This document shows positions 1-64,000 of a DNA stretch of 64,000 nucleotides, one piece after another (the stretch's first letter is position 1; the number at the start of each line of letters is the position of its first letter). This stretch comes from Morchella semilibera (Eukaryota; Ascomycota; Pezizomycetes; Pezizales; Morchellaceae). The notes beneath the pieces are model-generated. The model did no database searches. It worked only from the letters and a program-made list of their open reading frames with translations, and was not told the DNA's origin. The DNA lies in NCBI GenBank assembly GCA_009192285.1, contig CM018603.1:1273304-1337303 (forward strand). Reading direction: 5' to 3'. A program made the translations under genes and the position numbers.

Positions 1-2714
1 AACAAAACGTTACCGAGTGCGCGATCGTGAATCGGCAGAATAATTCCCGTCTGTTCCCGCTCGGCCTTCCAATTCCTTTTTTTTATTTTTATTTTTTTTC
101 CCCTTGGGCGGGCGGCGGTCTGAATTTTTTGTCTGAATTTTTTTTTCCCCATTTTTTGCTTTTTGCTGATGTGCTCTCGTATCATGTTGTGCTAGGTTTA
201 GACAGGCCTTTGACTCGCCTAGCACGTGTATGCTTATGCGGATGGATGCGTGCTTGCCATGTTTTTTTTGCCATGCTTTGTTAAGTCTAATCTTGGTAAC
301 TACTAATCCTTTGTAGCGGTTCTGCGCGCCCCTTTATGCTGGGGCCTTGTTCGAAAGTGGTTGTCGCATGTTCCGAAATTCCTGAACGAACCAAAAAGTA
401 CTAATTTTCATTTGCCCTTTTGTAGATTTTGCGATTTACTCGTTCACGCTGTCTGTGCAATTCCTACTGGAAATCAACTATGACTTCAAGACATTTGACG
501 TAGGCAGTTCTGAGAAGACAAGTATCCCCCTTACCTTCCTTTGTAACAGAGTGGAAGCGTCTCATGTGGACTCCAAATAAAGGTCTTAGTGTGTTTGGAA
601 CCACAAATTTTTGCTGCCCGGGCATCACCGATTCTATAAGCGCACAGACAAATCAAACATAATGGGTACGAAGTACGAATAAATGAATTCAGTTGCGACA
701 TGTATAGGAAATCTCATCACGGGAAAGAATTCTGCGGCGCGGCGGAAACATTTCGGTGACTATTATTTGGCGACTGAGGCTTCGTGACTAAAGAAGCCTT
801 AAGAGATGAGTTAGTTGGTAGGTTGTTGGAACACTCACTTTATGCCATGCTATTATACAGTCTCGATATGGGCGAATGTATTCTGAATATGTGATTTGTG
901 AGTTGTGGAAGACCACTATTACACCTTCTTGATTTTGTTTTATGGATAGGGAAACCACATGTGCACTTATTACAAGCCTTTTTGACTGAACTGAGATGGG
1001 CACATCTGCATAGGTAAGTTCTTCTAGAAGTAGAAGAAAAAGACCACCTGGAGGTCAAAATCTAGGTAGCTGGATCAAGCTTCGATACACCCCAATTTTA
1101 GCTTCTCAGAATTGCATGGTCTTGCTCACCATCAACGAATTGGGAAGATGTTCTTTCACCCTCTCACCCTCATAAAAACCGGGTCATTTTTTTTTTGTTT
1201 CAAAAGGGTGCACCTTGCTTGATTCAAAACAGGATATACCACTACCAATTCCGGTATCCCATGTGCACCAGTAAGGGGAATAGGTTCCCAGGCCCGTGTG
1301 GATGGTTGTTTGCATTATCCGGAGCGAGCCGTTAAATAGTTGAGAATGGGCGTTAAGGTCACCGGCCCCTGTAGAACGGTCCCCGGCAGTGGTCTCCGTT
1401 CTCGGGAGGAGAATAATGATGTGTAGGTCTGCTATGAAGAAGAGGAGACGCTCTCAAATCGGCTCGTGGAGCACTTGAAGTAAGGGCTTTGAGGGAATGA
1501 GCCGATCCAATCAAGAAAGGGTTCAATAACGTGGATGTGTATGTAGGTAGTGTAGAAGTTGCTTTTGATTTGGGGGGGGGGGGGAGTGGGGCTAGCTAGT
1601 TTACAGGTCGACTGCTCTTGTTGCTTGAAAACATTACAGGCAACAGGATGAGAATACTCCAGCTATAACGCTAGCTTTGTCAGTTTTATGAGTATAATTT
1701 AGGTGAATGACGAAGTTCTGAATAGAGAAGTCTATTTCTGGGATCATTAACCTATCAAGTAGGTATGTATGTAGTCACCATCACCGTCACCGCCATGCAA
1801 AACGACACACACACACACACACACACACACACAACACATACACACTTGTAGAGCATGGTATGTAGGTACATAGTTCTCTCCCACCATCACACAAAACCAC
1901 CAGGGGCAGGGCAGGGCAGGGCTGGGACCAGGACAAGGGCTAGGACCGGGACATGGCCAGGAGTGAATGCATGTGGGACCCACTAGCGGTAGCCCCTCCA
2001 CCGCCGGGGCAGGAAGGAAAGCCTTGTGCGCTTGTAGATTATGGATTGCCCATCTGCGCAGGTCCTTTAACTCACTAGGCTGGGGGGGGGGGGGGGTTTC
2101 TCCCGCCTTTCCCTTTGCTACATACTTCTACTGCTCCACCGCCCCCGCAAGTCGTCGCCATCGCCACGTGGTTCTGATCGTTTATCTTCAAACTTGCATC
2201 CCAAGTGAGTCTCAACAAAAACCCTCGTCTTCCCCCGTCGAGAAGGAGAAGAAGCATCTTGGTTATTGTTCTTCGAAACCTGCCTTGTAGAGATAGCACA
2301 ACCACCACAACTACTAACCAGCCCCAGACACCCACCACACAAACCCTCCCACACTCTACATTTCTCACACTCATCGCTACAACTCATCTCCTTCTCAACA
2401 CCACCAGCCCATTCACTCACTCTCCTCTTTCATCACTCACTCACTCGCTCACCAACTAGAAGTAATTACTTAAATATCTCACCCCGCCAAAAATATCAAC
2501 CATAGCTGCCGGACACAGAGCCTCGCTTTCAGTTCGAGATTCATTGCTCTCGTTCAACTTCTTCAACGACACTGGTCACAGAAAACTGAGGAACTCTTCC
2601 ACAGAGTCTCTCCTAGAGTCGCGAGATTCATCCGCCAACCTGGCGAAACTCGCAAAGCCGATCTCCTCTACTGAAGGATCCAACGCAGTAACAATTACTC
2701 ACCCTACAAGCAAG
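1..2714. other. Long non-coding stretch upstream of the RGS gene
   Basis: I see no convincing gene here; the open frames are short and low-complexity. The stretch holds a T-rich tract near the left edge, an (AC)14 microsatellite at 1805-1833, two poly-G runs (about 1571-1584 and 2082-2096), and a C/A/T-rich tract at 2290-2460. The last is typical of a fungal promoter or 5' leader. Codons in frame with the RGS gene stay open from about 2466 to the ATG at 2715, so an extra upstream coding exon of that gene may reach into this stretch. Confidence 0.5.
1805..1833. repeat. (AC)14 microsatellite
   Basis: Uninterrupted AC dinucleotide array read directly from the sequence, upstream of the RGS regulator. 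Confidence 0.95.
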
Positions 2715-4685
2715 ATGCATCAAACTAGTTCCAGGTTACTCCGAATGACGAACGATGACCGGCCATTCACAAGGGTAAGTTCTTGCTCCCCCCCCCTTTG
2801 CTCCCGCTGAGCTCATTATATCCATCATACCATTGACAACTCTATTCAACGCTAATTAAGGCGTTTCGAGAACAGGATTTCAAGGATCTATTTTCCACCC
2901 TTATGGTCAGTCTTCCACTGAACACACACCGGGTTCGTTTTAAGACCTACCAGTTCTCGTTCACCTCAGAGGAGGCTATCAACAATCTCGGCTCCCTGAA
3001 GTTTTCCCAATCTAATCGGATGCCGGATCCCAAGGATCCATCTCGGATTGTCACCACAACAACGACAACAACATTCTCGATGGCTAAGGAAATGGCTCGC
3101 TCCGTGTGTCAGAGGTTCATGGATGCCCGATTTATCGAGCTTGCTGATTCAAGACCGGTTCACTACTTTCCTCTAAAGGGTTCCTTATGGCAGTTGACTC
3201 CAAAGGGAATTCATGTCCTGGAAAGGTTCTGCCAACGCAATGGGATCCAACAGGAGCATGTTGTTAGACTATTGCAGTCGCCATACAATACTATGCGTCT
3301 GGTTATTCTCGAGAGAGACTCTCAAACCGACAGGTTATCACAGGACAAGACTACCACAGAGGTCATCTTTAGACGGTTTGCCGGACCTACTCCCAACATT
3401 AAGACCCACGTGTCTATCTCGGACTCGGACTCGGTATCGGAGTATCATGATGGGATTACGGGCGTACGGCTAGCCGAAACGCGGAGGATTTATGACAGAG
3501 TGATTAGGAATTCCTTCACTGGGAAGTGTGCAGTGGATTGGTTGCTGGATTGCTGTACCACTGTGGAGGCGCGTGAAACCAACGAAATCGCAAGGCTTTT
3601 CATTCACCATGGTCTTATCCAGTCTGTGTTAGAGGACAAGGTCTATATTCAACAAAACCCCGAAGCAGGCCAATTCCAGCCTACCAAGAATGCAATTTAT
3701 GTATTCACGGACAAGGGTAAAAGGATTGCAGGATGGATTGAGTCGGACAGGTTGAGCCTGCAGAGCGGAGAGAGAAATACAGATGGCACACAAAGAGCGA
3801 GATCAAACGTAAGAGCGAGGGATGAACAGTCGCCGAGAGGTATGCTACCCTAGTGCCATAACGAAGGGAATTCGGGTTCTGACAGTGACATAGACCAGCG
3901 GGAAACTAACACGACTCGGCTAACTGCTATCCTGAACGACCCTGCCCTACGGTTGTTGTACCGCGAATTCCTCCGGGAAACTCTTTGCGAAGAGAATCTG
4001 TCCTTTTACCTCGATGTTCAGGATTTCAATCACAACTTCCATGCTATTGACCCCTCGAAACCGGATGCTGTACGTGAAACGTTAGCCGCTGCTTATAGTA
4101 TGTTACACTATCCAGTTGAAATTTACCCCCTTTTACATTTTACCCCCACCACGCGTTCAGCATTCATTTTTAGTGATTGCTTTATTCAGTCCTAAACTGG
4201 ATAGCACCATAGGCTATTCGCCATTTTATTCAGGGTTTTCTAGGTTATATGAATAATTAGCTAATTACCCTTTGTTTAGGTCTCTATAACGCGTTCTTGG
4301 CACCGGGCTCCCCCTGCGAGCTTAACATCGACCACACCCTACGTCAGGACATGGCATCGCGCATGACTAGGGCAGTTGCAAAAGACGATGAGGCTATGTA
4401 TAGTAGTTTGAAAGATGTGCAGATCCTGTTCGACAGGGCACAGCAACAAGTGTTCAAACTTATGGCAGGAGTAAGTTTCACAAATTTCAGGGTTGATTCG
4501 TGACTTGTTTACTGATTATCTTATAATAGGACTCGGTACCAAAGTTCATTCGCACCCACAGGTACATGGAGGTTGCAGGTGACATCCTCGATGATGAGCG
4601 AAACGCTCTTTCTGGTGGAGTTCCTGAGAGGACATTGAGTCGATCAGCCAGACACCCTTCCGGAAATGGTGATGTCCCTAGATGA
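2715..4685 (+). CDS. flbA: Regulator of G-protein signalling with two DEP domains (FlbA/Sst2 type)
   Basis: GTPase-activating regulator of a heterotrimeric G-protein alpha subunit; FlbA (Aspergillus) and Sst2 (yeast) relatives turn off growth or pheromone signalling. I read five exons: 2715-2774, 2876-3808, 3854-4097, 4280-4470 and 4530-4685, giving 527 residues. The N-terminus (MHQTSSRLLRMTNDDRPFT) joins a first DEP module (about 20-145) holding the run SLKFSQSNRMPDPKDPSRIV. A second DEP module lies at about 205-290, and an RGS box at about 348-505 (YREFLRETLCEENLSFYL). Intron 2 is a 45-nt GTAAGA..CTAG intron that is a multiple of three, with its only in-frame stop at the 3' splice site. Without splicing the gene looks broken between the DEP and RGS parts. 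The first in-frame ATG is 2715, but the frame is open upstream to about 2466 and FlbA proteins usually have a longer N-terminus, so a first exon may be missing. Confidence 0.9.
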
Positions 4686-7600
4686 CCCTCTAGACATTGG
4701 ATTTTAATTTTCGTTTCATCTGCTTCTTCTGTCTATTTTGAAAACTCGCTCAAGCGAGAGCTTTAATTAATATTCCTCTTTCCTTTATAGTCTCTCAGGG
4801 TGAGAATTTTCTAGGCTTTTCTCTTTTTTTTTCCTTTCACTCCCCCTTTTTTTCCCCCTTCTTTTTTTTTTTTTTTTTTTTTTTAAATCTATCTTCATTT
4901 GAAACAATTCTCTCCTGGGATTTTAGGGTCATTCCGGAGTTCTTGGGTCATCATTTATCATCATTTATCATCATTTATCATCATCATCACCGTTCATCAT
5001 CATCTATCATTGGTTGTTGTGGTTATCATACTCTCCTATGTCTCATGCCTCACGATTCCTTCTAGTAGCATATCGGATTTGCTTCGCGTCCACCATCTTT
5101 ACGAGCGTTCGGCGCAGTTCTTTACCTCATCCCCTTTCTCTATATTGTCTCTCATTTATTTGCTCATCCTAAGCGGTCGTTATATGATGTATCAATGAAC
5201 TCTTAGACCTTGTGCTTACCCCTTGCCTAAGAGTTTTATGTTTGTATCTGTGTTTTTGTGTTGTGCTGGTGTATATGTGTATCAAATTAGAAGGTGGAGT
5301 GATTGGTTTGTAGCGGGAGCGCGAGCAGGGACTGTGATCGAGGGGCCTTATGAATTTTTCTTTATACTCTATGTGCAAAAACAACGGTTGGGGAAGGGAA
5401 AGTTGGGTTAATAATAGAGGACATACCATTTTCCTTATTCATTGCGATTATCTTAATATGTTTACAGTGACGTGATGAAGTACTTGGGCCTGGTGGTTTC
5501 CTTGAGTATCTCATCTCGTTGTACCTGAGTGATGCCTCGAAGGGAGGAAAACCTTTAGGAACGTCATAGTACATGTGGTAGATCCTTTTACTAGGTCTAT
5601 AGGCCCTCACTGGCCAGTTTGCATCCATAGGTAGTATAATTCTCCAGCCGGGGAACATCTCCGGGCAGTCATCTTAGAGACAGTAACTAGTGTGATTTGT
5701 AGGCCAAAGTAAAAGAAGCAGAAGGGAGGTCAAGGTTCGATCCCTGGTCCCCCTAGTCCCCATTTTATTTTTCTGGACCTGACTACTACGTTGGGTAACT
5801 GCTAAGCGTTCCGTGGATATGCAGCTGAGAAAGTTTTCTACCCCTTCGTATCTTTCAACAGATCGAGGTAAAGGATTGATTTCTAGGTTGTGAATGGAGC
5901 ATTTAGATAACCGGTTTCATATCATCGGTGATTTCTGGTGATCGTGTACCATTCCCCAAGAACTTGAGTTGACCCTGATTCAGAATACCAATGCCATTCC
6001 TGGAAAGATATTTGTCATTGAGTCGAGATTTCAATCATTAGCTCTAAAATAGTCATGCAGTTGTAAATATGTAGGTGGGGATTCTCCCTCTCCTTGCCTC
6101 TTTTTTATATTTTTTTTTCTCCCTTCTTTTTTTTTCTCTTCAATTGCGGGAATAAATAGATAGGGCTAGGGTAGAAGTGGTTGGCCTGGGCTCTCAACCA
6201 ATTAATCGTTAACACTAGCCGACGAAGCATTTGCGGGGCCGGGGCCGGGAAGCCACACCTTAGCGGGCTTCAGTGATAATGTGGGGGAGGGATCTCTGCG
6301 ACTTCACTCTCAACTTCATCGCATCTTCGGGCTCCGGACTATGTTCAAATTGTAAATTTATTTAAATTACAATTAAAACCCGATTATATATCGAGGTATC
6401 TCCAGCTCTATCCAGCTGTTGATTGCGGCAGGGGATGCACAAAATGTGGATGATAACTGCGCTGAGAAGCAGCAGCAGCAGCAGCAGCAGCAGGAAAACC
6501 TGCCTATAATCGGACTGCCCATAGCTTTTGACACTGCTTGTGTCTCCTAGGGCTTGCTTGATTACTGGCCCACAGAGCTCTTTCATGTCGGTGCGTTTGA
6601 GGTGTTTTTCTCCTTGGCTACCCATGGGGAAGTGTGGGGCTAGCCGCTGCCGTAACTCGTGAGAACTTAAGATTTCGAGGCTTATGTACTGTACTGATTG
6701 CAGGATGTTAGCACGCGGACAGTAACTCCGGGACCTCTCGGTATAAAACTAGTGATACTCGTATTTACGCTCCGGTAATTCGAGTCGGCGGAGAATAGGA
6801 GGGGGAGAAAAATAAAAAAAAAAAAAAAGAGGAGAGAGATCGAGTCGAGAGAGGATTATCAACGTCTATGGTGTACACAGCTTTGTTAAGAAAAATAGGG
6901 GTATGTGCACCATCAAAAAAAAAGCCCATGATATGTAGTTCTTTCTGAAATGGAGTGTAGGGTGAAATATTGAGCTGAATGCCTTCTGGTGGCACTGTGG
7001 GATTTTCATGTGTCAGTTTATTATGTAAAGGTGTCGCCTTTCCAGACATTAATGGGGGAGGTCTTGTTTCTGCGGTAACAATGGTGGGTGTTGGAGATTA
7101 CTAAACTAGGTATATTTTATGTCTATATACCCCTCCGGCTCCCCCCCTCCCCCATGCAGGGACCACGGAGTGACGGAGAGGCCGACACCGCCGTCTGGGG
7201 GCTGCTTGGCCAAGCTCCTCTTGTCACCTGTCATATCACCTGTCATATAGGGTTATTGGACGGAGGCTTAGAGTATCCTTGAATAGGCACCGGTGTCATC
7301 TACCTCGTATAATTTAGATGTACTATGGTGTTAAGGGTAAGTGAGCAGGTGTCTATATGCCATTAAAACAGGAAAAATAACAGCATAAGCCACACCGCCA
7401 GGTTCTACCCACTTACCCTTGACACTGTAATACACATCAGCGGCGAGCCAGTAAGAGGCTGTTAGCACATATGCACGAAAGACTTGGCTTGGTGAAACCG
7501 TTTCACGTTTCATGATTAAGCTTCTTCCGAAGATTCCAGCAGTCATCAAGCTGCGTAGAAGGTTCTGGCAGGCATGAGTGGTCAAATATGTGATTAATAA

Positions 7601-8605
7601 CTTAGCTAGCACATGCAAGATTATATGTTTTTCCCCCACGGCCGCTGCATAGTCCTGGGTCTACACCAGGTTTTTCTCGCCGAGGTTAAAATATGCGTGA
7701 GACTTCTTCTTTTCAATAGATATAGGTGGTAACGAGCCGTCCTTGGTGAGTACATCCGAGTATTACAGCCAGCAGTCCTACCAATACCTGTCTTAGCTTC
7801 AGAGATCAAAAATTACGGACAGATAACATTTCTGGTAAGGACCTGCATAGATATTGGGAATGGCTAGCTACATAGCTATAGGGGGTATGGTATAATCATA
7901 TCTATATTTATAAGCCTCATTACAATAACGTAGGTCAGTTCATTTTTACATGCAAAGCAATTAACGAAAAACCGATAGTATAACGTGCAAGATGTATGAA
8001 CGATGATCTCTGTGCACCAATCTGGGCACACGTGCGTATGGTTCTATTTATCTGTTTGTGTATCGCTGCGCTGCAAAGAGCCCTCCTACGTACGTCAAAA
8101 ACATGCAATGTCAAGCCATCAACGTCATTAATGCGTCTTCTGGTACTATATCTACTATAACAGCCGCACAGATGTGTTTTATATCAAAACCTCTCAACAT
8201 CTTCCCTAATACCAATAGGTACTGGACGCTGCAGGTTAAACTACGTTGGTTTCTCTACACTTTCAGTTGTACTGTTTTATACAATTAAATTTCTAGTATA
8301 GTGAAATGAAGAAAGTCGAGAGAGAGATAGTCAACCGGTCTTTCCAAAACGGAGAAGACATGCAGACCCTTAAAACAGAGTTGTATCCATATCCTGACTC
8401 CACCCCTCTTCGTAATCTCGATCTCAAATTCTCACTCGGTCATATTGCCAAGATTTCCACAACCCTAACCCAACCTATCCTCGCCAGCTGTTTATCACAA
8501 AAAAAAAAAAAAAAAAAAAGGCTCAACACCCACAAAGCTAAACACAAAACATCTCAACCTTTTCACCCACGACGACCTCACACGCTCGCACATAGTTTTC
8601 AGAAC
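4686..8605. other. Intergenic region of 3.9 kb without a recognisable gene
   Basis: A T22 run lies near 4863-4884 just after the RGS gene, followed by TCATCATT-type simple sequence around 4950-5000. An (AGC) trinucleotide repeat lies at 6468-6493 and an A-rich run near 6815. Short open frames at 7331-7639 and 7621-7809 on the minus strand have no family I recognise and no supporting splice structure. An A20 run at about 8500-8519 lies roughly 90 bp before the ORC4 start and is probably in its promoter or leader. Confidence 0.5.
6468..6493. repeat. (AGC)n trinucleotide microsatellite
   Basis: About eight AGC units in a row, read directly from the sequence, in an intergenic region. Confidence 0.9.
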
Positions 8606-11133
8606 ATGCCACAGAAACGTAAAGTTACCAGCACAGGAGAGAAAACACCCTCGTCGAAACGTGTTAGAATCGCTTCTGGGACACCCCCATTAACGCGTAC
8701 GCGATCCCCCGAGGCGGAGGAGGACAGGCCAGACGAGAGTGAGAATGCGCGAACCACACCACGGGTGCCGAGCGTAGGGGCTGGGGCGGGGGATGTTGGG
8801 GTAATCAAGAGGGGTCCGGGAAGACCAAGGAGGAATACATTAGAGACGTCGAACCAGAACCAGAACCAGACACCATCTACGCCCAAGGCCGGGGGAGCAG
8901 GGGGACGGCTGCGGAAGACATCCTCCACCGTGAGGAAAGGGAGATCAACTGTGGAGACAGAGGCGGAAGCCGATAAAGAAGTACCTCACGACGAGGTAGA
9001 AGTGGAAGGGGAAGGGGAGGATGCAGAGCTACCGCCTCCCGTCCCAATTGAAGACACGGACGACGTATTTGACCCCCCCTCCTCCGGAGATGAGCTCTCC
9101 CAGTCCCAACGCGTTAACCCGACCCCAAAGCGCCGGCCAAAGCCTAAAATCACCTACAAATCGCGACGGACCTCCCTCGGCGAAGCCGACAACGAAGAAG
9201 AAGAGGGAGAGGGAGACCCACTTACACGAACACCCCACATTACACGTTCCTCACCTATCAAAGTCGCCGCCAAGACTGTGGAGATCCCCACAACACCAGC
9301 GACAACAATAAAGCCGAGATCGAAGCCGCCGCGCGCACGGAAGAAGGATGCGCCTCGAGCTGATGCACCTCCAAGTTCCGTGGCGGAGGAGGTGACGCCG
9401 AGCGCTACTGTACGTGGGAACAGAATGAGCTACGGTAGTTTACATGAGACGGATGCGGAGGGAGAGGACGAAGATATAGAGGTTGATCTTAGAGCGGAAG
9501 AGGTAGATCCGGATGAGGATGTTGTGGGCGTCGATGGTAGGATTTCGGCGGCGCCGGCAACGGCGAAGAAGGACAAGGAGCGGGAGAAGACAAATAGAAG
9601 ACGGTCTATGCCGACACCTGCAAAGAAAACAGTAGTACTGGACGGTATGGAAGATCCCTTTGCGATCCCGGAGGAGCCAAGCCGGTCTCCTGAAAAGACT
9701 CAGAAACAAAAGAACGGCCCCCCGCAAAAGAAATTCGACCGGACCGCCATGAAAGCGCTTAAGAAAAACATCCTACCTAAATTGATGGGGAGAGAACGCG
9801 CAAAGCTTGTTGGTGTCGATGTGGAGGAATCACATGTCCGGAAACTTCTTGAGCAGACTGTTGTAGCTGGCGAGGGAAATTCTATGCTGATCATTGGCGC
9901 TCGTGGCAGTGGTAAAACAACTGTAAGAGAGCCCGTAATATGATCATTTCCGTACAAATTATGATATCAGGCCAATACATGAAGCTAACTAACACCGAAC
10001 AGCTCGTCGAAAGTGCAATCTCGGACCTGAAAGAACAGCATCCAAAAGACTTCCTCGTCGTACGTCTCAACGGCTTCCACCAGACCGACGACCGCATAGC
10101 TCTCCGTGAAATTTGGCGCCAACTTGGTGTTGAAATGGACCTTGATGCTGCCGATACCGGCAAAACCTCATTTGCCGACACGCTCTCCTCGATCCTCGCG
10201 CTTCTCTCGCACCCAGACGAGCTACAGAACTCTGAAGATGAAGCGGAGGACGCACCAGAGCAGCCCAAAGCGTCACTTAGTGTTATCTTCCTTCTTGAAG
10301 AGTTTGACCTCTTCACAACACATCCACGTCAAACACTATTGTACAACCTTTTTGACATCGCCCAATCCCGCAAAGCGCCCATCGCAGTAATTGGCACAAC
10401 CACACGAATCGACGTCACCAACACCCTCGAAAAACGTGTCAAGTCCCGTTTTTCCCACCGCACAGTACACCTGACTCCACCGCGTACCCTTGCCGCCTTT
10501 TGGGACATTGTCTGTGCCTCCCTCGCTGTCGACGCCGAGGTAACACACCGGAATCCGGTATTTGAGGAATGGAATAGCCACTTGGACAGCCTGTACAACA
10601 CACCCCAGTTCCAGTCACACCTCCGCCGCGTCTTTGCTCGATCTGCAGACACAAGAGCTTTCCTGAACTCGTGTATTCTCCCCGTTGCTGCCTTGTCAGA
10701 TGCCTGTGTCTTCCCGCCTGCCAGCGCCTTTGCTCCAACCCTCAGCGAGCCCGACAGCATATTATCCATTCTAGATGGGTTAACGGATCTTGAGCTAACG
10801 CTGCTTATTGCCGCCGCCCGCCTCGACATAGTCAGCGACACCGACACATGCAACTTTGCCATGGCCTACGACGAGTATGCAACGCTCGTCGGTGGTGTTA
10901 AGATCGCTGCTGCCGCTGCAGGGGTGGTAGCAGGAAGAGTGTGGGGTCGGGAGGTTGCTAGAGGCGCGTGGGAGAGGCTAGCTGGGTATGGACTACTGGC
11001 GGCCGTGGGGAAGGGCGGTTTTGAGGGGATGTGGAGGGTTGAGGTAGGACTAGGAGAGATTGGGGCTGTGGTGGAGAAGGGAGGGGCCGGGGCTGGGAGG
11101 GGCGCGCTGGGTAAATGGTGTAAAGAGGTTTAG
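8606..11133 (+). CDS. ORC4: Origin recognition complex subunit 4 with long AT-hook-bearing N-terminus
   Basis: AAA+ subunit of the nuclear origin recognition complex, which marks replication origins and loads MCM helicase. Two exons (8606-9922 and 10003-11133; intron GTAAGA..CAG with a CTAAC branch) give 815 residues. The first ~400 residues are charged, disordered and low-complexity. They contain a classic AT-hook core near residues 70-77 (RGPGRPRR) and other Arg/Lys/Pro patches. The AAA+ core follows: Walker A GARGSGKTT at 431-439, Walker B-like VIFLLEEFDLF near 532, an IGTTTRID sensor-1-like segment, and LEKRVKSRFSHR, an Orc4-type signature. The C-terminal third is a winged-helix-like region with an Ala/Gly-rich tail. 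The ATG at 8606 is chosen because upstream in-frame sequence contains the A20 run. The known precedent for AT-hooks in this subunit is fission yeast Orc4. Confidence 0.93.
8810..8833 (+). other. AT-hook DNA-binding motif in the ORC4 N-terminus
   Basis: The codons read RGPGRPRR, matching the AT-hook core (GRP flanked by basic residues). AT-hooks bind the minor groove of A/T-rich DNA. In fission yeast Orc4 an array of such motifs tethers ORC to AT-rich origins. Here I see one clear copy plus weaker Arg/Pro patches further on (KPRSKPPRARKK), so affinity may be modest. Confidence 0.75.
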
Positions 11134-11444
11134 GCATTAGGGATTAATTGTACGAGTATTTAATTATATATCTTTTCGTTTTGCGGCTTTTAGTTGTAGT
11201 TTTATTAGGTCTTAAGAGTATAATGGTATAATGACGGTTGGATCACACGATGTGAATAAATTAGGGGACAGCGGAGTCCGTCTGTACCCGGAGTTTTTTC
11301 CCTTCTTTTTTTCATTTCTTAATTGCAATTGACTACATGCTGTGCGGTCACACCGTGTAGAGGTCGCGTTTATAAAACTGCGGACGTCGCGTCTAGCTCC
11401 CACCCCACCCCACCACACCGCACCTCCCCTATCACCACCACCCA

Positions 11445-12584
11445 ATGCCAAGAGTCACACGCCAAACTGCAGCCTCCGCCGCCAAAGCTGTTCCCAGCAC
11501 AGCGGCGGCCCCGTCCCCCAGGCCAGCCAGGCCTCCCCGCGCCAAACTCACGGCCAGGGCCAAAGCTGGGCCGCACATATATACAGTGAGGTGCACAGCC
11601 GAGAACTGCTGCGGGAAGGACTTCAGCCGCAACAAGATGAAAGATGCAAGGGTGGCCATGATGAAGCATCTTTACCGCTATGGCCTTCACTCAATCAAGA
11701 GGGCAGAGGAGGGCTACGAGGAGATTAAAGAGGAGGGGGAAGAGAAGGATGCAAGAGGCCCGGGGGATAAGCGTCGGCAGAAAATAAAATTTGATGATGA
11801 GCACTTGAAAGCTTACAAGAAGGAGCTGGAAAAAGGCGACTATGATCGTATGTTATGTTTATTTATCTTTATGCGTACCTCCCAATTTCCTGGCGCTATC
11901 TAATCCATGATAATATATACAGACGAGTCTGAGGAGAGGAAGAAGGCGGATAGAGACCGAAAAGCGGTTGAGAGGCGTCTCAATAATGCTGGAATGAGGG
12001 GAAGGACCATGCCTAGTAAGAGTGCACCAATGAGAGGAAGGGCTATGCCTACTAGCAAGAATGCACCAATGGAAAATATCAAAGAGGAAAATCCAACCCC
12101 CTTCGACCGTGTCGCTCTCTTCCTTAGTAGTTATCGCCATGAGAGCTCCTCCTACAAGGGTTTTGACGGGCGTCTCATACAAAAGAACCTTGAACTAGTT
12201 TCTGCCGAGCCAACAAAAACTACTTTTGAATTAACAGTGTCAGAAAGATTCACCGATATTGATGGAAGTCTGCACACAGGAGCGGCATCGTTAATTCTTA
12301 ACGTTTGCACTACAATCACGATGATTGCGGGCGCTAAATCACCGTAAGTACTTATGCTTTGGACCAGCGTAGTGTAGCTAATACCATAAAGAGGAGTTAC
12401 CAGAAGTCTAAATGTCACATACATTCGACCTATTCTAGTAATGGAGGGATCAAGACTGATTATTGAGTCTGAAGTCGTTGCGGCGGAGGAGAGGGAGACA
12501 GTTATTCTAAGAGGCATCATAAAAGATAAACAGAGTGGAGAAGTGATTTGTACAGCGGAACACTTGAAGTATTTTACTATGTAG
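11445..12584 (+). CDS. Hotdog-fold (PaaI/ACOT13-like) thioesterase with an uncharacterised N-terminal extension
   Basis: Three exons (11445-11847, 11923-12343, 12392-12584) give 338 residues; introns are 75 nt (GTATGT..CAG) and 48 nt (GTAAGT..AAG). Residues ~215-338 look like an acyl-CoA thioesterase hotdog domain: FLSSYRHESSSYKGFDGRLI, then DIDGSLHTGAASLILN (family HGG-like position), then GVTRSLNVTYIRP and a beta-strand-rich end. Residues 1-134 are basic and Ala/Pro-rich, with a Cys/His cluster (VRCTAENCCGKDF then MMKHLYRYGLH) that could be a degenerate zinc-binding unit. Residues 135-210 are charged. I do not recognise this extension. Either it is a fusion, or the thioesterase starts internally (for example MENIKEENPTPF at ~12069) and the upstream exon is a separate gene. 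The gene is tandem with ORC4 (311 bp apart) and convergent with the Argonaute. Confidence 0.7.
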
Positions 12585-12910
12585 TAGGCTATCGATACTG
12601 GAAAGGTGGTACAGTGCAACCCCGATAGGGGCATATGATCCGGAATGGAAATTCCTATACCACTATCGCAAATATACTTTACATGTATATCGAGAACAGA
12701 TTTGCTTGTATTCACCCGGGATTGGCCAACAACACGCTGCTATCGATAATATGCTACTATCACTATCGGGGTACCGCGTATTTCAATCACATTATATCAC
12801 TCGAAATATTGCTTAGTAACCGACTTAACCCCCAATTCCAAACTGAAGAACAACGTTTCAACTCTGTACAATTGTTATGATTAACAAAAGGGCTAGTTGT
12901 ATACAAGAAC
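12585..12910. other. Short intergenic gap between two convergent genes
   Basis: 326 bp between the thioesterase stop and the Argonaute 3' end. It should contain both 3' untranslated regions. I see no further gene or repeat. Confidence 0.6.
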
Positions 12911-15900
12911 TCACTGCCACCACTATATAAAGTAAATGTTAGTTAGGTAGAACTGGGTTCAAGTACGAGAAGATTACCATAGAAAATCGGATGTTCTGGT
13001 GGGCTTGAGCTAATTGGGGAATCCCCAATTGTTCGTCGGGCTCAGATGATCCACTTTTCAAATGTAGGCGGGCACGTTCACATGCAAGGCGGGCATAATA
13101 AACCGGCGGAACTAGAAATATCCCATTATCAGCCATGATCTCTAGAGAACATGAAGAGGAAATATAAATACCCATGCTTACTGCCGAGCTAGATCTACCA
13201 TATCCGTAGCATAGGTTGTTGCAGAGCTCTTGAAACGTACTAGCACTAAGATTGCTATCATCATGAACTGCCACATAATGGGTAGGGCGGGCGGTTCCTT
13301 GAAGTGCGATGTGAGCAACAAGGAAGATATCCTTTCCGTTGCCGTTTTCAACAACGGTTCCAGGAAGCACATTCCCTTTCTCGCCGAGGGATCCAGGACC
13401 CGGGAAAAAACGTGTATGATGCCGTTTAACGCAATTGATAACGGTGATGGGGGCGCTGGTAAGCTTCCTGAGCTCCTCCCACTCGGCTTTCAATTCAGAA
13501 CCATATCGTCCTTCAGAAAGCCCATCGCGAAAATAAATGATTCTTTCCGGAGTACGTACGGCCCGCGTGTAGCGATTAATGAGCTCCTTTACCATCCCAC
13601 TGAAGTTGTTTATCTTCTGGTCTAAAGGATCCTGTGAATCTGTCACCGCAGTGAACTGTGCACAATGTACATCATAGTTTGCCGCAAGGGCGACAAATGC
13701 CGGTGGCGGCGGAGTCAGTCGAAGCTGAGAAGCATTCGGGTATGATACATCGCATCCGATCACAAGAGTGGCCATACCCTTGAGAACTGGGTCATCAATA
13801 ATGGCATTTATTCCGCCTAGTTTGACGTTGATCTTCATTGCGATGTTCCCAAAGTATTGGGATTGCTTATTGGGTGCTATAGCTATAGCCTTATCGACAA
13901 GCATGCACTGTGAGGCAATACCCAACTTTGTGTCACAGATTTTTTTGATTTCGGCATATAGACCTGTCCCTCCTTTCTCAAACAGGAACAGTAGTAGATT
14001 TGGTCGAACCTTTTTCGTGACTAGAATCTTGTTGAGAAGCCCTAAAATAAGATCGAAATGGGTTCCCTGAGTGTTTCCAAAACTAATCAAAGGCACGCCC
14101 TCGGGAGTTAGGACCCCACATTTGGCAAATTCAAGGCTGCAGGTATTGATAAAATTTAAAAGCGTACTTTCATTCTGGCGGGTTCTTAGAGATCCGGGAT
14201 AATAGATCAGACCCCATTCAGTAACAGTTTGAGCCTAAAATTTTAGATCCTGAGCTTATGATTTTTGACTGGGATGGGCAAAGGATCTCCTTACCTTGAT
14301 GAATGTTTTACCAGTCAAATTCCAGCGTGCCTTAGCAACCCTTTCAGACCCCGTTTGGTATCGAGGAATCACAGGTTTCAGAACTGTAGCCGGGATCTGC
14401 ATAAATGTCGGATTTATCGACACTCCAAATTCCTTTAGTTCACGCTGCCTGTGCCAACTAAGTTTTTTCAAGCTCTCCTCGATCTGATCTTTGCGGATAT
14501 GCGGAGGTGCAGTCGCAAATTTGATAAAATCTGCAGTCTCTTTACCGTGTAGTGTCTCTTTCCAGCGCTCAAATTCGGCAACGAAACATAGCTCTAGCGG
14601 AAACATTTCCCCTTTTTTCGATTCGACCATAGGTAGGCTTGGGCATTGCAAAATGATATTATACTGTTGCCTGTAGTATTCTGCAACAGTTATTCTCTCC
14701 ATCACCATTGTTTCCTCGCCACTAACATGATCTTTGTAAAACCTTCTCACATTGAATGTTTCTGCAGAGGCGCCACGCCTAGTCAGTCTCATTACTCGTC
14801 TCACCATGTCCTTCTTTGGGCCTTCCTTTATGTGGTTGATCTTGAATCCAACGCCAAGAAATTTCCGTAGTGTGGTACCTAGACCTTGGTTTGTGCGATA
14901 TGTGTTTTCAACCTCATGTGAGTTTAACTTTGCCAAAGAGCAGACCGCCTCGAGAAAGTTGATACCAGGCTTGATGTATGCCGCGGTAGTGGTGTCAACA
15001 TTAACAGTAAGCTTTCCAAAGCGCACAGAAATGGTTTGGTAGAAACCACGCCAGGCTTCAAGTACATCGTTAGTGGAGGAGAGGGAAAGCTTTGTTGTCG
15101 ACACGTTTTCAAAATATGCCGTTGACTTATTACCATGACCAGTCTTAAATCTCTTCGATGGGTCAGAACGTAAAAGAGCATTCAGAAATTTCAAGCAGAG
15201 TTCAACTTGTTCTTCTCTGCTGAAATCAGCAACATCATGCAATGAGGTGGGGCGGCAGCTATCGTTTTGAAGCCACTTGATAAATGAGTCTGTACTGAGC
15301 TTTCCGGTGAAACCGATGTCAACGTTGCAGCCGAATGTTCTACCAGGGCGGGACCCCTGAAGTTCAAGGGGAAATCTATGAAGATCATTTCTGAATGGTA
15401 GTTTATGTGTTGACCAGCCAATAGAGACGCCATCGAAGATAAACCCATGTCCAAGTGTCTGTTTGATATCCGGATTCTCCATGACCTTTCTTACCATAGC
15501 TGGAGAACATTTTTTAGCCTCAGATTCGTCTAACGATCCGCCAGATCTCCTTAGATCGGCAGTAACTCGAATCTAATTGTGTACGTGAGTTTAAGGGCCG
15601 CACCCACTGAACGAAGGACAAGCATTAGAGGACTTACATCATATTGAAATATATCAATACACGGAAGAGATTGAACCTCAAAATGATTTGTGAACACTGT
15701 GGTTGCTGATCCACTTCGGGTGTTTTTATTCTGATAGGTTGGCTGATATTGTTTCAATTAGTCATTTAGGATGATATTAAGAGCACAGAAACCTACAAGC
15801 TCGAGGGGTTTCCCATTTTCTGGAATAGGAACTTTTTGCGGAAGCCTTTCTAACTTTTCTGCAATCCGTGGTGGAACATTGCCATTCCTGCTCCTCTCAA

Positions 15901-17251
15901 CAGGCCGGCCATCCCTGATACCATCTAGATAATTATTAATAAATTATTAAATCCAATGAATAAATCATTTAGGCTGTTTCGGTGCTTCACTTACTAAAGC
16001 CGTGTGGTTGACCTCCTTGCCAATCCTGGCCGCTTCTCTTATCATTAAAGTTAACCGCGGTGGTTCTTTCAAAAGAAGTTTTGCCAGGCCTTTGTCCTTG
16101 CTCTGGCCCTGGATTTTGCGCGCTGCGGGTAGCAGAGGTGCCGCCTACACCATTTGCCCCGTTTAGACTACTTGAGCTATATGCACCATGAGATGTGTGG
16201 GGGGCATGAGCAGCATATGCACCGTTTGTGTTACTTGTGCCGCTTACATTACTCGCACCATAAGAAGCATAAACACCGGGGGCAAAATTAGGGTGAGGGG
16301 AACCATAAGTAGTCTGGACACCATGTTGAGGACCATGAGTACCATTTGGACCATGTACATCCCTGGGATGGCCGTTCGGGGTCGGAGCAAACTTCCCATG
16401 GTCTTGCGACTGTCCTATATGCGGCCTATTTGCACCTGAAGTAGGTGAGTTATGGGTAGATTGATGTGGTAATCCTCGTGGGCCCGTTGGCGGCCCATTT
16501 ATACCTGACATTGGTGAACTATGGGCGGCTTGACGTGACAACAGCCCCCGCGGGCCCGCCGGCGGCCCACCTGCACCCGACATAGGTGAATTGTGGGCGG
16601 GTTGATGTGGTAATAGCCCCCGCTGGCCCGTTGGCGGCCCATTTGTACCTGAAATAGATGAATTGTGGGCGGGCTGGTGTTGCCCTCGCGGGCCCGTTGG
16701 TATTTTATTAGTACAGGGGAAAGAGGGGTTGGGGACACGTTGATGTGGTAGTAGCGTGTGCGGACCCTGTGAAAGCCCGTTGGCAGCCGCAATAGCGGAG
16801 TTGTGGACATGTTGGTGGGGCCGCCCCGCTGGCAGGCCAGTTGGTGGACTGGTGGACTGGTATGGTGTGATATTGGTTTTCACCATTCCACGTGGGCCGC
16901 TCGCTGCTACGGAGCTCCTTTCTGATACAGAGGTCTCATTGGATGACGACCGATGCCGAGAGGAGCTTTTTGGTGGTTAGTAAACTGAAGGAGAAAGGGA
17001 GGTGGAGAAAACGATAAAAAGAGCAGAGGGAGAGGCTTTGAGGTTGTAACCGCTCAAGAAGGGGGAATGGGAGTACGGAATACGTACTTGGAACTCTCAT
17101 CGGCATTATATGCACTATGCACAATTGAACAATCTTTTCGTTCTCTAACCTCAAGCTTTGGATGGCAAGCAGGCGAGCGTGAGCGGTCACGGGATCGGTG
17201 GTAGGAAGACCGCCCCGCATGGTCCCGATCACGGGATTCCCGAGAGGACAT
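12911..17251 (-). CDS. Argonaute (QDE-2/Ago1-like) with RS-rich, repeat-bearing N-terminus and altered slicer residues
   Basis: Small-RNA-guided silencing protein. I read eight exons (17251-17088, 16965-15995, 15924-15797, 15730-15638, 15572-14295, 14234-13172, 13111-12978, 12922-12911), all in phase, giving 1280 residues. Order: RS-rich start (SRDRDHAGRSSYHRSRDRSR), a Gly/Pro/His/Asn disordered region with ~24-residue tandem repeats (~113-230), N and linker domains, PAZ (~600-730), MID and PIWI. MID guide-anchoring residues are present (Y in LYAEIKK, Q in IASQC, K in MKINVKLGG). In PIWI the first and third Asp are present (IGCDVSYP ~1040; FRDGLSEG ~1115). By ungapped alignment to animal Ago2 the Glu-finger position is Gln (~1084) and the terminal His is Arg (VPPVYYARLAC, ~1240; codon CGC). 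Intron 6 (13112-13171, 60 nt) is stop-free and a multiple of three. The short last exon (WWQ) is the least certain. It could bind guides without slicing. Confidence 0.92.
16420..16790 (-). repeat. Coding minisatellite (~72-75 bp unit) in Argonaute exon 2
   Basis: About four to five diverged tandem copies encode a ~24-residue unit ending GPPTGPRG followed by HQPAHNSPMSG. Copies differ by substitutions but keep frame. The repeat lies entirely in the disordered N-terminal part, so copy-number change would alter linker length without touching the folded domains. Confidence 0.85.
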
Positions 17252-18004
17252 GGTAGGGGGATGAACTCCTTATGTTGTGTGTTGATAAAGAGACTGTGGT
17301 TGATGTGGAAGGAGGAGAGAGAAGATCGAGGGGAATTGGGCTGGAAGGGGACCAAGCTTAGTGGGGTAAAAAGATCAGAAGTAGATTAGATAAGATGAGC
17401 CAGTTGAAGTGGGAGGAGGATAATGGAGCTAACGGAGGTGCATGTATTAGGTGGAGAGGAAACACAACATAGAATCTGGTGGGGGGGTAGAAAAAATGAT
17501 GCACGCTGATAGCCAGAGGGAGGAAAGAACAAGTGCCATGAATGGTAATTATAACCTAGCGGCCCCTCAAATCAAACACGAATGAAGCCGGTGTATTGTG
17601 AAGAATTGAATGAACGAAGCTGTGTGATGGTGTCACGCTCTCGAGATCAATTGGGATGCAGAAGCTCAGTACAAATGCATATAGTGCAACCGAGGTCACC
17701 ACTTGATGATTCTAGCAGCAGTATCATTATTTTTGAACTAGGAACTCATATAATGTGCAGCAGCACGTAAAATTTCCACTCAAACAGCCCGAGGTTGAGA
17801 CCAACTCAAGTCTCGAACCCGTTGGACAAAACACGTGACCTGCTAATATATCGAGTGCTAGTTCATGATCGAGCCCATCACGGGCGTCTCGCCGCCCTAC
17901 CTTCTCTTTCTGAACCACAACAATCTGAATTACCGCCTCACATTCCAAAGTTACCACCCGCACATCATATACATAGCTACAGAATCACCTGCATTACAGC
18001 CATT
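17252..18004. other. Divergent promoter region between Argonaute and a membrane protein gene
   Basis: About 750 bp with a G/A-rich plus strand near 17280-17480. I see no coding signal or repeat. Both flanking genes start outward from it, so it should hold both promoters. Confidence 0.5.
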
Positions 18005-19359
18005 ATGAACATCAGAACCCAAATCACACAAAGCATCGCCGCCCTCAGTCCGCGAAAGTTGGAAAATAAACAGGATCATCTAAGTCACTCCACCGGGAAT
18101 ATACTTTTCATTACCGCTACAGTCGTCACGGTCTGTCTTAGTGGATGGATGACCCGTGGAATCCACAGGTACAGAGATATAACGACCTGTTGTTCCTGTA
18201 AGATGAAATCCCCTTCTGACCTTGGACCTCTAGAGCCCCACCGCTAATAAAGTGAATGTAGTGGCGATTGGAATGACCCCATTGACAGTCATGTACTTCA
18301 CACTTGGGAATGGGATGATTAATGGCGGACTCGGTATAAACAAAGATGCGGAGACATGTGTCGTAATCTCGACTATTATGATGTTTGCCTACTTCATTTT
18401 GAAGATGTATATGGGGTTCTTCTTCTTCAAGAAGGTATGCTCTCCTCTCCTCTTAGTCCTCTCCCGCTGAAGTATATAGACTGAAAATTTGGGTTAGCTC
18501 CGTGAAATCGTGCACATGGTTACGAAAGGCGACACCAGCACAGGTAAGCGGAGTAGTGCGGGGGGGTCTTTTTACTATGTTTTCCTCCCGCTTCTTCTGG
18601 TCTTCCTAGCTTGTGCTACTTCCTCTATCCTGAGGTACCTATCAAACCCTTCTTCCACCCCAAGGACTAGCTAACACACAACAGTATCGAAACGTCGCTC
18701 AAGATGCGTGACATTCCCCGCCCAGGAAAAGCGACCTATTGTGTTTTCACTATCTCCCGTTCTCACCTGCTCGTCCCCCTCTTTGGATTCACCACCACTA
18801 CCGCCTCCGCTACCTTTGCCCTTTCTTTTCTCTATTCCTCGCCCCTTTTTGCACGGGACGCGTGCCACCACCCAAACTCTCCCGCCGCTGGCATCGCTGC
18901 TCTCCTCAGTTCAATAGTCCCCTTCATTTGCTCAATCTGCTTCATTGCTAGGGGCGGAAGGAGTCTGTGTCATTGGTACAATTGGCATGTGCAGTAGATG
19001 TGGTCGTGATGCATGTACTTGTGTGGGCGGCCGAGGGGCAATGGAGCATCAGGAATAAGATAGCAAGGATGAAAGTATGCAGGTGCGTTCGGCTGCCGAG
19101 CCAGCTACTTGGCGGAAGAACTATTGAAGAGCGAAGGGCAAGGATTCAGGAGGTGAGAGAGATGCATAGAGCGATACAGTTGGAGGAAGAAATGCTTTTG
19201 AGGACTGATGACGAGGAAGATGAGGCGTACTTCGTGGATAGCAGTCTCGAGAATAAACATGGCTCAGGCTATAAGCATCATTGTCATGGTGATAAAAGCT
19301 CCATAAACTCCTTAGAGTATTATTCAAGCTCCCCGGACATGAGGGCGGAAAGAGAATAA
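18005..19359 (+). CDS. Uncharacterised fungal multi-pass (about seven-helix) membrane protein, apparent frameshift near 18950
   Basis: Exons 18005-18197, 18262-18434, 18498-18634 and 18685 onward; introns of 64, 63 and 50 nt with GCTAA(C/T) branch motifs. Hydrophobic segments: NILFITATVVTVCLSGW; LAIGMTPLTVMYFTLGNGM; VVISTIMMFAYFILKMYMGF; YYVFLPLLLVFLACATSS; LLVPLFGFTTTTASATFALS; AALLSSIVPFICSICFIA; VQLACAVDVVVMHVLVWAAE. The layout resembles a widespread Pezizomycotina seven-helix family of unknown function. The sixth segment is in the frame of exon 4 and the seventh in another frame (from about 18952). The only GT-AG intron I find that bridges them is a poor 35-nt GTCCCC..CTAG, so a one-base deletion or assembly error at about 18945-18965 is more likely. 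The C-terminus is charged and acidic (RTDDEEDEAYF). Function unknown. Confidence 0.6.
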
Positions 19360-19850
19360 ATGCCATAGACTTAAAAAAAATTATAACCCCCCTTCTACGC
19401 CATTTCAGAATTAATCTTCAATAGAGTTTTCAAGCATATGTATGTAAGACGTTAGATAGGCAGATCATAGCTTCATGCACACACATAGTTACTAAGTATT
19501 TCCGAGCTAAATAACTGACATTTAGTGAGCTAAATAATTTAAGCTCAAGGCCCTAAATTCTATAACTATCATCCAATTAACAATATTCCTGCGTATAATA
19601 TCTAGAGCAGGGCGAGAATTGGGGATAAAACTGTTAACTTTCAACTGTGGAAATGTTATCGTTAAGTCTTGAGCAATATTAATAAAGGTGGTAAGACGTA
19701 AAGCAACGGCTAATCAGACGGCTTAGATTCGACCTTTCGAACCCGGGTTATTCTTTTAATTTAATCAATCAATAGTACCCTCAGAAAAAAAAAAGTTAGC
19801 GGCTTTTACTAATAGATCTTTTTATCCCTCCTATCATAGTTGATCATCGC

Positions 19851-19979
19851 TCTCTACTCATGGTACGGTACTGCCAATATTAAAATGCCGCCAATTAATC
19901 AACCCGAGTTAAGTATCATTTGGTGGTAAAATATTAAGTAAGGGGCATTTTAATTTTGGCAGAGTGAGTAGAGTATTGC
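19851..19979. mobile_element. Short foldback (MITE-like) element
   Basis: The two ends are imperfect inverted repeats: CTGCCAATATTAAAATGCC near 19871 and its reverse complement (one mismatch) ending near 19966. CTCTACTCA is repeated inverted just outside. The left arm carries about ten extra bases relative to the right. There is no coding capacity. Confidence 0.6.
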
Positions 19980-21167
19980 GGGATCAGGGAAGCTTAGGGG
20001 ATAATTGCAATTAATACTGATTGGACCAACAAGATCGATTCTTTCCGGCGTCCTCCTACAAGATATCACTTTGCAAATTTGGTAAACCTAAACCTAATCC
20101 ATATCAATACATGTACTCTACTGTAGTTACTAAATATCCTTGCCAGTGACTGACGTCAGCATCTACATACTATTATTGCAGGACTTTAGTCAAAGAAAAA
20201 AACTTTGCATCAACAACCTCTCGCCCTGACGCAAAACAATATGACAGAGCATCGGGTATATAACCCGAAAAAGAAGGGAGTCTATATCTACCGGTTCCCC
20301 GCCCTCCCATACAACCTACTTTCGAGTCACTGCGAATTGAGACGAGCACAAGTATGTCCAAAGTCCTTGCCTCGACGCACTGATAAATTGATCAAGCTTA
20401 CCTTCCCCGCGCTCCCGACTTTGCGGAAAGACCCGTCCATTAAAACAGGATGATTCCAGGTCAGAAATCACATGTTAAGGGGGTCCAAACGTGTATTGTT
20501 CACTAATGCAAGAGTCGGTCTACAGGTGCTCCAAGAGCTCCGCATTTTAATTTGGTGGATTTTCAATGGCTGAAAGGTCCCGAGATTCGGTCTCGTTGCT
20601 CTTGAGCTTGTTAGTTGGCTCATTGATCCGAGAACTGGATATCTACGGGTAGCACAACCTATAAGTTCATACTTATAACCAATTGCACAACCACTGAACT
20701 TTCGATCCTAGCATTGTTACTTACAGGTAGTCTTGTCGCTAGAATATCTTGCGGTCCGCGCCGTGTAGGGCTAGGGTTCTTCTTGGCACCGTACATTGAC
20801 TGGAACAGCCATCCATTCCAGCCAGCCTTGCTTGCTTCCCGCACGTGCATTCGTCCAATGAGCACTCCCAGGACAATGAGGTTGACATGTCACCTGCACC
20901 TGGACGATCTCTGTTGTTCTATTTATATATCTGGGTGTGAGCTCAGCGAAGACTGGTACGACTCAGCTGATCGGAAAATTCTTGTGGTAGCGTAACCTGT
21001 TATGAGTACCTACTGACTTCAGACTTTGAAGTCGGTATCTTGCGGTGGCATGTACCATGGCGTGATAAAATGTCCTGCCCCCCTGTTGACGGTAATGGTT
21101 GGGAATGCATGAAAATCAATAGTTCGAACGACCTATGGCGTACGTACGCTTTCTGCACTTTGTGAAG

Positions 21168-21335
21168 TACAGTAGCAACTCGATATGCCGGATCGCCAAG
21201 ATCCTAAGGATTTCGTACGGGATAGCAAAAAATCCGGGATAGCAAATTGATTTTGCAGTAAAAAAAAAAAAAAAAATCCCAGAGGATTTTGTACGGGACA
21301 GCAAGAGATCTGGTGTATTGAGATCCGGAGTTGTA
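21168..21335. mobile_element. Degenerate pogo-like MITE (family B, copy 2)
   Basis: The left end TACAGTAGCAACTCGATATG matches the intact copy at 32754-32926 in inverted orientation. The interior also matches (GATTTCGTACGGGATAGC, poly-A stretch, GTACGGGACAGCA). The right end stops matching after GATCCGG, so one terminal repeat is eroded. The TA-start and CAGTCGCAACTCG-type end resemble Tc1/mariner-pogo ends. Confidence 0.8.
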
Positions 21336-21723
21336 TATCTCCTTGGTGCAATAGGTATTGCATGGTAGGTAAAATTCGCGGCCTACCCAAAATGTTATAT
21401 CATATCCATTCTAGGCAATAATTGACAGCATATAATCGCCTTCTCACTCAATAATTGGCAAGTTGTCAGTTTCAGCAGAAGCATGGACCAGGCCCTCCTA
21501 ATGGATAGTCATGTTAAACTGTGGAGGAATATTCTAAACGGAGTTTTATTACTTTCCGCCGTTGAGCTACAATTGTTGGAGTCGACATGATCCAATTCCA
21601 TCGCTAACTACAAAAAAAAAAAAAGGAACGTAAACACCAGAACCCCGGGTAAGAACATGAAAAGAAAACAAAAGAAATCCCAATCCCCCGAATCATATCA
21701 ATAATCCATCATATCACGTCACA

Positions 21724-22568
21724 TCACAAGAATTGAACAACAACCAATCCGGCCACAAGCGGCAGACCAAGGGTCATCTCCCAGTTTGAGATTGCGCTCC
21801 TACCAGCAGCATTCACCGTCTGCAGGGCCAAGACCCCGGTGTCGGTTGGTGATCCGGAGGCATTGACGTCGGCGGCAGTGACGTCGGCGGCAGTGCCAGT
21901 GGGTACAGCAGAGGTGACAAAGCCAGAGGCATCAGTGAAGACCGGCGAATCCGTGGCCGCAAAAGCTTCAGTAGCGGTCGGTGTCTCAGTGGCAGTAGGA
22001 TAACCAGTGGCTTCTGGACCCCCAGTGCCTGCGTTGGCTGAAGGAGTGGCCGATTCGGTGCCTATAGGGAACAATATTTAAATGATTAGAATGAAGATTG
22101 AGATATACAGAGAGGGGGGGGTTGTTGCGAACCATTGGCCCTCATCTGTGCACATGTGTTTGCAAACCTCGAAACAGCAACGGCGAACTGTGTAATATCC
22201 GTTTCTGGGCAGCTAGTCGTCATACACTGATAGGAGCTCTGATACAGTCCCGTTACGGTGGAATTAGTGAGATCAGGCTCGGGGATAGCACACAAACACT
22301 CCAGGTCCAGCGTGTCACTGAGTGTCAAGTTATGTTAGTATACGTTCAAGGCATTCGCGGTAATATAGGAAGTTGAAGCATACCCGCAAGTAATTTCAGT
22401 CTCATAGTAGGTAACAAGCCACTCCCAGCAGACAACTGTGCATTGGGGGATGTCATTGACGTATTCTTCTACGCTGGTATAGATATCGCAGTTCTCCTTG
22501 TCCTGGGCCGCAGTGAGACCAAAGAGCGAGAGCGCTACGGCAGCGGAGATGAGGGTAGAGTATCTCAT
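21724..22568 (-). CDS. CFEM-domain, probably GPI-anchored cell-surface protein
   Basis: Secreted or cell-wall protein of the fungal CFEM family, whose best-known members bind haem for iron acquisition or act at the cell surface. Three exons (22568-22384, 22317-22109, 22061-21724) give 243 residues. A signal peptide (about 1-21, ALSLFGLTAAQ) precedes eight regularly spaced cysteines: IPQCTVVC, EITCG, DLECLC, YQCMTTSC, ANTC. The Asp three residues before the CxC pair, the haem-iron ligand in characterised CFEM proteins, is present. A Ser/Thr/Ala/Pro-rich stalk (~125-215) and a C-terminal hydrophobic tail (LGLPLVAGLVVVQFL), preceded by small residues, fit a GPI signal. The 5' splice site of intron 2 could be GTATAT (used here) or GTTCGC; both keep frame. 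The ferric reductase lies 4.4 kb to the right on the same strand. Confidence 0.88.
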
Positions 22569-24135
22569 TTTGGTAACGGGTTTAGCTTATTTGATGCTTG
22601 GAGGTGGTGGTTACTGTTGTACTATGATGAGGATGTTGTTGTAATGCTTGGTGGTGATTTGGGCCTTGTGGGGGGAGGGTAGAGCTATTTATCTATTTCT
22701 CTACAGATGGTGGGAGGTGGAAATGATCAATACTGGTAATGATCATTGATGGATCATAGTTGATTAGTGGGCTACACATACGGTTAGCTAGAATACTCGA
22801 TTGCAATGTGGAGGATCTGCACAATTACAACCCTCTTCCACCCGAAAAAAGTGCACTTTCGAAGAAGAAAGAGCACCTCAAGGCAGAGAGAAGACCAGTA
22901 AATGCACTTGATAGGCCTGCTGCCCAGCCCATTGTTTTCCCGATGACGATTCGTGCAGGATTACGGCTGAGAAACAAAAAGGCAGGCTGTGTAAGTAATG
23001 CCTCAAGACATTGCCATTTTTTCTCTTTCACTTGTATGGTAGGTAGCGCAGGTACGCAGGAAAGAGTAAGAAGGCTAGCGCTATAGCAGCCAAGACGCTG
23101 GTATAAAGTACTGCCACCACCAACTGACGACAATAGCGATTTTAGTACGTACGTCCCCACACGTAGTGCCCTGCCACCTACTCAGCAAGGCTCTCATAAC
23201 CATAATTATAATACGTTGGGAGTACCTACTGGTACTGTAACGTCGGTATACCAGGGTACGGTACCATAAGGCGTAACTAGAGTAGATCTGCTATTTGGCG
23301 AATACGAGGCGGAACATAACATACCACAACGCTGACGACGTTGATAGGCTTGGTCTTGGCCTGCCTGCCTGCCTGCCTACCCCGCCCATGCCACATATAT
23401 ACCCCCAAGTAGGGTACTATCTACATGTAATTACGTCTCCATCTGGAAATTCATGCCTCCATTCCCCTCCATCCCCCCCTCCCCCCTCCTCCATAGATGC
23501 TACAACTAACAAGTACCAGTACCGGGTGCATACATACTCTCTACTATAGAGCCTACACGAGGGGCGATGCTGCGGCTGCATGTTTGGTACATATATGTAC
23601 CTACATGTGCACCAGCCAATCGTCCCCCTCTGTCTCATCTGCATTACATACCCGACCTAGAGTACTAAAGTACCAGGCTAAGCGAAGGAACCTTATAATT
23701 TGCTGCGAGAGTGACGACTTATGAATCTGACACCCCTCCCAGAAGTGGAAGTACCCCCGATTACCGGCCAAACATTGAGAAAAAATGATTCACGGGGGTC
23801 CTTCAGTCTGAAGCAGGTACATACTATGTACTACATGGTGTGTAAACTGCCGTTCCTCCTCCCCCCTCCCCCCCTCAAGGGAGTAGTAACGGTTACATAT
23901 ATGTTTTCTGGATTAGTCCTGAGTTAACTAGCAAGGGAGTCTATTCGATCGAGAAGAACAAGGTGCTGATGTGACGGGTATCTCCAGATGGTTTTGGGGA
24001 AGCTGGAATTCCCATTTGGGCGGAATATGTACACCCGCGGTAATTCCCATTTGTCGATGTTTGAATCGACTTAACTACTTACATGTACGTTTCAGCAAGC
24101 ACTGTCGACCAAGCATGTAGCGGTTGCCAAGAGGG

Positions 24136-26336
24136 AACCCTAACCCTCGAGAGCAAGATAATTTGGCAAGGTGCAGCAGGCATCTCCGATGTTCTTAAGG
24201 GTTCTACGTTGGGGGGCCCGGGTCAGCAATTGGTACGTAATGCTTCTTTCGAGAAATCGACAGGTAACTTTTATATTTTAACTGGTAAAAAAACGCCGGA
24301 GCCGGGGGTGTTTTTTTTGGGGGGGGGCGATGGAATGTACGTGTGGATCTAAATCCCGGCCAATGATTAAGGGAAAGAATCTCAGCGGAGATACAGATAT
24401 TGGTTTTACTCTACCGGGCACCATGGATAATTGCGTATGAGTAGGAAGAAGATCAAGAAAATTAGGAAAAAGAGACATTCGATGCGCGAACACCCCACAG
24501 CAGCAAGAACCGAGTTTTTTGTCAACTCGGCGAGATATCGAGTCCCGATCGCAGTAGCTACTCTAGCAGCTATGTACTGCGGACTGCTGTACATACATGT
24601 ACATACTCAGTCTCCAGGATTGGTCATGTACGCACGGCGGATCGGCGGCCGAGAAGCTTGTGCCCGTACCTCCTCTCAAATGCACAACCCATTCTACTGA
24701 GGATTTCAACGTTTTTCTGGTGGTTTCAGTCTGAAACATGCATCGACGGCCGGTTGGGCACATGCATGAATGGTGGGCAGAACGTCGCGGGGGGTAACTA
24801 ACCCTAACCCCGGGATGTATGCATGAAAACTCCAGAAATTGGAATCCTTGGGATCGAGTTTAACATTAGGTACATGTAGTTGCGGGGTAGTTATCTATGG
24901 TTTAGTTTGGGAAACGGTGATTGTCAGATTTTCAGTTTTCATAACTACATGTAGCATGTACAGCTCTATTGCATTCATGTATTTTTCCTCTTTTAGTACA
25001 ATAGCAGTTGCATCTCAGCACTTGCATATTTAGGTACCTTTTACCTGCCGCGAGTAGAGTAATTGCTTAAATCAAGGAATTGGTTCGCATTACCTGATAG
25101 ATGGCCAGTCCAAATTACAACCCGAGACACTTAAACCCTTTATGGCAACGTGATGAATCTAACGCCCAATAAGTCCGAGTTGTAGTTTCCAGCATGCGTG
25201 ACACTTTTTATATCACGGTTACTAGAAAGGGTACGTTTAAAATATATCACCGCCAGCCAATATAGTGAACCTGTCAGGTCATATATACACCCTATTCGAT
25301 AGTAAACCACCCCCTCCCAGGCATTCCAATGCAGTACTCGCCAATCAGTACATACCTCAAGAAGTACTCGAGTCTCTACACATAATCGAAATTGATAATA
25401 ATAATTGGTAACAACCGTGAGTGCTAGGACGGAAGTCACAAGCCACAAGCCAAGCCGGCCAGTCATAGTAAAACCTGCGGAGGAAATGCTCGATCATAAT
25501 TACTCAGGTACTACATGTAGTTATCGATATATCAAGGTTTCGAACAGTGTGTAGACGTATTCTGTATTACTATTCCTGCGCAAGGCCTAGATCTAGAGTC
25601 GAATGAGACAACACAACAAAGTACGTAGGTCAAGTAACTTAAGTACATGTACATGTAGTTGTTGTTGTGCCAACCCCCCCAATAGCTTTACCCTGCCGTT
25701 CCTGGAACTCCAGAGTGATTACAATACATGTACTTACATGTAGTAGTTTAACCTAACCTCCTTATTCCCCCCACCGGTTCCACGAAGCATACATGTACTA
25801 CGGGGGTAGGGGTAAGTCTGTAGACAGCGGTCGTAGTTGCAACAGCAGTAGGTGTCTACAGACTTACCCCTACACCCATAGTACATGTATTTACACATCG
25901 CACTAACCACATGTAGCAAATACATGTAGTGCATGGCATGGCGGGTTCAAGGATGCTGTCAGAAACCTAACCCTCGAGTCCTTCACTTTGGGGGCAGGAT
26001 TAAACTTTTGCATAATATATCGGTGATGTTCCCCTAGCCACTGTAAGGAGGTCTAGGAATTTTATGGGCCATGAATACGTATGTATGTACTCGAATTGGT
26101 TCCCAATATTATACGAGCCCGTATATTGCCTATCAAGACTGACGCGAAAGGCAGAGATCGAGAGATGTTCGGACCATTGCCATGTTCCCATTAACCATAC
26201 ATTATTAACACCGACCAGAAATCGATCCATCTCACCAAATAAATCTCACCAAAAGCCCGTATCTTGGCCGGTCATAAGACCTGATCGAATATCACCACCA
26301 TAAAACGAGGCATACTAACCTGAAACCCTAACCCTA
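24136..26336. repeat. Scattered interstitial telomere-type (CCCTAA) tracts
   Basis: AACCCTAACCCT-type runs occur at 24136-24147, 24800-24810, 25964-25974 (AACCTAACCCT) and 26323-26336. CCCTAA/TTAGGG is the usual telomere unit of filamentous fungi. Two of the tracts are directly followed by CGAG. Each is under three units, so none is a telomere itself. Confidence 0.75.
25791..25888. mobile_element. Foldback element family A, copy 1
   Basis: Near-perfect palindrome of about 98 bp with arms starting ACATGTACTACGGGGGTAGG and continuing GGTAAGTCTGTAGACA. The spacer contains GTTGCAAC. Three related copies lie at 33407-33488, 33989-34087 and 46226-46315. It has no coding capacity. Confidence 0.85.
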
Positions 26337-26961
26337 GAAATCAGCCCCGAATATTGCACTTATAATCCCTCCGGGATAGGCACCGATTGGAAGGAGAGCA
26401 CTGCGTATATATTATTGGTCATCTTTTCTTTGTTTGGAAGGGAGATCGAGAGCATACGTAACGTCAGGACAGGTATGTATATCAGAATACGGGCAAAGTC
26501 TTACAAGAAGTCTAAAATGCACGCTGGACTCTGAGCGTAGAGGTAGATCTCCGACGTCCGATTGCAGAGGTCTGACTCGCGTCCTCCATGTTGTATGCAA
26601 CGACGTCGGCTAGATTAGTATTCGCGGCAGACAGCAAGGCAACCAGAAAGGTCGAACAAAAGTGAAAAAAAATACTACCTATGGGTAAATGATTGGTCGG
26701 AGACTTCCATTTAAGGTTACTGCAATTGAACTACGGGCGCCGATGCGCCGAGGCATGATCATTGGATATCACTCGCACCACATTAATCCGCGACTTTGGT
26801 TTGAAAATATCTGTCTACCTAGGCTATTTTTCTTAACCCAGAGTATTGAGAAGAAGAAGAAAGAAAAAAAGACGCCCGTATGCCATATGCAAAATATCCG
26901 TTAGAAAAGAAAAGCTATACAAGGAAAAACAGAAAGGAATTGCAACTGCAGAAGCCAGCTT

Positions 26962-29079
26962 CTAAACCTCCCTGCTGTCCCAGTACAGACCAATATCCCC
27001 ACTATCATCCCCCCTCCAGACCCTGGCACAATCATTGCATTCAGCAACAGCTTCTCTTAAGTCTCTTCCAAGTCCTGCTGGCCCTGAGGCCAGAACCTGA
27101 ATCTTGCCCACACACTCGTCACGGAAGGATTTGACAATGTCCTTACAGCTAGGATGGTGATTCTGTAGCCAGCTTGTAACATCATGTTCCAGTTCTCCGG
27201 CCTCAGTTGACACGTTGGTCTCCGAAGTTTTCTCCTCTTCATTAGGCGTGGAGTTAGTCGAGACGGTTTTGCTTTCTCGAGTGACAAAAATTCGAATGCG
27301 GAAGTTAAAACCAGGGGTATCTGTGGCTCGTTTGCGAAGCTCCAGGAGCTCGCTCTGAATCCATGACAAATTTTCGGCACGACGAACGATCCAAACAAAA
27401 TCCACTGTTCGCTTCTGGCCTGACGACGTAGAGGTAATGATCTTCTGGGCTAGGGGCAGAGTAAATGAAACCCCGGTCCCTCCTGCCACGAGATGGTAGT
27501 TTTCTACACTTGGATCTATGACTGAACTGCCATAAGGGCCACAAACAACTGTCGGTAGAGGGTAATCTGTGCCAGGCTCGGTGCAGAGATCGGCAATGAC
27601 TTTTGTTTGGCCTTTGAGGGCGCGGATGATGTAGAGCTGATCCTGAGACCCGGCACCTGGTGTAGGGATGTTGGATGTTGTAAATGGATGAGATTCGAAC
27701 ATGCTTATCGTGGGAAAAGTCAGGAAAAAATGTTGCCCAGCTTTCCACTTGATGTTGCTTTTTACACGGAGAACGAGAACGTCGATTTTATCGTTGTCGT
27801 AATGGCGGGAGATTGTCCCATCGAATGCATGTAGACCAAACGCTGTTATCATTAGAATATTACATTACTTGGTGTATCTTGACCGGAGCCCACAAACCGC
27901 CACTTGAGCTGGATGTCCAATTCATATGAATAAAGAATATGCGGGTGTATCTAACAATTCTATCAAAGAAGACAATGGCAATGCCAGCAATTATCCCTTT
28001 ATCGTAAAGCAGCATTAGTGTGCGGTTCATAAGCCTATGATATTAATGGATATACCCACATTCTCTCATATCCGGCCAATGGCCCCAACAAGCTCCCAGG
28101 AACAACACTGCCACGAGCTCATGGCTTTTTCGGAAGAACTCGTATCCTGTCCACCTCTGTACTGTCCTGAACGAATGCAAAAACAAGAATGTCAATAACG
28201 CAGTAGCTCCAACTCCGTACTTCCAGTACCGCTTTGCCCAGGTTGTCTTATACTTGGTCGGCTGCGGTTGGTACATGACCCCCAACTCGATTGACCAAAG
28301 GATTGTGTGCACCCAAGTCATAATGAAAATAAACCTCCCGATCCACCGATGCAGGAAGTTAAAGTGCTGATACGACACACCGGTGATCAACGAGAAGATA
28401 TTGTCTCTGGAAGACAGGATAAAAACGAGTGGTACAAACGCAAAAGCGAGGCATCCAGTACGATCCCCTCCAAACTCGAGAAACCCAATCCGCCGGCCGG
28501 GAGGATTGGTAGGATTGACCCATTCTCCATAAGAGATACCGATAAAGGTAAATAGGATGCAATATAAAGTTAGAAGCACTACCATCACTGCTTGGAAACG
28601 AGTAACACGCGGGAAGAGGCCCCATAGTGATTGCGGAAGGAAGTATTTTCTGCAGAATGCAGCGAGTGCACCATGAATTCGCCCACGGCCACCGGCAGGC
28701 TTATTCTCCCCTTCCTCATCCCTCCGAGACTTTCCCTTGATGTGGCGACCCGAAAAATTAACTACACCTGCCACAAGAACAATCGCTGCAATAAACCCCC
28801 AGGTGATAAACCTAATATGTCCCGTAAGCTTCCATCCATCTCATGCTCAGCCATCAAATAAATGGTCTAGATCTGCCTGATAGGACTACTCACATCCCCA
28901 AGATATGACTATTATGCTGTTGATAAAAAATGATCCCAATAATCACAATTCTCCTTGCCCTCACAAATCCCCATACCCATATTCCCATACGGCTTTGCAC
29001 GTGGACCCTCCCAGTACCCACTTGTGGGCACGGCTGTGGCATGGGCATGCTCTCTTCTGATTATCGGTAATCTGTCCAT
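26962..29079 (-). CDS. Ferric/cupric reductase transmembrane protein (FRE type), one-base frameshift in exon 1
   Basis: Plasma-membrane NADPH oxidoreductase that reduces extracellular ferric iron before uptake. Exons: 29079-28894, 28811-28060, 27996-27898 and 27842-26962; about 638 residues if one base is discounted. The haem-ligand pairs are visible (HRWIGRFIFIMTWVH and HSFRTVQRWTGYEFFRKSH). So are the FAD motif HPFTTSN, NADPH-binding GPYGSS and VAGGTGVSFTLPL, and a C-terminal VLASGPAGLGRDL. Exon 1 encodes a family-like ectodomain (YWEGPRAKPYG, GICEGKENCDYWDHF) in one frame. The rest needs the next frame, and the switch falls on a run of six T (A6 at 28925-28930 on the plus strand). Removing one base makes all four exons consistent. 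Alternatively translation starts at 29048 in the second frame (628 residues) without that ectodomain. Intron 3 uses GTTTGT. A sequencing or assembly error is possible. Confidence 0.88.
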
Positions 29080-30458
29080 TTCAAATTGTCAATTGTCTTG
29101 ATTGAACGTGTCTTCGATGTTGGATTGGATCAGAGATGAAGAAGTCGGGAGAGTTTTCATAGTCCTTAGCAATAAATTATCTTCTATAAGCGGGGCATGG
29201 TAAAAAAAAATTAATAACTCTCTCGTGATCTTTATGAGCGGGTTTGTACGTGTACGTGGAATAATCAGCTCGCCGAAAATATGCTCACGGTCTAGGTCAA
29301 TGCTAACCACACGGCCAATAGATAATGCATGATCACCTGAAGAACTAATAAAGTTAGAAAAACTTTACAGTAACATGGAGTCTACTATAAATTAATTGAG
29401 GGCAAATGTTACATCTTTGCTAGCAGAAATTCACGAAATACAATAATCTTGATGCTGAATTTCCAAATGTTATATCCCTTGGCAGTGTCGCCAAGCGATC
29501 CAGCCAAGTTGATAAACATGCTCAATCTTGCTCACAGGAATTCGTGACCCTTGAATTGTCGACTAGGGCTCCTTGCCATATCAGCCCAGGTGAATTTAGC
29601 CCCGCATTGATTGAGATCTATCCATAAAGGTGTACGCTACCCCTGCTGCCAAGAGAATGGATTCTGCATTGTAGTTTGTTTGACCCAAAATCTCTCGGGA
29701 TGGTACTCGCTTCCAAGAACCTTATTCAAAACTGCTCTTTCTACGATATGGTAGTTGATGGTGATACATAGTTCATAATCATACATTATCACTCGATATT
29801 ATAAATGGGTGTTCTGTAATAGAGCTGGGCTGGTAACCGTTTAGAATGACCAGATCTGGTGAATACACTATAATAATTATTCCGATAATCTATTGGACGT
29901 CGAGGTAACATGAGTCATGCGTTATGATATATTCAATTTGGGCCGGTAGAAATGACCTTTTGAACTTGTTTAAGAAAATAGCAATTGCAATCCGGCTGCA
30001 GAACTCTGTTAGGGATATTGCGACCACCCACAGGAACTGAGGCGACCCGTACATCTAGAGCGATACATGTATCTAGATCCAGCGTTATCGCCGGACAGTT
30101 ACATGCTCTGACTCAATTTACCACTCACGATTTCAACCCATGACATGCGACCCAACTTTGACTTAACGAAGCAACAATAATTGGTGGTAAAAAGAGTATA
30201 AAGAATATATTCATCGATCGATCACATATGCATCTAAATATTGCATCACTTTTCGGGACCCCTGGGCTGGGTCAATATACTTAGTACAAGGACTTACTTA
30301 GGCGTTTTTAAAAATGGGTGGAAACTGGGGCTTTTCACGACCCTTTACTGAACGCCTAAGTACAAAGTGTCCCTCAAACTCGGTGCTTTAAATATACATG
30401 TAATCAAGCGATGCACATCTATTATATAATTATGCGTATTAATATAATTATATAATAC

Positions 30459-30501
30459 CACTACATGTAGTCGTCACTACATGTAGTCGTCACTACATGT
30501 A
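30459..30501. repeat. Tandem 16-bp repeat containing TACATGTA
   Basis: The unit CACTACATGTAGTCGT occurs twice and is followed by a third partial copy. The core TACATGTA is palindromic. Confidence 0.9.
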
Positions 30502-31664
30502 TATACTAACTCCGCAGTGCGGCCGTTTTATGCATTTGCACGTACCTCCTTCATAAGACATGCATATGTATTCTAACAAAATCACCCCGATATATATAGA
30601 CAGGTTAAAGAGAGAAGGGAGTTCTACAGGTGCTGAGATAGAAGAGCGAGCATTAGGTAGATAGGTTTTATAGTTTGTCGGAAAACTCAGTTTCAATCAT
30701 ACTGGTTGATTACCAGGCGTCCACAATATCATTGTATACTATCAGAATCATATATATACAACATACTGCATGTACTTATATTCAAGCGTTGGATTGTTGG
30801 ATTGTAATATTACATACATATAGTATATATATCGCTCATGGCTAAACATGAAAACTAATGTGTTTTAAGTGAGCAAAGACTAAACTGAGCTATATACCGT
30901 ATAAGCATTATATATTCCCTAGGCTGATCCGATGGTGGGATATGCCTTTAGTTAGGATCATGAAAATCAATTTTACATACTTACTACGTACTTATGTAGG
31001 CCCCATCCAAGCTGAGCGTTATAACACATAGCACGAAATTTCAAAAAAAAATGCTTTGTGGAGATCGCTCTATTGTATTGTTTGACTGGTCCTACTATAA
31101 TATTATCAAAACGCAAAGCTTTAAAGGTGTTACGCACGTACGCTCGGTCCTCATCAACCACATGTACTAGGGTATAGCAAAACTGATCTGAACCTGACAA
31201 GCTAAAACATACGTACTTAATTCACCACAACATTCACATCGGATTCTGATCACTTACCTCAAACTACTATGCCTATAGGGGATCTATACTACCCCATGGC
31301 TCGTAGCTTGGTTTTGACCCTTTGACTACAGCCCTCTACTGCAACCCACCGCTCATGAAACAATACAAGCCTGGGCTCCATGCATTAAGAATCATGTTGG
31401 TGTGTCCTGAGGTCGATCTGAGAATATACGGTTGAGGACCAGGCACCATCGGCTACTGGCGAGCTAGGGCTTCAAAGCCCTCTGCTACGGGTGATGGGAT
31501 TGTGGAGGATCCACAAGGGAATGGCAATAACCGAACCCATACATTTATACTAGAAGAAGTTGTCTTAAATGACGAGCCACGATTTGTGTTCCATGCACTT
31601 ATTTAGGTGTTGAAGGTAAGTGATTAGAATCTGATAAGTGAATGTTGTGGCGAATACGTGTAGG

Positions 31665-31804
31665 TACAGCCGTTCACGGGGGTTTTGATGAACACGAGCC
31701 TAAACTAGCGAATCTGTCTAAGAATAATTATTTTTAAATTTATTGGCCCCAGCCCCCCAGTCCGCCAAAACCCCGTGTTCGTCAAAACCTCGTGAACGGC
31801 TGTA
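31665..31804. mobile_element. TIR-bearing MITE (family C)
   Basis: About 140 bp with inverted ends of about 32 bp starting TACAGCCGTTCACG and ending in the reverse complement, with a few mismatches. The TA termini suggest TA target-site duplication as in Tc1/mariner elements. The centre is A/T-rich and there is no coding capacity. Confidence 0.85.
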
Positions 31805-31821
31805 TGATGATCCAGTGGTCG

Positions 31822-32065
31822 TAGTAGACCTCTCCACGGGGGTATGGTTAGATCTCACGGTGGTATGGTGCAGCGCCTAGCTGGTGGCATCAAGATTCAA
31901 TTGACCACAGAGAGTACGAGGCAAATTGATAAAATCAATACACGAATCGGGTTCTCTGTGCATAATAAGTACATGTATTTCTGTTGGTTTCCCTTGAATT
32001 CTATATCTATATGGTCGTTGCACCACACCCCCATGAGAATCATACCCCCGTGAAGAGGTCTACTA
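31822..32065. mobile_element. TIR-bearing MITE (family D)
   Basis: About 244 bp with inverted ends TAGTAGACCTCTCCACGGGG / TAGTAGACCTCTTCACGGGG continuing GGTATG, plus an inner inverted GGTGTGGTGCA / GGTATGGTGCA pair. It starts 18 bp after family C ends. No transposase is present. Confidence 0.85.
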
Positions 32066-32213
32066 TATCTGTTCAATCTAAATAGCTATATATCGATGCC
32101 GCACAGACCGTGGGGAAGCCAGAAACTGAAGTCTCGCTTGTAAGACTCTAACAGTCGATTCCATGTCCCGATCCCTAAATCGTCCATTCCTTTTTCAACC
32201 CTCGACGCGTACC

Positions 32214-32379
32214 TACAGTCTACTCCTGCTATACCGAATGCCAATAAAGCCACAAATCTTTTTGGTGATCCGAATTTCAACCCCACTGGAATTTTATCTG
32301 CTGTACCGAATAATCTGCTGTATCGAACGAAATTTTTTGGAATATATATGCAGGTTCGTTATAGCGGAGGGAGGCTGTA
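32214..32379. mobile_element. Diverged pogo-like MITE (family B relative)
   Basis: Imperfect inverted ends TACAGTCTACTCCTGCTATA and (from the right) TACAGCCTCCCTCCGCTATA continuing (A/C)CGAA. The interior shares the TGTACCGAAT/GTATCGAACGAAAT flavour of family B. TA termini; about 166 bp. Confidence 0.65.
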
Positions 32380-32753
32380 CATGTAGGTACTATATTGCAT
32401 TAGTCTGGCGAAAGATGCTAAAGTTAGTGGAGTTTTGTCCAGAGTCTTTTTCCGTAACCCATCAACCAATCACACAAGTAGGGAAGACCCTAGGGTCTTT
32501 TGCGCAAAGGGCCTATTATAGGCAGCATTGCCAGACCAATTAAGGAACACCTACGTTAAGAAATAAGGTAGATTACTGATCGATCATGAACAAAGACTTA
32601 GACTCTAGAGTATACATATTTTTTTCGCATGCTTCTTTTTTGTAGGGCTTGCATATTTATTGATGCTTAATCTCACGTCGAGTCTCTCTATTAGGTAGGT
32701 ACTCGGAAAATGAGGGTTATTTGTATGGTTCTTATACTACCCCTGTACGCGAG

Positions 32754-32926
32754 TACAGTCGCAACTCGATATGCCGGATCTCAATACCCCGGATCCCTTG
32801 CATACTGTCCCGTACGAAATCTTCTGGGATTTTTACTGCAAAATCAATTTGCTATCCCGGATCTTCTGCTATCCCGTACGAAATCCTTAGAACCTTGGCA
32901 ATCCGGCATATCGAGTTGCGACTGTA
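32754..32926. mobile_element. Intact pogo-like MITE (family B, copy 1)
   Basis: 173 bp with perfect 26-bp terminal inverted repeats beginning TACAGTCGCAACTCGATATG and flanked by or ending in TA. The interior has further inverted pieces (CCCGTACGAAAT occurs twice). There is no open frame, so it would need a pogo-type transposase in trans. Confidence 0.9.
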
Positions 32927-33290
32927 CTACAATCTCTATGGGAAGTTCCGACTAGAATTCAGGGCCCACGTTACACCAAATCAACCTTTCTGAAGATCTA
33001 GACTTTTTTTAATCGATATATATTTACAGTTATCGGTAAAATTATTGTAGAAACAGGGGTCTAAAAACAGGGTTTAGATCGCAGGCAGACCAATAAGACC
33101 TTTCTCATGCTTCTACGATAATCTTACCCATATCTGTATATATATTATTCTAAGACATTTTTCACTCCTATTCGTGTTACGAATAAATTCTTGAAAACCC
33201 CAGCATCTAATTATCCCTCACGTCCTTTAGGCAGATTATTGGATGCACGATCGAATTTGCCTCCGGCCCTCGCCTTGAAATAAATGGATA

Positions 33291-33399
33291 TACTCGTCTA
33301 CCAGGGTAAGAACCAGAAAATGCGAAAGGATTATTTGTATGGCAGAACGTTGCCACTCCATACAAGACTCTGTCACTCGCATTTTCTGGTAGACGAATA
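33291..33399. mobile_element. Foldback element (family H) abutting a family-A copy
   Basis: Arms CGTCTACCAG..AAAATGCGA and TCGCATTTTCTGGTAGACGA pair, with inner TTGTATGG/CCATACAA. The left arm holds a 12-bp duplication (GGTAAGAACCAG). The right end lies within 10 bp of the family-A copy at 33407, suggesting nested insertion. Confidence 0.7.
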
Positions 33400-33406
33400 C
33401 TACGGA

Positions 33407-33488
33407 GGTAAGTCTCCAAACTACGCCGGCCATGGTTGCAACAGGCCATACATAGTTCTGGAGACTTACCCCTACCCCTGTAGTACAT
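33407..33488. mobile_element. Foldback element family A, copy 2
   Basis: Ends TACTACGGAGGTAAGTCTCC and the reverse-complementary GGAGACTTACCCCTACCCCT followed by GTAGTA. The centre GGCCATGGTTGCAACAGGCC is shared with copy 4 but not copies 1 and 3. The left arm has a small deletion. Confidence 0.85.
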
Positions 33489-33988
33489 GGGTGTGAGCTG
33501 GAAGGCTTAATCTCACATATACGCCTTTATCCCTTAAGCTAGCAATGCTGATCCCCCTATAATAGAGGGCCGGAATTTGTATGGGAGATCAACTACATGA
33601 GCAAACGCCATCAACCTTTGCTTCTTTCTGGGGGGTCAGCATTTATTGACAGCTTAAGAGATATATATGGGATATCCTATCATAACTTCAACTCACCCCT
33701 CAGAGAAAAAAAAATATGTATATACATGTACTCGTATAGCATACAATATTAAATACGCCAAGCTCCCGATTTTGGTTGTATGTACATGTATGCAATAGCG
33801 GCCCAGTCCAAAAACGCCAGGAAACTACAAGTACTCGTACAGCACCGGCTGTAGTAATGAAATATTTAAGGCCCGTTTGGTAAGAGGCCAAAACGGAGAT
33901 TCCACCCTTGTAAACTCTAAATCTCTCGCAGTTACATGTAATTGCGCACAACCAATCTTAACAAAGCTTTTATATACCTGGACAGGGT

Positions 33989-34087
33989 GTACTACGGGTG
34001 TAGGGGTAGGTCTGTAGACACCTACTGCTGTTGCATGCAACCACGACTGCTGTCTACTCTACAAACTTACCCCTACACCCGTAGTAC
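33989..34087. mobile_element. Foldback element family A, copy 3
   Basis: Arms GTACTACGGGTGTAGGGGTA and TTACCCCTACACCCGTAGTA are near-perfect reverse complements. The centre (CCTACTGCTGTTGCATGCAA) is like copy 1. About 99 bp. Confidence 0.88.
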
Positions 34088-34183
34088 TTAACTGCGTTGT
34101 ACAGATACATCTCAAAGTCATATATCACATACAAACATGGATCATGGGTCTACAAGAGTCTCCCTCAAAATCACAATAGACCT

Positions 34184-34367
34184 TTCTGCCACAGCACCGT
34201 TTGTCGAAAAAAAGGATCTTCGGGGAGAATGATAGGCGGTCAGGGGTGTTTTCCCTGTCACTTGGGGCAGTCCATTACCTTTTCTGCGATTCTAGGTTTA
34301 GCTGAGATCTTGGCTGCCTATTCTTTTTTTTTGATCTTTTTTTTCGACAAACTGTGCTGTGGCAGAA
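34184..34367. mobile_element. TIR-bearing MITE (family E)
   Basis: About 184 bp. The ends TTCTGCCACAGCACCGTTTG (left) and the reverse complement with A for C (right) extend into GTCGAAAAAAA(G/A)GATC, giving about 35 bp inverted repeats with two mismatches. The interior is unrelated to the other families and non-coding. Confidence 0.88.
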
Positions 34368-35137
34368 CGGGCGGGTCGTGATAAGACAACGAGACAATAT
34401 TCGGTCACGTGTCATCATCTTTTAAATTGATTATCCTATATTCACAAGGAGCTAGCTACCAGTCGCTTAGTGAGACCTGCTGGGAAACTTCTTCATGTCC
34501 GTGCTTCCAGAGATTCAAAGCAGCCTCACACCGCAGTAGATAACCACTTTTGCAATGGCTGGCCATCGGAAAGAATACAATAATACACACGTCTACAGCA
34601 TCAACTTGGATCTCCCTCAACCTGGCGAGTTGGAAGAGGTTATAGATCAGAGATTTTGAGCGACCTTTTCCCCCTCAACTGTTTACTCTATCCTTTTAAG
34701 TGAGAACCTTCTTTTTCCTCAACCTCGCCTTTATGATCCAGAGAATGGGATCCCAAGGTCTATCTTTGCGACTCAGGACACACTGACTCCTTAAACCTTC
34801 GCTACCACAGTACACTGACACAACACTATAACCTCTCAGCGGTCTAGCCAGACCACAGGCTCCCGCAACGACATCATAGTACTCGGAGAAGGTTTGTCTC
34901 ACTCTCAACCACGTCCGGACAAACTACAAAAACGGCCAGATCTTGAAATACATGCCTATGCCTTGTACCACGCAAAGGCAAGGGGTAGCTGCAAGATCGC
35001 AAGATACCCTATTTAAGAACAAAAGGACTCTAAGAGCTGACATTCCCGTCGTTAGAGCAGGTTCTACTGTACACCTCCTTGAGGCACCACACAACTAGGT
35101 CTATTCATCTCTAGGAGGATTGTCTACTGCCGACAAG

Positions 35138-37091
35138 ATGACCTCCGATGTTAACACCACAGCCGTTCCTACTGCAAAGTCTACAGAAGGATGTTACGAC
35201 TTAACAGATCAAGATGGCCTACGTCTGAGTGAGATGGGATATAACTCCGAGTTAGATCGCAAGTTTTCACTACTCTCAACATTATCCGTTGGTTTTAGTG
35301 TAGGTACTCTGTCTACCTGTAGTGCATTTCTTTGTCTGACGGGACTTTTATGGGATCTGTAAGATCTCGAATAGCTGGTGGGCAGTCACTGGGGCTCTTG
35401 TAACCGGTATTATGAACGGTGGCTCAGCGATTTACATCTATGGGACAATCCTTGTTGCGCTGGTCCATGTTGCTATTGGAGCAAGTCTTGGGGAGCTAGC
35501 TAGTGCCTACCCTAATGCTGGTATTTCGCCTAGTATCCTTGGCCGCCACTAGGTCTGGCTACTGACTAACAATGGCTTGTTACTAAATAGGCGGACAGTA
35601 CTATTGGGTTATCATGTTAGCGCCTAGAAGTTGCAAGCGATTTTTGGTACGTATTGATGAATCCAAGGCCAAGTGTTTATGGCTGGTCTTGTATACTGAG
35701 CGGCTTCAAGTCATATATCACAGGAGTAGTTTCCTGGGCCGGCGCAATGATTACTGGCGCCTCAGTTTCGTTGGTGGTAGGGCAAGGTGTAGTCGGCATA
35801 ATAATTCTTTGTAGGCCAGAGGTATTGTTCACACAAACACATATCCCTTTTTCCACCGCAAATATCCGCTTACCGCCCTCAAGATCACTTACCATCCATG
35901 GATGGCTGTAATCGGATACCAAATAGTCAACATACTCGTCTTCTTCTTAAACTGCTATTCCCGGATACTACCTAATCTCAGCAAGGCGAGCCTCTATATA
36001 TCGCTTTTCTCCTTCCTAGTTATCACCCTTAGTGTCCTCATAGCCTCTCCAAAAAAAGCATCTGCCGATTCTGTTTTCCGGGGATTCAGTAACTTCTCTG
36101 GATGGGATTCGAACGTTATCTGCTTCTTCACCGGTTTGTTGGGAGTAAATTGGGGATTTTCATGTTTGGACGCCTGTACGCATATGGCGGAGGAGCTTCC
36201 TAAGCCTGAGAGAAATGTGCCCAAAGCAATACTGGGTACGGTGGTCATTGGATTTGCTACTAGCTGGGTCTATAGCATTGCGATATTATTTTCGATACAG
36301 GACCTTGAAGCCATTATTGGGACTCCCACATTTGTGCCTAATTTGGAGCTCTTCAGACAGGCGTTGAGAGGAAGTATACCTGGAGCGATTGTGCTAGAGG
36401 TTCTAGTTCTACTGACTGGCATCGGGTGTTTAATGAGCATTCATACATGGCAGTGCCGTTTGGTAAATAATCAACTGCCCATAGTCTTCTTATAATAAGT
36501 TCACTCCATTCCTAACTAAATTATACAGATGTGGAGTTTCTCACGCGACAATGGCTTCCCCTTCTCCTTTTTGCTCTCTCGCGTAGCCCCGCCCCCGCAC
36601 AATGTCCCCCTCTGGGCGCACTTATTCTCCACCTTCTGGATAGCCGTCCTTGGGTTTCTCTATCTCATCTCCACCAGCGCCTTCGGATCCCTCGTTACTG
36701 GCTGTATCTTGATGCAGTACGTATCCTACACTATTCCGGTCGTACTCCTGATGCTACAGAATCGGAAACTTTCAAAACCAGGTCCATTTCAGTTGGGAAG
36801 GTGGGGATGGTTGGCAAATGGTGTACTGGTTGGGTGGGGGTTGTTTACGCTGGTGTTTTATAGTTTCCCATTTGTGATGCCTGTGAAAGGCGGGAACATG
36901 AGTACGCATTTTTTCCTTTTCCTCTTTTAGCCTTGAAAGACAAAAATCTGACGAGTTTGTTGATAGATTACGTCTCAGTGGTCATGGCAATCATCTTTGC
37001 TTATGCGATCACGTATTGGTTCTTGTCGGGCAAGAAAAGATTCACAGGGGTCAAGCGGATGGACGATGGTATTATTGCTACTAGGCGCTAG
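35138..37091 (+). CDS. APC-superfamily permease, choline/GABA-type (Hnm1-like)
   Basis: Plasma-membrane proton-coupled transporter. Seven exons (35138-35299, 35364-35520, 35591-35646, 35711-35821, 35884-36462, 36529-36901, 36967-37091), all in phase, give 520 residues and about twelve hydrophobic segments. Family marks in order: DGLRLSEMGYNSELDRKFS before helix 1, NSWWAVTGALVTGIMNGGSA, GASLGELASAYPNAGGQYYW (the APC helix-3 signature), AEELPKPERNVPKAI, WSFSRDNGFPFS, and a GKKRFTGV tail. The NSW..TG.NGG.A.IYG pattern is closest to yeast Hnm1 choline permeases, but APC substrate cannot be fixed from sequence. The first in-frame ATG is 35138. The gene is intact and sits at the edge of the foldback-rich block. 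Introns are 62-70 nt. Confidence 0.9.
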
Positions 37092-38004
37092 TTTTAATAG
37101 GTATCAATCTCAAATCAAATTAGGGGGAGTTCTCTTGTTGCGTAAGTTATGTATTTGGCGCTAGTTTACTATATATTTTCCCTTTCTTATTTTCATATTA
37201 TAATAGGACAGTAACATAATATGAAAGTCTTAGCTCACAATATGCCGAAACCTCCACTTAGAATTCTGTGATCAACATGTAAATATAAAGCTACACCGAT
37301 ATGGAGCGGTAAATGTGTCAAAAGTAATTTCACCATGCAACGGTGGTAAATAATTTACCACCGGTGGTATAAGCACTGAATTTCAGTCCTTGTCCCAGTA
37401 TAAATGCTGACTTTCAGTCTTTATGCTGCATTATCATTAATACCAACAGTTTCACACCGGTGGTAAAATACCTGCCACCGGTGGTAAAATGGCCTACCAC
37501 TGGTGGTGAAATTCCCACCGGTGGACAATGTTCATATATACTGGCATTATATAGCCCCTTTTGGCGAAAAGGTCTGTGCTAATATCCATTTTGAGGTATA
37601 AATGCTGGTATTATTTTCACCACCGTTGGTAAAACCACTTTTGACACGTTTACCGCACCACATAGAAATAGGATGATACAAAAATTTCCACTACATACCA
37701 TATATGGTTTATAAGAAATAATGCAAGGTGAAACTTGTGCGCTAATCTTAGTTATATAGATAACGCTACTAAATAATCCTTTTACTAAATCATAAGGCTT
37801 ACTTTATTCAATTAAGCAATTGCCCCAGAATATTCGTCCCTTTGATACCATAACTCCCCCCAGAATTTATAGTCTACACAGAATAATAGATAATACCGAG
37901 TGATACCAGATGATCAAAATATTTAAAAAGTCCTTAACCCCATAAAAAAAAAGGAACTATATAGGGCGTGATTAACTACGAATTTATATATGTAGAGCCC
38001 AGAA
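37092..38004. other. Gap between permease and uncharacterised gene, mostly a foldback element
   Basis: The family-F element fills 37304-37658; the rest is AT-rich. The 3' end of the minus-strand neighbour may extend to 37923 if an alternative splice is used. Confidence 0.5.
37304..37658. mobile_element. Foldback element with repeated CCACCGGTGG palindromes (family F)
   Basis: About 355 bp. The outer arms GCGGTAAATGTGTCAAAAGT and GCGGTAAACGTGTCAAAAGT are inverted. Inside are perfect CCACCGGTGG decamers at 37358, 37475 and 37515, plus variants near 37453 and 37497. The last ends are CACCATGCAACGGTGG on the left and a CACCACCGTTGGT match on the right. No coding capacity. Confidence 0.85.
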
Positions 38005-40770
38005 TTACGATAAATTACTCCCCCTCCGACTACTTCTGAATGAAAACGCCGAGAAAGTCGAACTACGCCTTGGCGATCTCGGTAATTCTTTATGAAGCCT
38101 GGATGTCAGCAATATTTCTCGATCCAGCTCTGGGGTATAAATATGACTTACCATCCATTCTGAATTGATCCCCCTGGCCCTGTCTCTCACGTTCTCTCAT
38201 ATTGGCCATTAGTGCTCTGTTAATTCGCTCCCGTGTAATCCGTAGTTTTTCCAATTCGTGAAAATGGTTCATGAATCGTAATTTTTCTAAAGTCCATATC
38301 AGCTCACAATAGGACCTTGACACTGACATTTAATCTGTATAAGACTTACCACTCTTAGATTCGAAGATGATGTTAAAATAAGACAACTTAATCTTTTTTC
38401 CTTTTGGCAAATACTCCCCACCAAAAGCGATACTCATATCATCAACTACCCCCTCACCCTTGGCTTCAATCATCTTTGCAGTGAAATCGTTACCCTTGGT
38501 TACTGTCTCTATGACCAGCTTGTTGCAGCAGACATTGCTTTCGGACTCTGGGATTCTCGTGGACCTCCCGCCCCCACCGGAATGTAGAATGTTACTACAG
38601 CAGCTCGTGTTGGAGAAACTGATAGTATCATCGAGGGCAAAGGTTATGAATACGCGCCGCTTCTCGCTGTCATTAAGACATGCAAAAAATCTCGAACTCT
38701 CCACTTTCTTAACCTCGTATACAGTTGTCCCATCCTCCTGTTTGTGGGCGGTGGTTGTGGTGGATAAGGCAAGACTTGGTGCTGCAGACCATGAGGATAT
38801 AGATCGACTTTGCGTAGTTGTCGGAGAAAGAGAGGCTTCCGTTGAAGGCGTATTACCTTCTGGGTCAAGGCGGGGACGTGGTTTCTCGAGCCAGAGTTGT
38901 ATGAGACCTGATGTAAACTCGCGTGAGCTTCGAGTTAAGGCGGGTTCTTGGTATCTGACCCCTTTGAAGTGGGAACTGATATATCGGACATTGGCATCCG
39001 TGAATGCGTGCTGGAACGCAAAGAGGTCTTGACAATCATTTTCAGTAAACACCTAAATTTCCTATTTACAAAATAGTTTAGTGGAGAAACGTACCTCTGT
39101 GGTTACTAAAAGTGAAAGATTTAGCTTCCAAGGGCTGGTACAGAATTATATTCCAACATCCCTCTTGAGGGTAAAACATATAAAGTGGACGCATGCGCCA
39201 TATGTTTTTGTCGATTACATATTCTGATAATAGATTAGTTCAGGTATCAGACATTGATAGGGCGATTAAAATAGTACCTTTGATGATATCCTTCACCACA
39301 TTTCCTCTACGACTGGTACTTCGTACTCTCTCTACACATCGCAAACTGCCGCCCCCCTGCCGGAACACTAAAAATGTGGTAGGTTGTGTCTGGTAGTGAG
39401 CTCCTGGAAGCTGTCTGATATTCTTTTAATTAATACTAGAATTATAATATACCGCCAAGGAGGGACATACATACATATTGAGTATAAGGTCCTCACCATA
39501 ACCCTCCATAGTGGTGTCGGGCTCAAGTAAAGGCTCTACCAAAGGCGAGAACTCGTGTGGGTCAAGTGAGTGAATTGAGTCCATGCTAGGGATCTGTAGT
39601 TTCTTCAGTTTCATGTCATTAAAGACCTTTTTCATTTCCTAGTTTGTAAGTCAGTACTATCCACTACTGAGAAAAGAGGGTGTCAGCCATACCTCTTCCA
39701 ACTTTCGACAAAGCCTATGTAGCAGTGAGTCCTCATCCGCTAGTGCAATCTTTTGCAGTTCTGGATGCCCCTTAAACGAAGCTATAATCCACTTCGCTTT
39801 TCTCAGCCACAAGTACTGAACAGGTGTCAATTTCCCCATAACTGTAGTTTCATCTACGGCTTTCTTTGCCTATACCAAAGAAGTCAATAACAGGACTTTA
39901 TCAGCACTAGCTACCGGGGTAACACCTACTTTCTCGAGCCATATCACAGCGCTCTTCGTGAGCTCACCCACCGTTACGTCCGTCAACTCGGACACCGTAT
40001 CTTCTCCATCGTCTCTCATCTGGTTCTTGAACCTAACATCCAAGCTATCTGTGGTAATATCAAGGGCTGGTGGCGGTGCCGCGCGTGGGCGCCTCTCCCG
40101 GGGCTCTGCTAGCGCCGGTGCCCCGGCATTTTGACAGTTGAACCGTTGCAATAGCTCTCGCATGTCATCAAAATTCTCCTCCATGCGGCTTCCAACCTGC
40201 AAAACTTCATCCCTGACATTCCGTACCTCGCCGGTGAGATTTTCGATGCTTTCCCGAATATCTTTCATAACCTTTCTACATCTCACAGTCAACAAAACAC
40301 TATTCACCCATCAATAAGGAAGCTATGAGTGCGAGTACCTACATCTTGAAAGGCTCTAGCACAAAATTAATGATCGTGACATGATACCGACATCTCTCCA
40401 AAAGCTCTTGTACCTCTCCTTTCGCACTAAACCAATAACTCATCCGCCTTTCTAAGCTTGCCCCCTCCCCGACCGGATACTGCTTCAACCGGACCTTTAT
40501 AGTCTCCAAGGTCACCCCAAAATCTAGTGTAATCTCCCGCAAAGACTGCCATGTTGTTTCGTCATTCCGGTGTTGAAAGCTATCGGTTTTAGCTTCTGTG
40601 TTACGCTCTCGTATGGCACCCATGAGATCATTCAAGCCGTCACGGAGAGCGCGGGCGGTCATTGCAAAATCTCTATGAGAGCTGGAAGCAGCATTAATCT
40701 CGCCACAGGCTTTGATGATGCTGTCGCAGAGGTTTACACCGGCTACGAAGTCACCAAAGCCGAAGGACAT
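38005..40770 (-). CDS. Uncharacterised fungal protein with NLR/STAND-type N-terminal helical domain
   Basis: Nine exons by my reading: 40770-40343, 40275-39930, 39869-39693, 39638-39475, 39414-39278, 39223-39095, 39027-38350, 38286-38152, then a final exon starting at 38117 (needs a 34-nt intron; stop 38005) or 38098 (53-nt intron; stop about 37923). About 768 residues. Residues 1-145 (MSFGFGDFVAGVNLCDSIIK) resemble the helical N-terminal module seen on many fungal STAND/NLR-like and signalling proteins. A coiled coil follows (ESIENLTGEVRNVRDEVLQV). The middle has QLPGAHYQTQPTTFLVFRQG, then DLFAFQHAFTDANV..GLIQLWLEKPRP, a pattern I associate with a family of unknown function in filamentous fungi. 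The tail is basic and Ser-rich. No NACHT or kinase motif is visible. Intron 39870-39929 is 60 nt with its only in-frame stop at the 3' end. Function unknown. Confidence 0.7.
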
Positions 40771-41837
40771 GATGTTGGCCAGGGTGGATTAATTCTTCCA
40801 GAAAGTGTTAGAACTAGCAGGGCAGACCTTCCTTCGATCCCTCGATTCCTTCCTTCCTTCCTTCCTTTAGTGGTTGCAGATTGTGGGAAGTTAAGTAATG
40901 AGAATTAGAGGACTTTCGCGGGGTGTATTGTGTATGTAACCAATGTCTCCGAGTCTGTGGCCAGTTCGCATGAGATAAAAAGGAACGAATGTATTATGAT
41001 AGTGCCCTGTACATATATCCTCTAGAATAGTTGGCAATCAACAGGGGCTTCGCCTCGTCCCTTTAAGGGTATATTTGATAGATAGATATCAGTTTTCTAA
41101 CTTTGAGGGAGAGAATGAACAAGTCCTTAGTACATACGCTTGCAAGGGATCGAGGTATGTTACAGTTGCACCTACCCTAGATCTGTGGCTATAACCTATG
41201 CGTATCCGGATTAGGAGGGAGTCCGTCTGTAGGACGTAGGTACACCGTACAATTACCCTGGGCTAAACTAAAATTCTCCCCTCTCTCTCCCCCCCTCGCC
41301 AAATGAGAAAAAGAAATTATGAAACAAGTTCGTTCATTAGACGTACCATTGTACCTATTCTGAGGCTGAAAATACAAATAATGATACAAACATCGATCCC
41401 GCATGAATAACTGCCCTTGAGAAATCATTATGATTGGATTCTATAAGCGAGAATGGTAATACCTAATATTGTTCTAGAAGCATAATATTTCACCCCAAAA
41501 CGTCGATTGGCTCTACTTCTCCTCTATCTTTATCGGCATCTAGGCCGTACGATTCGGGAACAAACATGAGGCAATAAGAAAACGTCGCTTGATCCTATAG
41601 GCGAATGTGCCACTTGATGAATATACAAGTATGTACGTACTCCACAAGGCGGCAGTGCAAGAGTCTGAAAGATTATGCAGTGTGACCCCGTTCTGTGTAA
41701 CCAAATATAAACCCCATGTTCATCTCCTGGGCAAAAGTAAAGTATATACAACTACTGCCCAGGCCCTCCCCCTCCCCCCCTCCCCCAATGAATAGGCCAG
41801 TAACTCTCCAAAACACGATTGAAAGACCAAAAACACC
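40771..41837. other. Divergent promoter region
   Basis: 1.07 kb between the uncharacterised minus-strand gene and the methionine-type permease. It contains a (CTTC)n run at about 40845-40866 and a C-rich tract near 41765-41787 just before the permease start. No gene is seen. Confidence 0.55.
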
Positions 41838-44111
41838 ATGTCGCAGCCACGGCACATCTGGGAGCTTGAGCTAGAACCTCTCGACCAAGAGGATAGAGAG
41901 ATTTTGGAAGAGGCGGAAAAGGATCCCAATGCCGTTACCACAAGTACTACGATTGCGCAGAAGCTAGGATTGTTTTCGACGTGTTGTATGATAATCAACA
42001 GGGTCATTGGTGAGTCGCTTTTGTTGAGCTTGATGATTTGAAAGGTCGATATTGATTGTGAGATCAGGTACTGGAATTTTCTCGACACCCGCTACTATAT
42101 TAAAGGTAGGTAAAGGAAATTGATCTTATTTAGCTATCATAATATACTAGAACCCAATTTCAAGGTTATGTATTTTTGTTTGCTGGATTTCCTGGCAGCC
42201 GTCAGATTGTATCATCAGTAGTTCTTTGCTGACTTCAATTCCAGGCAACCGGAAGCCCTGGTGCTTCCCTCCTGTTATGGGCTGCTGGAGCGATCGTTAG
42301 TTTTGCCGGCCTCATGGTCTATATAGAATTTGGTCTTTCCACCCCACGGTATGTGCAAGACGGGCATTCTAAGGTTGTCCCGCGTTCTGGTGGTGAGAAG
42401 AACTACGTAAGTCTTCCAAATGATTCTCTTCCCCGGCTCAACTAAAGACTTTTCAGCTTGAATATGTGTTTGGTCGCCCCCGATACTTGGTCACCTGTGT
42501 ATATGGCGTTTTGTTTATTGTACTGGGAAATACTGCTGGAAATGCAATCTCATTCGGTCAGCATGCCCTCCGCGCCAGTGGTGTCAAAGAAAACGAAATC
42601 GACCAGCACGAATGGCAGATCAAAGGGATTGCTGTGGCCGCAATCACGGGGGCTTGCCTTCTCCATGGATCTTGGAGAGCAGGTGGGATTTATGTGAATA
42701 ATTTATTCGCTACCATCAAATGTCTATTTCTCGTAGTGTTCATTATTGCCGGGGCGGTATACAGCGGGCAAGGGGGGCAAAAGACCTACAATCTAGACCT
42801 TCAGTGTTCTTTTACGAATACAACAGATAGCGGGACGGCGATGTCAAAGTGCCTGAAGAGTGAAACCGGGCAAAGCGTGAACTCGCAGATGTATGGACTC
42901 TCCCAGTCCTTCTTGTTAGTCATATTTGCATATGGCGGATTTGAGAATGCGAATTATGTGAGTAGACAAACCAATCTCGCTCATTTACGAACGCTAATTT
43001 AAGCGATAGATTCTCAGTGAAATCGACAGACCGAAGCGCACTTATAAAGTGGCTTCGCTCCTATCATTAGGGATAATAACAATTTTATATATGCTTGTAA
43101 ACATAATATACGTAAGAATCACCCAATTCCATGGATTCAGAGATTCTAAGTTTATGAATTATAGCTTCTGGTTATACCGAGGGGGGAGTTTATAAGTGAA
43201 AGTACTCAGCTAGCACTCGAGTTCTTCAAGACGGTGCACAATATCCTTTACCTGAGGGGAGATTGAACGCTAACTCGGTGATAGATCGTCGGTGACAAGC
43301 ACTCCGCGCGTGTAGATGCTGCAATAGCCTCATTTATTGCCTTCTCCAGCTTTGGTAATATCATTGTGGTGACCTTCGTTGCCTCAAGAGGTGAGTGAGC
43401 TTAATGTGCTATATGGGCACTGGAGATTTTTACTGACACCCTGTAGTTAAACAAGAGATAGCCAAAGAAGGTGTTCTTCCCTTCTCCCGCCTTATTGCTA
43501 GCGATATGCAAACTCCGTTCAGCTGGCTCAGAAATTCAATGTCCCGGTCTCCACCTTCACCTGAAACCTACAAACCTGAAAATACCCCCGTTGCGGCCCT
43601 CTTCCTGCATTGGGTGTTCTCATTCGTCCTGGTTATCGCCCCCGGAACATCAGATGCCTACCTCTTCCTGCTCCTTCTCCATTCATACGCGCTTCATGTC
43701 TGTGCCGGCTTCTTGCTCGCTGTAGGGCTTCTTTACCTCCACTTTAAAAAGAAGTCTGTATGGCGTGAGGAAAGCGGATTCAAGCCCCCAGGGAGGTGGA
43801 TCTGGGCGCTTTTGTATGCACTTGTGAATGCCTTCTTGATAATTGTTGCATGGCTACCACCGCCAGACAGGTTCAAGACTTTGATATTGGATCAAATCAG
43901 ATATGATGTGTATCCAATCGTGGTTTTTGCTCTTATAGGGTTTGGGGTGTTGTATTGGGTGGGCTTTGCGCACATATACCCGCTAAAATCGAAGAGAGTT
44001 TTGGAAGTCACGAGGTTCCCGATCATTAGGGACGGAGTACAAATTTATGAAGCCGTATTTTTTAACTGGGTATTTCATTCCAACCTTCATCCCAAGATAG
44101 CGATGGATTAG
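41838..44111 (+). CDS. High-affinity methionine permease-type transporter (MUP/LAT-like APC family)
   Basis: Plasma-membrane amino-acid transporter. Eight in-phase exons (41838-42009, 42068-42105, 42245-42406, 42457-42957, 43010-43111, 43165-43233, 43285-43390, 43447-44111) give 604 residues. Marks: KLGLFSTCCMIINRVIGTGIFSTPATILK (helix 1 with the GTGIF motif), FAGLMVYIEFGLSTPR, GEKNYLEYVFGRPRY, YGGFENANYILSEIDRP, and FSSFGNIIVVTFVASRVKQE followed by KEGVLPFS. These match yeast Mup1/Mup3 methionine permeases and their filamentous homologues. The cytosolic N-terminus is acidic (ELEPLDQEDREILEEAEKD). One exon is only 38 nt. The substrate is by family; methionine or a related amino acid is likely. 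The 5'ss of intron 6 is GTGCAC, a weak site but needed for frame. Confidence 0.88.
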
Positions 44112-45713
44112 CTAACCCCGACGATTTACCAGATTGTACCAGGTCCAAACGCGAATAATGGGGCGAACATTCATGAGGGAGACGCAATCTTCAACCGTAT
44201 CAGAACGAGACCTTAACTTAATGACCTATAGTTAACGCACCTCCATTTTTCTTTTTATTTCGTCATTATGTAACATTTATTTCTTGTAGATACTCACGTG
44301 TTTATGTTTCTTATGATTTTTTTTGCGAATGGTAAAAAGTAGGTGCATGTAAGTACATGTATGTCTTAGTTCTCAATTTCAAGCCTTTTTGGAAAAAAGC
44401 AAAACACAGTTAACCGCGCTTTCAGCGAATAATAACAATACCCAACTTGGTTTAGTAAAACAGATCTGATGGATCGGTAAGGACAATTAAGTCGTTGGGT
44501 GCCGAGTCCCATAATTACTAGTGTCGGGTTTGAGACAACTACATGTTTATATGTTGAGAGCATTTTTATCAGCCTTGCCAAATTTCCTGTATTACAAGCT
44601 ACATGTACCCAGCGTGGGCATGGCATAACTTACGTTGTATGTAGGTACAAGATGAAGCACATGTTGCTCATTACCTGTAATCTAACCTGGAGATTTGTAC
44701 AACCGTGTGACACTGTGTCACAACCGAATATTTATTGGCTCACTTCATATGACTGGAAGCTCATACGCCAATTCTCCTGTCAGCCTTGCCAAGTATACGT
44801 AGCTTTTGCGGTTATTGGAATATAGACACGGTGGCGTGACCTAGATAACGTATGTACAATATATGGATATACTCATGATCATTTACATTTGCAATTGCTT
44901 TCGACTTCGGCCAAACCGCCGTGCAAGATAAAGCCAAGCCCCCGTCTCGCCGGACCCTCCACCGCTCTACACGCCAGATCTATTAATGTGATCCACAAAA
45001 GGATTTGATGGGAAACCAACGATAATTATGCTTAGGCAAACGAAACCAACGTTCCCCTATTCTTGCAAGTATTGGGCAAACATGCTATGATAGAGAGTTG
45101 ATATCAGGTGAGTAAGTCATCTCGATACGCCTAAGATAGATATCATCATGCAGTGCTTTCTAATCACTCCGTGAATACATCTCGGCCTGAATTAACCGCT
45201 TTATCTCCATAGGGATACATATATATTAATTTCTTGTGGCACAAGAATTCTCAAACTGTGAAGGCACTTGTGTTTGAGATGATATTGAAAGGAGGTTCCC
45301 CCCTAGGTGAGTAGGCTGGCGCGCGTGCATACAATCAATGAATCAAACAAAGAGATGGGGGGTAGCGCGCGTAAGGACTTCAGAAGTGGTCTGGCCTCTT
45401 CCGCACTTAATATTCATGGTATACGTACGGCGCTTGATGTTGCGCAGATTCCAGAAACCTGGAGTAGACAGCAAGCAGTACACAGGATCCTAGAAACATG
45501 TGTATACCAGCCTTGATGGCGGCAAAACGGTCTCGAATAAGCACCCTACTTGTATCTATTTACACATAAGTACCAGTACATGTACCTGCATCTTATACCA
45601 AGACCGCCAACAACATAGATATTTTAAAGATTCTGGTCGGCCTCGAAAATAAATAGCATGACAAGTTAGGCGCTTATATGCGCGACATCTATTCATGTAT
45701 ATCTAAGCAACGC

Positions 45714-45955
45714 CTAGGGCCCGTTTGGGAGCTGATATCCGCTTTGATCAGACCTCCGTTATATAGCGGGATGGAGTTTTAATAGTGATGGCATTGACAC
45801 AAGATTATCATACTACTTTTTTTCAAAACCCCGCCCCCATGAGGCTAACGTCGTTTTCTGGGCCCACAAAATGGATCGCCAAATACTAATTGCCCTCTCA
45901 TCAGCTAGTAGAAGCCTCAATAACTCCGTTTCGGACGACTCCCAAACGGGCCCTA
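45714..45955. mobile_element. TIR-bearing MITE with GGGCCCGTTTGGGAG ends (family G)
   Basis: Ends CTAGGGCCCGTTTGGGAG and, inverted, CTAGGGCCCGTTTGGGAG on the right are identical over 18 bases; about 242 bp between. Ends of this kind recur in hAT and PIF/Harbinger-type elements. CTAG may be target duplication or part of the palindromic end. There is no coding capacity. A lone similar end (GGCCCGTTTGGTAAG) lies near 33870. Confidence 0.82.
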
Positions 45956-46225
45956 GCTTAGTTATCTACTTGTATCTACATAGTAGCGATCCCTACGTAT
46001 ACCGAAGGTCATTCTTAAGTTTAAAATCGGAAGTCCAGTAATGAAAGTTATCTATAAAGTAATTAATGTGAATTATTCTAATCTTATCACTCATAAAGCC
46101 ATTCAAAGACCAGAGTCTGTTGATGGACGGCCAGAAGTACATGTACTTATGTACATGGCACCGCCACACCCTCCAAAAACAACCAAGCCACTGGTTTAAG
46201 TGCATGTACTTGGTATACCTTGTAG

Positions 46226-46315
46226 GTACTACGGGGGTAGGGGAAAGTCTCCAGAACTGCGGCCATGATTGCAACAGGCCATAGTTCTGGAGACATACCC
46301 CTACACCCGTAGTAC
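46226..46315. mobile_element. Foldback element family A, copy 4
   Basis: Arms GTACTACGGGGGTAGGGGAA and TACCCCTACACCCGTAGTAC are inverted. The centre GGCCATGATTGCAACAGGCC is the copy-2 type. About 90 bp. Confidence 0.87.
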
Positions 46316-47289
46316 ATATATATATATATTCGTGGGGGTCTACAGCGCTGAGAGCTTTTTATTCCGCTTTCTAGAGTGTTCCGGGCAACATGCACATGAC
46401 GGAATTGGTTACGGTCAGATGCAAAACACAATTAACCCGAGAGGAGATAATTGTGCAAGTAGAATCCCCGGTGCCTGACTAGCATATCGGACGTTCTGGA
46501 AGGCTCTGTAGTTTATGACTAACCTGATTGAGAACGCTTTATTTTGACGTCTGTCGAGCTTTATGTCTAGCCAGACCTGTCCCAACACGTTAAGTACATG
46601 TATATAATGTAACTACATGTACGTTTACTCAAGTGCAAACATGTACGGGTATGGGTTTTAATCGATTGTGTTGGTCAGTATACATATACTTATGTTCCAG
46701 ACGATTGGGGATCCGGAATTAATACCTCACATACAAAGTATATACATGTCGATCTAGATCAGAGCCCAAATATAACTCCTATTTCAGTTGTGTTTGAAAA
46801 TGATATGTTGTGAACTGGGGAGTAGTCTATAAAATGTCGTTGTTAGTACTTATATGTAATACAAATATAATAATGATCGAAAAATTAATTTATTAATTTT
46901 AAGCATTGACCGGCGTCGATCCTTTCGGATATATAAAAAAAAACTTCATTTACCCCCAAAACGTCGGATGAAAGCCACCTCGGTGCTGCTACCCCATCAC
47001 TGTCCGAGAAAACTGAGTCGTGATAACGTCACCAGGACATATCGTGAGAAATGCCCGGCTTAAAGCCGCCTTTTACCCCGGCCACATCTCTTCCCTCTCC
47101 TCTTTTGGCTGCGCCCTGTCATCAAAGAATCAGATGCCCCCGCAATGGCGTTGTTTGAATGGGCAGCCGTTCGGTGATTATTTAGCCCGAGGCGGCTAAT
47201 GTCACCATTGGCCCGCGGTTATATCAACATCGTTGAATACCCCACGTATTCATTCAAAGTACAAATTAGAATACAATTGAAGTGAGTTG

Positions 47290-48528
47290 ATGTCAGTTTT
47301 TTATCGTATCCTACGCCCTTCAATTTCCTTACCCCAGAGGTCATTATTTCAATTTCAAAAAACTAGATCCTTCACACAAACAGCTATGTCGCTCGGAAAG
47401 ACTGCAACATTAAACACTGGAGCGAAGATCCCTGTGGTTGGCTTGGGGACTTGGCTTTCAAAGCCAAATGAAGTTGAGCAAGCTGTTGAGATTGCTTTGA
47501 AGGCTGGATACCGCCACATGTAAGTAATTGGCAACTCTACATTCTTAGCATATGGTTTCTTATAATTCCTTCCCAGTGATGCCGCTGCTATTTACAACAA
47601 TGAGGAGGAGGTTGGTCGAGGAATCAAGAAATCCGGTGTTCCCCGGTCCGAGATCTTCTTGACAAGTAAATTATGGAACCACAAGCGTGCGCCAGAGGAC
47701 GTAGAAAGTGCTCTTGACAAGACATTAAGAGAGCTCCAGACAGACTACCTAGACCTCTATCTTGTAAGGAAATCTTGGTATATATATGCTCAAGTCTATA
47801 AAGCTAACCCCCTCATAGATCCACTGGCCCATTGTCTTCAAATCCGGCGATGAGCAATTCCCTCACACCGAAACTGGAGAGTTTGCTCTCGGAAATGTCC
47901 CCATTGCGGATACCTGGGCAGCTATGGAGAAGCTCCTCGACACGGGTAAGGTCAAGGCCATCGGAGTCTCAAACTTCAATATCCGCCGCCTCACCGAGCT
48001 CCTCAAGACCGCCAAGGTTGTCCCCGCAGTCAACCAGATTGAGGCACACCCTTTCCTCCAGCAGCCAAAGTTGAAGGAATTCTTGGATGAGAAGGGCATC
48101 CACATCACCGCTTACAGCCCACTTGGAAATAACATCTACGGAAAGGCAAGGGTTATTGATGATGAGGCTGTACAGCAGGTCGCGAAGGAGACTGGAAAGG
48201 ATACTGCCCAGGTGCTCATCGCATGGGCTGTGAAGAGAGGAACGAGTGTTGTCCCCAAGAGCGTGACCAAATCTCGCATCGAATCAAACTTCCAACGTTC
48301 GTCCCCTCCTATTCCCACTCCAATATTCTTGCATCTTGAGTTTAATACTAATGTTTTGTAGAATTTGAGCTTTCGGACGAGGCATTTGCCAAACTCAATG
48401 CATTGGACAAGAACCAAAGATACAACGACCCTGTTGAGTGGGGCTTCGATATGTTTGAGGAGCATGATGAGGCCTATGTGAAGGCTGCTGCTCAAAAGTG
48501 GGTTGCGGAGAACTGGAAAAAAGAATAG
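47290..48528 (+). CDS. Aldo-keto reductase (GCY1/YPR1-like) with alternative mitochondrial presequence
   Basis: NADPH-dependent carbonyl or glycerol-dehydrogenase-type reductase (AKR superfamily). Four exons (47290-47519, 47577-47763, 47819-48296, 48362-48528) give 353 residues. The catalytic tetrad is visible: Asp and Tyr in [16 protein letters not shown], Lys in [12 protein letters not shown], His in LYLIHWP. The NADP-binding [14 protein letters not shown] is intact. The first ~32 residues are Arg/Ser/Phe-rich and lack acids ([20 protein letters not shown]), typical of a mitochondrial targeting signal. A second in-frame ATG at 47386 ([16 protein letters not shown]) coincides with the start of ordinary cytosolic family members. 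One gene could thus give two locations by leaky scanning. Intron 3 has an unusual GTTCGT donor. Confidence 0.93.
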
Positions 48529-49739
48529 ATATGGTTTGGTGTGTATGTAGCTGGCTAGATATTCATTAAGGGCGTAATGCTCACTGTCCATACAAAAATT
48601 CATCGAGTGCAATAAGGCCCGACCAAGTATACATCAGGATGTATCTATTATATTGTATGCCACTGGGCGCGCTACTTCGAATTCACACGTCATGATTCGA
48701 ATCGAATAATACGTGGTACTGGAACTTTATAATATCCTACTGCACTACATCCTTAATCCGTCCCGCACCGTTTTCCGACTATACTTCACATCTCTGGTTT
48801 TAATAATCAACCCTGAGCGCAGCCCCGTTCCCGAAATACCCCTTATATATTTAGGTCTAAATACAGTGATTGAAATCAGTGGTACTCCGTGTCCAGTTAG
48901 CGCCTGCTCGCCCAGCTATGCCCTTATCAGCACCAAACAACAAGTCCGTACAGGCCGAGAACTAACGTCCAACTATGGTAGTAATCTACAAGCCGGGAGT
49001 TAAATGATATGCGTATGTGCTCTAGGAGCATTGCATATTTAGCTAGCTGTAGAGAATTTCGGGTGAATGGTGGCAACGAATCGAGATTCGGGATGGGTGC
49101 CGCCGTATATGATAGCCAGGATCATGTATCGCATAATGGCATACCCTGGTGCTATTTGCATATGGCCATAGAGTATCTAGGTGTAGTACATACCCCGGTG
49201 CTATATTAGCACCAGTTCATGGAGTATCTAGGTAGAGTACGTACTACATGTAGTGCAGATATTGATGTTCAGGACTGCGGTGTAGGTTTCGTCAAATGTA
49301 GACTCGTTATATACACTAACGTCGCCGAGAATCCAGGCAACAAATTACACCTGGTACTCTTCGAGTGAGTGCATGTACAGTTAATCTGGCTCGACACTTA
49401 TTCTAGGCGGAACGAGCTGGCTAGGCTGCCGTCAAGTGTGCAAAGACTTATAAAGAATATTTTTCAGTAAAGATCCTTTACCCCAGTTCCGATCTAGTCC
49501 GGAAGATAACGATGGAGAATGGGTGCAATAATATCGGTGAGTATTCTATCCCTTCAGTAAACTAAACCCAGTTGCTAAGTGACTCCTAAAGATAAAATAG
49601 ACTAATACCTACAACTTATGACTATGTCCCCAATTGATGCCAAAGCACCCCACCACTCTAGAAAAATATAATAATAATATGGTCATCTTGAAACATTGAG
49701 TTGTGACCAATACGCATCTATGGCGCCAAAGTCGAATGA
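48529..49739. other. Convergent intergenic region
   Basis: 1.2 kb between the aldo-keto reductase and TDP1 3' ends. Several TACATGTA-like palindromes occur (for example near 49232). Nothing codes convincingly. Confidence 0.55.
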
Positions 49740-51959
49740 CTACACCTCCCAGTTATTGCCTCTCCAATCCAACTCCGCATAGCTCCTGCTTGCACACCAT
49801 GGCACTTCATCCTTTCCATAAGGCTTGATTGGTAGATCATACGGCATTCGCAAACCCACAATCATATCTCCCTTGCTGACGTCTGGAGTGTCCTTCTTAA
49901 AAACAGGGACAATCTTAACCCTTTCCTCATTTTCCATAAAAAGCTCCGGGTAAATGATCACGCCAACCTCATAGCTACTAATCTTAACTTCACCCTGTCC
50001 TGGGCCAAGGGGACCACCGTTCGTGTTTTTAAGAGCAGTACCCCATGCTTGAGTGGAAAGGTTTGCTGATGTCAACATGGCCCACTCAACGCTTTTACAA
50101 CCCTGATCGGTAAAACGTATATAGGTTTTAATATGGGGCGCAGCTCGGGTACGTCCAGAGAGAACTTTACCAGCTGGGCTTGCAGAAGATGGTAACTGCG
50201 TGGATGCCGATGGGCCCGACGATGAATCCCAATGACACAGGAAAGGGCGCAAGTATCTAAGCTGTGATTGTTGCGGGCTCGTTTGGACTCTGGTGTGAAT
50301 TGCTTGGCCGGAAGCATAGCCATTTAGGGAATTGCGGACCTCTTGCGCTGTTGGGAAAATGATTGAAAGTTTAGGCTTCGTCGCCATTAAAGAAGGCGAT
50401 GAAATCATTGCAGCTTTTCTAGATGCCGACAACGCTTTGTAAAGAACTGGAGATAACCAAGTATCCATTGATCCTAACGTCGCAATAGAGGATACCTGTA
50501 CCACTATTCTCCCTGGATCACCATCTTTGTCGTCCTGGAGATTGTTACTTGCTGGAATATTACCCAGAATTCTCCTAAGTCCCATCCAGCCCCATTGCTC
50601 TCCTGATCCCCGGCCGTTCAATTGATACTTCCCAGGAACACTGGCAATGAATACAGCCTTAACTTCATTGAATGAGTACTTTGCCAGCTGATTGTATAGA
50701 TCTCCAACACGAGTTCTACCATACGCCCTAAGGTACGCCAATAGATCGCTCTTGAACGATTCTCCAATAGACCTTTGTTTCGGCGCTAAGATATCTGGCG
50801 AATTTGGAAATGATATGAGTGGGAGAAGCGGTGAACGCCATACTGCTTGCGTCATATTTGTCCAGTCAAACTCAACCATGTTTGAAGTGTGGATGATAAC
50901 TCTAAGGGGATTTCCGGTCAGTTCCCCTGATATTCTCGAATATCGTGGAGTGCTTTTTACTTACTGTGCAAGGTCATCACGCCGGATCAGGATGATCATC
51001 TTTGTATGGTGTGTTCCAAAGGGCTCTGGCATGTAGGCAGAGATAACTTTGACATTATGATGTCTACTGGCCTGTTCCTGCATGGCTACTAGTTGAGTAA
51101 GTTAACAGTTCTATCTGCACACACAAACCTCGAGTTTGATTCTATTACCATCTTGTTTCCTCCAGCTCCCATGAACAATTTTGACATCTATGGTGCCCTT
51201 TATATCCGGATCAAACTGATCCCTAAGACAGGTAAATAATCATTAGCCAAAGTTATCCGAAATCTGTTATAGTTATTCAAGTAGTATACAGTCTATCGCT
51301 ATATATATCTTTTGAGGTATCGAATCTGAAATCGTTCATTACAATAACTCAAGACAGATGGCAATATCTTACATCACCCAATCAATATCAATCAGAAAGT
51401 TGAAGATCCACGCTTCCTTGATCAAAACATCACCTAGTATATCATTAATACTAACAGCATCGATGTTATCCGAGTCCGGGAGGTCTCTAATCCATGTCAA
51501 TTGAAAAGGAGATGGCAATGACTTTGTTTGGCCTGGCCCGGCCCGCTCGGCCTTAAAGGAAGTACTATCCCCATCCTTTTCTTGGGTTTCACACCTTAAT
51601 TTCTCTTTCTCATGCTTCTGTTCATGGTTAACGTGAGAGTCTATTATAAAATCATCGAAAAACGCTCTTTCTTCATCAGTAAGATCCATGGTGTCCTCAT
51701 CCTTAGATGTCGGATTTTGTTTATCCTTAAGATACGCTTTCACGAAGATATCGCTGTCAGTCTCATCGATTTTTGGAACCTTCAATGCGATCGAAGAAGG
51801 CTTTCGACGGAGAGGCGGAGGTGATATAGCCCGATCAAGCGATGTGAGACATCCGTTAGTACTCATATTATCCATCCGCCGACGTTTGACTTGAGGTTCG
51901 GGGGTTTTTGAATTTGAAGATCGTTTTCCTGGAAGTGGAGTAGTCATTTTAAGGTCCAT
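49740..51959 (-). CDS. TDP1: Tyrosyl-DNA phosphodiesterase 1
   Basis: Nuclear repair enzyme of the phospholipase-D superfamily that removes trapped topoisomerase I (and other 3' blocks) from DNA ends. Four exons (51959-51373, 51222-51129, 51077-50965, 50901-49740) give 651 residues. The first HKD-type motif is in exon 3 (GTHHTKMIILIRRDD) and the second in exon 4 (PHIKTYIRF, followed by LTSANLSTQAWG). IIHTSNMVEFDWTNMTQAVW links them, as in yeast and human TDP1. The N-terminal ~150 residues are charged and disordered with a basic nuclear-localisation-like KRRR. An earlier Met than the second one (MTTPLPGKR) is used here, so the true start could be five codons later. Diverges from the ACBP gene. 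Confidence 0.94.
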
Positions 51960-52561
51960 CCGGTAAATGTTTCAACGAAAGTTCAAGGTTTTGGGATTGG
52001 TATAAGATAGTAGGATGGTGACGTTGAGGTATGAGTGCTCAGTAGTGGGGACTGTGCTCTGGGAGACGCGTTAAGCATTTTAGGTTGACCTTTATGAATA
52101 TACATAAATAATAGTTAATCAGGTATTTTTGGTGAAATCAATATTTCTAATTCTATCTGAAGCTCTTATTTTACGTGTTTACCCAGAAATAATGCATTAT
52201 GGTTTAACTTCATCACCTACTATCACTCGACTTCCACTCTTGAGCAAACCGTGGGGTTCTATGGATGTTAGCCTGGGCTCCGAGTACTTACATGTGTAGA
52301 GCACATATAGTTACGCACACCCGGCTGATGTGAGTCACTGGATATCCGTAGCCGTAAGGAAATCGGTATCTACACATGCCATATCTCCATGATAACCGTT
52401 AATCAATAAAGTGCCAAGCTAGTACCGCGGTCCCACCCCACAACCCCGCTCACCATCCTCATCCTCAGCAACCAGCTTGATATCTCCACCATTCACGTCC
52501 TCCGACATCTCAAAATCTCAAAAAAAAAAACCATACATCCGTACATTCAACAACCACCATC
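51960..52561. other. Divergent promoter of TDP1 and the acyl-CoA-binding protein
   Basis: 600 bp; the right half is C/A-rich (CCACCATTC, CAACAACCACCATC just before the ATG), typical of a strong fungal promoter or leader. No gene. Confidence 0.6.
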
Positions 52562-52941
52562 ATGCCTTCTCCCGAATTCGAATCCGCAGTCGCCGCTGTC
52601 AACGGCTTCAAGAAGATGCCCAACCAGGATGACGCTCTTCTGGTCTCTACCCCCAACATCTCGGGCTGATAATGAGCCCCTTAGCTAACCTGAAGCAGTT
52701 CTACGCCTACTTCAAGACTGCCAAGTTTGGAAAACCTACTGAGAGCCGTCCTGGAATGTTCGACATGAAGGTTTAATAGCTCCCCCGCCCAGGAATACCC
52801 GGTGTACTAAAGTTTTTGGATAAATAGGGTCGCTACAAATACGATGCCTGGGTTAAGGCAGCTAATGAGTGCACCCAAGCGGACGCCGAGAAAAAGTATA
52901 TCGAACTCTACAATTCAAAGAAGGCCGATTATGAGAATTAG
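52562..52941 (+). CDS. ACB1: Acyl-CoA-binding protein
   Basis: Small cytosolic carrier of long-chain acyl-CoA esters. Three exons (52562-52642, 52696-52770, 52828-52941) give 89 residues, the usual length of the family. Family residues are visible: FYAYFKTAKFGKPTESRPGMFD, then KGRYKYDAWVKA, then KKYIELY. Both introns have atypical donors (GTCTCT and GTTTAA) but keep frame and carry branch-like CTAAC/CTAAA sequences. It lies between the divergent TDP1 gene and the convergent Eps1-like gene. Confidence 0.95.
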
Positions 52942-53741
52942 AAGCATGGAGCTGTAATGGTCTGGTGAGATTGGTGATTGGGTAGTGTAATAAAGCATTA
53001 TCCGCTCGGTTCTTTTAGTCACAAGCACAAATACTATACCTCAATACCTGCCGAGTTTAATGGGCCTGATAGCCTTATTCCTCTTGCGTCGATAGTAGAA
53101 TATTGCCAGTCGGATTGTCGTGGTTGTACCTTGGAAGAATGTTTATGAGATGTGTTCACTGGGTTTATTTACATCAATTCCGGGCCAGCACCGAGGGGAA
53201 TTGTAAGAACGTCTCCAAAGCCTACCAAGCATTCGGGGTCATAGAGTAGATTTCGAGCAGAACACCATACACCACCATTCCCATTTCACTCAATGCCGAT
53301 AAAAAAAGAAAACCAATCACATCCAGAATGAGAATTCCCCCAAAAAAAGAAAGATAAATAAATCATAAAGCAGAAAATCCCACAAAATTCTAGATAGAGC
53401 AGCTCGTTTTCGAAATACAGGCAGAAAGGAATTGAACAAAAGAAATAGGAGAGGGGAGGAGGGTAATAATAGGTATCCGCAAATTTTGTAGGACCAGGAG
53501 TTGTAGCTAAATTAGTCTCACAGAGCGCGTAGTCTAGTAGGCCTATCAATCCGTGTGGGGAGATTTTTCAGAGACCCCCAATTTCCAACAGTAGAATAAA
53601 ACATGGACAGCAAAAGAAAATCGTCATTTCACCCAAATCAACTCACCACTAATTACCGGTAATAAAAGCCGCTCCTCACGCCTTTCCCCCCCTAATATTT
53701 GTCCCTATCATTAACCTATCCATCACCAACAAATCAATCAT
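52942..53741. other. Convergent intergenic region
   Basis: 800 bp with 3' ends of the ACBP and Eps1-like genes; contains A/G-rich stretches on the plus strand (about 53300-53460) but no gene or inverted repeat that I can see. Confidence 0.55.
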
Positions 53742-56040
53742 TTAATCGGCTTTTGTCCCCGCATTCCCACCAAGTAGTCCCTCCCTTCCATCCAGCTTGA
53801 AGAATCCACCAGCTCCTCGCCTCCTCATCATACCCTTTCCGTATACAGCTGCCACAACGATGAAAACAATTGCGCCAAATGTGCTGAGCCATGGGTGGCG
53901 TCCAAACCCTGAACGCAGCCTATAGAACACGCTATAAAGACGGTTGGTGGACGATTTACTTTGGATTTTGGGGGGATCGGCGATGACTGCTTTTAGAGTG
54001 TCGAGAATGGCAGAGCGGGAGGGACGGATTGGCGCGCCGTCAAGTGTGATGTCCCAATATCTCTTATTCTGCAGGGGCATATTAGATATATCTACCGAGT
54101 TAAGGGAATGGGGTACTCACGTCTTCATCGTTAATGATAATCCGCTCCCCCACTTCGTTGACATTGACGCCATAGGTACTACGCACCCATCGTTCCCAGA
54201 AAACGCCATCTACCCATGCGAAGCCCACCTCCTTCTTCTTCTCCACAGTGATACGCATGTTCTTTGCCGCTCTCAGCGCGCGCTCGTCGTCACGATCTTC
54301 GGCCTCTTCGATGCGCAGCTGCTTCCGGTCTCGGAGCTCCTGTTTCTCATTCTTCTCCTCCATTTGGCGCTGATCCATGAACTCCATAGCAGCCTTCTTG
54401 AGCTCGGCCTTGGCGGTTGCGAAGTCATTGGGACGGTTGCGCGATAAGATACCTAGCACGACGGTTTTACCGTGCATAATCTCATGAGAGTTGGCGGCGG
54501 AGAGCTCCGGGACGATGGGAAGCCATACTGATTTCATCCAATCAAGGACTTTGTTAGTATCGCGCATGTCCTTAGGGGAGAGCGCGAGGTAATAGCTTGG
54601 TTTTCCATCACGGACAACAATAAGACGAGGCCATGTAGTTACGCGGAATTTCTTTGCCATCAATTCACTGTTGGTCTTAAGTAGTGGGGCGTGCCCGATA
54701 AGGGGGAGGGTAATCCTCTCCAAGGCTGCAAAGTCCTCGCTGGTAGTGGCCTGGTCGTAGAAATAAATGAAGGCAACCTCCATCCCGGCTTTCTCCATCT
54801 CTTCAAACTCCGCAAGGTCGACCTCTTTCACACCAGAATTGACAGCTTTTCGCGCATATGCAACGAGGTCACCTAGGCCGCGAAGGCCATCATATTCAAC
54901 ACGCTCACCACCCTGAAAGAACAAGATCGTTGGATATCCCCGAAGATTGACATCTCTACAGAGGCGCTTCTCTACCTCGCAGTTGACTTCACCAATGTTA
55001 AGGGAGCCCTTCATTTCACGGCCAAGCTCGGACCAGGCGGGTGCCATGGCTTGACAGTGCATACACCAGGGTGCATAGAATTTGATGAACCAAGGGTCAC
55101 GGGTGGTGGTTACAAGCCTCAGAAACGCTTCGGCATCAAGGTTCATGCTCTCTCCGAGAAGGTTCGCGGTCTGCTTTGGAGGTGCAGGACGAGGAGACTC
55201 GACTTTAGTTGCCTCCGCAACGTCCGCACCAGCCTCCTGTACCTCCTTCCTATCAACCGCGCTTTCTTTATCCTCTTTTTTGGGTGTATCCTCGTTGGCG
55301 TCGGGAACTTTGGGAAGTGTGATGGTTTTTGGTCTGCTTCCGGGCTTGATCTCTTCGAGATATTTCTCCACAAATTCGCTCAAGCTTGTAAGATCGCGGG
55401 TGGTCTTTTTGAATTGATCAACAAGCTTCCCATCCTTGTATAAGTTGAATGTAGGGTATCCATGAATATTAAGTTTCTCGTCCACGCAGATATCTCCGTA
55501 GGCATTGCAGTTTAAATTAGCAAAATGGAAGTCGTAATTCTCAGTAAATGATGGTGATGCAGACTGGGATTTGAACTCTGCACCGGGAGGTGGAAGTGCC
55601 GTACTGTCGAGTGTTGATGTAGAATAGAACTCATGGAGAGCCTTCCAAGTAGGTGCGACGGCGATACAATGGCCGCATGTAGGGGAATAATGTTTTACAA
55701 ACCTAAATCAGCCAAAGTTAGTCTTAGTCGATGGATTAACTCGCAATTCCATTGCCCTCGAATATTTCATAGATAATCCGTAACCGGCCATCTCTATTCG
55801 CGCGGTTCTTGTCTCGAAATCTATCAGGGAGGGTATTCACCAGTAGCCCTTTGCTATCTTTTCATAAAAGTTTGTGCCGGTTAGCTCGGGAAGCTCTGGC
55901 GCTTTCACATCCCTCGCCGGCGAAGTTGTTTTTGATACATCAGGAACTGGAGGTGGTCTAGGAAGAGGGTTCGGGTCTGCAGAGACTAGAGAAGATAATC
56001 CGAAGACCAGAAGGCCTAGCGATAGAGATGCGAAACGCAT
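53742..56040 (-). CDS. Eps1-like membrane-anchored protein disulfide isomerase of the ER
   Basis: ER thiol-disulfide oxidoreductase. Three exons (56040-55841, 55702-54121, 54068-53742) give 702 residues. A signal peptide (MRFASLSLGLLVFGLSSLVS) is followed by a first thioredoxin fold with active site CGHC (YSPTCGHC) and a second with CMHC (YAPWCMHCQAMAP). A redox-inactive thioredoxin-like region and a charged Glu/Lys/Arg helix (MEEKNEKQELRDRKQLRIEE) come next, then a C-terminal transmembrane helix (TFGAIVFIVVAAVYG) with a short basic cytosolic tail. This is the plan of yeast Eps1, which acts in quality control of membrane proteins. The CMHC and CGHC active sites differ from the usual CGHC pair. 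Confidence 0.9.
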
Positions 56041-56444
56041 TGTTGGATGTCAAAATGGGTGGGGGGGGGGGTGTGGGGTGTGGAGGGGGGCGGAGAGGAT
56101 TTTGGACAATCGGTGTCCGGGTGTTTGTGGAAATCGTTCACAAACACTCTTTCTCACTCTACTATCCTCCTCAGTATGGGTATCTGCTGTATGTTCTGTC
56201 AGCGTGTATTGTGTTCACCTCATAGGGGTTAAAGTTAAGGGAGCGTTGGAATCGAGACAGTTGTTGACAGGGGACGTACGAAAACTGAAAAGCGGCAAAA
56301 AAGGAGGCTCAACAAATACATACCAAAGTTACCGACCGCCCAAACCCAAAGGGGAAAACTTGACGGGTGCTGTTGTTATGAGTCTCAAGCTCTAGATTCT
56401 GAACAGTGACAGCTCTAGACCGTCTTTCTTTGTTTACCTTCTTC

Positions 56445-56491
<47 letters not shown>

Positions 56492-57380
56492 TTCTTTTAC
56501 CACTTTCTCCTGACCATTTTCTTCACTTTTTATGGTGCCTATCAATATAGGTATCTGACTATGTACGTACCTTCACTGCCACTCACTGCCACTTACCTAC
56601 CTTCATATACCTTCCTTTATGAGGCTAGAGGAGGAATGTACTGATCTGTGGAGCCAAGCCTTTTCTATTTTTTTTTTTTTTTTTTTGTAAACCTCAGCTG
56701 TCTCACCTTTATTGAAGTTTCGCTCTACTTAAGGCTTATGGGTTTTTAAAAGTGACCGAAGTATCTACTAATAGAGAACCTTTATGGTATGGGGGTCTCA
56801 GTTATGTGTTACCCCAACCATTGGAGGCATCTCCTGGGCTAAATGTTACCACAAAAGAGGCCATATTTACAGGTACATGTATGTAGTAGTTAATTCATGC
56901 CTATTGACTCGCTACGAACAACCGAGTCATATTTCAAAGACGTCTACCTATTTAGCAAGGAATGTCTTGGATTCCAAACAATCAAGCGGGTGGATATAGT
57001 CATCTCCGGAGGTCTCCTACTTTACTTGTGGGCCGGTCTACCATGGCAGTTCAATATTACCATATCATGTTAGACGAGTGTAGCACCGACACCATTCAAA
57101 CGTAATTACCACGAACCCGAAATCCCCCCCTCCCCCCATTCAACAACGCAAAAAGAATCATATCATCTCCCTGTCAAATGGAAACATTTAAAATGAGTGG
57201 TCCTTGGTATCCCACGTTGCGTTGCCTCGAAACATCACTCTGTCAACTGTCGATCCCGAGCGCTTTTTGCGTCCCCGTATTTATAGTTCCCCATGTCCCA
57301 GCCCAAGCCCAAAATTACTTAGATACAGAACGTTAGTTACCCTGCGAAAGAAAGAAAAAGGCGTACAAAGCTGGCCAGCA
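56041..57380. other. Intergenic region with a (CTTT)n array
   Basis: 1.3 kb; a (CTTT)~11 microsatellite at 56444-56491, a T-rich run near 56670, and C-rich runs near 57127. I see no gene. Confidence 0.55.
56444..56491. repeat. (CTTT)n microsatellite
   Basis: About 11-12 CTTT units in a row, read directly; upstream of the Eps1-like gene. Confidence 0.9.
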
Positions 57381-57760
57381 ATGCGAGCAAAACGTCCCTC
57401 CAAATCCTACAAAATGCTCCCTGTAATCCACGAGGACAACAACACCGCCCAAGGCGTGCCGGTATGAAATATGCCAACCAGCCCAATTGCACCTACGGCT
57501 GCATATACTAACCATAGGCTTGTACCTAGACAAATCGCATGACCGAGGTACTTACAGCTCGTCTGTTGAACCTCGCGTCACTACGAACCGCAACACCGAC
57601 CCCAATGGAGGAGAAGGAGTTGGAGCGAAGACAGCGAAATGTGAAGCGGAACTTAGCCAAGTTCATGAGGGATGAACAGAAGTTGGAGGATAGAAGGATG
57701 AGAAGGAGAAAGGCGAGGAATATATGGGAGAGGGCGGGCTTGGGCAGTTGCTGGGCCTGA
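57381..57760 (+). CDS. Small basic coiled-coil protein, function unknown
   Basis: Two exons (57381-57461, 57530-57760) joined by an intron with a perfect TACTAAC branch site and a 3' splice at CTAG 57528-57529. The nearer AG (57516-57517) would give an immediate stop. The product is 103 residues, basic, and helical in its second half (MEEKELERRQRNVKRNLAKF then MRDEQKLEDRRMRRRKAR). The segment MTEVLTARLLNLASLRTATP and the well-formed intron argue for a real gene. I do not recognise the family. Start ATG 57381 gives MRAKRPSKSYKMLPVIHED. It could act in a nuclear, ribosomal or mitochondrial complex, but nothing here decides that. Confidence 0.65.
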
Positions 57761-59643
57761 TCTACAATAAGTTTGAGGATACACGTCCGGATACTACGGG
57801 AGCTGGCTTTTCAAAGTTTGTTAAGTTTGACCTTTTATCTCACTCTATATTTTTCTTTTCTATACACAAATTTCTGTTGATCACCTGGCCGCCAGCTTTG
57901 TGGGCATTCACACCTAACCGGTGACGCATGTTTCGAGTGATATTCTATGCATGAGACTCTAATTGTAGCCCCTTGTTGGCCTTTCCGCATAAATAGAGAT
58001 CTTTGCTATGTATCAATCTATAGTATAAGGTTACCAAAGTTTAAGACCTAGGTCTGCAGCAAGAAATTCACAGCTGGACATATCGGATGTTTATTGGTGT
58101 TCCAACTGCGGCTCCCAGGAACCAAAAATGGACGGTTCGGTTTCGTTACCATCTCAAATGGTGTCTTTCTACTTGTGGGAATTCTGATGCGTCGCTCCGG
58201 TAGAGTATGTGCCACCACTAGGATTACTTGGGTGTTGAACTCATTTACTCATCGCAGGCACGGCAATACACACCCAGAGTTTAAATTTATGCAGTTATGT
58301 ACGAAGATAACGGCAGCCCAGGCTTAATTTCATACCTGCACAATCAAATGTCAGGAACATAGGCCGAGAAGATACAACCAGTGCCTCAAATCCCACAAAA
58401 TGGGCGTTGTGGCAACCCCAGATTTATGTTATCCGCAAGAGTTTCTTATATGGCCTCTGTACCAAAGACTCAAGTTCGGGCATTCTCTTACTCCCGACGC
58501 TGATGACTATTCGGTACTTTAGGAACGTCGGCTCTCTTTGCCCGCAATTTTCTTAAATATATGGCGTAAAGGGTTGATATTTCCAAGCGCAGGGGATAGT
58601 CGCACGTCGCGTCGAACCATCGCTTGAACAAGGAAATCGTAGCCTAAATGATAGGTACATGTATGTACCCAGAATTTTGGGGACTGTTGGGAGTTTGCTC
58701 TAAAATGTGATTAACTTTTAAAACGGAGGGAGAAGGGCCAGTCTTTTCCTCTAGTTGCAATTCGACTTGATTGGGAGATTGTCTAAAAGTACCTACGGGT
58801 GCGACGTTGGGTTTGGAGGGTGGTTAATTAAAAAAGCAAATAGGCAGCGCAAGTTTTACGATGCACGACACGCACCACCGTGAATTTCTCCCAGGGGTAA
58901 CAATCGCGACGTGTTGCAAGAGAAAAAAAAAAATCCAATCCCTGCCAAGACAGAGATCTACCTTTCCGGCAAGCGGGGAATCCATAGAAAGACGTCGAAC
59001 TCTAGCTACAAAGGGTCCTTCTGATCTGGTATTTTCGTAGGTCTTCTGGCCCCTTAAAACTTCTTACACTTCTGCTTCTTTGGTTTCCTCGCTCGCAGTA
59101 AGAAGGGACTGTCGACCCCATAGCAATCCGCCAGTCGTCAACTCGGTGCATGCACAGCTCCAAGAAACCAGCTGGTTTGTGCTGTGAAGGGATCTCATAA
59201 GAGGAGGGAAAAATCTCATAAGTTATAGTTCCTCACCAATTGAATCAGGAGAGAGAAAGTCAGAGCCAAAAGAAGATAGGAGGCGAAGAAGATACTGTAT
59301 ATCTACCAGCTGTATAGCATAGTCAATCGCCAGACTGATCTTTGCTCTTGCCTTTTTTTCCCGCTTTCCTGTTCGTGATCGGTATTTGCTACTGGTATGT
59401 TTACAGTACTTGTTTCCCCTCGTTGATTCTTACTCTATTCTATAATTGGTCAACTCTTCTACTTCATTTCTATATGACGTGGTAATCTCTGGGTCCTTAC
59501 TCTAATCCTTAACTGTTAGGAATCGAACTACGACCGTTGTCGCTTGAATTTTTTTTCCGTGTGTCATCCAACGCAACCCAACCGCACTTTAGATCGATCT
59601 TGCTCGCCACTTTCCCCAGTTTTACTCAACCTAAGAAGTCAAG
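57761..59643. other. 1.9-kb region upstream of methylenetetrahydrofolate reductase
   Basis: No convincing coding sequence. A TACATGTA palindrome sits near 58652. The last ~300 bp (59340-59640) are C/T-rich, as in many fungal 5' leaders. Confidence 0.5.
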
Positions 59644-61708
59644 ATGGTTCATATCGCGAAAAAGCTTCAGGAAAAACACAAAGATGGGAAACCAACATTT
59701 TCCTTTGAGTACTTTGTGCCTAAGACCGCACAGGTTCGCTTTACCCCGCTATAATCAAGTGCTGAGTCAATTTTTGCTGACAAAAAGTAACACAGGGTGT
59801 TCAAAACCTTTATGATCGTACGTTTTCATGAGTGTATTTCCTCTTTTTAAAAATCAATTGATCGCTGATGAGTGTAAATAGGTATGGATCGTATGAATAC
59901 TCTAGGGCCGCAATTCATCGACATTACATGGAACGCTGGTGGCCGTCTGTCAAATTTGACCTGTGAAATGGTCAATGTAGCGCAATCCGTCTACGGAATT
60001 GAGACCTGTATGCATCTTACCTGTACTGGGATGCCCAGGTCGAAGGTGGACAATGCTCTTAAGGAAGCATACAAGTCCGGCTGCACAAATATTCTCGCAC
60101 TCCGTGGTGATCCCCCAAGAGAGAATGAGAAGTGGGAGGCAGATCCTCATGGGTTCCATTACGCGAAAGACCTTGTCAAATACATTAAACAAAACTACGG
60201 CGACCATTTCGACATTCATGTTGCTGGTTATCCGGAGGGTTGTGAGGACCAGGAGGACGTTGACTTACTGATTCAGCATTTGAAAGAGAAAGTCGATGCT
60301 GGCGCAAGTTCGGTCATTACGCAAATGTTCTACGACGTCGATATCTTTTTGGACTGGGTCAAGAAGTGCAGGGCTGTCGGCATCACAGTACCTATTATCC
60401 CGGGAATTATGCCGATCCACACATATGCTGCTTTCATGAGAAGAGCTACGTGGACTAAATGTCATGTTCCTGAAAGATGGACAGAGCTCTTGGAGCCAGT
60501 CAAGAGTGACGATGTGGCGGTTCGTGACATCGGTAGAGACCTTGTAGTCGAGATGTGTAGGAAGATTATAGATGCCGGAATCCTGCACTTGCATTTGTAT
60601 AGCTCCTACTCAACGTTCGATTCTACGATTACTAACATGTGCTAGTTATACCATGAATTTGGCCACTGCGACACGTATGTGTCTTGAGAGCCTTGGACTC
60701 ATTCCTTCGCTGGAGGAACGAAACAAAGCTCTTCCTTTCCGCCCCTCCCTCGGGCTTAGGCGCGACAAAGAAAATGTGCGACCTATTTTCTGGAAGAATC
60801 GTCACCATTCATATGTTCAGCGTACTCAGGAGTGGGACGAGTTCCCTAACGGTCGCTGGGGCGATTCCCGTTCACCTGCTTTTGGAGAGTTGGATGCATA
60901 TGGCATTGGCCTCCGCGGTAGCAATGAATCTAATATCAAGATATACGGATACCCGAAAACAGTACGAGATGTGGGGAAACTGATTGCTCGATATATTTCT
61001 GGCAACCTCCCATCCCTGCCATGGTCAGAAGGGAAGATTAACTCAGAAGCCGACTCAATCTGCAAAGAGCTTGTGGACCTGAATAATCGTGGATTCTTGA
61101 CAATCAACTCTCAGCCTGCTGTTAATGGAGTCAAGTCCACTCACCCTGTCTATGGCTGGGGTCCTAAGAATGGATACGTCTACCAAAAGTCTTACCTAGA
61201 GCTTTTGGTAACCCCCGAACTGCTCGCGCAGCTAATTACGCTTATTGAAAGGGATTCGAACCTTTCCTACCATGCTGTTGATAAAACCGGTTCGCTGAAG
61301 ACAAATAGCATGGAGGGACCGAATGCGGTCACTTGGGGCGTATTCCCAGGGAAGGAAATTATCCAGCCAACTGTAGTAGAGACAGTTTCCTTCTTGGCGT
61401 GGAAGGATGAGGCATACAGGCTTGGAGAAGACTGGGCGCACTGTTATGAAAATAACAGTGTGAGTAGACACTTAATTCAGGGAATCATGGACTCATGGTG
61501 GCTTTTGAATATTGGTTAGTCTAATATTTATCTTTCTTAATAGCTTTAGCGAATTGTATGCTGACATATTTTAGTGGACAATGATTTCCATGAGTCGACA
61601 AGAATCTATAGGCTTTTTGATGGCTTAGAGGTTGAGGGTCTTGATAACACTCTCGACGATACACTCATTGAGAAGTTAGCTGCCGCTACTGTTGCCGCTG
61701 TTGCTTAG
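59644..61708 (+). CDS. metF: Methylenetetrahydrofolate reductase
   Basis: Reduces 5,10-methylene-tetrahydrofolate to 5-methyl-tetrahydrofolate, the methyl donor for methionine synthesis. Five exons (59644-59733, 59796-59817, 59882-60596, 60646-61514, 61575-61708) give 609 residues. The N-terminal FAD-barrel (about 1-300) has TFSFEYFVPKT, DITWNAGG, LALRGDPPRE and FYTMNLATATRM. The C-terminal eukaryotic regulatory domain (about 320-609) has GYVYQKSYLE and PNAVTWGVFPGKEI. The exon 3/4 join uses GTATAG with TACTAAC and restores HFYTMNLA. The second exon is only 22 nt. Relatives are yeast Met13 and Met12; I cannot say which. Confidence 0.95.
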
Positions 61709-62571
61709 GGAACATTATTCTCATGTTTTAGTGCAAGGAGGCGCGGGAGAAAAGTGATTGAAGTATATTTTTGTTTGGCAAGTTTTCACTTCTTTTATGT
61801 CTTCATGTTCACCGGATTGCAAAAACGGGCTGTGAGGGAGGGCCAAACTTCAACATGTTTGGTTTTTAGGTGCATTCAGGGCGTTTTTCATTCAACATTT
61901 GGATTTTGGATGGCAGGAAAGGGGTACATGGATGGAGTTCTGTTTGGGTTTCAACACGCGCAATAGATACGATAAAAGTAGTTAGTGAAGTAGTTGAAGA
62001 GTGGTTTTATTAAAAAAAATCCGTGGGATGAAAAACTCTGTTATTTTCATTGAACTTTTGGTATGATTTGTGGGGGTCACCGGTCTTAGGTCGTGTGGTA
62101 ATTGAAACACACTGATAATTACACGATCCATTATTTCCTGCCTTGCTCTTTACAGGTAGTTGGAATATCTAGTGATATTCCATACCCCTCCATACTCTTA
62201 TAGTGGTTAGGACAATTCCATTGGGGGGGGGGGGGGGGTGTTCAGAAGATTTTATATAAGATTTATCATTGGCTAGGAGCTGGACTGATCGCATAAGAGT
62301 TTTATATATGGGGTTCCTTTCATGGTGTTATAATTAATTAATTGAGAGATACTACGTACACGGATTTCGGAATTGATTGATTGATTATTCATACATGCGT
62401 GCAGCCCGAAGGCTATGGCAAAATCTTACCTCCCGCTGGGGTGCAGATTTCGGAAAGCTGATGGTAATATAATGGATAGTGCCCGATTAGATCCATTCCT
62501 ATAGCTAGTGATCGTATAAGAATTTCATTAATCTTTAAACATGCTCACAGAATCCGCATTGGAACCTGTAT
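61709..62571. other. Convergent intergenic region with a poly-G run
   Basis: About 860 bp between two convergent genes, with a G16 run at about 62223-62239. No gene. Confidence 0.55.
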
Positions 62572-64000
62572 CTATATAGCTCTATCTTCCCGTAAATATA
62601 TAATACTCCCCCGCTGATCACAATCGTCGAGTTTGAACCCTTTGTCCGCATGTGCAACATATCCCCCTGAAGATTTACCAGCATAATGCTGATAGGGAAC
62701 CGGCGGTAAAACCTCCCGGCTGCTGAAGGAGCAGTGCCCAACTACCCCATCTCTCCGCACAACGCCCCAAACCATTGGCGCCGTGGATAACGAGGTTTCT
62801 TCTGGGTTTGGATGACAAGCAGCGCTGATTGCGGCACTACAGCTTCCCACCAATGGGATTCCCCCACTATATCTTCGGAAACCAATTCCTAGGGCTACTA
62901 ATAGCATGGTGACCCCTAATACCAAACCAAGGATAACCGCGATGGGGGACCATCCCACTTGTGAGTAGTATGAGTCTTCGACTGCATCATCCTTATAGGC
63001 GCTAATAGTATTGATCCGCGCCAGAAATAAACTCTGCGAGATCAACCAATGCATCACACCAGATGCTATCATGAGAGGCAGGCCGTATTTGTATGGTAAT
63101 TGAAGGAAGTGAGTGGTCCTCTGGGCACCAACTGGTGAAGTCACTCTAAGGGTCCGTCGTTTAAAGGAGAACCTATCCCATTCGTCCCCTAGCAGCATGC
63201 ATGTGAAGATAGAGTTGTACAGGAGGTACAAGAATGAGAAAATGGCTTGAGGGAGGTTTGCCGTGAGGACACAAGAAATGAGGGCTTTATAGCCGGTTTG
63301 TGTACCATCACCAAAAATCGGGTCCATGAGAGCTCGAACATCAACAGCACCGAGACCCATATTCCATAAAGAAGCAGCGTCCCGTGGTATTTCATTCGAA
63401 GCAAAGCCCCTAAGACCAATCGAAAGTAGAAATACAGCAACACCGATAGCCGTTAAAGCACTAAGAATAGATTAAGTTACAACATCCAAGAATATGGGTT
63501 TTTCTTTCTCTCGAACTTACAGGATATTACAGGCAACCCATCGACCAATACTCGCTGCACTATGCCAGAAAGCTTTATGTGGCTTCCATAATTGCATGTT
63601 CCACTTCCCTCTGGTGATTCCGTCAACAGTATGTTTCCAAATTCCTTTTTTAATATCCCTCTTGGAAACGATACATAACCCCAGAGTCGTATTGTCGGGG
63701 GAATTAAGAAATGACGCGACTGCATCACCAACAGTGACAAGAGGGCTCTCTTTACTTTTGAAAACAGTGTAAAACATGCAGATCGATTTAACAGCGTTGC
63801 ATATTATCACGGCGACCATGATATGTACGCTAAACTGCAAACTGCACTTCTCCACCATTGGCTCACTGAGACAGTATTGGACTGTCGTGCCATTTACGTG
63901 CCATGAATCGGCTTTGCCGATGTAACTATTGATATCACAAGTAGATTGAAAATTAGAGTAGTATCTGTCTGGGTCTAAAGTTTCGCAAATCCAAAGGAAT
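62572..64000 (-). CDS. DUF6536-type fungal membrane protein, 5' end beyond the window
   Basis: Multi-pass membrane protein of a large Pezizomycotina family of unknown function. Two exons are visible: 64000-63521 (open to the right edge) and 63460-62572, joined across a 60-nt intron in frame. Marks: YCLSEPMVEKCSLQFSVHIM, NPLVT-like SPLVTVGDAVASFL, IPRDAASLWNMGLGAVDVRA, LLYNSIFTCMLLGDEWDRFS, YKYGLPLMIASGVMHWLISQ, YSQVGWSPIAVILG. About six hydrophobic segments are present. The C-terminal ~90 residues are cytosolic with Cys/His clusters. The window shows the final ~455 residues. No function can be assigned. Confidence 0.85.

Follow-up and report, generated by a model that had tools for sequence, protein, structure and literature searches.

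The question raised by the Argonaute gene of the window, the 64,000 nucleotide stretch of Morchella semilibera DNA that was analysed, is whether a protein in which two of the four slicer residues are replaced can still cut RNA. The gene (C1 Argonaute) lies on the minus strand at 17251-12911, has 8 exons and encodes 1284 amino acids. An earlier, sequence-only reading of this DNA had proposed a guide-binding, non-cleaving Argonaute; this stands as the best reading of the residues, from which the loss of slicing is predicted. The exon model is itself a prediction, built from the DNA letters by reading frame, splice sites and homology, and is composed as follows:

17088..17251, minus strand, exon 1: carries the start codon and encodes an RS-rich N terminus (MSSRESRDRDHAGRSSYHRSRDRSRSP)
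15995..16965, minus strand, exon 2: low-complexity extension of about 320 amino acids; P, G, H and N are abundant, and GPRG and PAHNSPMSG-like blocks recur
15797..15924, minus strand, exon 3 of the exon model
15638..15742, minus strand, exon 4: beginning of the N domain; the intron that follows (QYD^, phase 0) also occurs in the C12 paralogue
14295..15572, minus strand, exon 5: remainder of the N domain, linker 1, PAZ and linker 2 (Pfam)
13172..14234, minus strand, exon 6: a portion of MID and the bulk of PIWI (Pfam Piwi, alignment)
13112..13171, minus strand, intron of 60 nt: stop-free and a multiple of three; place and phase (1) match a C12 intron
12978..13111, minus strand, exon 7: end of PIWI including the fourth tetrad position R1244
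12923..12977, minus strand, last intron of the exon model, 55 nt
12911..12922, minus strand, exon 8: last three residues WWQ, then the stop; the C-terminal ...SMWWQ is similar to ...AMWFV of the C12 paralogue

The reading frame is unbroken, with no stop or frameshift across the 1284 codons, and all seven introns are GT-AG. Exon 1 is the least certain; it is without homology and was picked on fitting frame and splice sites (donor GTACGT, and TACTAAC ahead of the acceptor). The last intron was placed because it is required to reach the stop at 12911. The intron at 13112-13171 sits within a long ORF and its removal gives AVSMVPPVYYARLACERAR. The 20 amino acids ahead of VPPVYYAR were ruled out as normal protein, as they are the 60-nt intron common to C12. 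Retention of this stop-free, in-frame intron would yield an isoform with 20 additional residues near the active site. Ahead of the N domain there is an extension of about 425 residues, at first RS-rich and with many P, G, H and N residues thereafter. The Pfam models ArgoN, ArgoL1, PAZ and Piwi were found above cut-off, the last with 208.9 bits over residues 964-1254, and ArgoL2 stayed at 29.2 bits, short of the 33.3 that its cut-off demands. At E 0.001 Pfam matched no MID model; the MID stretch is alignable with human AGO1 (hAGO1) and Arabidopsis AGO10 (AtAGO10).

Where slicing Argonautes have D-E-D-H/D, the tetrad of the C1 Argonaute is D1044-Q1088-D1119-R1244. The codon positions were derived by hand from the exon table and checked against the DNA letters:

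13749..13751, minus strand, codon GAT: D1044, first catalytic Asp, kept
13617..13619, minus strand, codon CAG: Q1088, glutamate-finger position
13524..13526, minus strand, codon GAT: D1119, third tetrad residue, kept
13089..13091, minus strand, codon CGC: R1244, fourth tetrad position

The comparison set, aligned by MAFFT, is composed of the three paralogues of the same genome (C8, C12 and C19), QDE-2 of Neurospora, hAGO1, human AGO2 (hAGO2) and AtAGO10. The two catalytic Asp residues, which the earlier reading had listed as present, are verified in this alignment, and the third column carries Asp in six of the seven comparison proteins, the seventh being AtAGO10 with an engineered Ala (wild type D795; PMC10772731). 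The finger column has Glu in all seven, and the Gln that had been claimed for the C1 Argonaute is confirmed there; the suggested alignment to QDE-2 places the finger Glu of that protein opposite Q1088 with a length difference of one residue. From the finger to the next helix the spacing is gapless against C8, C19, hAGO1, hAGO2 and L030, a further Argonaute described below whose finger residue is Glu too, and the stretch is longer than in the C1 Argonaute by 1 residue in QDE-2, 2 in C12 and 13 in AtAGO10. On this gapless spacing to five proteins an alignment slip as the source of the Gln was rejected. By HMMER, the alignment with hAGO1 pairs Q1088 with the finger Glu and R1244 with the hAGO1 Arg; in the one with AtAGO10 the plant Glu falls in an insertion and not opposite the Gln, which for this one protein counts against the finger call. 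The HMMER alignment misses this pairing because AtAGO10 has 13 more residues there, and MAFFT does pair Q1088 with the AtAGO10 Glu. The finger call had been rated weaker than that at the fourth position and it does involve more alignment judgement, yet it is supported.

The fourth column has His in three proteins (C12, hAGO2, AtAGO10), Asp in three (C8, C19, QDE-2) and Arg in hAGO1, and the Arg reported for the C1 Argonaute is there, encoded by CGC. The single CAC-to-CGC change that had been put forward holds for its end point; CAC as the starting codon is conjecture, the His codon of C12 being CAT. That the assembly or the gene model is wrong and the true residues are Glu and His has very little to recommend it: GTATTT, at the start of the 13112-13171 intron, is no strong donor, but Q1088 is midway in an exon of 1063 nt, R1244 stands in the directly alignable context YYARLACERAR behind an intron that matches C12 in place and phase, and at least two separate codons would have to be hit.

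D-Q-D-R is neither the D-E-D-H/D of slicing Argonautes nor the DEDR of human AGO1, with which it has the Arg in common and from which it differs by Gln for Glu. Cutting by the C1 Argonaute appears very unlikely, because mutation of the finger E1013 abolished slicing in the Argonaute of Kluyveromyces polysporus (PMC10772731), human AGO1 (DEDR) is described as not slicing, R805H alone giving weak activity (PMC9262622), and both the finger and the fourth residue are changed here. It would still be conceivable, if improbable, that the C1 Argonaute is a weak or conditional slicer in which the two Asp together with the Gln, the Arg or a neighbouring residue suffice, for instance with short guides. 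Both Asp are kept, human AGO3, which slices weakly with full-length miRNAs, becomes active with certain guides of ~14 nt (PMC10772731), and Lys at the last motif position has been treated as functional in a survey (PMC4290597), so that Arg may harm less than assumed. However, the DEDH of AGO3 is intact, the K. polysporus protein could not slice without its finger Glu, and in the C1 Argonaute the two residues are changed together.

A third change lies close by. Tyr1047 corresponds to hAGO2 H600 and AtAGO10 H712, the His of DVTHP, which is His in all seven others, and the Thr of the same motif is Ser in the C1 Argonaute as well as in the tetrad-intact C12. According to a review, this Thr and His are conserved across eukaryotic Argonautes, and in AtAGO10 the His seems to restrict the access of the finger Glu up to the point at which target t10 is bound by the side chain of the Thr and the main chain of the His (PMC10772731). 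Because this bond is via the main chain, Tyr1047 may or may not disturb the t10 contact, and the change may be taken as supporting, not decisive, for the loss of slicing.

The guide-binding side of the protein has a different record. The 5'-phosphate pocket is intact, with the equivalents of hAGO2 Y529, K533, Q545 and K570 retained, which agrees with the MID residues noted before and gives the Y-K-Q-K of the eukaryotic AGO clade. The C1 Argonaute differs at 15 of the 61 PIWI-region columns that are identical in the seven others, and the same count for each other protein gives 0 to 4 changes among 46 to 50 columns, a somewhat unfair comparison in that unique changes are hardly possible in the close pair hAGO1/hAGO2 (88.4% identical); C12, QDE-2 and AtAGO10, with no close partner in the set, have 3 to 4. 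Thirteen of the invariant columns we take to be guide 5'-end and seed contacts; none of them is changed, against 15 of the other 48 (Fisher p = 0.015), a post hoc figure as the list was narrowed after the column table had been viewed. With a wider list that adds columns 600, 753 and 759 the counts become 1/16 versus 14/45 (p = 0.043). The sparing of the guide-contact columns is a real but modest trend.

The same 15 changed columns would fit relaxed constraint, as would the branch of the C1 Argonaute, which is the longest in both trees (FastTree and IQ-TREE), if the gene were becoming a pseudogene and slicing had been lost since the whole protein is weakly constrained. We consider this unlikely, given the uninterrupted frame and the seven GT-AG introns, the 13 of 13 guide columns kept (from the list made with hindsight), the recognisable PAZ and N domain and the absence of a RIP signature. 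RIP indices over 12911-17251 are 0.74 for TpA/ApT and 1.30 for (CpA+TpG)/(ApC+GpT), which by the usual thresholds give no such signature, and RIP damage was rejected as cause of the changes. The C1 Argonaute is probably an intact, fast-evolving eukaryotic Argonaute in which slicing has been lost and guide binding kept, and loading of a guide is likely.

In the genome, which comprises 56.8 Mb in 23 contigs, the Piwi domain is matched at five places, and as the C12 and C13 Argonaute loci are identical across the 9 kb compared, there are four distinct Argonautes and not five. The search for other Argonautes with an intact tetrad, which had been suggested as a check, yielded three, each read by its own splicing: C12 with DEDH, C8 with DEDD and C19 with DEDD. 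A DNA search of the genome with 4055 bases of the C1 gene returned only the gene itself. The contigs C12 (1,576,628 bases) and C13 (1,575,470 bases) are of nearly the same length and agree wherever they were sampled, at three places: 9 kb and 8 kb are identical, and another 8 kb is at 99.8%, the differences being gaps and not mismatches. Either the assembly contains this contig twice or the two are nuclear haplotypes. Matches to RdRP are present at three loci; the DxDGD motif is readable at those on C2 and C4, and on C19 GGDLDGG can be read immediately before the frame closes, at an apparent intron edge. RNase III matches, this domain being the part of Dicer that was searched for, are paired as in Dicers at C2, C6, C12/C13 and probably C20.

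The C1 and C12 genes share two intron positions, QYD^ in phase 0 and AVS-G^VP in phase 1. The intron positions of C8 and C19 differ from those of C1; C8 has neither intron at these two places, and C19 is without the second, which is the only one of the two places spliced in C19. In the IQ-TREE tree C1 and C12 are split from the rest with a support of only 68, and in the FastTree tree they are not grouped. As tree support is weak, the kinship is carried mainly by the two shared introns. QDE-2, C8 and C19 form a group in both trees (support 1.000 and 100), and the C1 Argonaute, with Arg at the fourth position, falls outside of it. The protein is not of the DEDD type seen in QDE-2: the shared introns and, weakly, one of the two trees put it with the DEDH paralogue C12. 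The likeliest history, judged from these sequences, would be that a gene of a His-type lineage was duplicated and that one of the copies then changed fast and lost catalysis. The C12/C13 paralogue is 38.1% identical to the C1 Argonaute over the PIWI region, and is unlike it in its intact tetrad and in a predicted start near the N domain, with no long extension.

Scans for relatives gave one (L030) among 18 pattern matches in GTDB and none among 29 in IMG/VR. L030 (NYXK01000109.1, 29225-34953) is an Argonaute resembling QDE-2, spread over two long ORFs, and its tetrad is DEDD; the contig on which it lies is filed under a deltaproteobacterial MAG and looks like fungal contamination of a bacterial bin.

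Among known Argonautes, human AGO1 (PDB 4kre and others) is like the C1 Argonaute in its fourth-position Arg, which likewise stands in YYARL, and in having both Asp and the guide pocket, and unlike it in retaining the finger Glu and the DVTHP His; with 36.2% identity in the PIWI region it is a distant protein. QDE-2, C8 and C19 share the Argonaute fold and guide pocket, where the Q545 equivalent is V, S or V, and differ by DEDD in a PPAYYADLVC context. The Caenorhabditis WAGO Argonautes, likened here by their description, lack the catalytic tetrad (PMC4245922). Ascaris WAGOs bind 5'-triphosphate RNAs (PMC8837657), and, unlike in these, the guides of the C1 Argonaute would be 5'-monophosphate RNAs, judging by its conserved Y-K-Q-K pocket. 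For fungi, DDD is reported for Mucor Argonautes (PMC3720535) and DEDD for VvAgo1 of Volvariella (PMC7522536), and in the survey of 34 species the fungal sites given are mostly DD[DEK], other variants being much commoner in animals (PMC4290597). An Argonaute without a working slicer site is a kind already known from animals; no report of a D-Q-D-R fungal Argonaute was found in the open-licence papers searched.

In the mechanism we propose, the C1 Argonaute would load Dicer-made small RNAs with a 5'-monophosphate, would be unable to cut either the passenger strand or a target, and would bind targets and bring in partners for transcriptional or translational silencing. The RS-rich and PGHN-rich N-terminal extension might, as a guess, be the partner-binding part. 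It counts against this mechanism that passenger-strand removal would need another nuclease. Alternatively, the protein could hold guides back from the slicing paralogues. The more complete proposal, that of a dedicated non-slicing Argonaute kept by selection, with Dicer-made guides, a long RS/PGHN arm recruiting partners and an origin separate from the animal ones, is put forward tentatively, and we give it somewhat less than an even chance. If it is true, the division into cutting and non-cutting Argonautes in this fungus would have evolved independently of that in animals. With three tetrad-intact Argonautes and one altered one in a single fungus, slicer-dependent and slicer-independent silencing would be separable by single gene removals.

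Two AlphaFold models of the C1 Argonaute, made without a deep alignment, have a mean pLDDT of 48.1 and 55.0, which is too low to place Q1088; the second model has its finger residue, number 206 of 353, in a stretch below 50. Foldseek with the second model returned Argonautes on top (best E 5.1e-21, TMq 0.50, rmsd 9.6), which makes the model Argonaute-like and nothing more; the claims on the protein are drawn from its sequence and none is borne by the models.

Two neighbouring genes lie on the plus strand of the window. The one at 11442-12584 has introns and is convergent with the Argonaute gene; its C-terminal part may encode a hotdog-fold thioesterase, as we read it, and the two ORFs scanned had no Pfam match at E 0.001. 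At 9916-11133 there is a match to ORC4_C, origin recognition complex subunit 4, in a gene that starts in the ORF 8297-9943.
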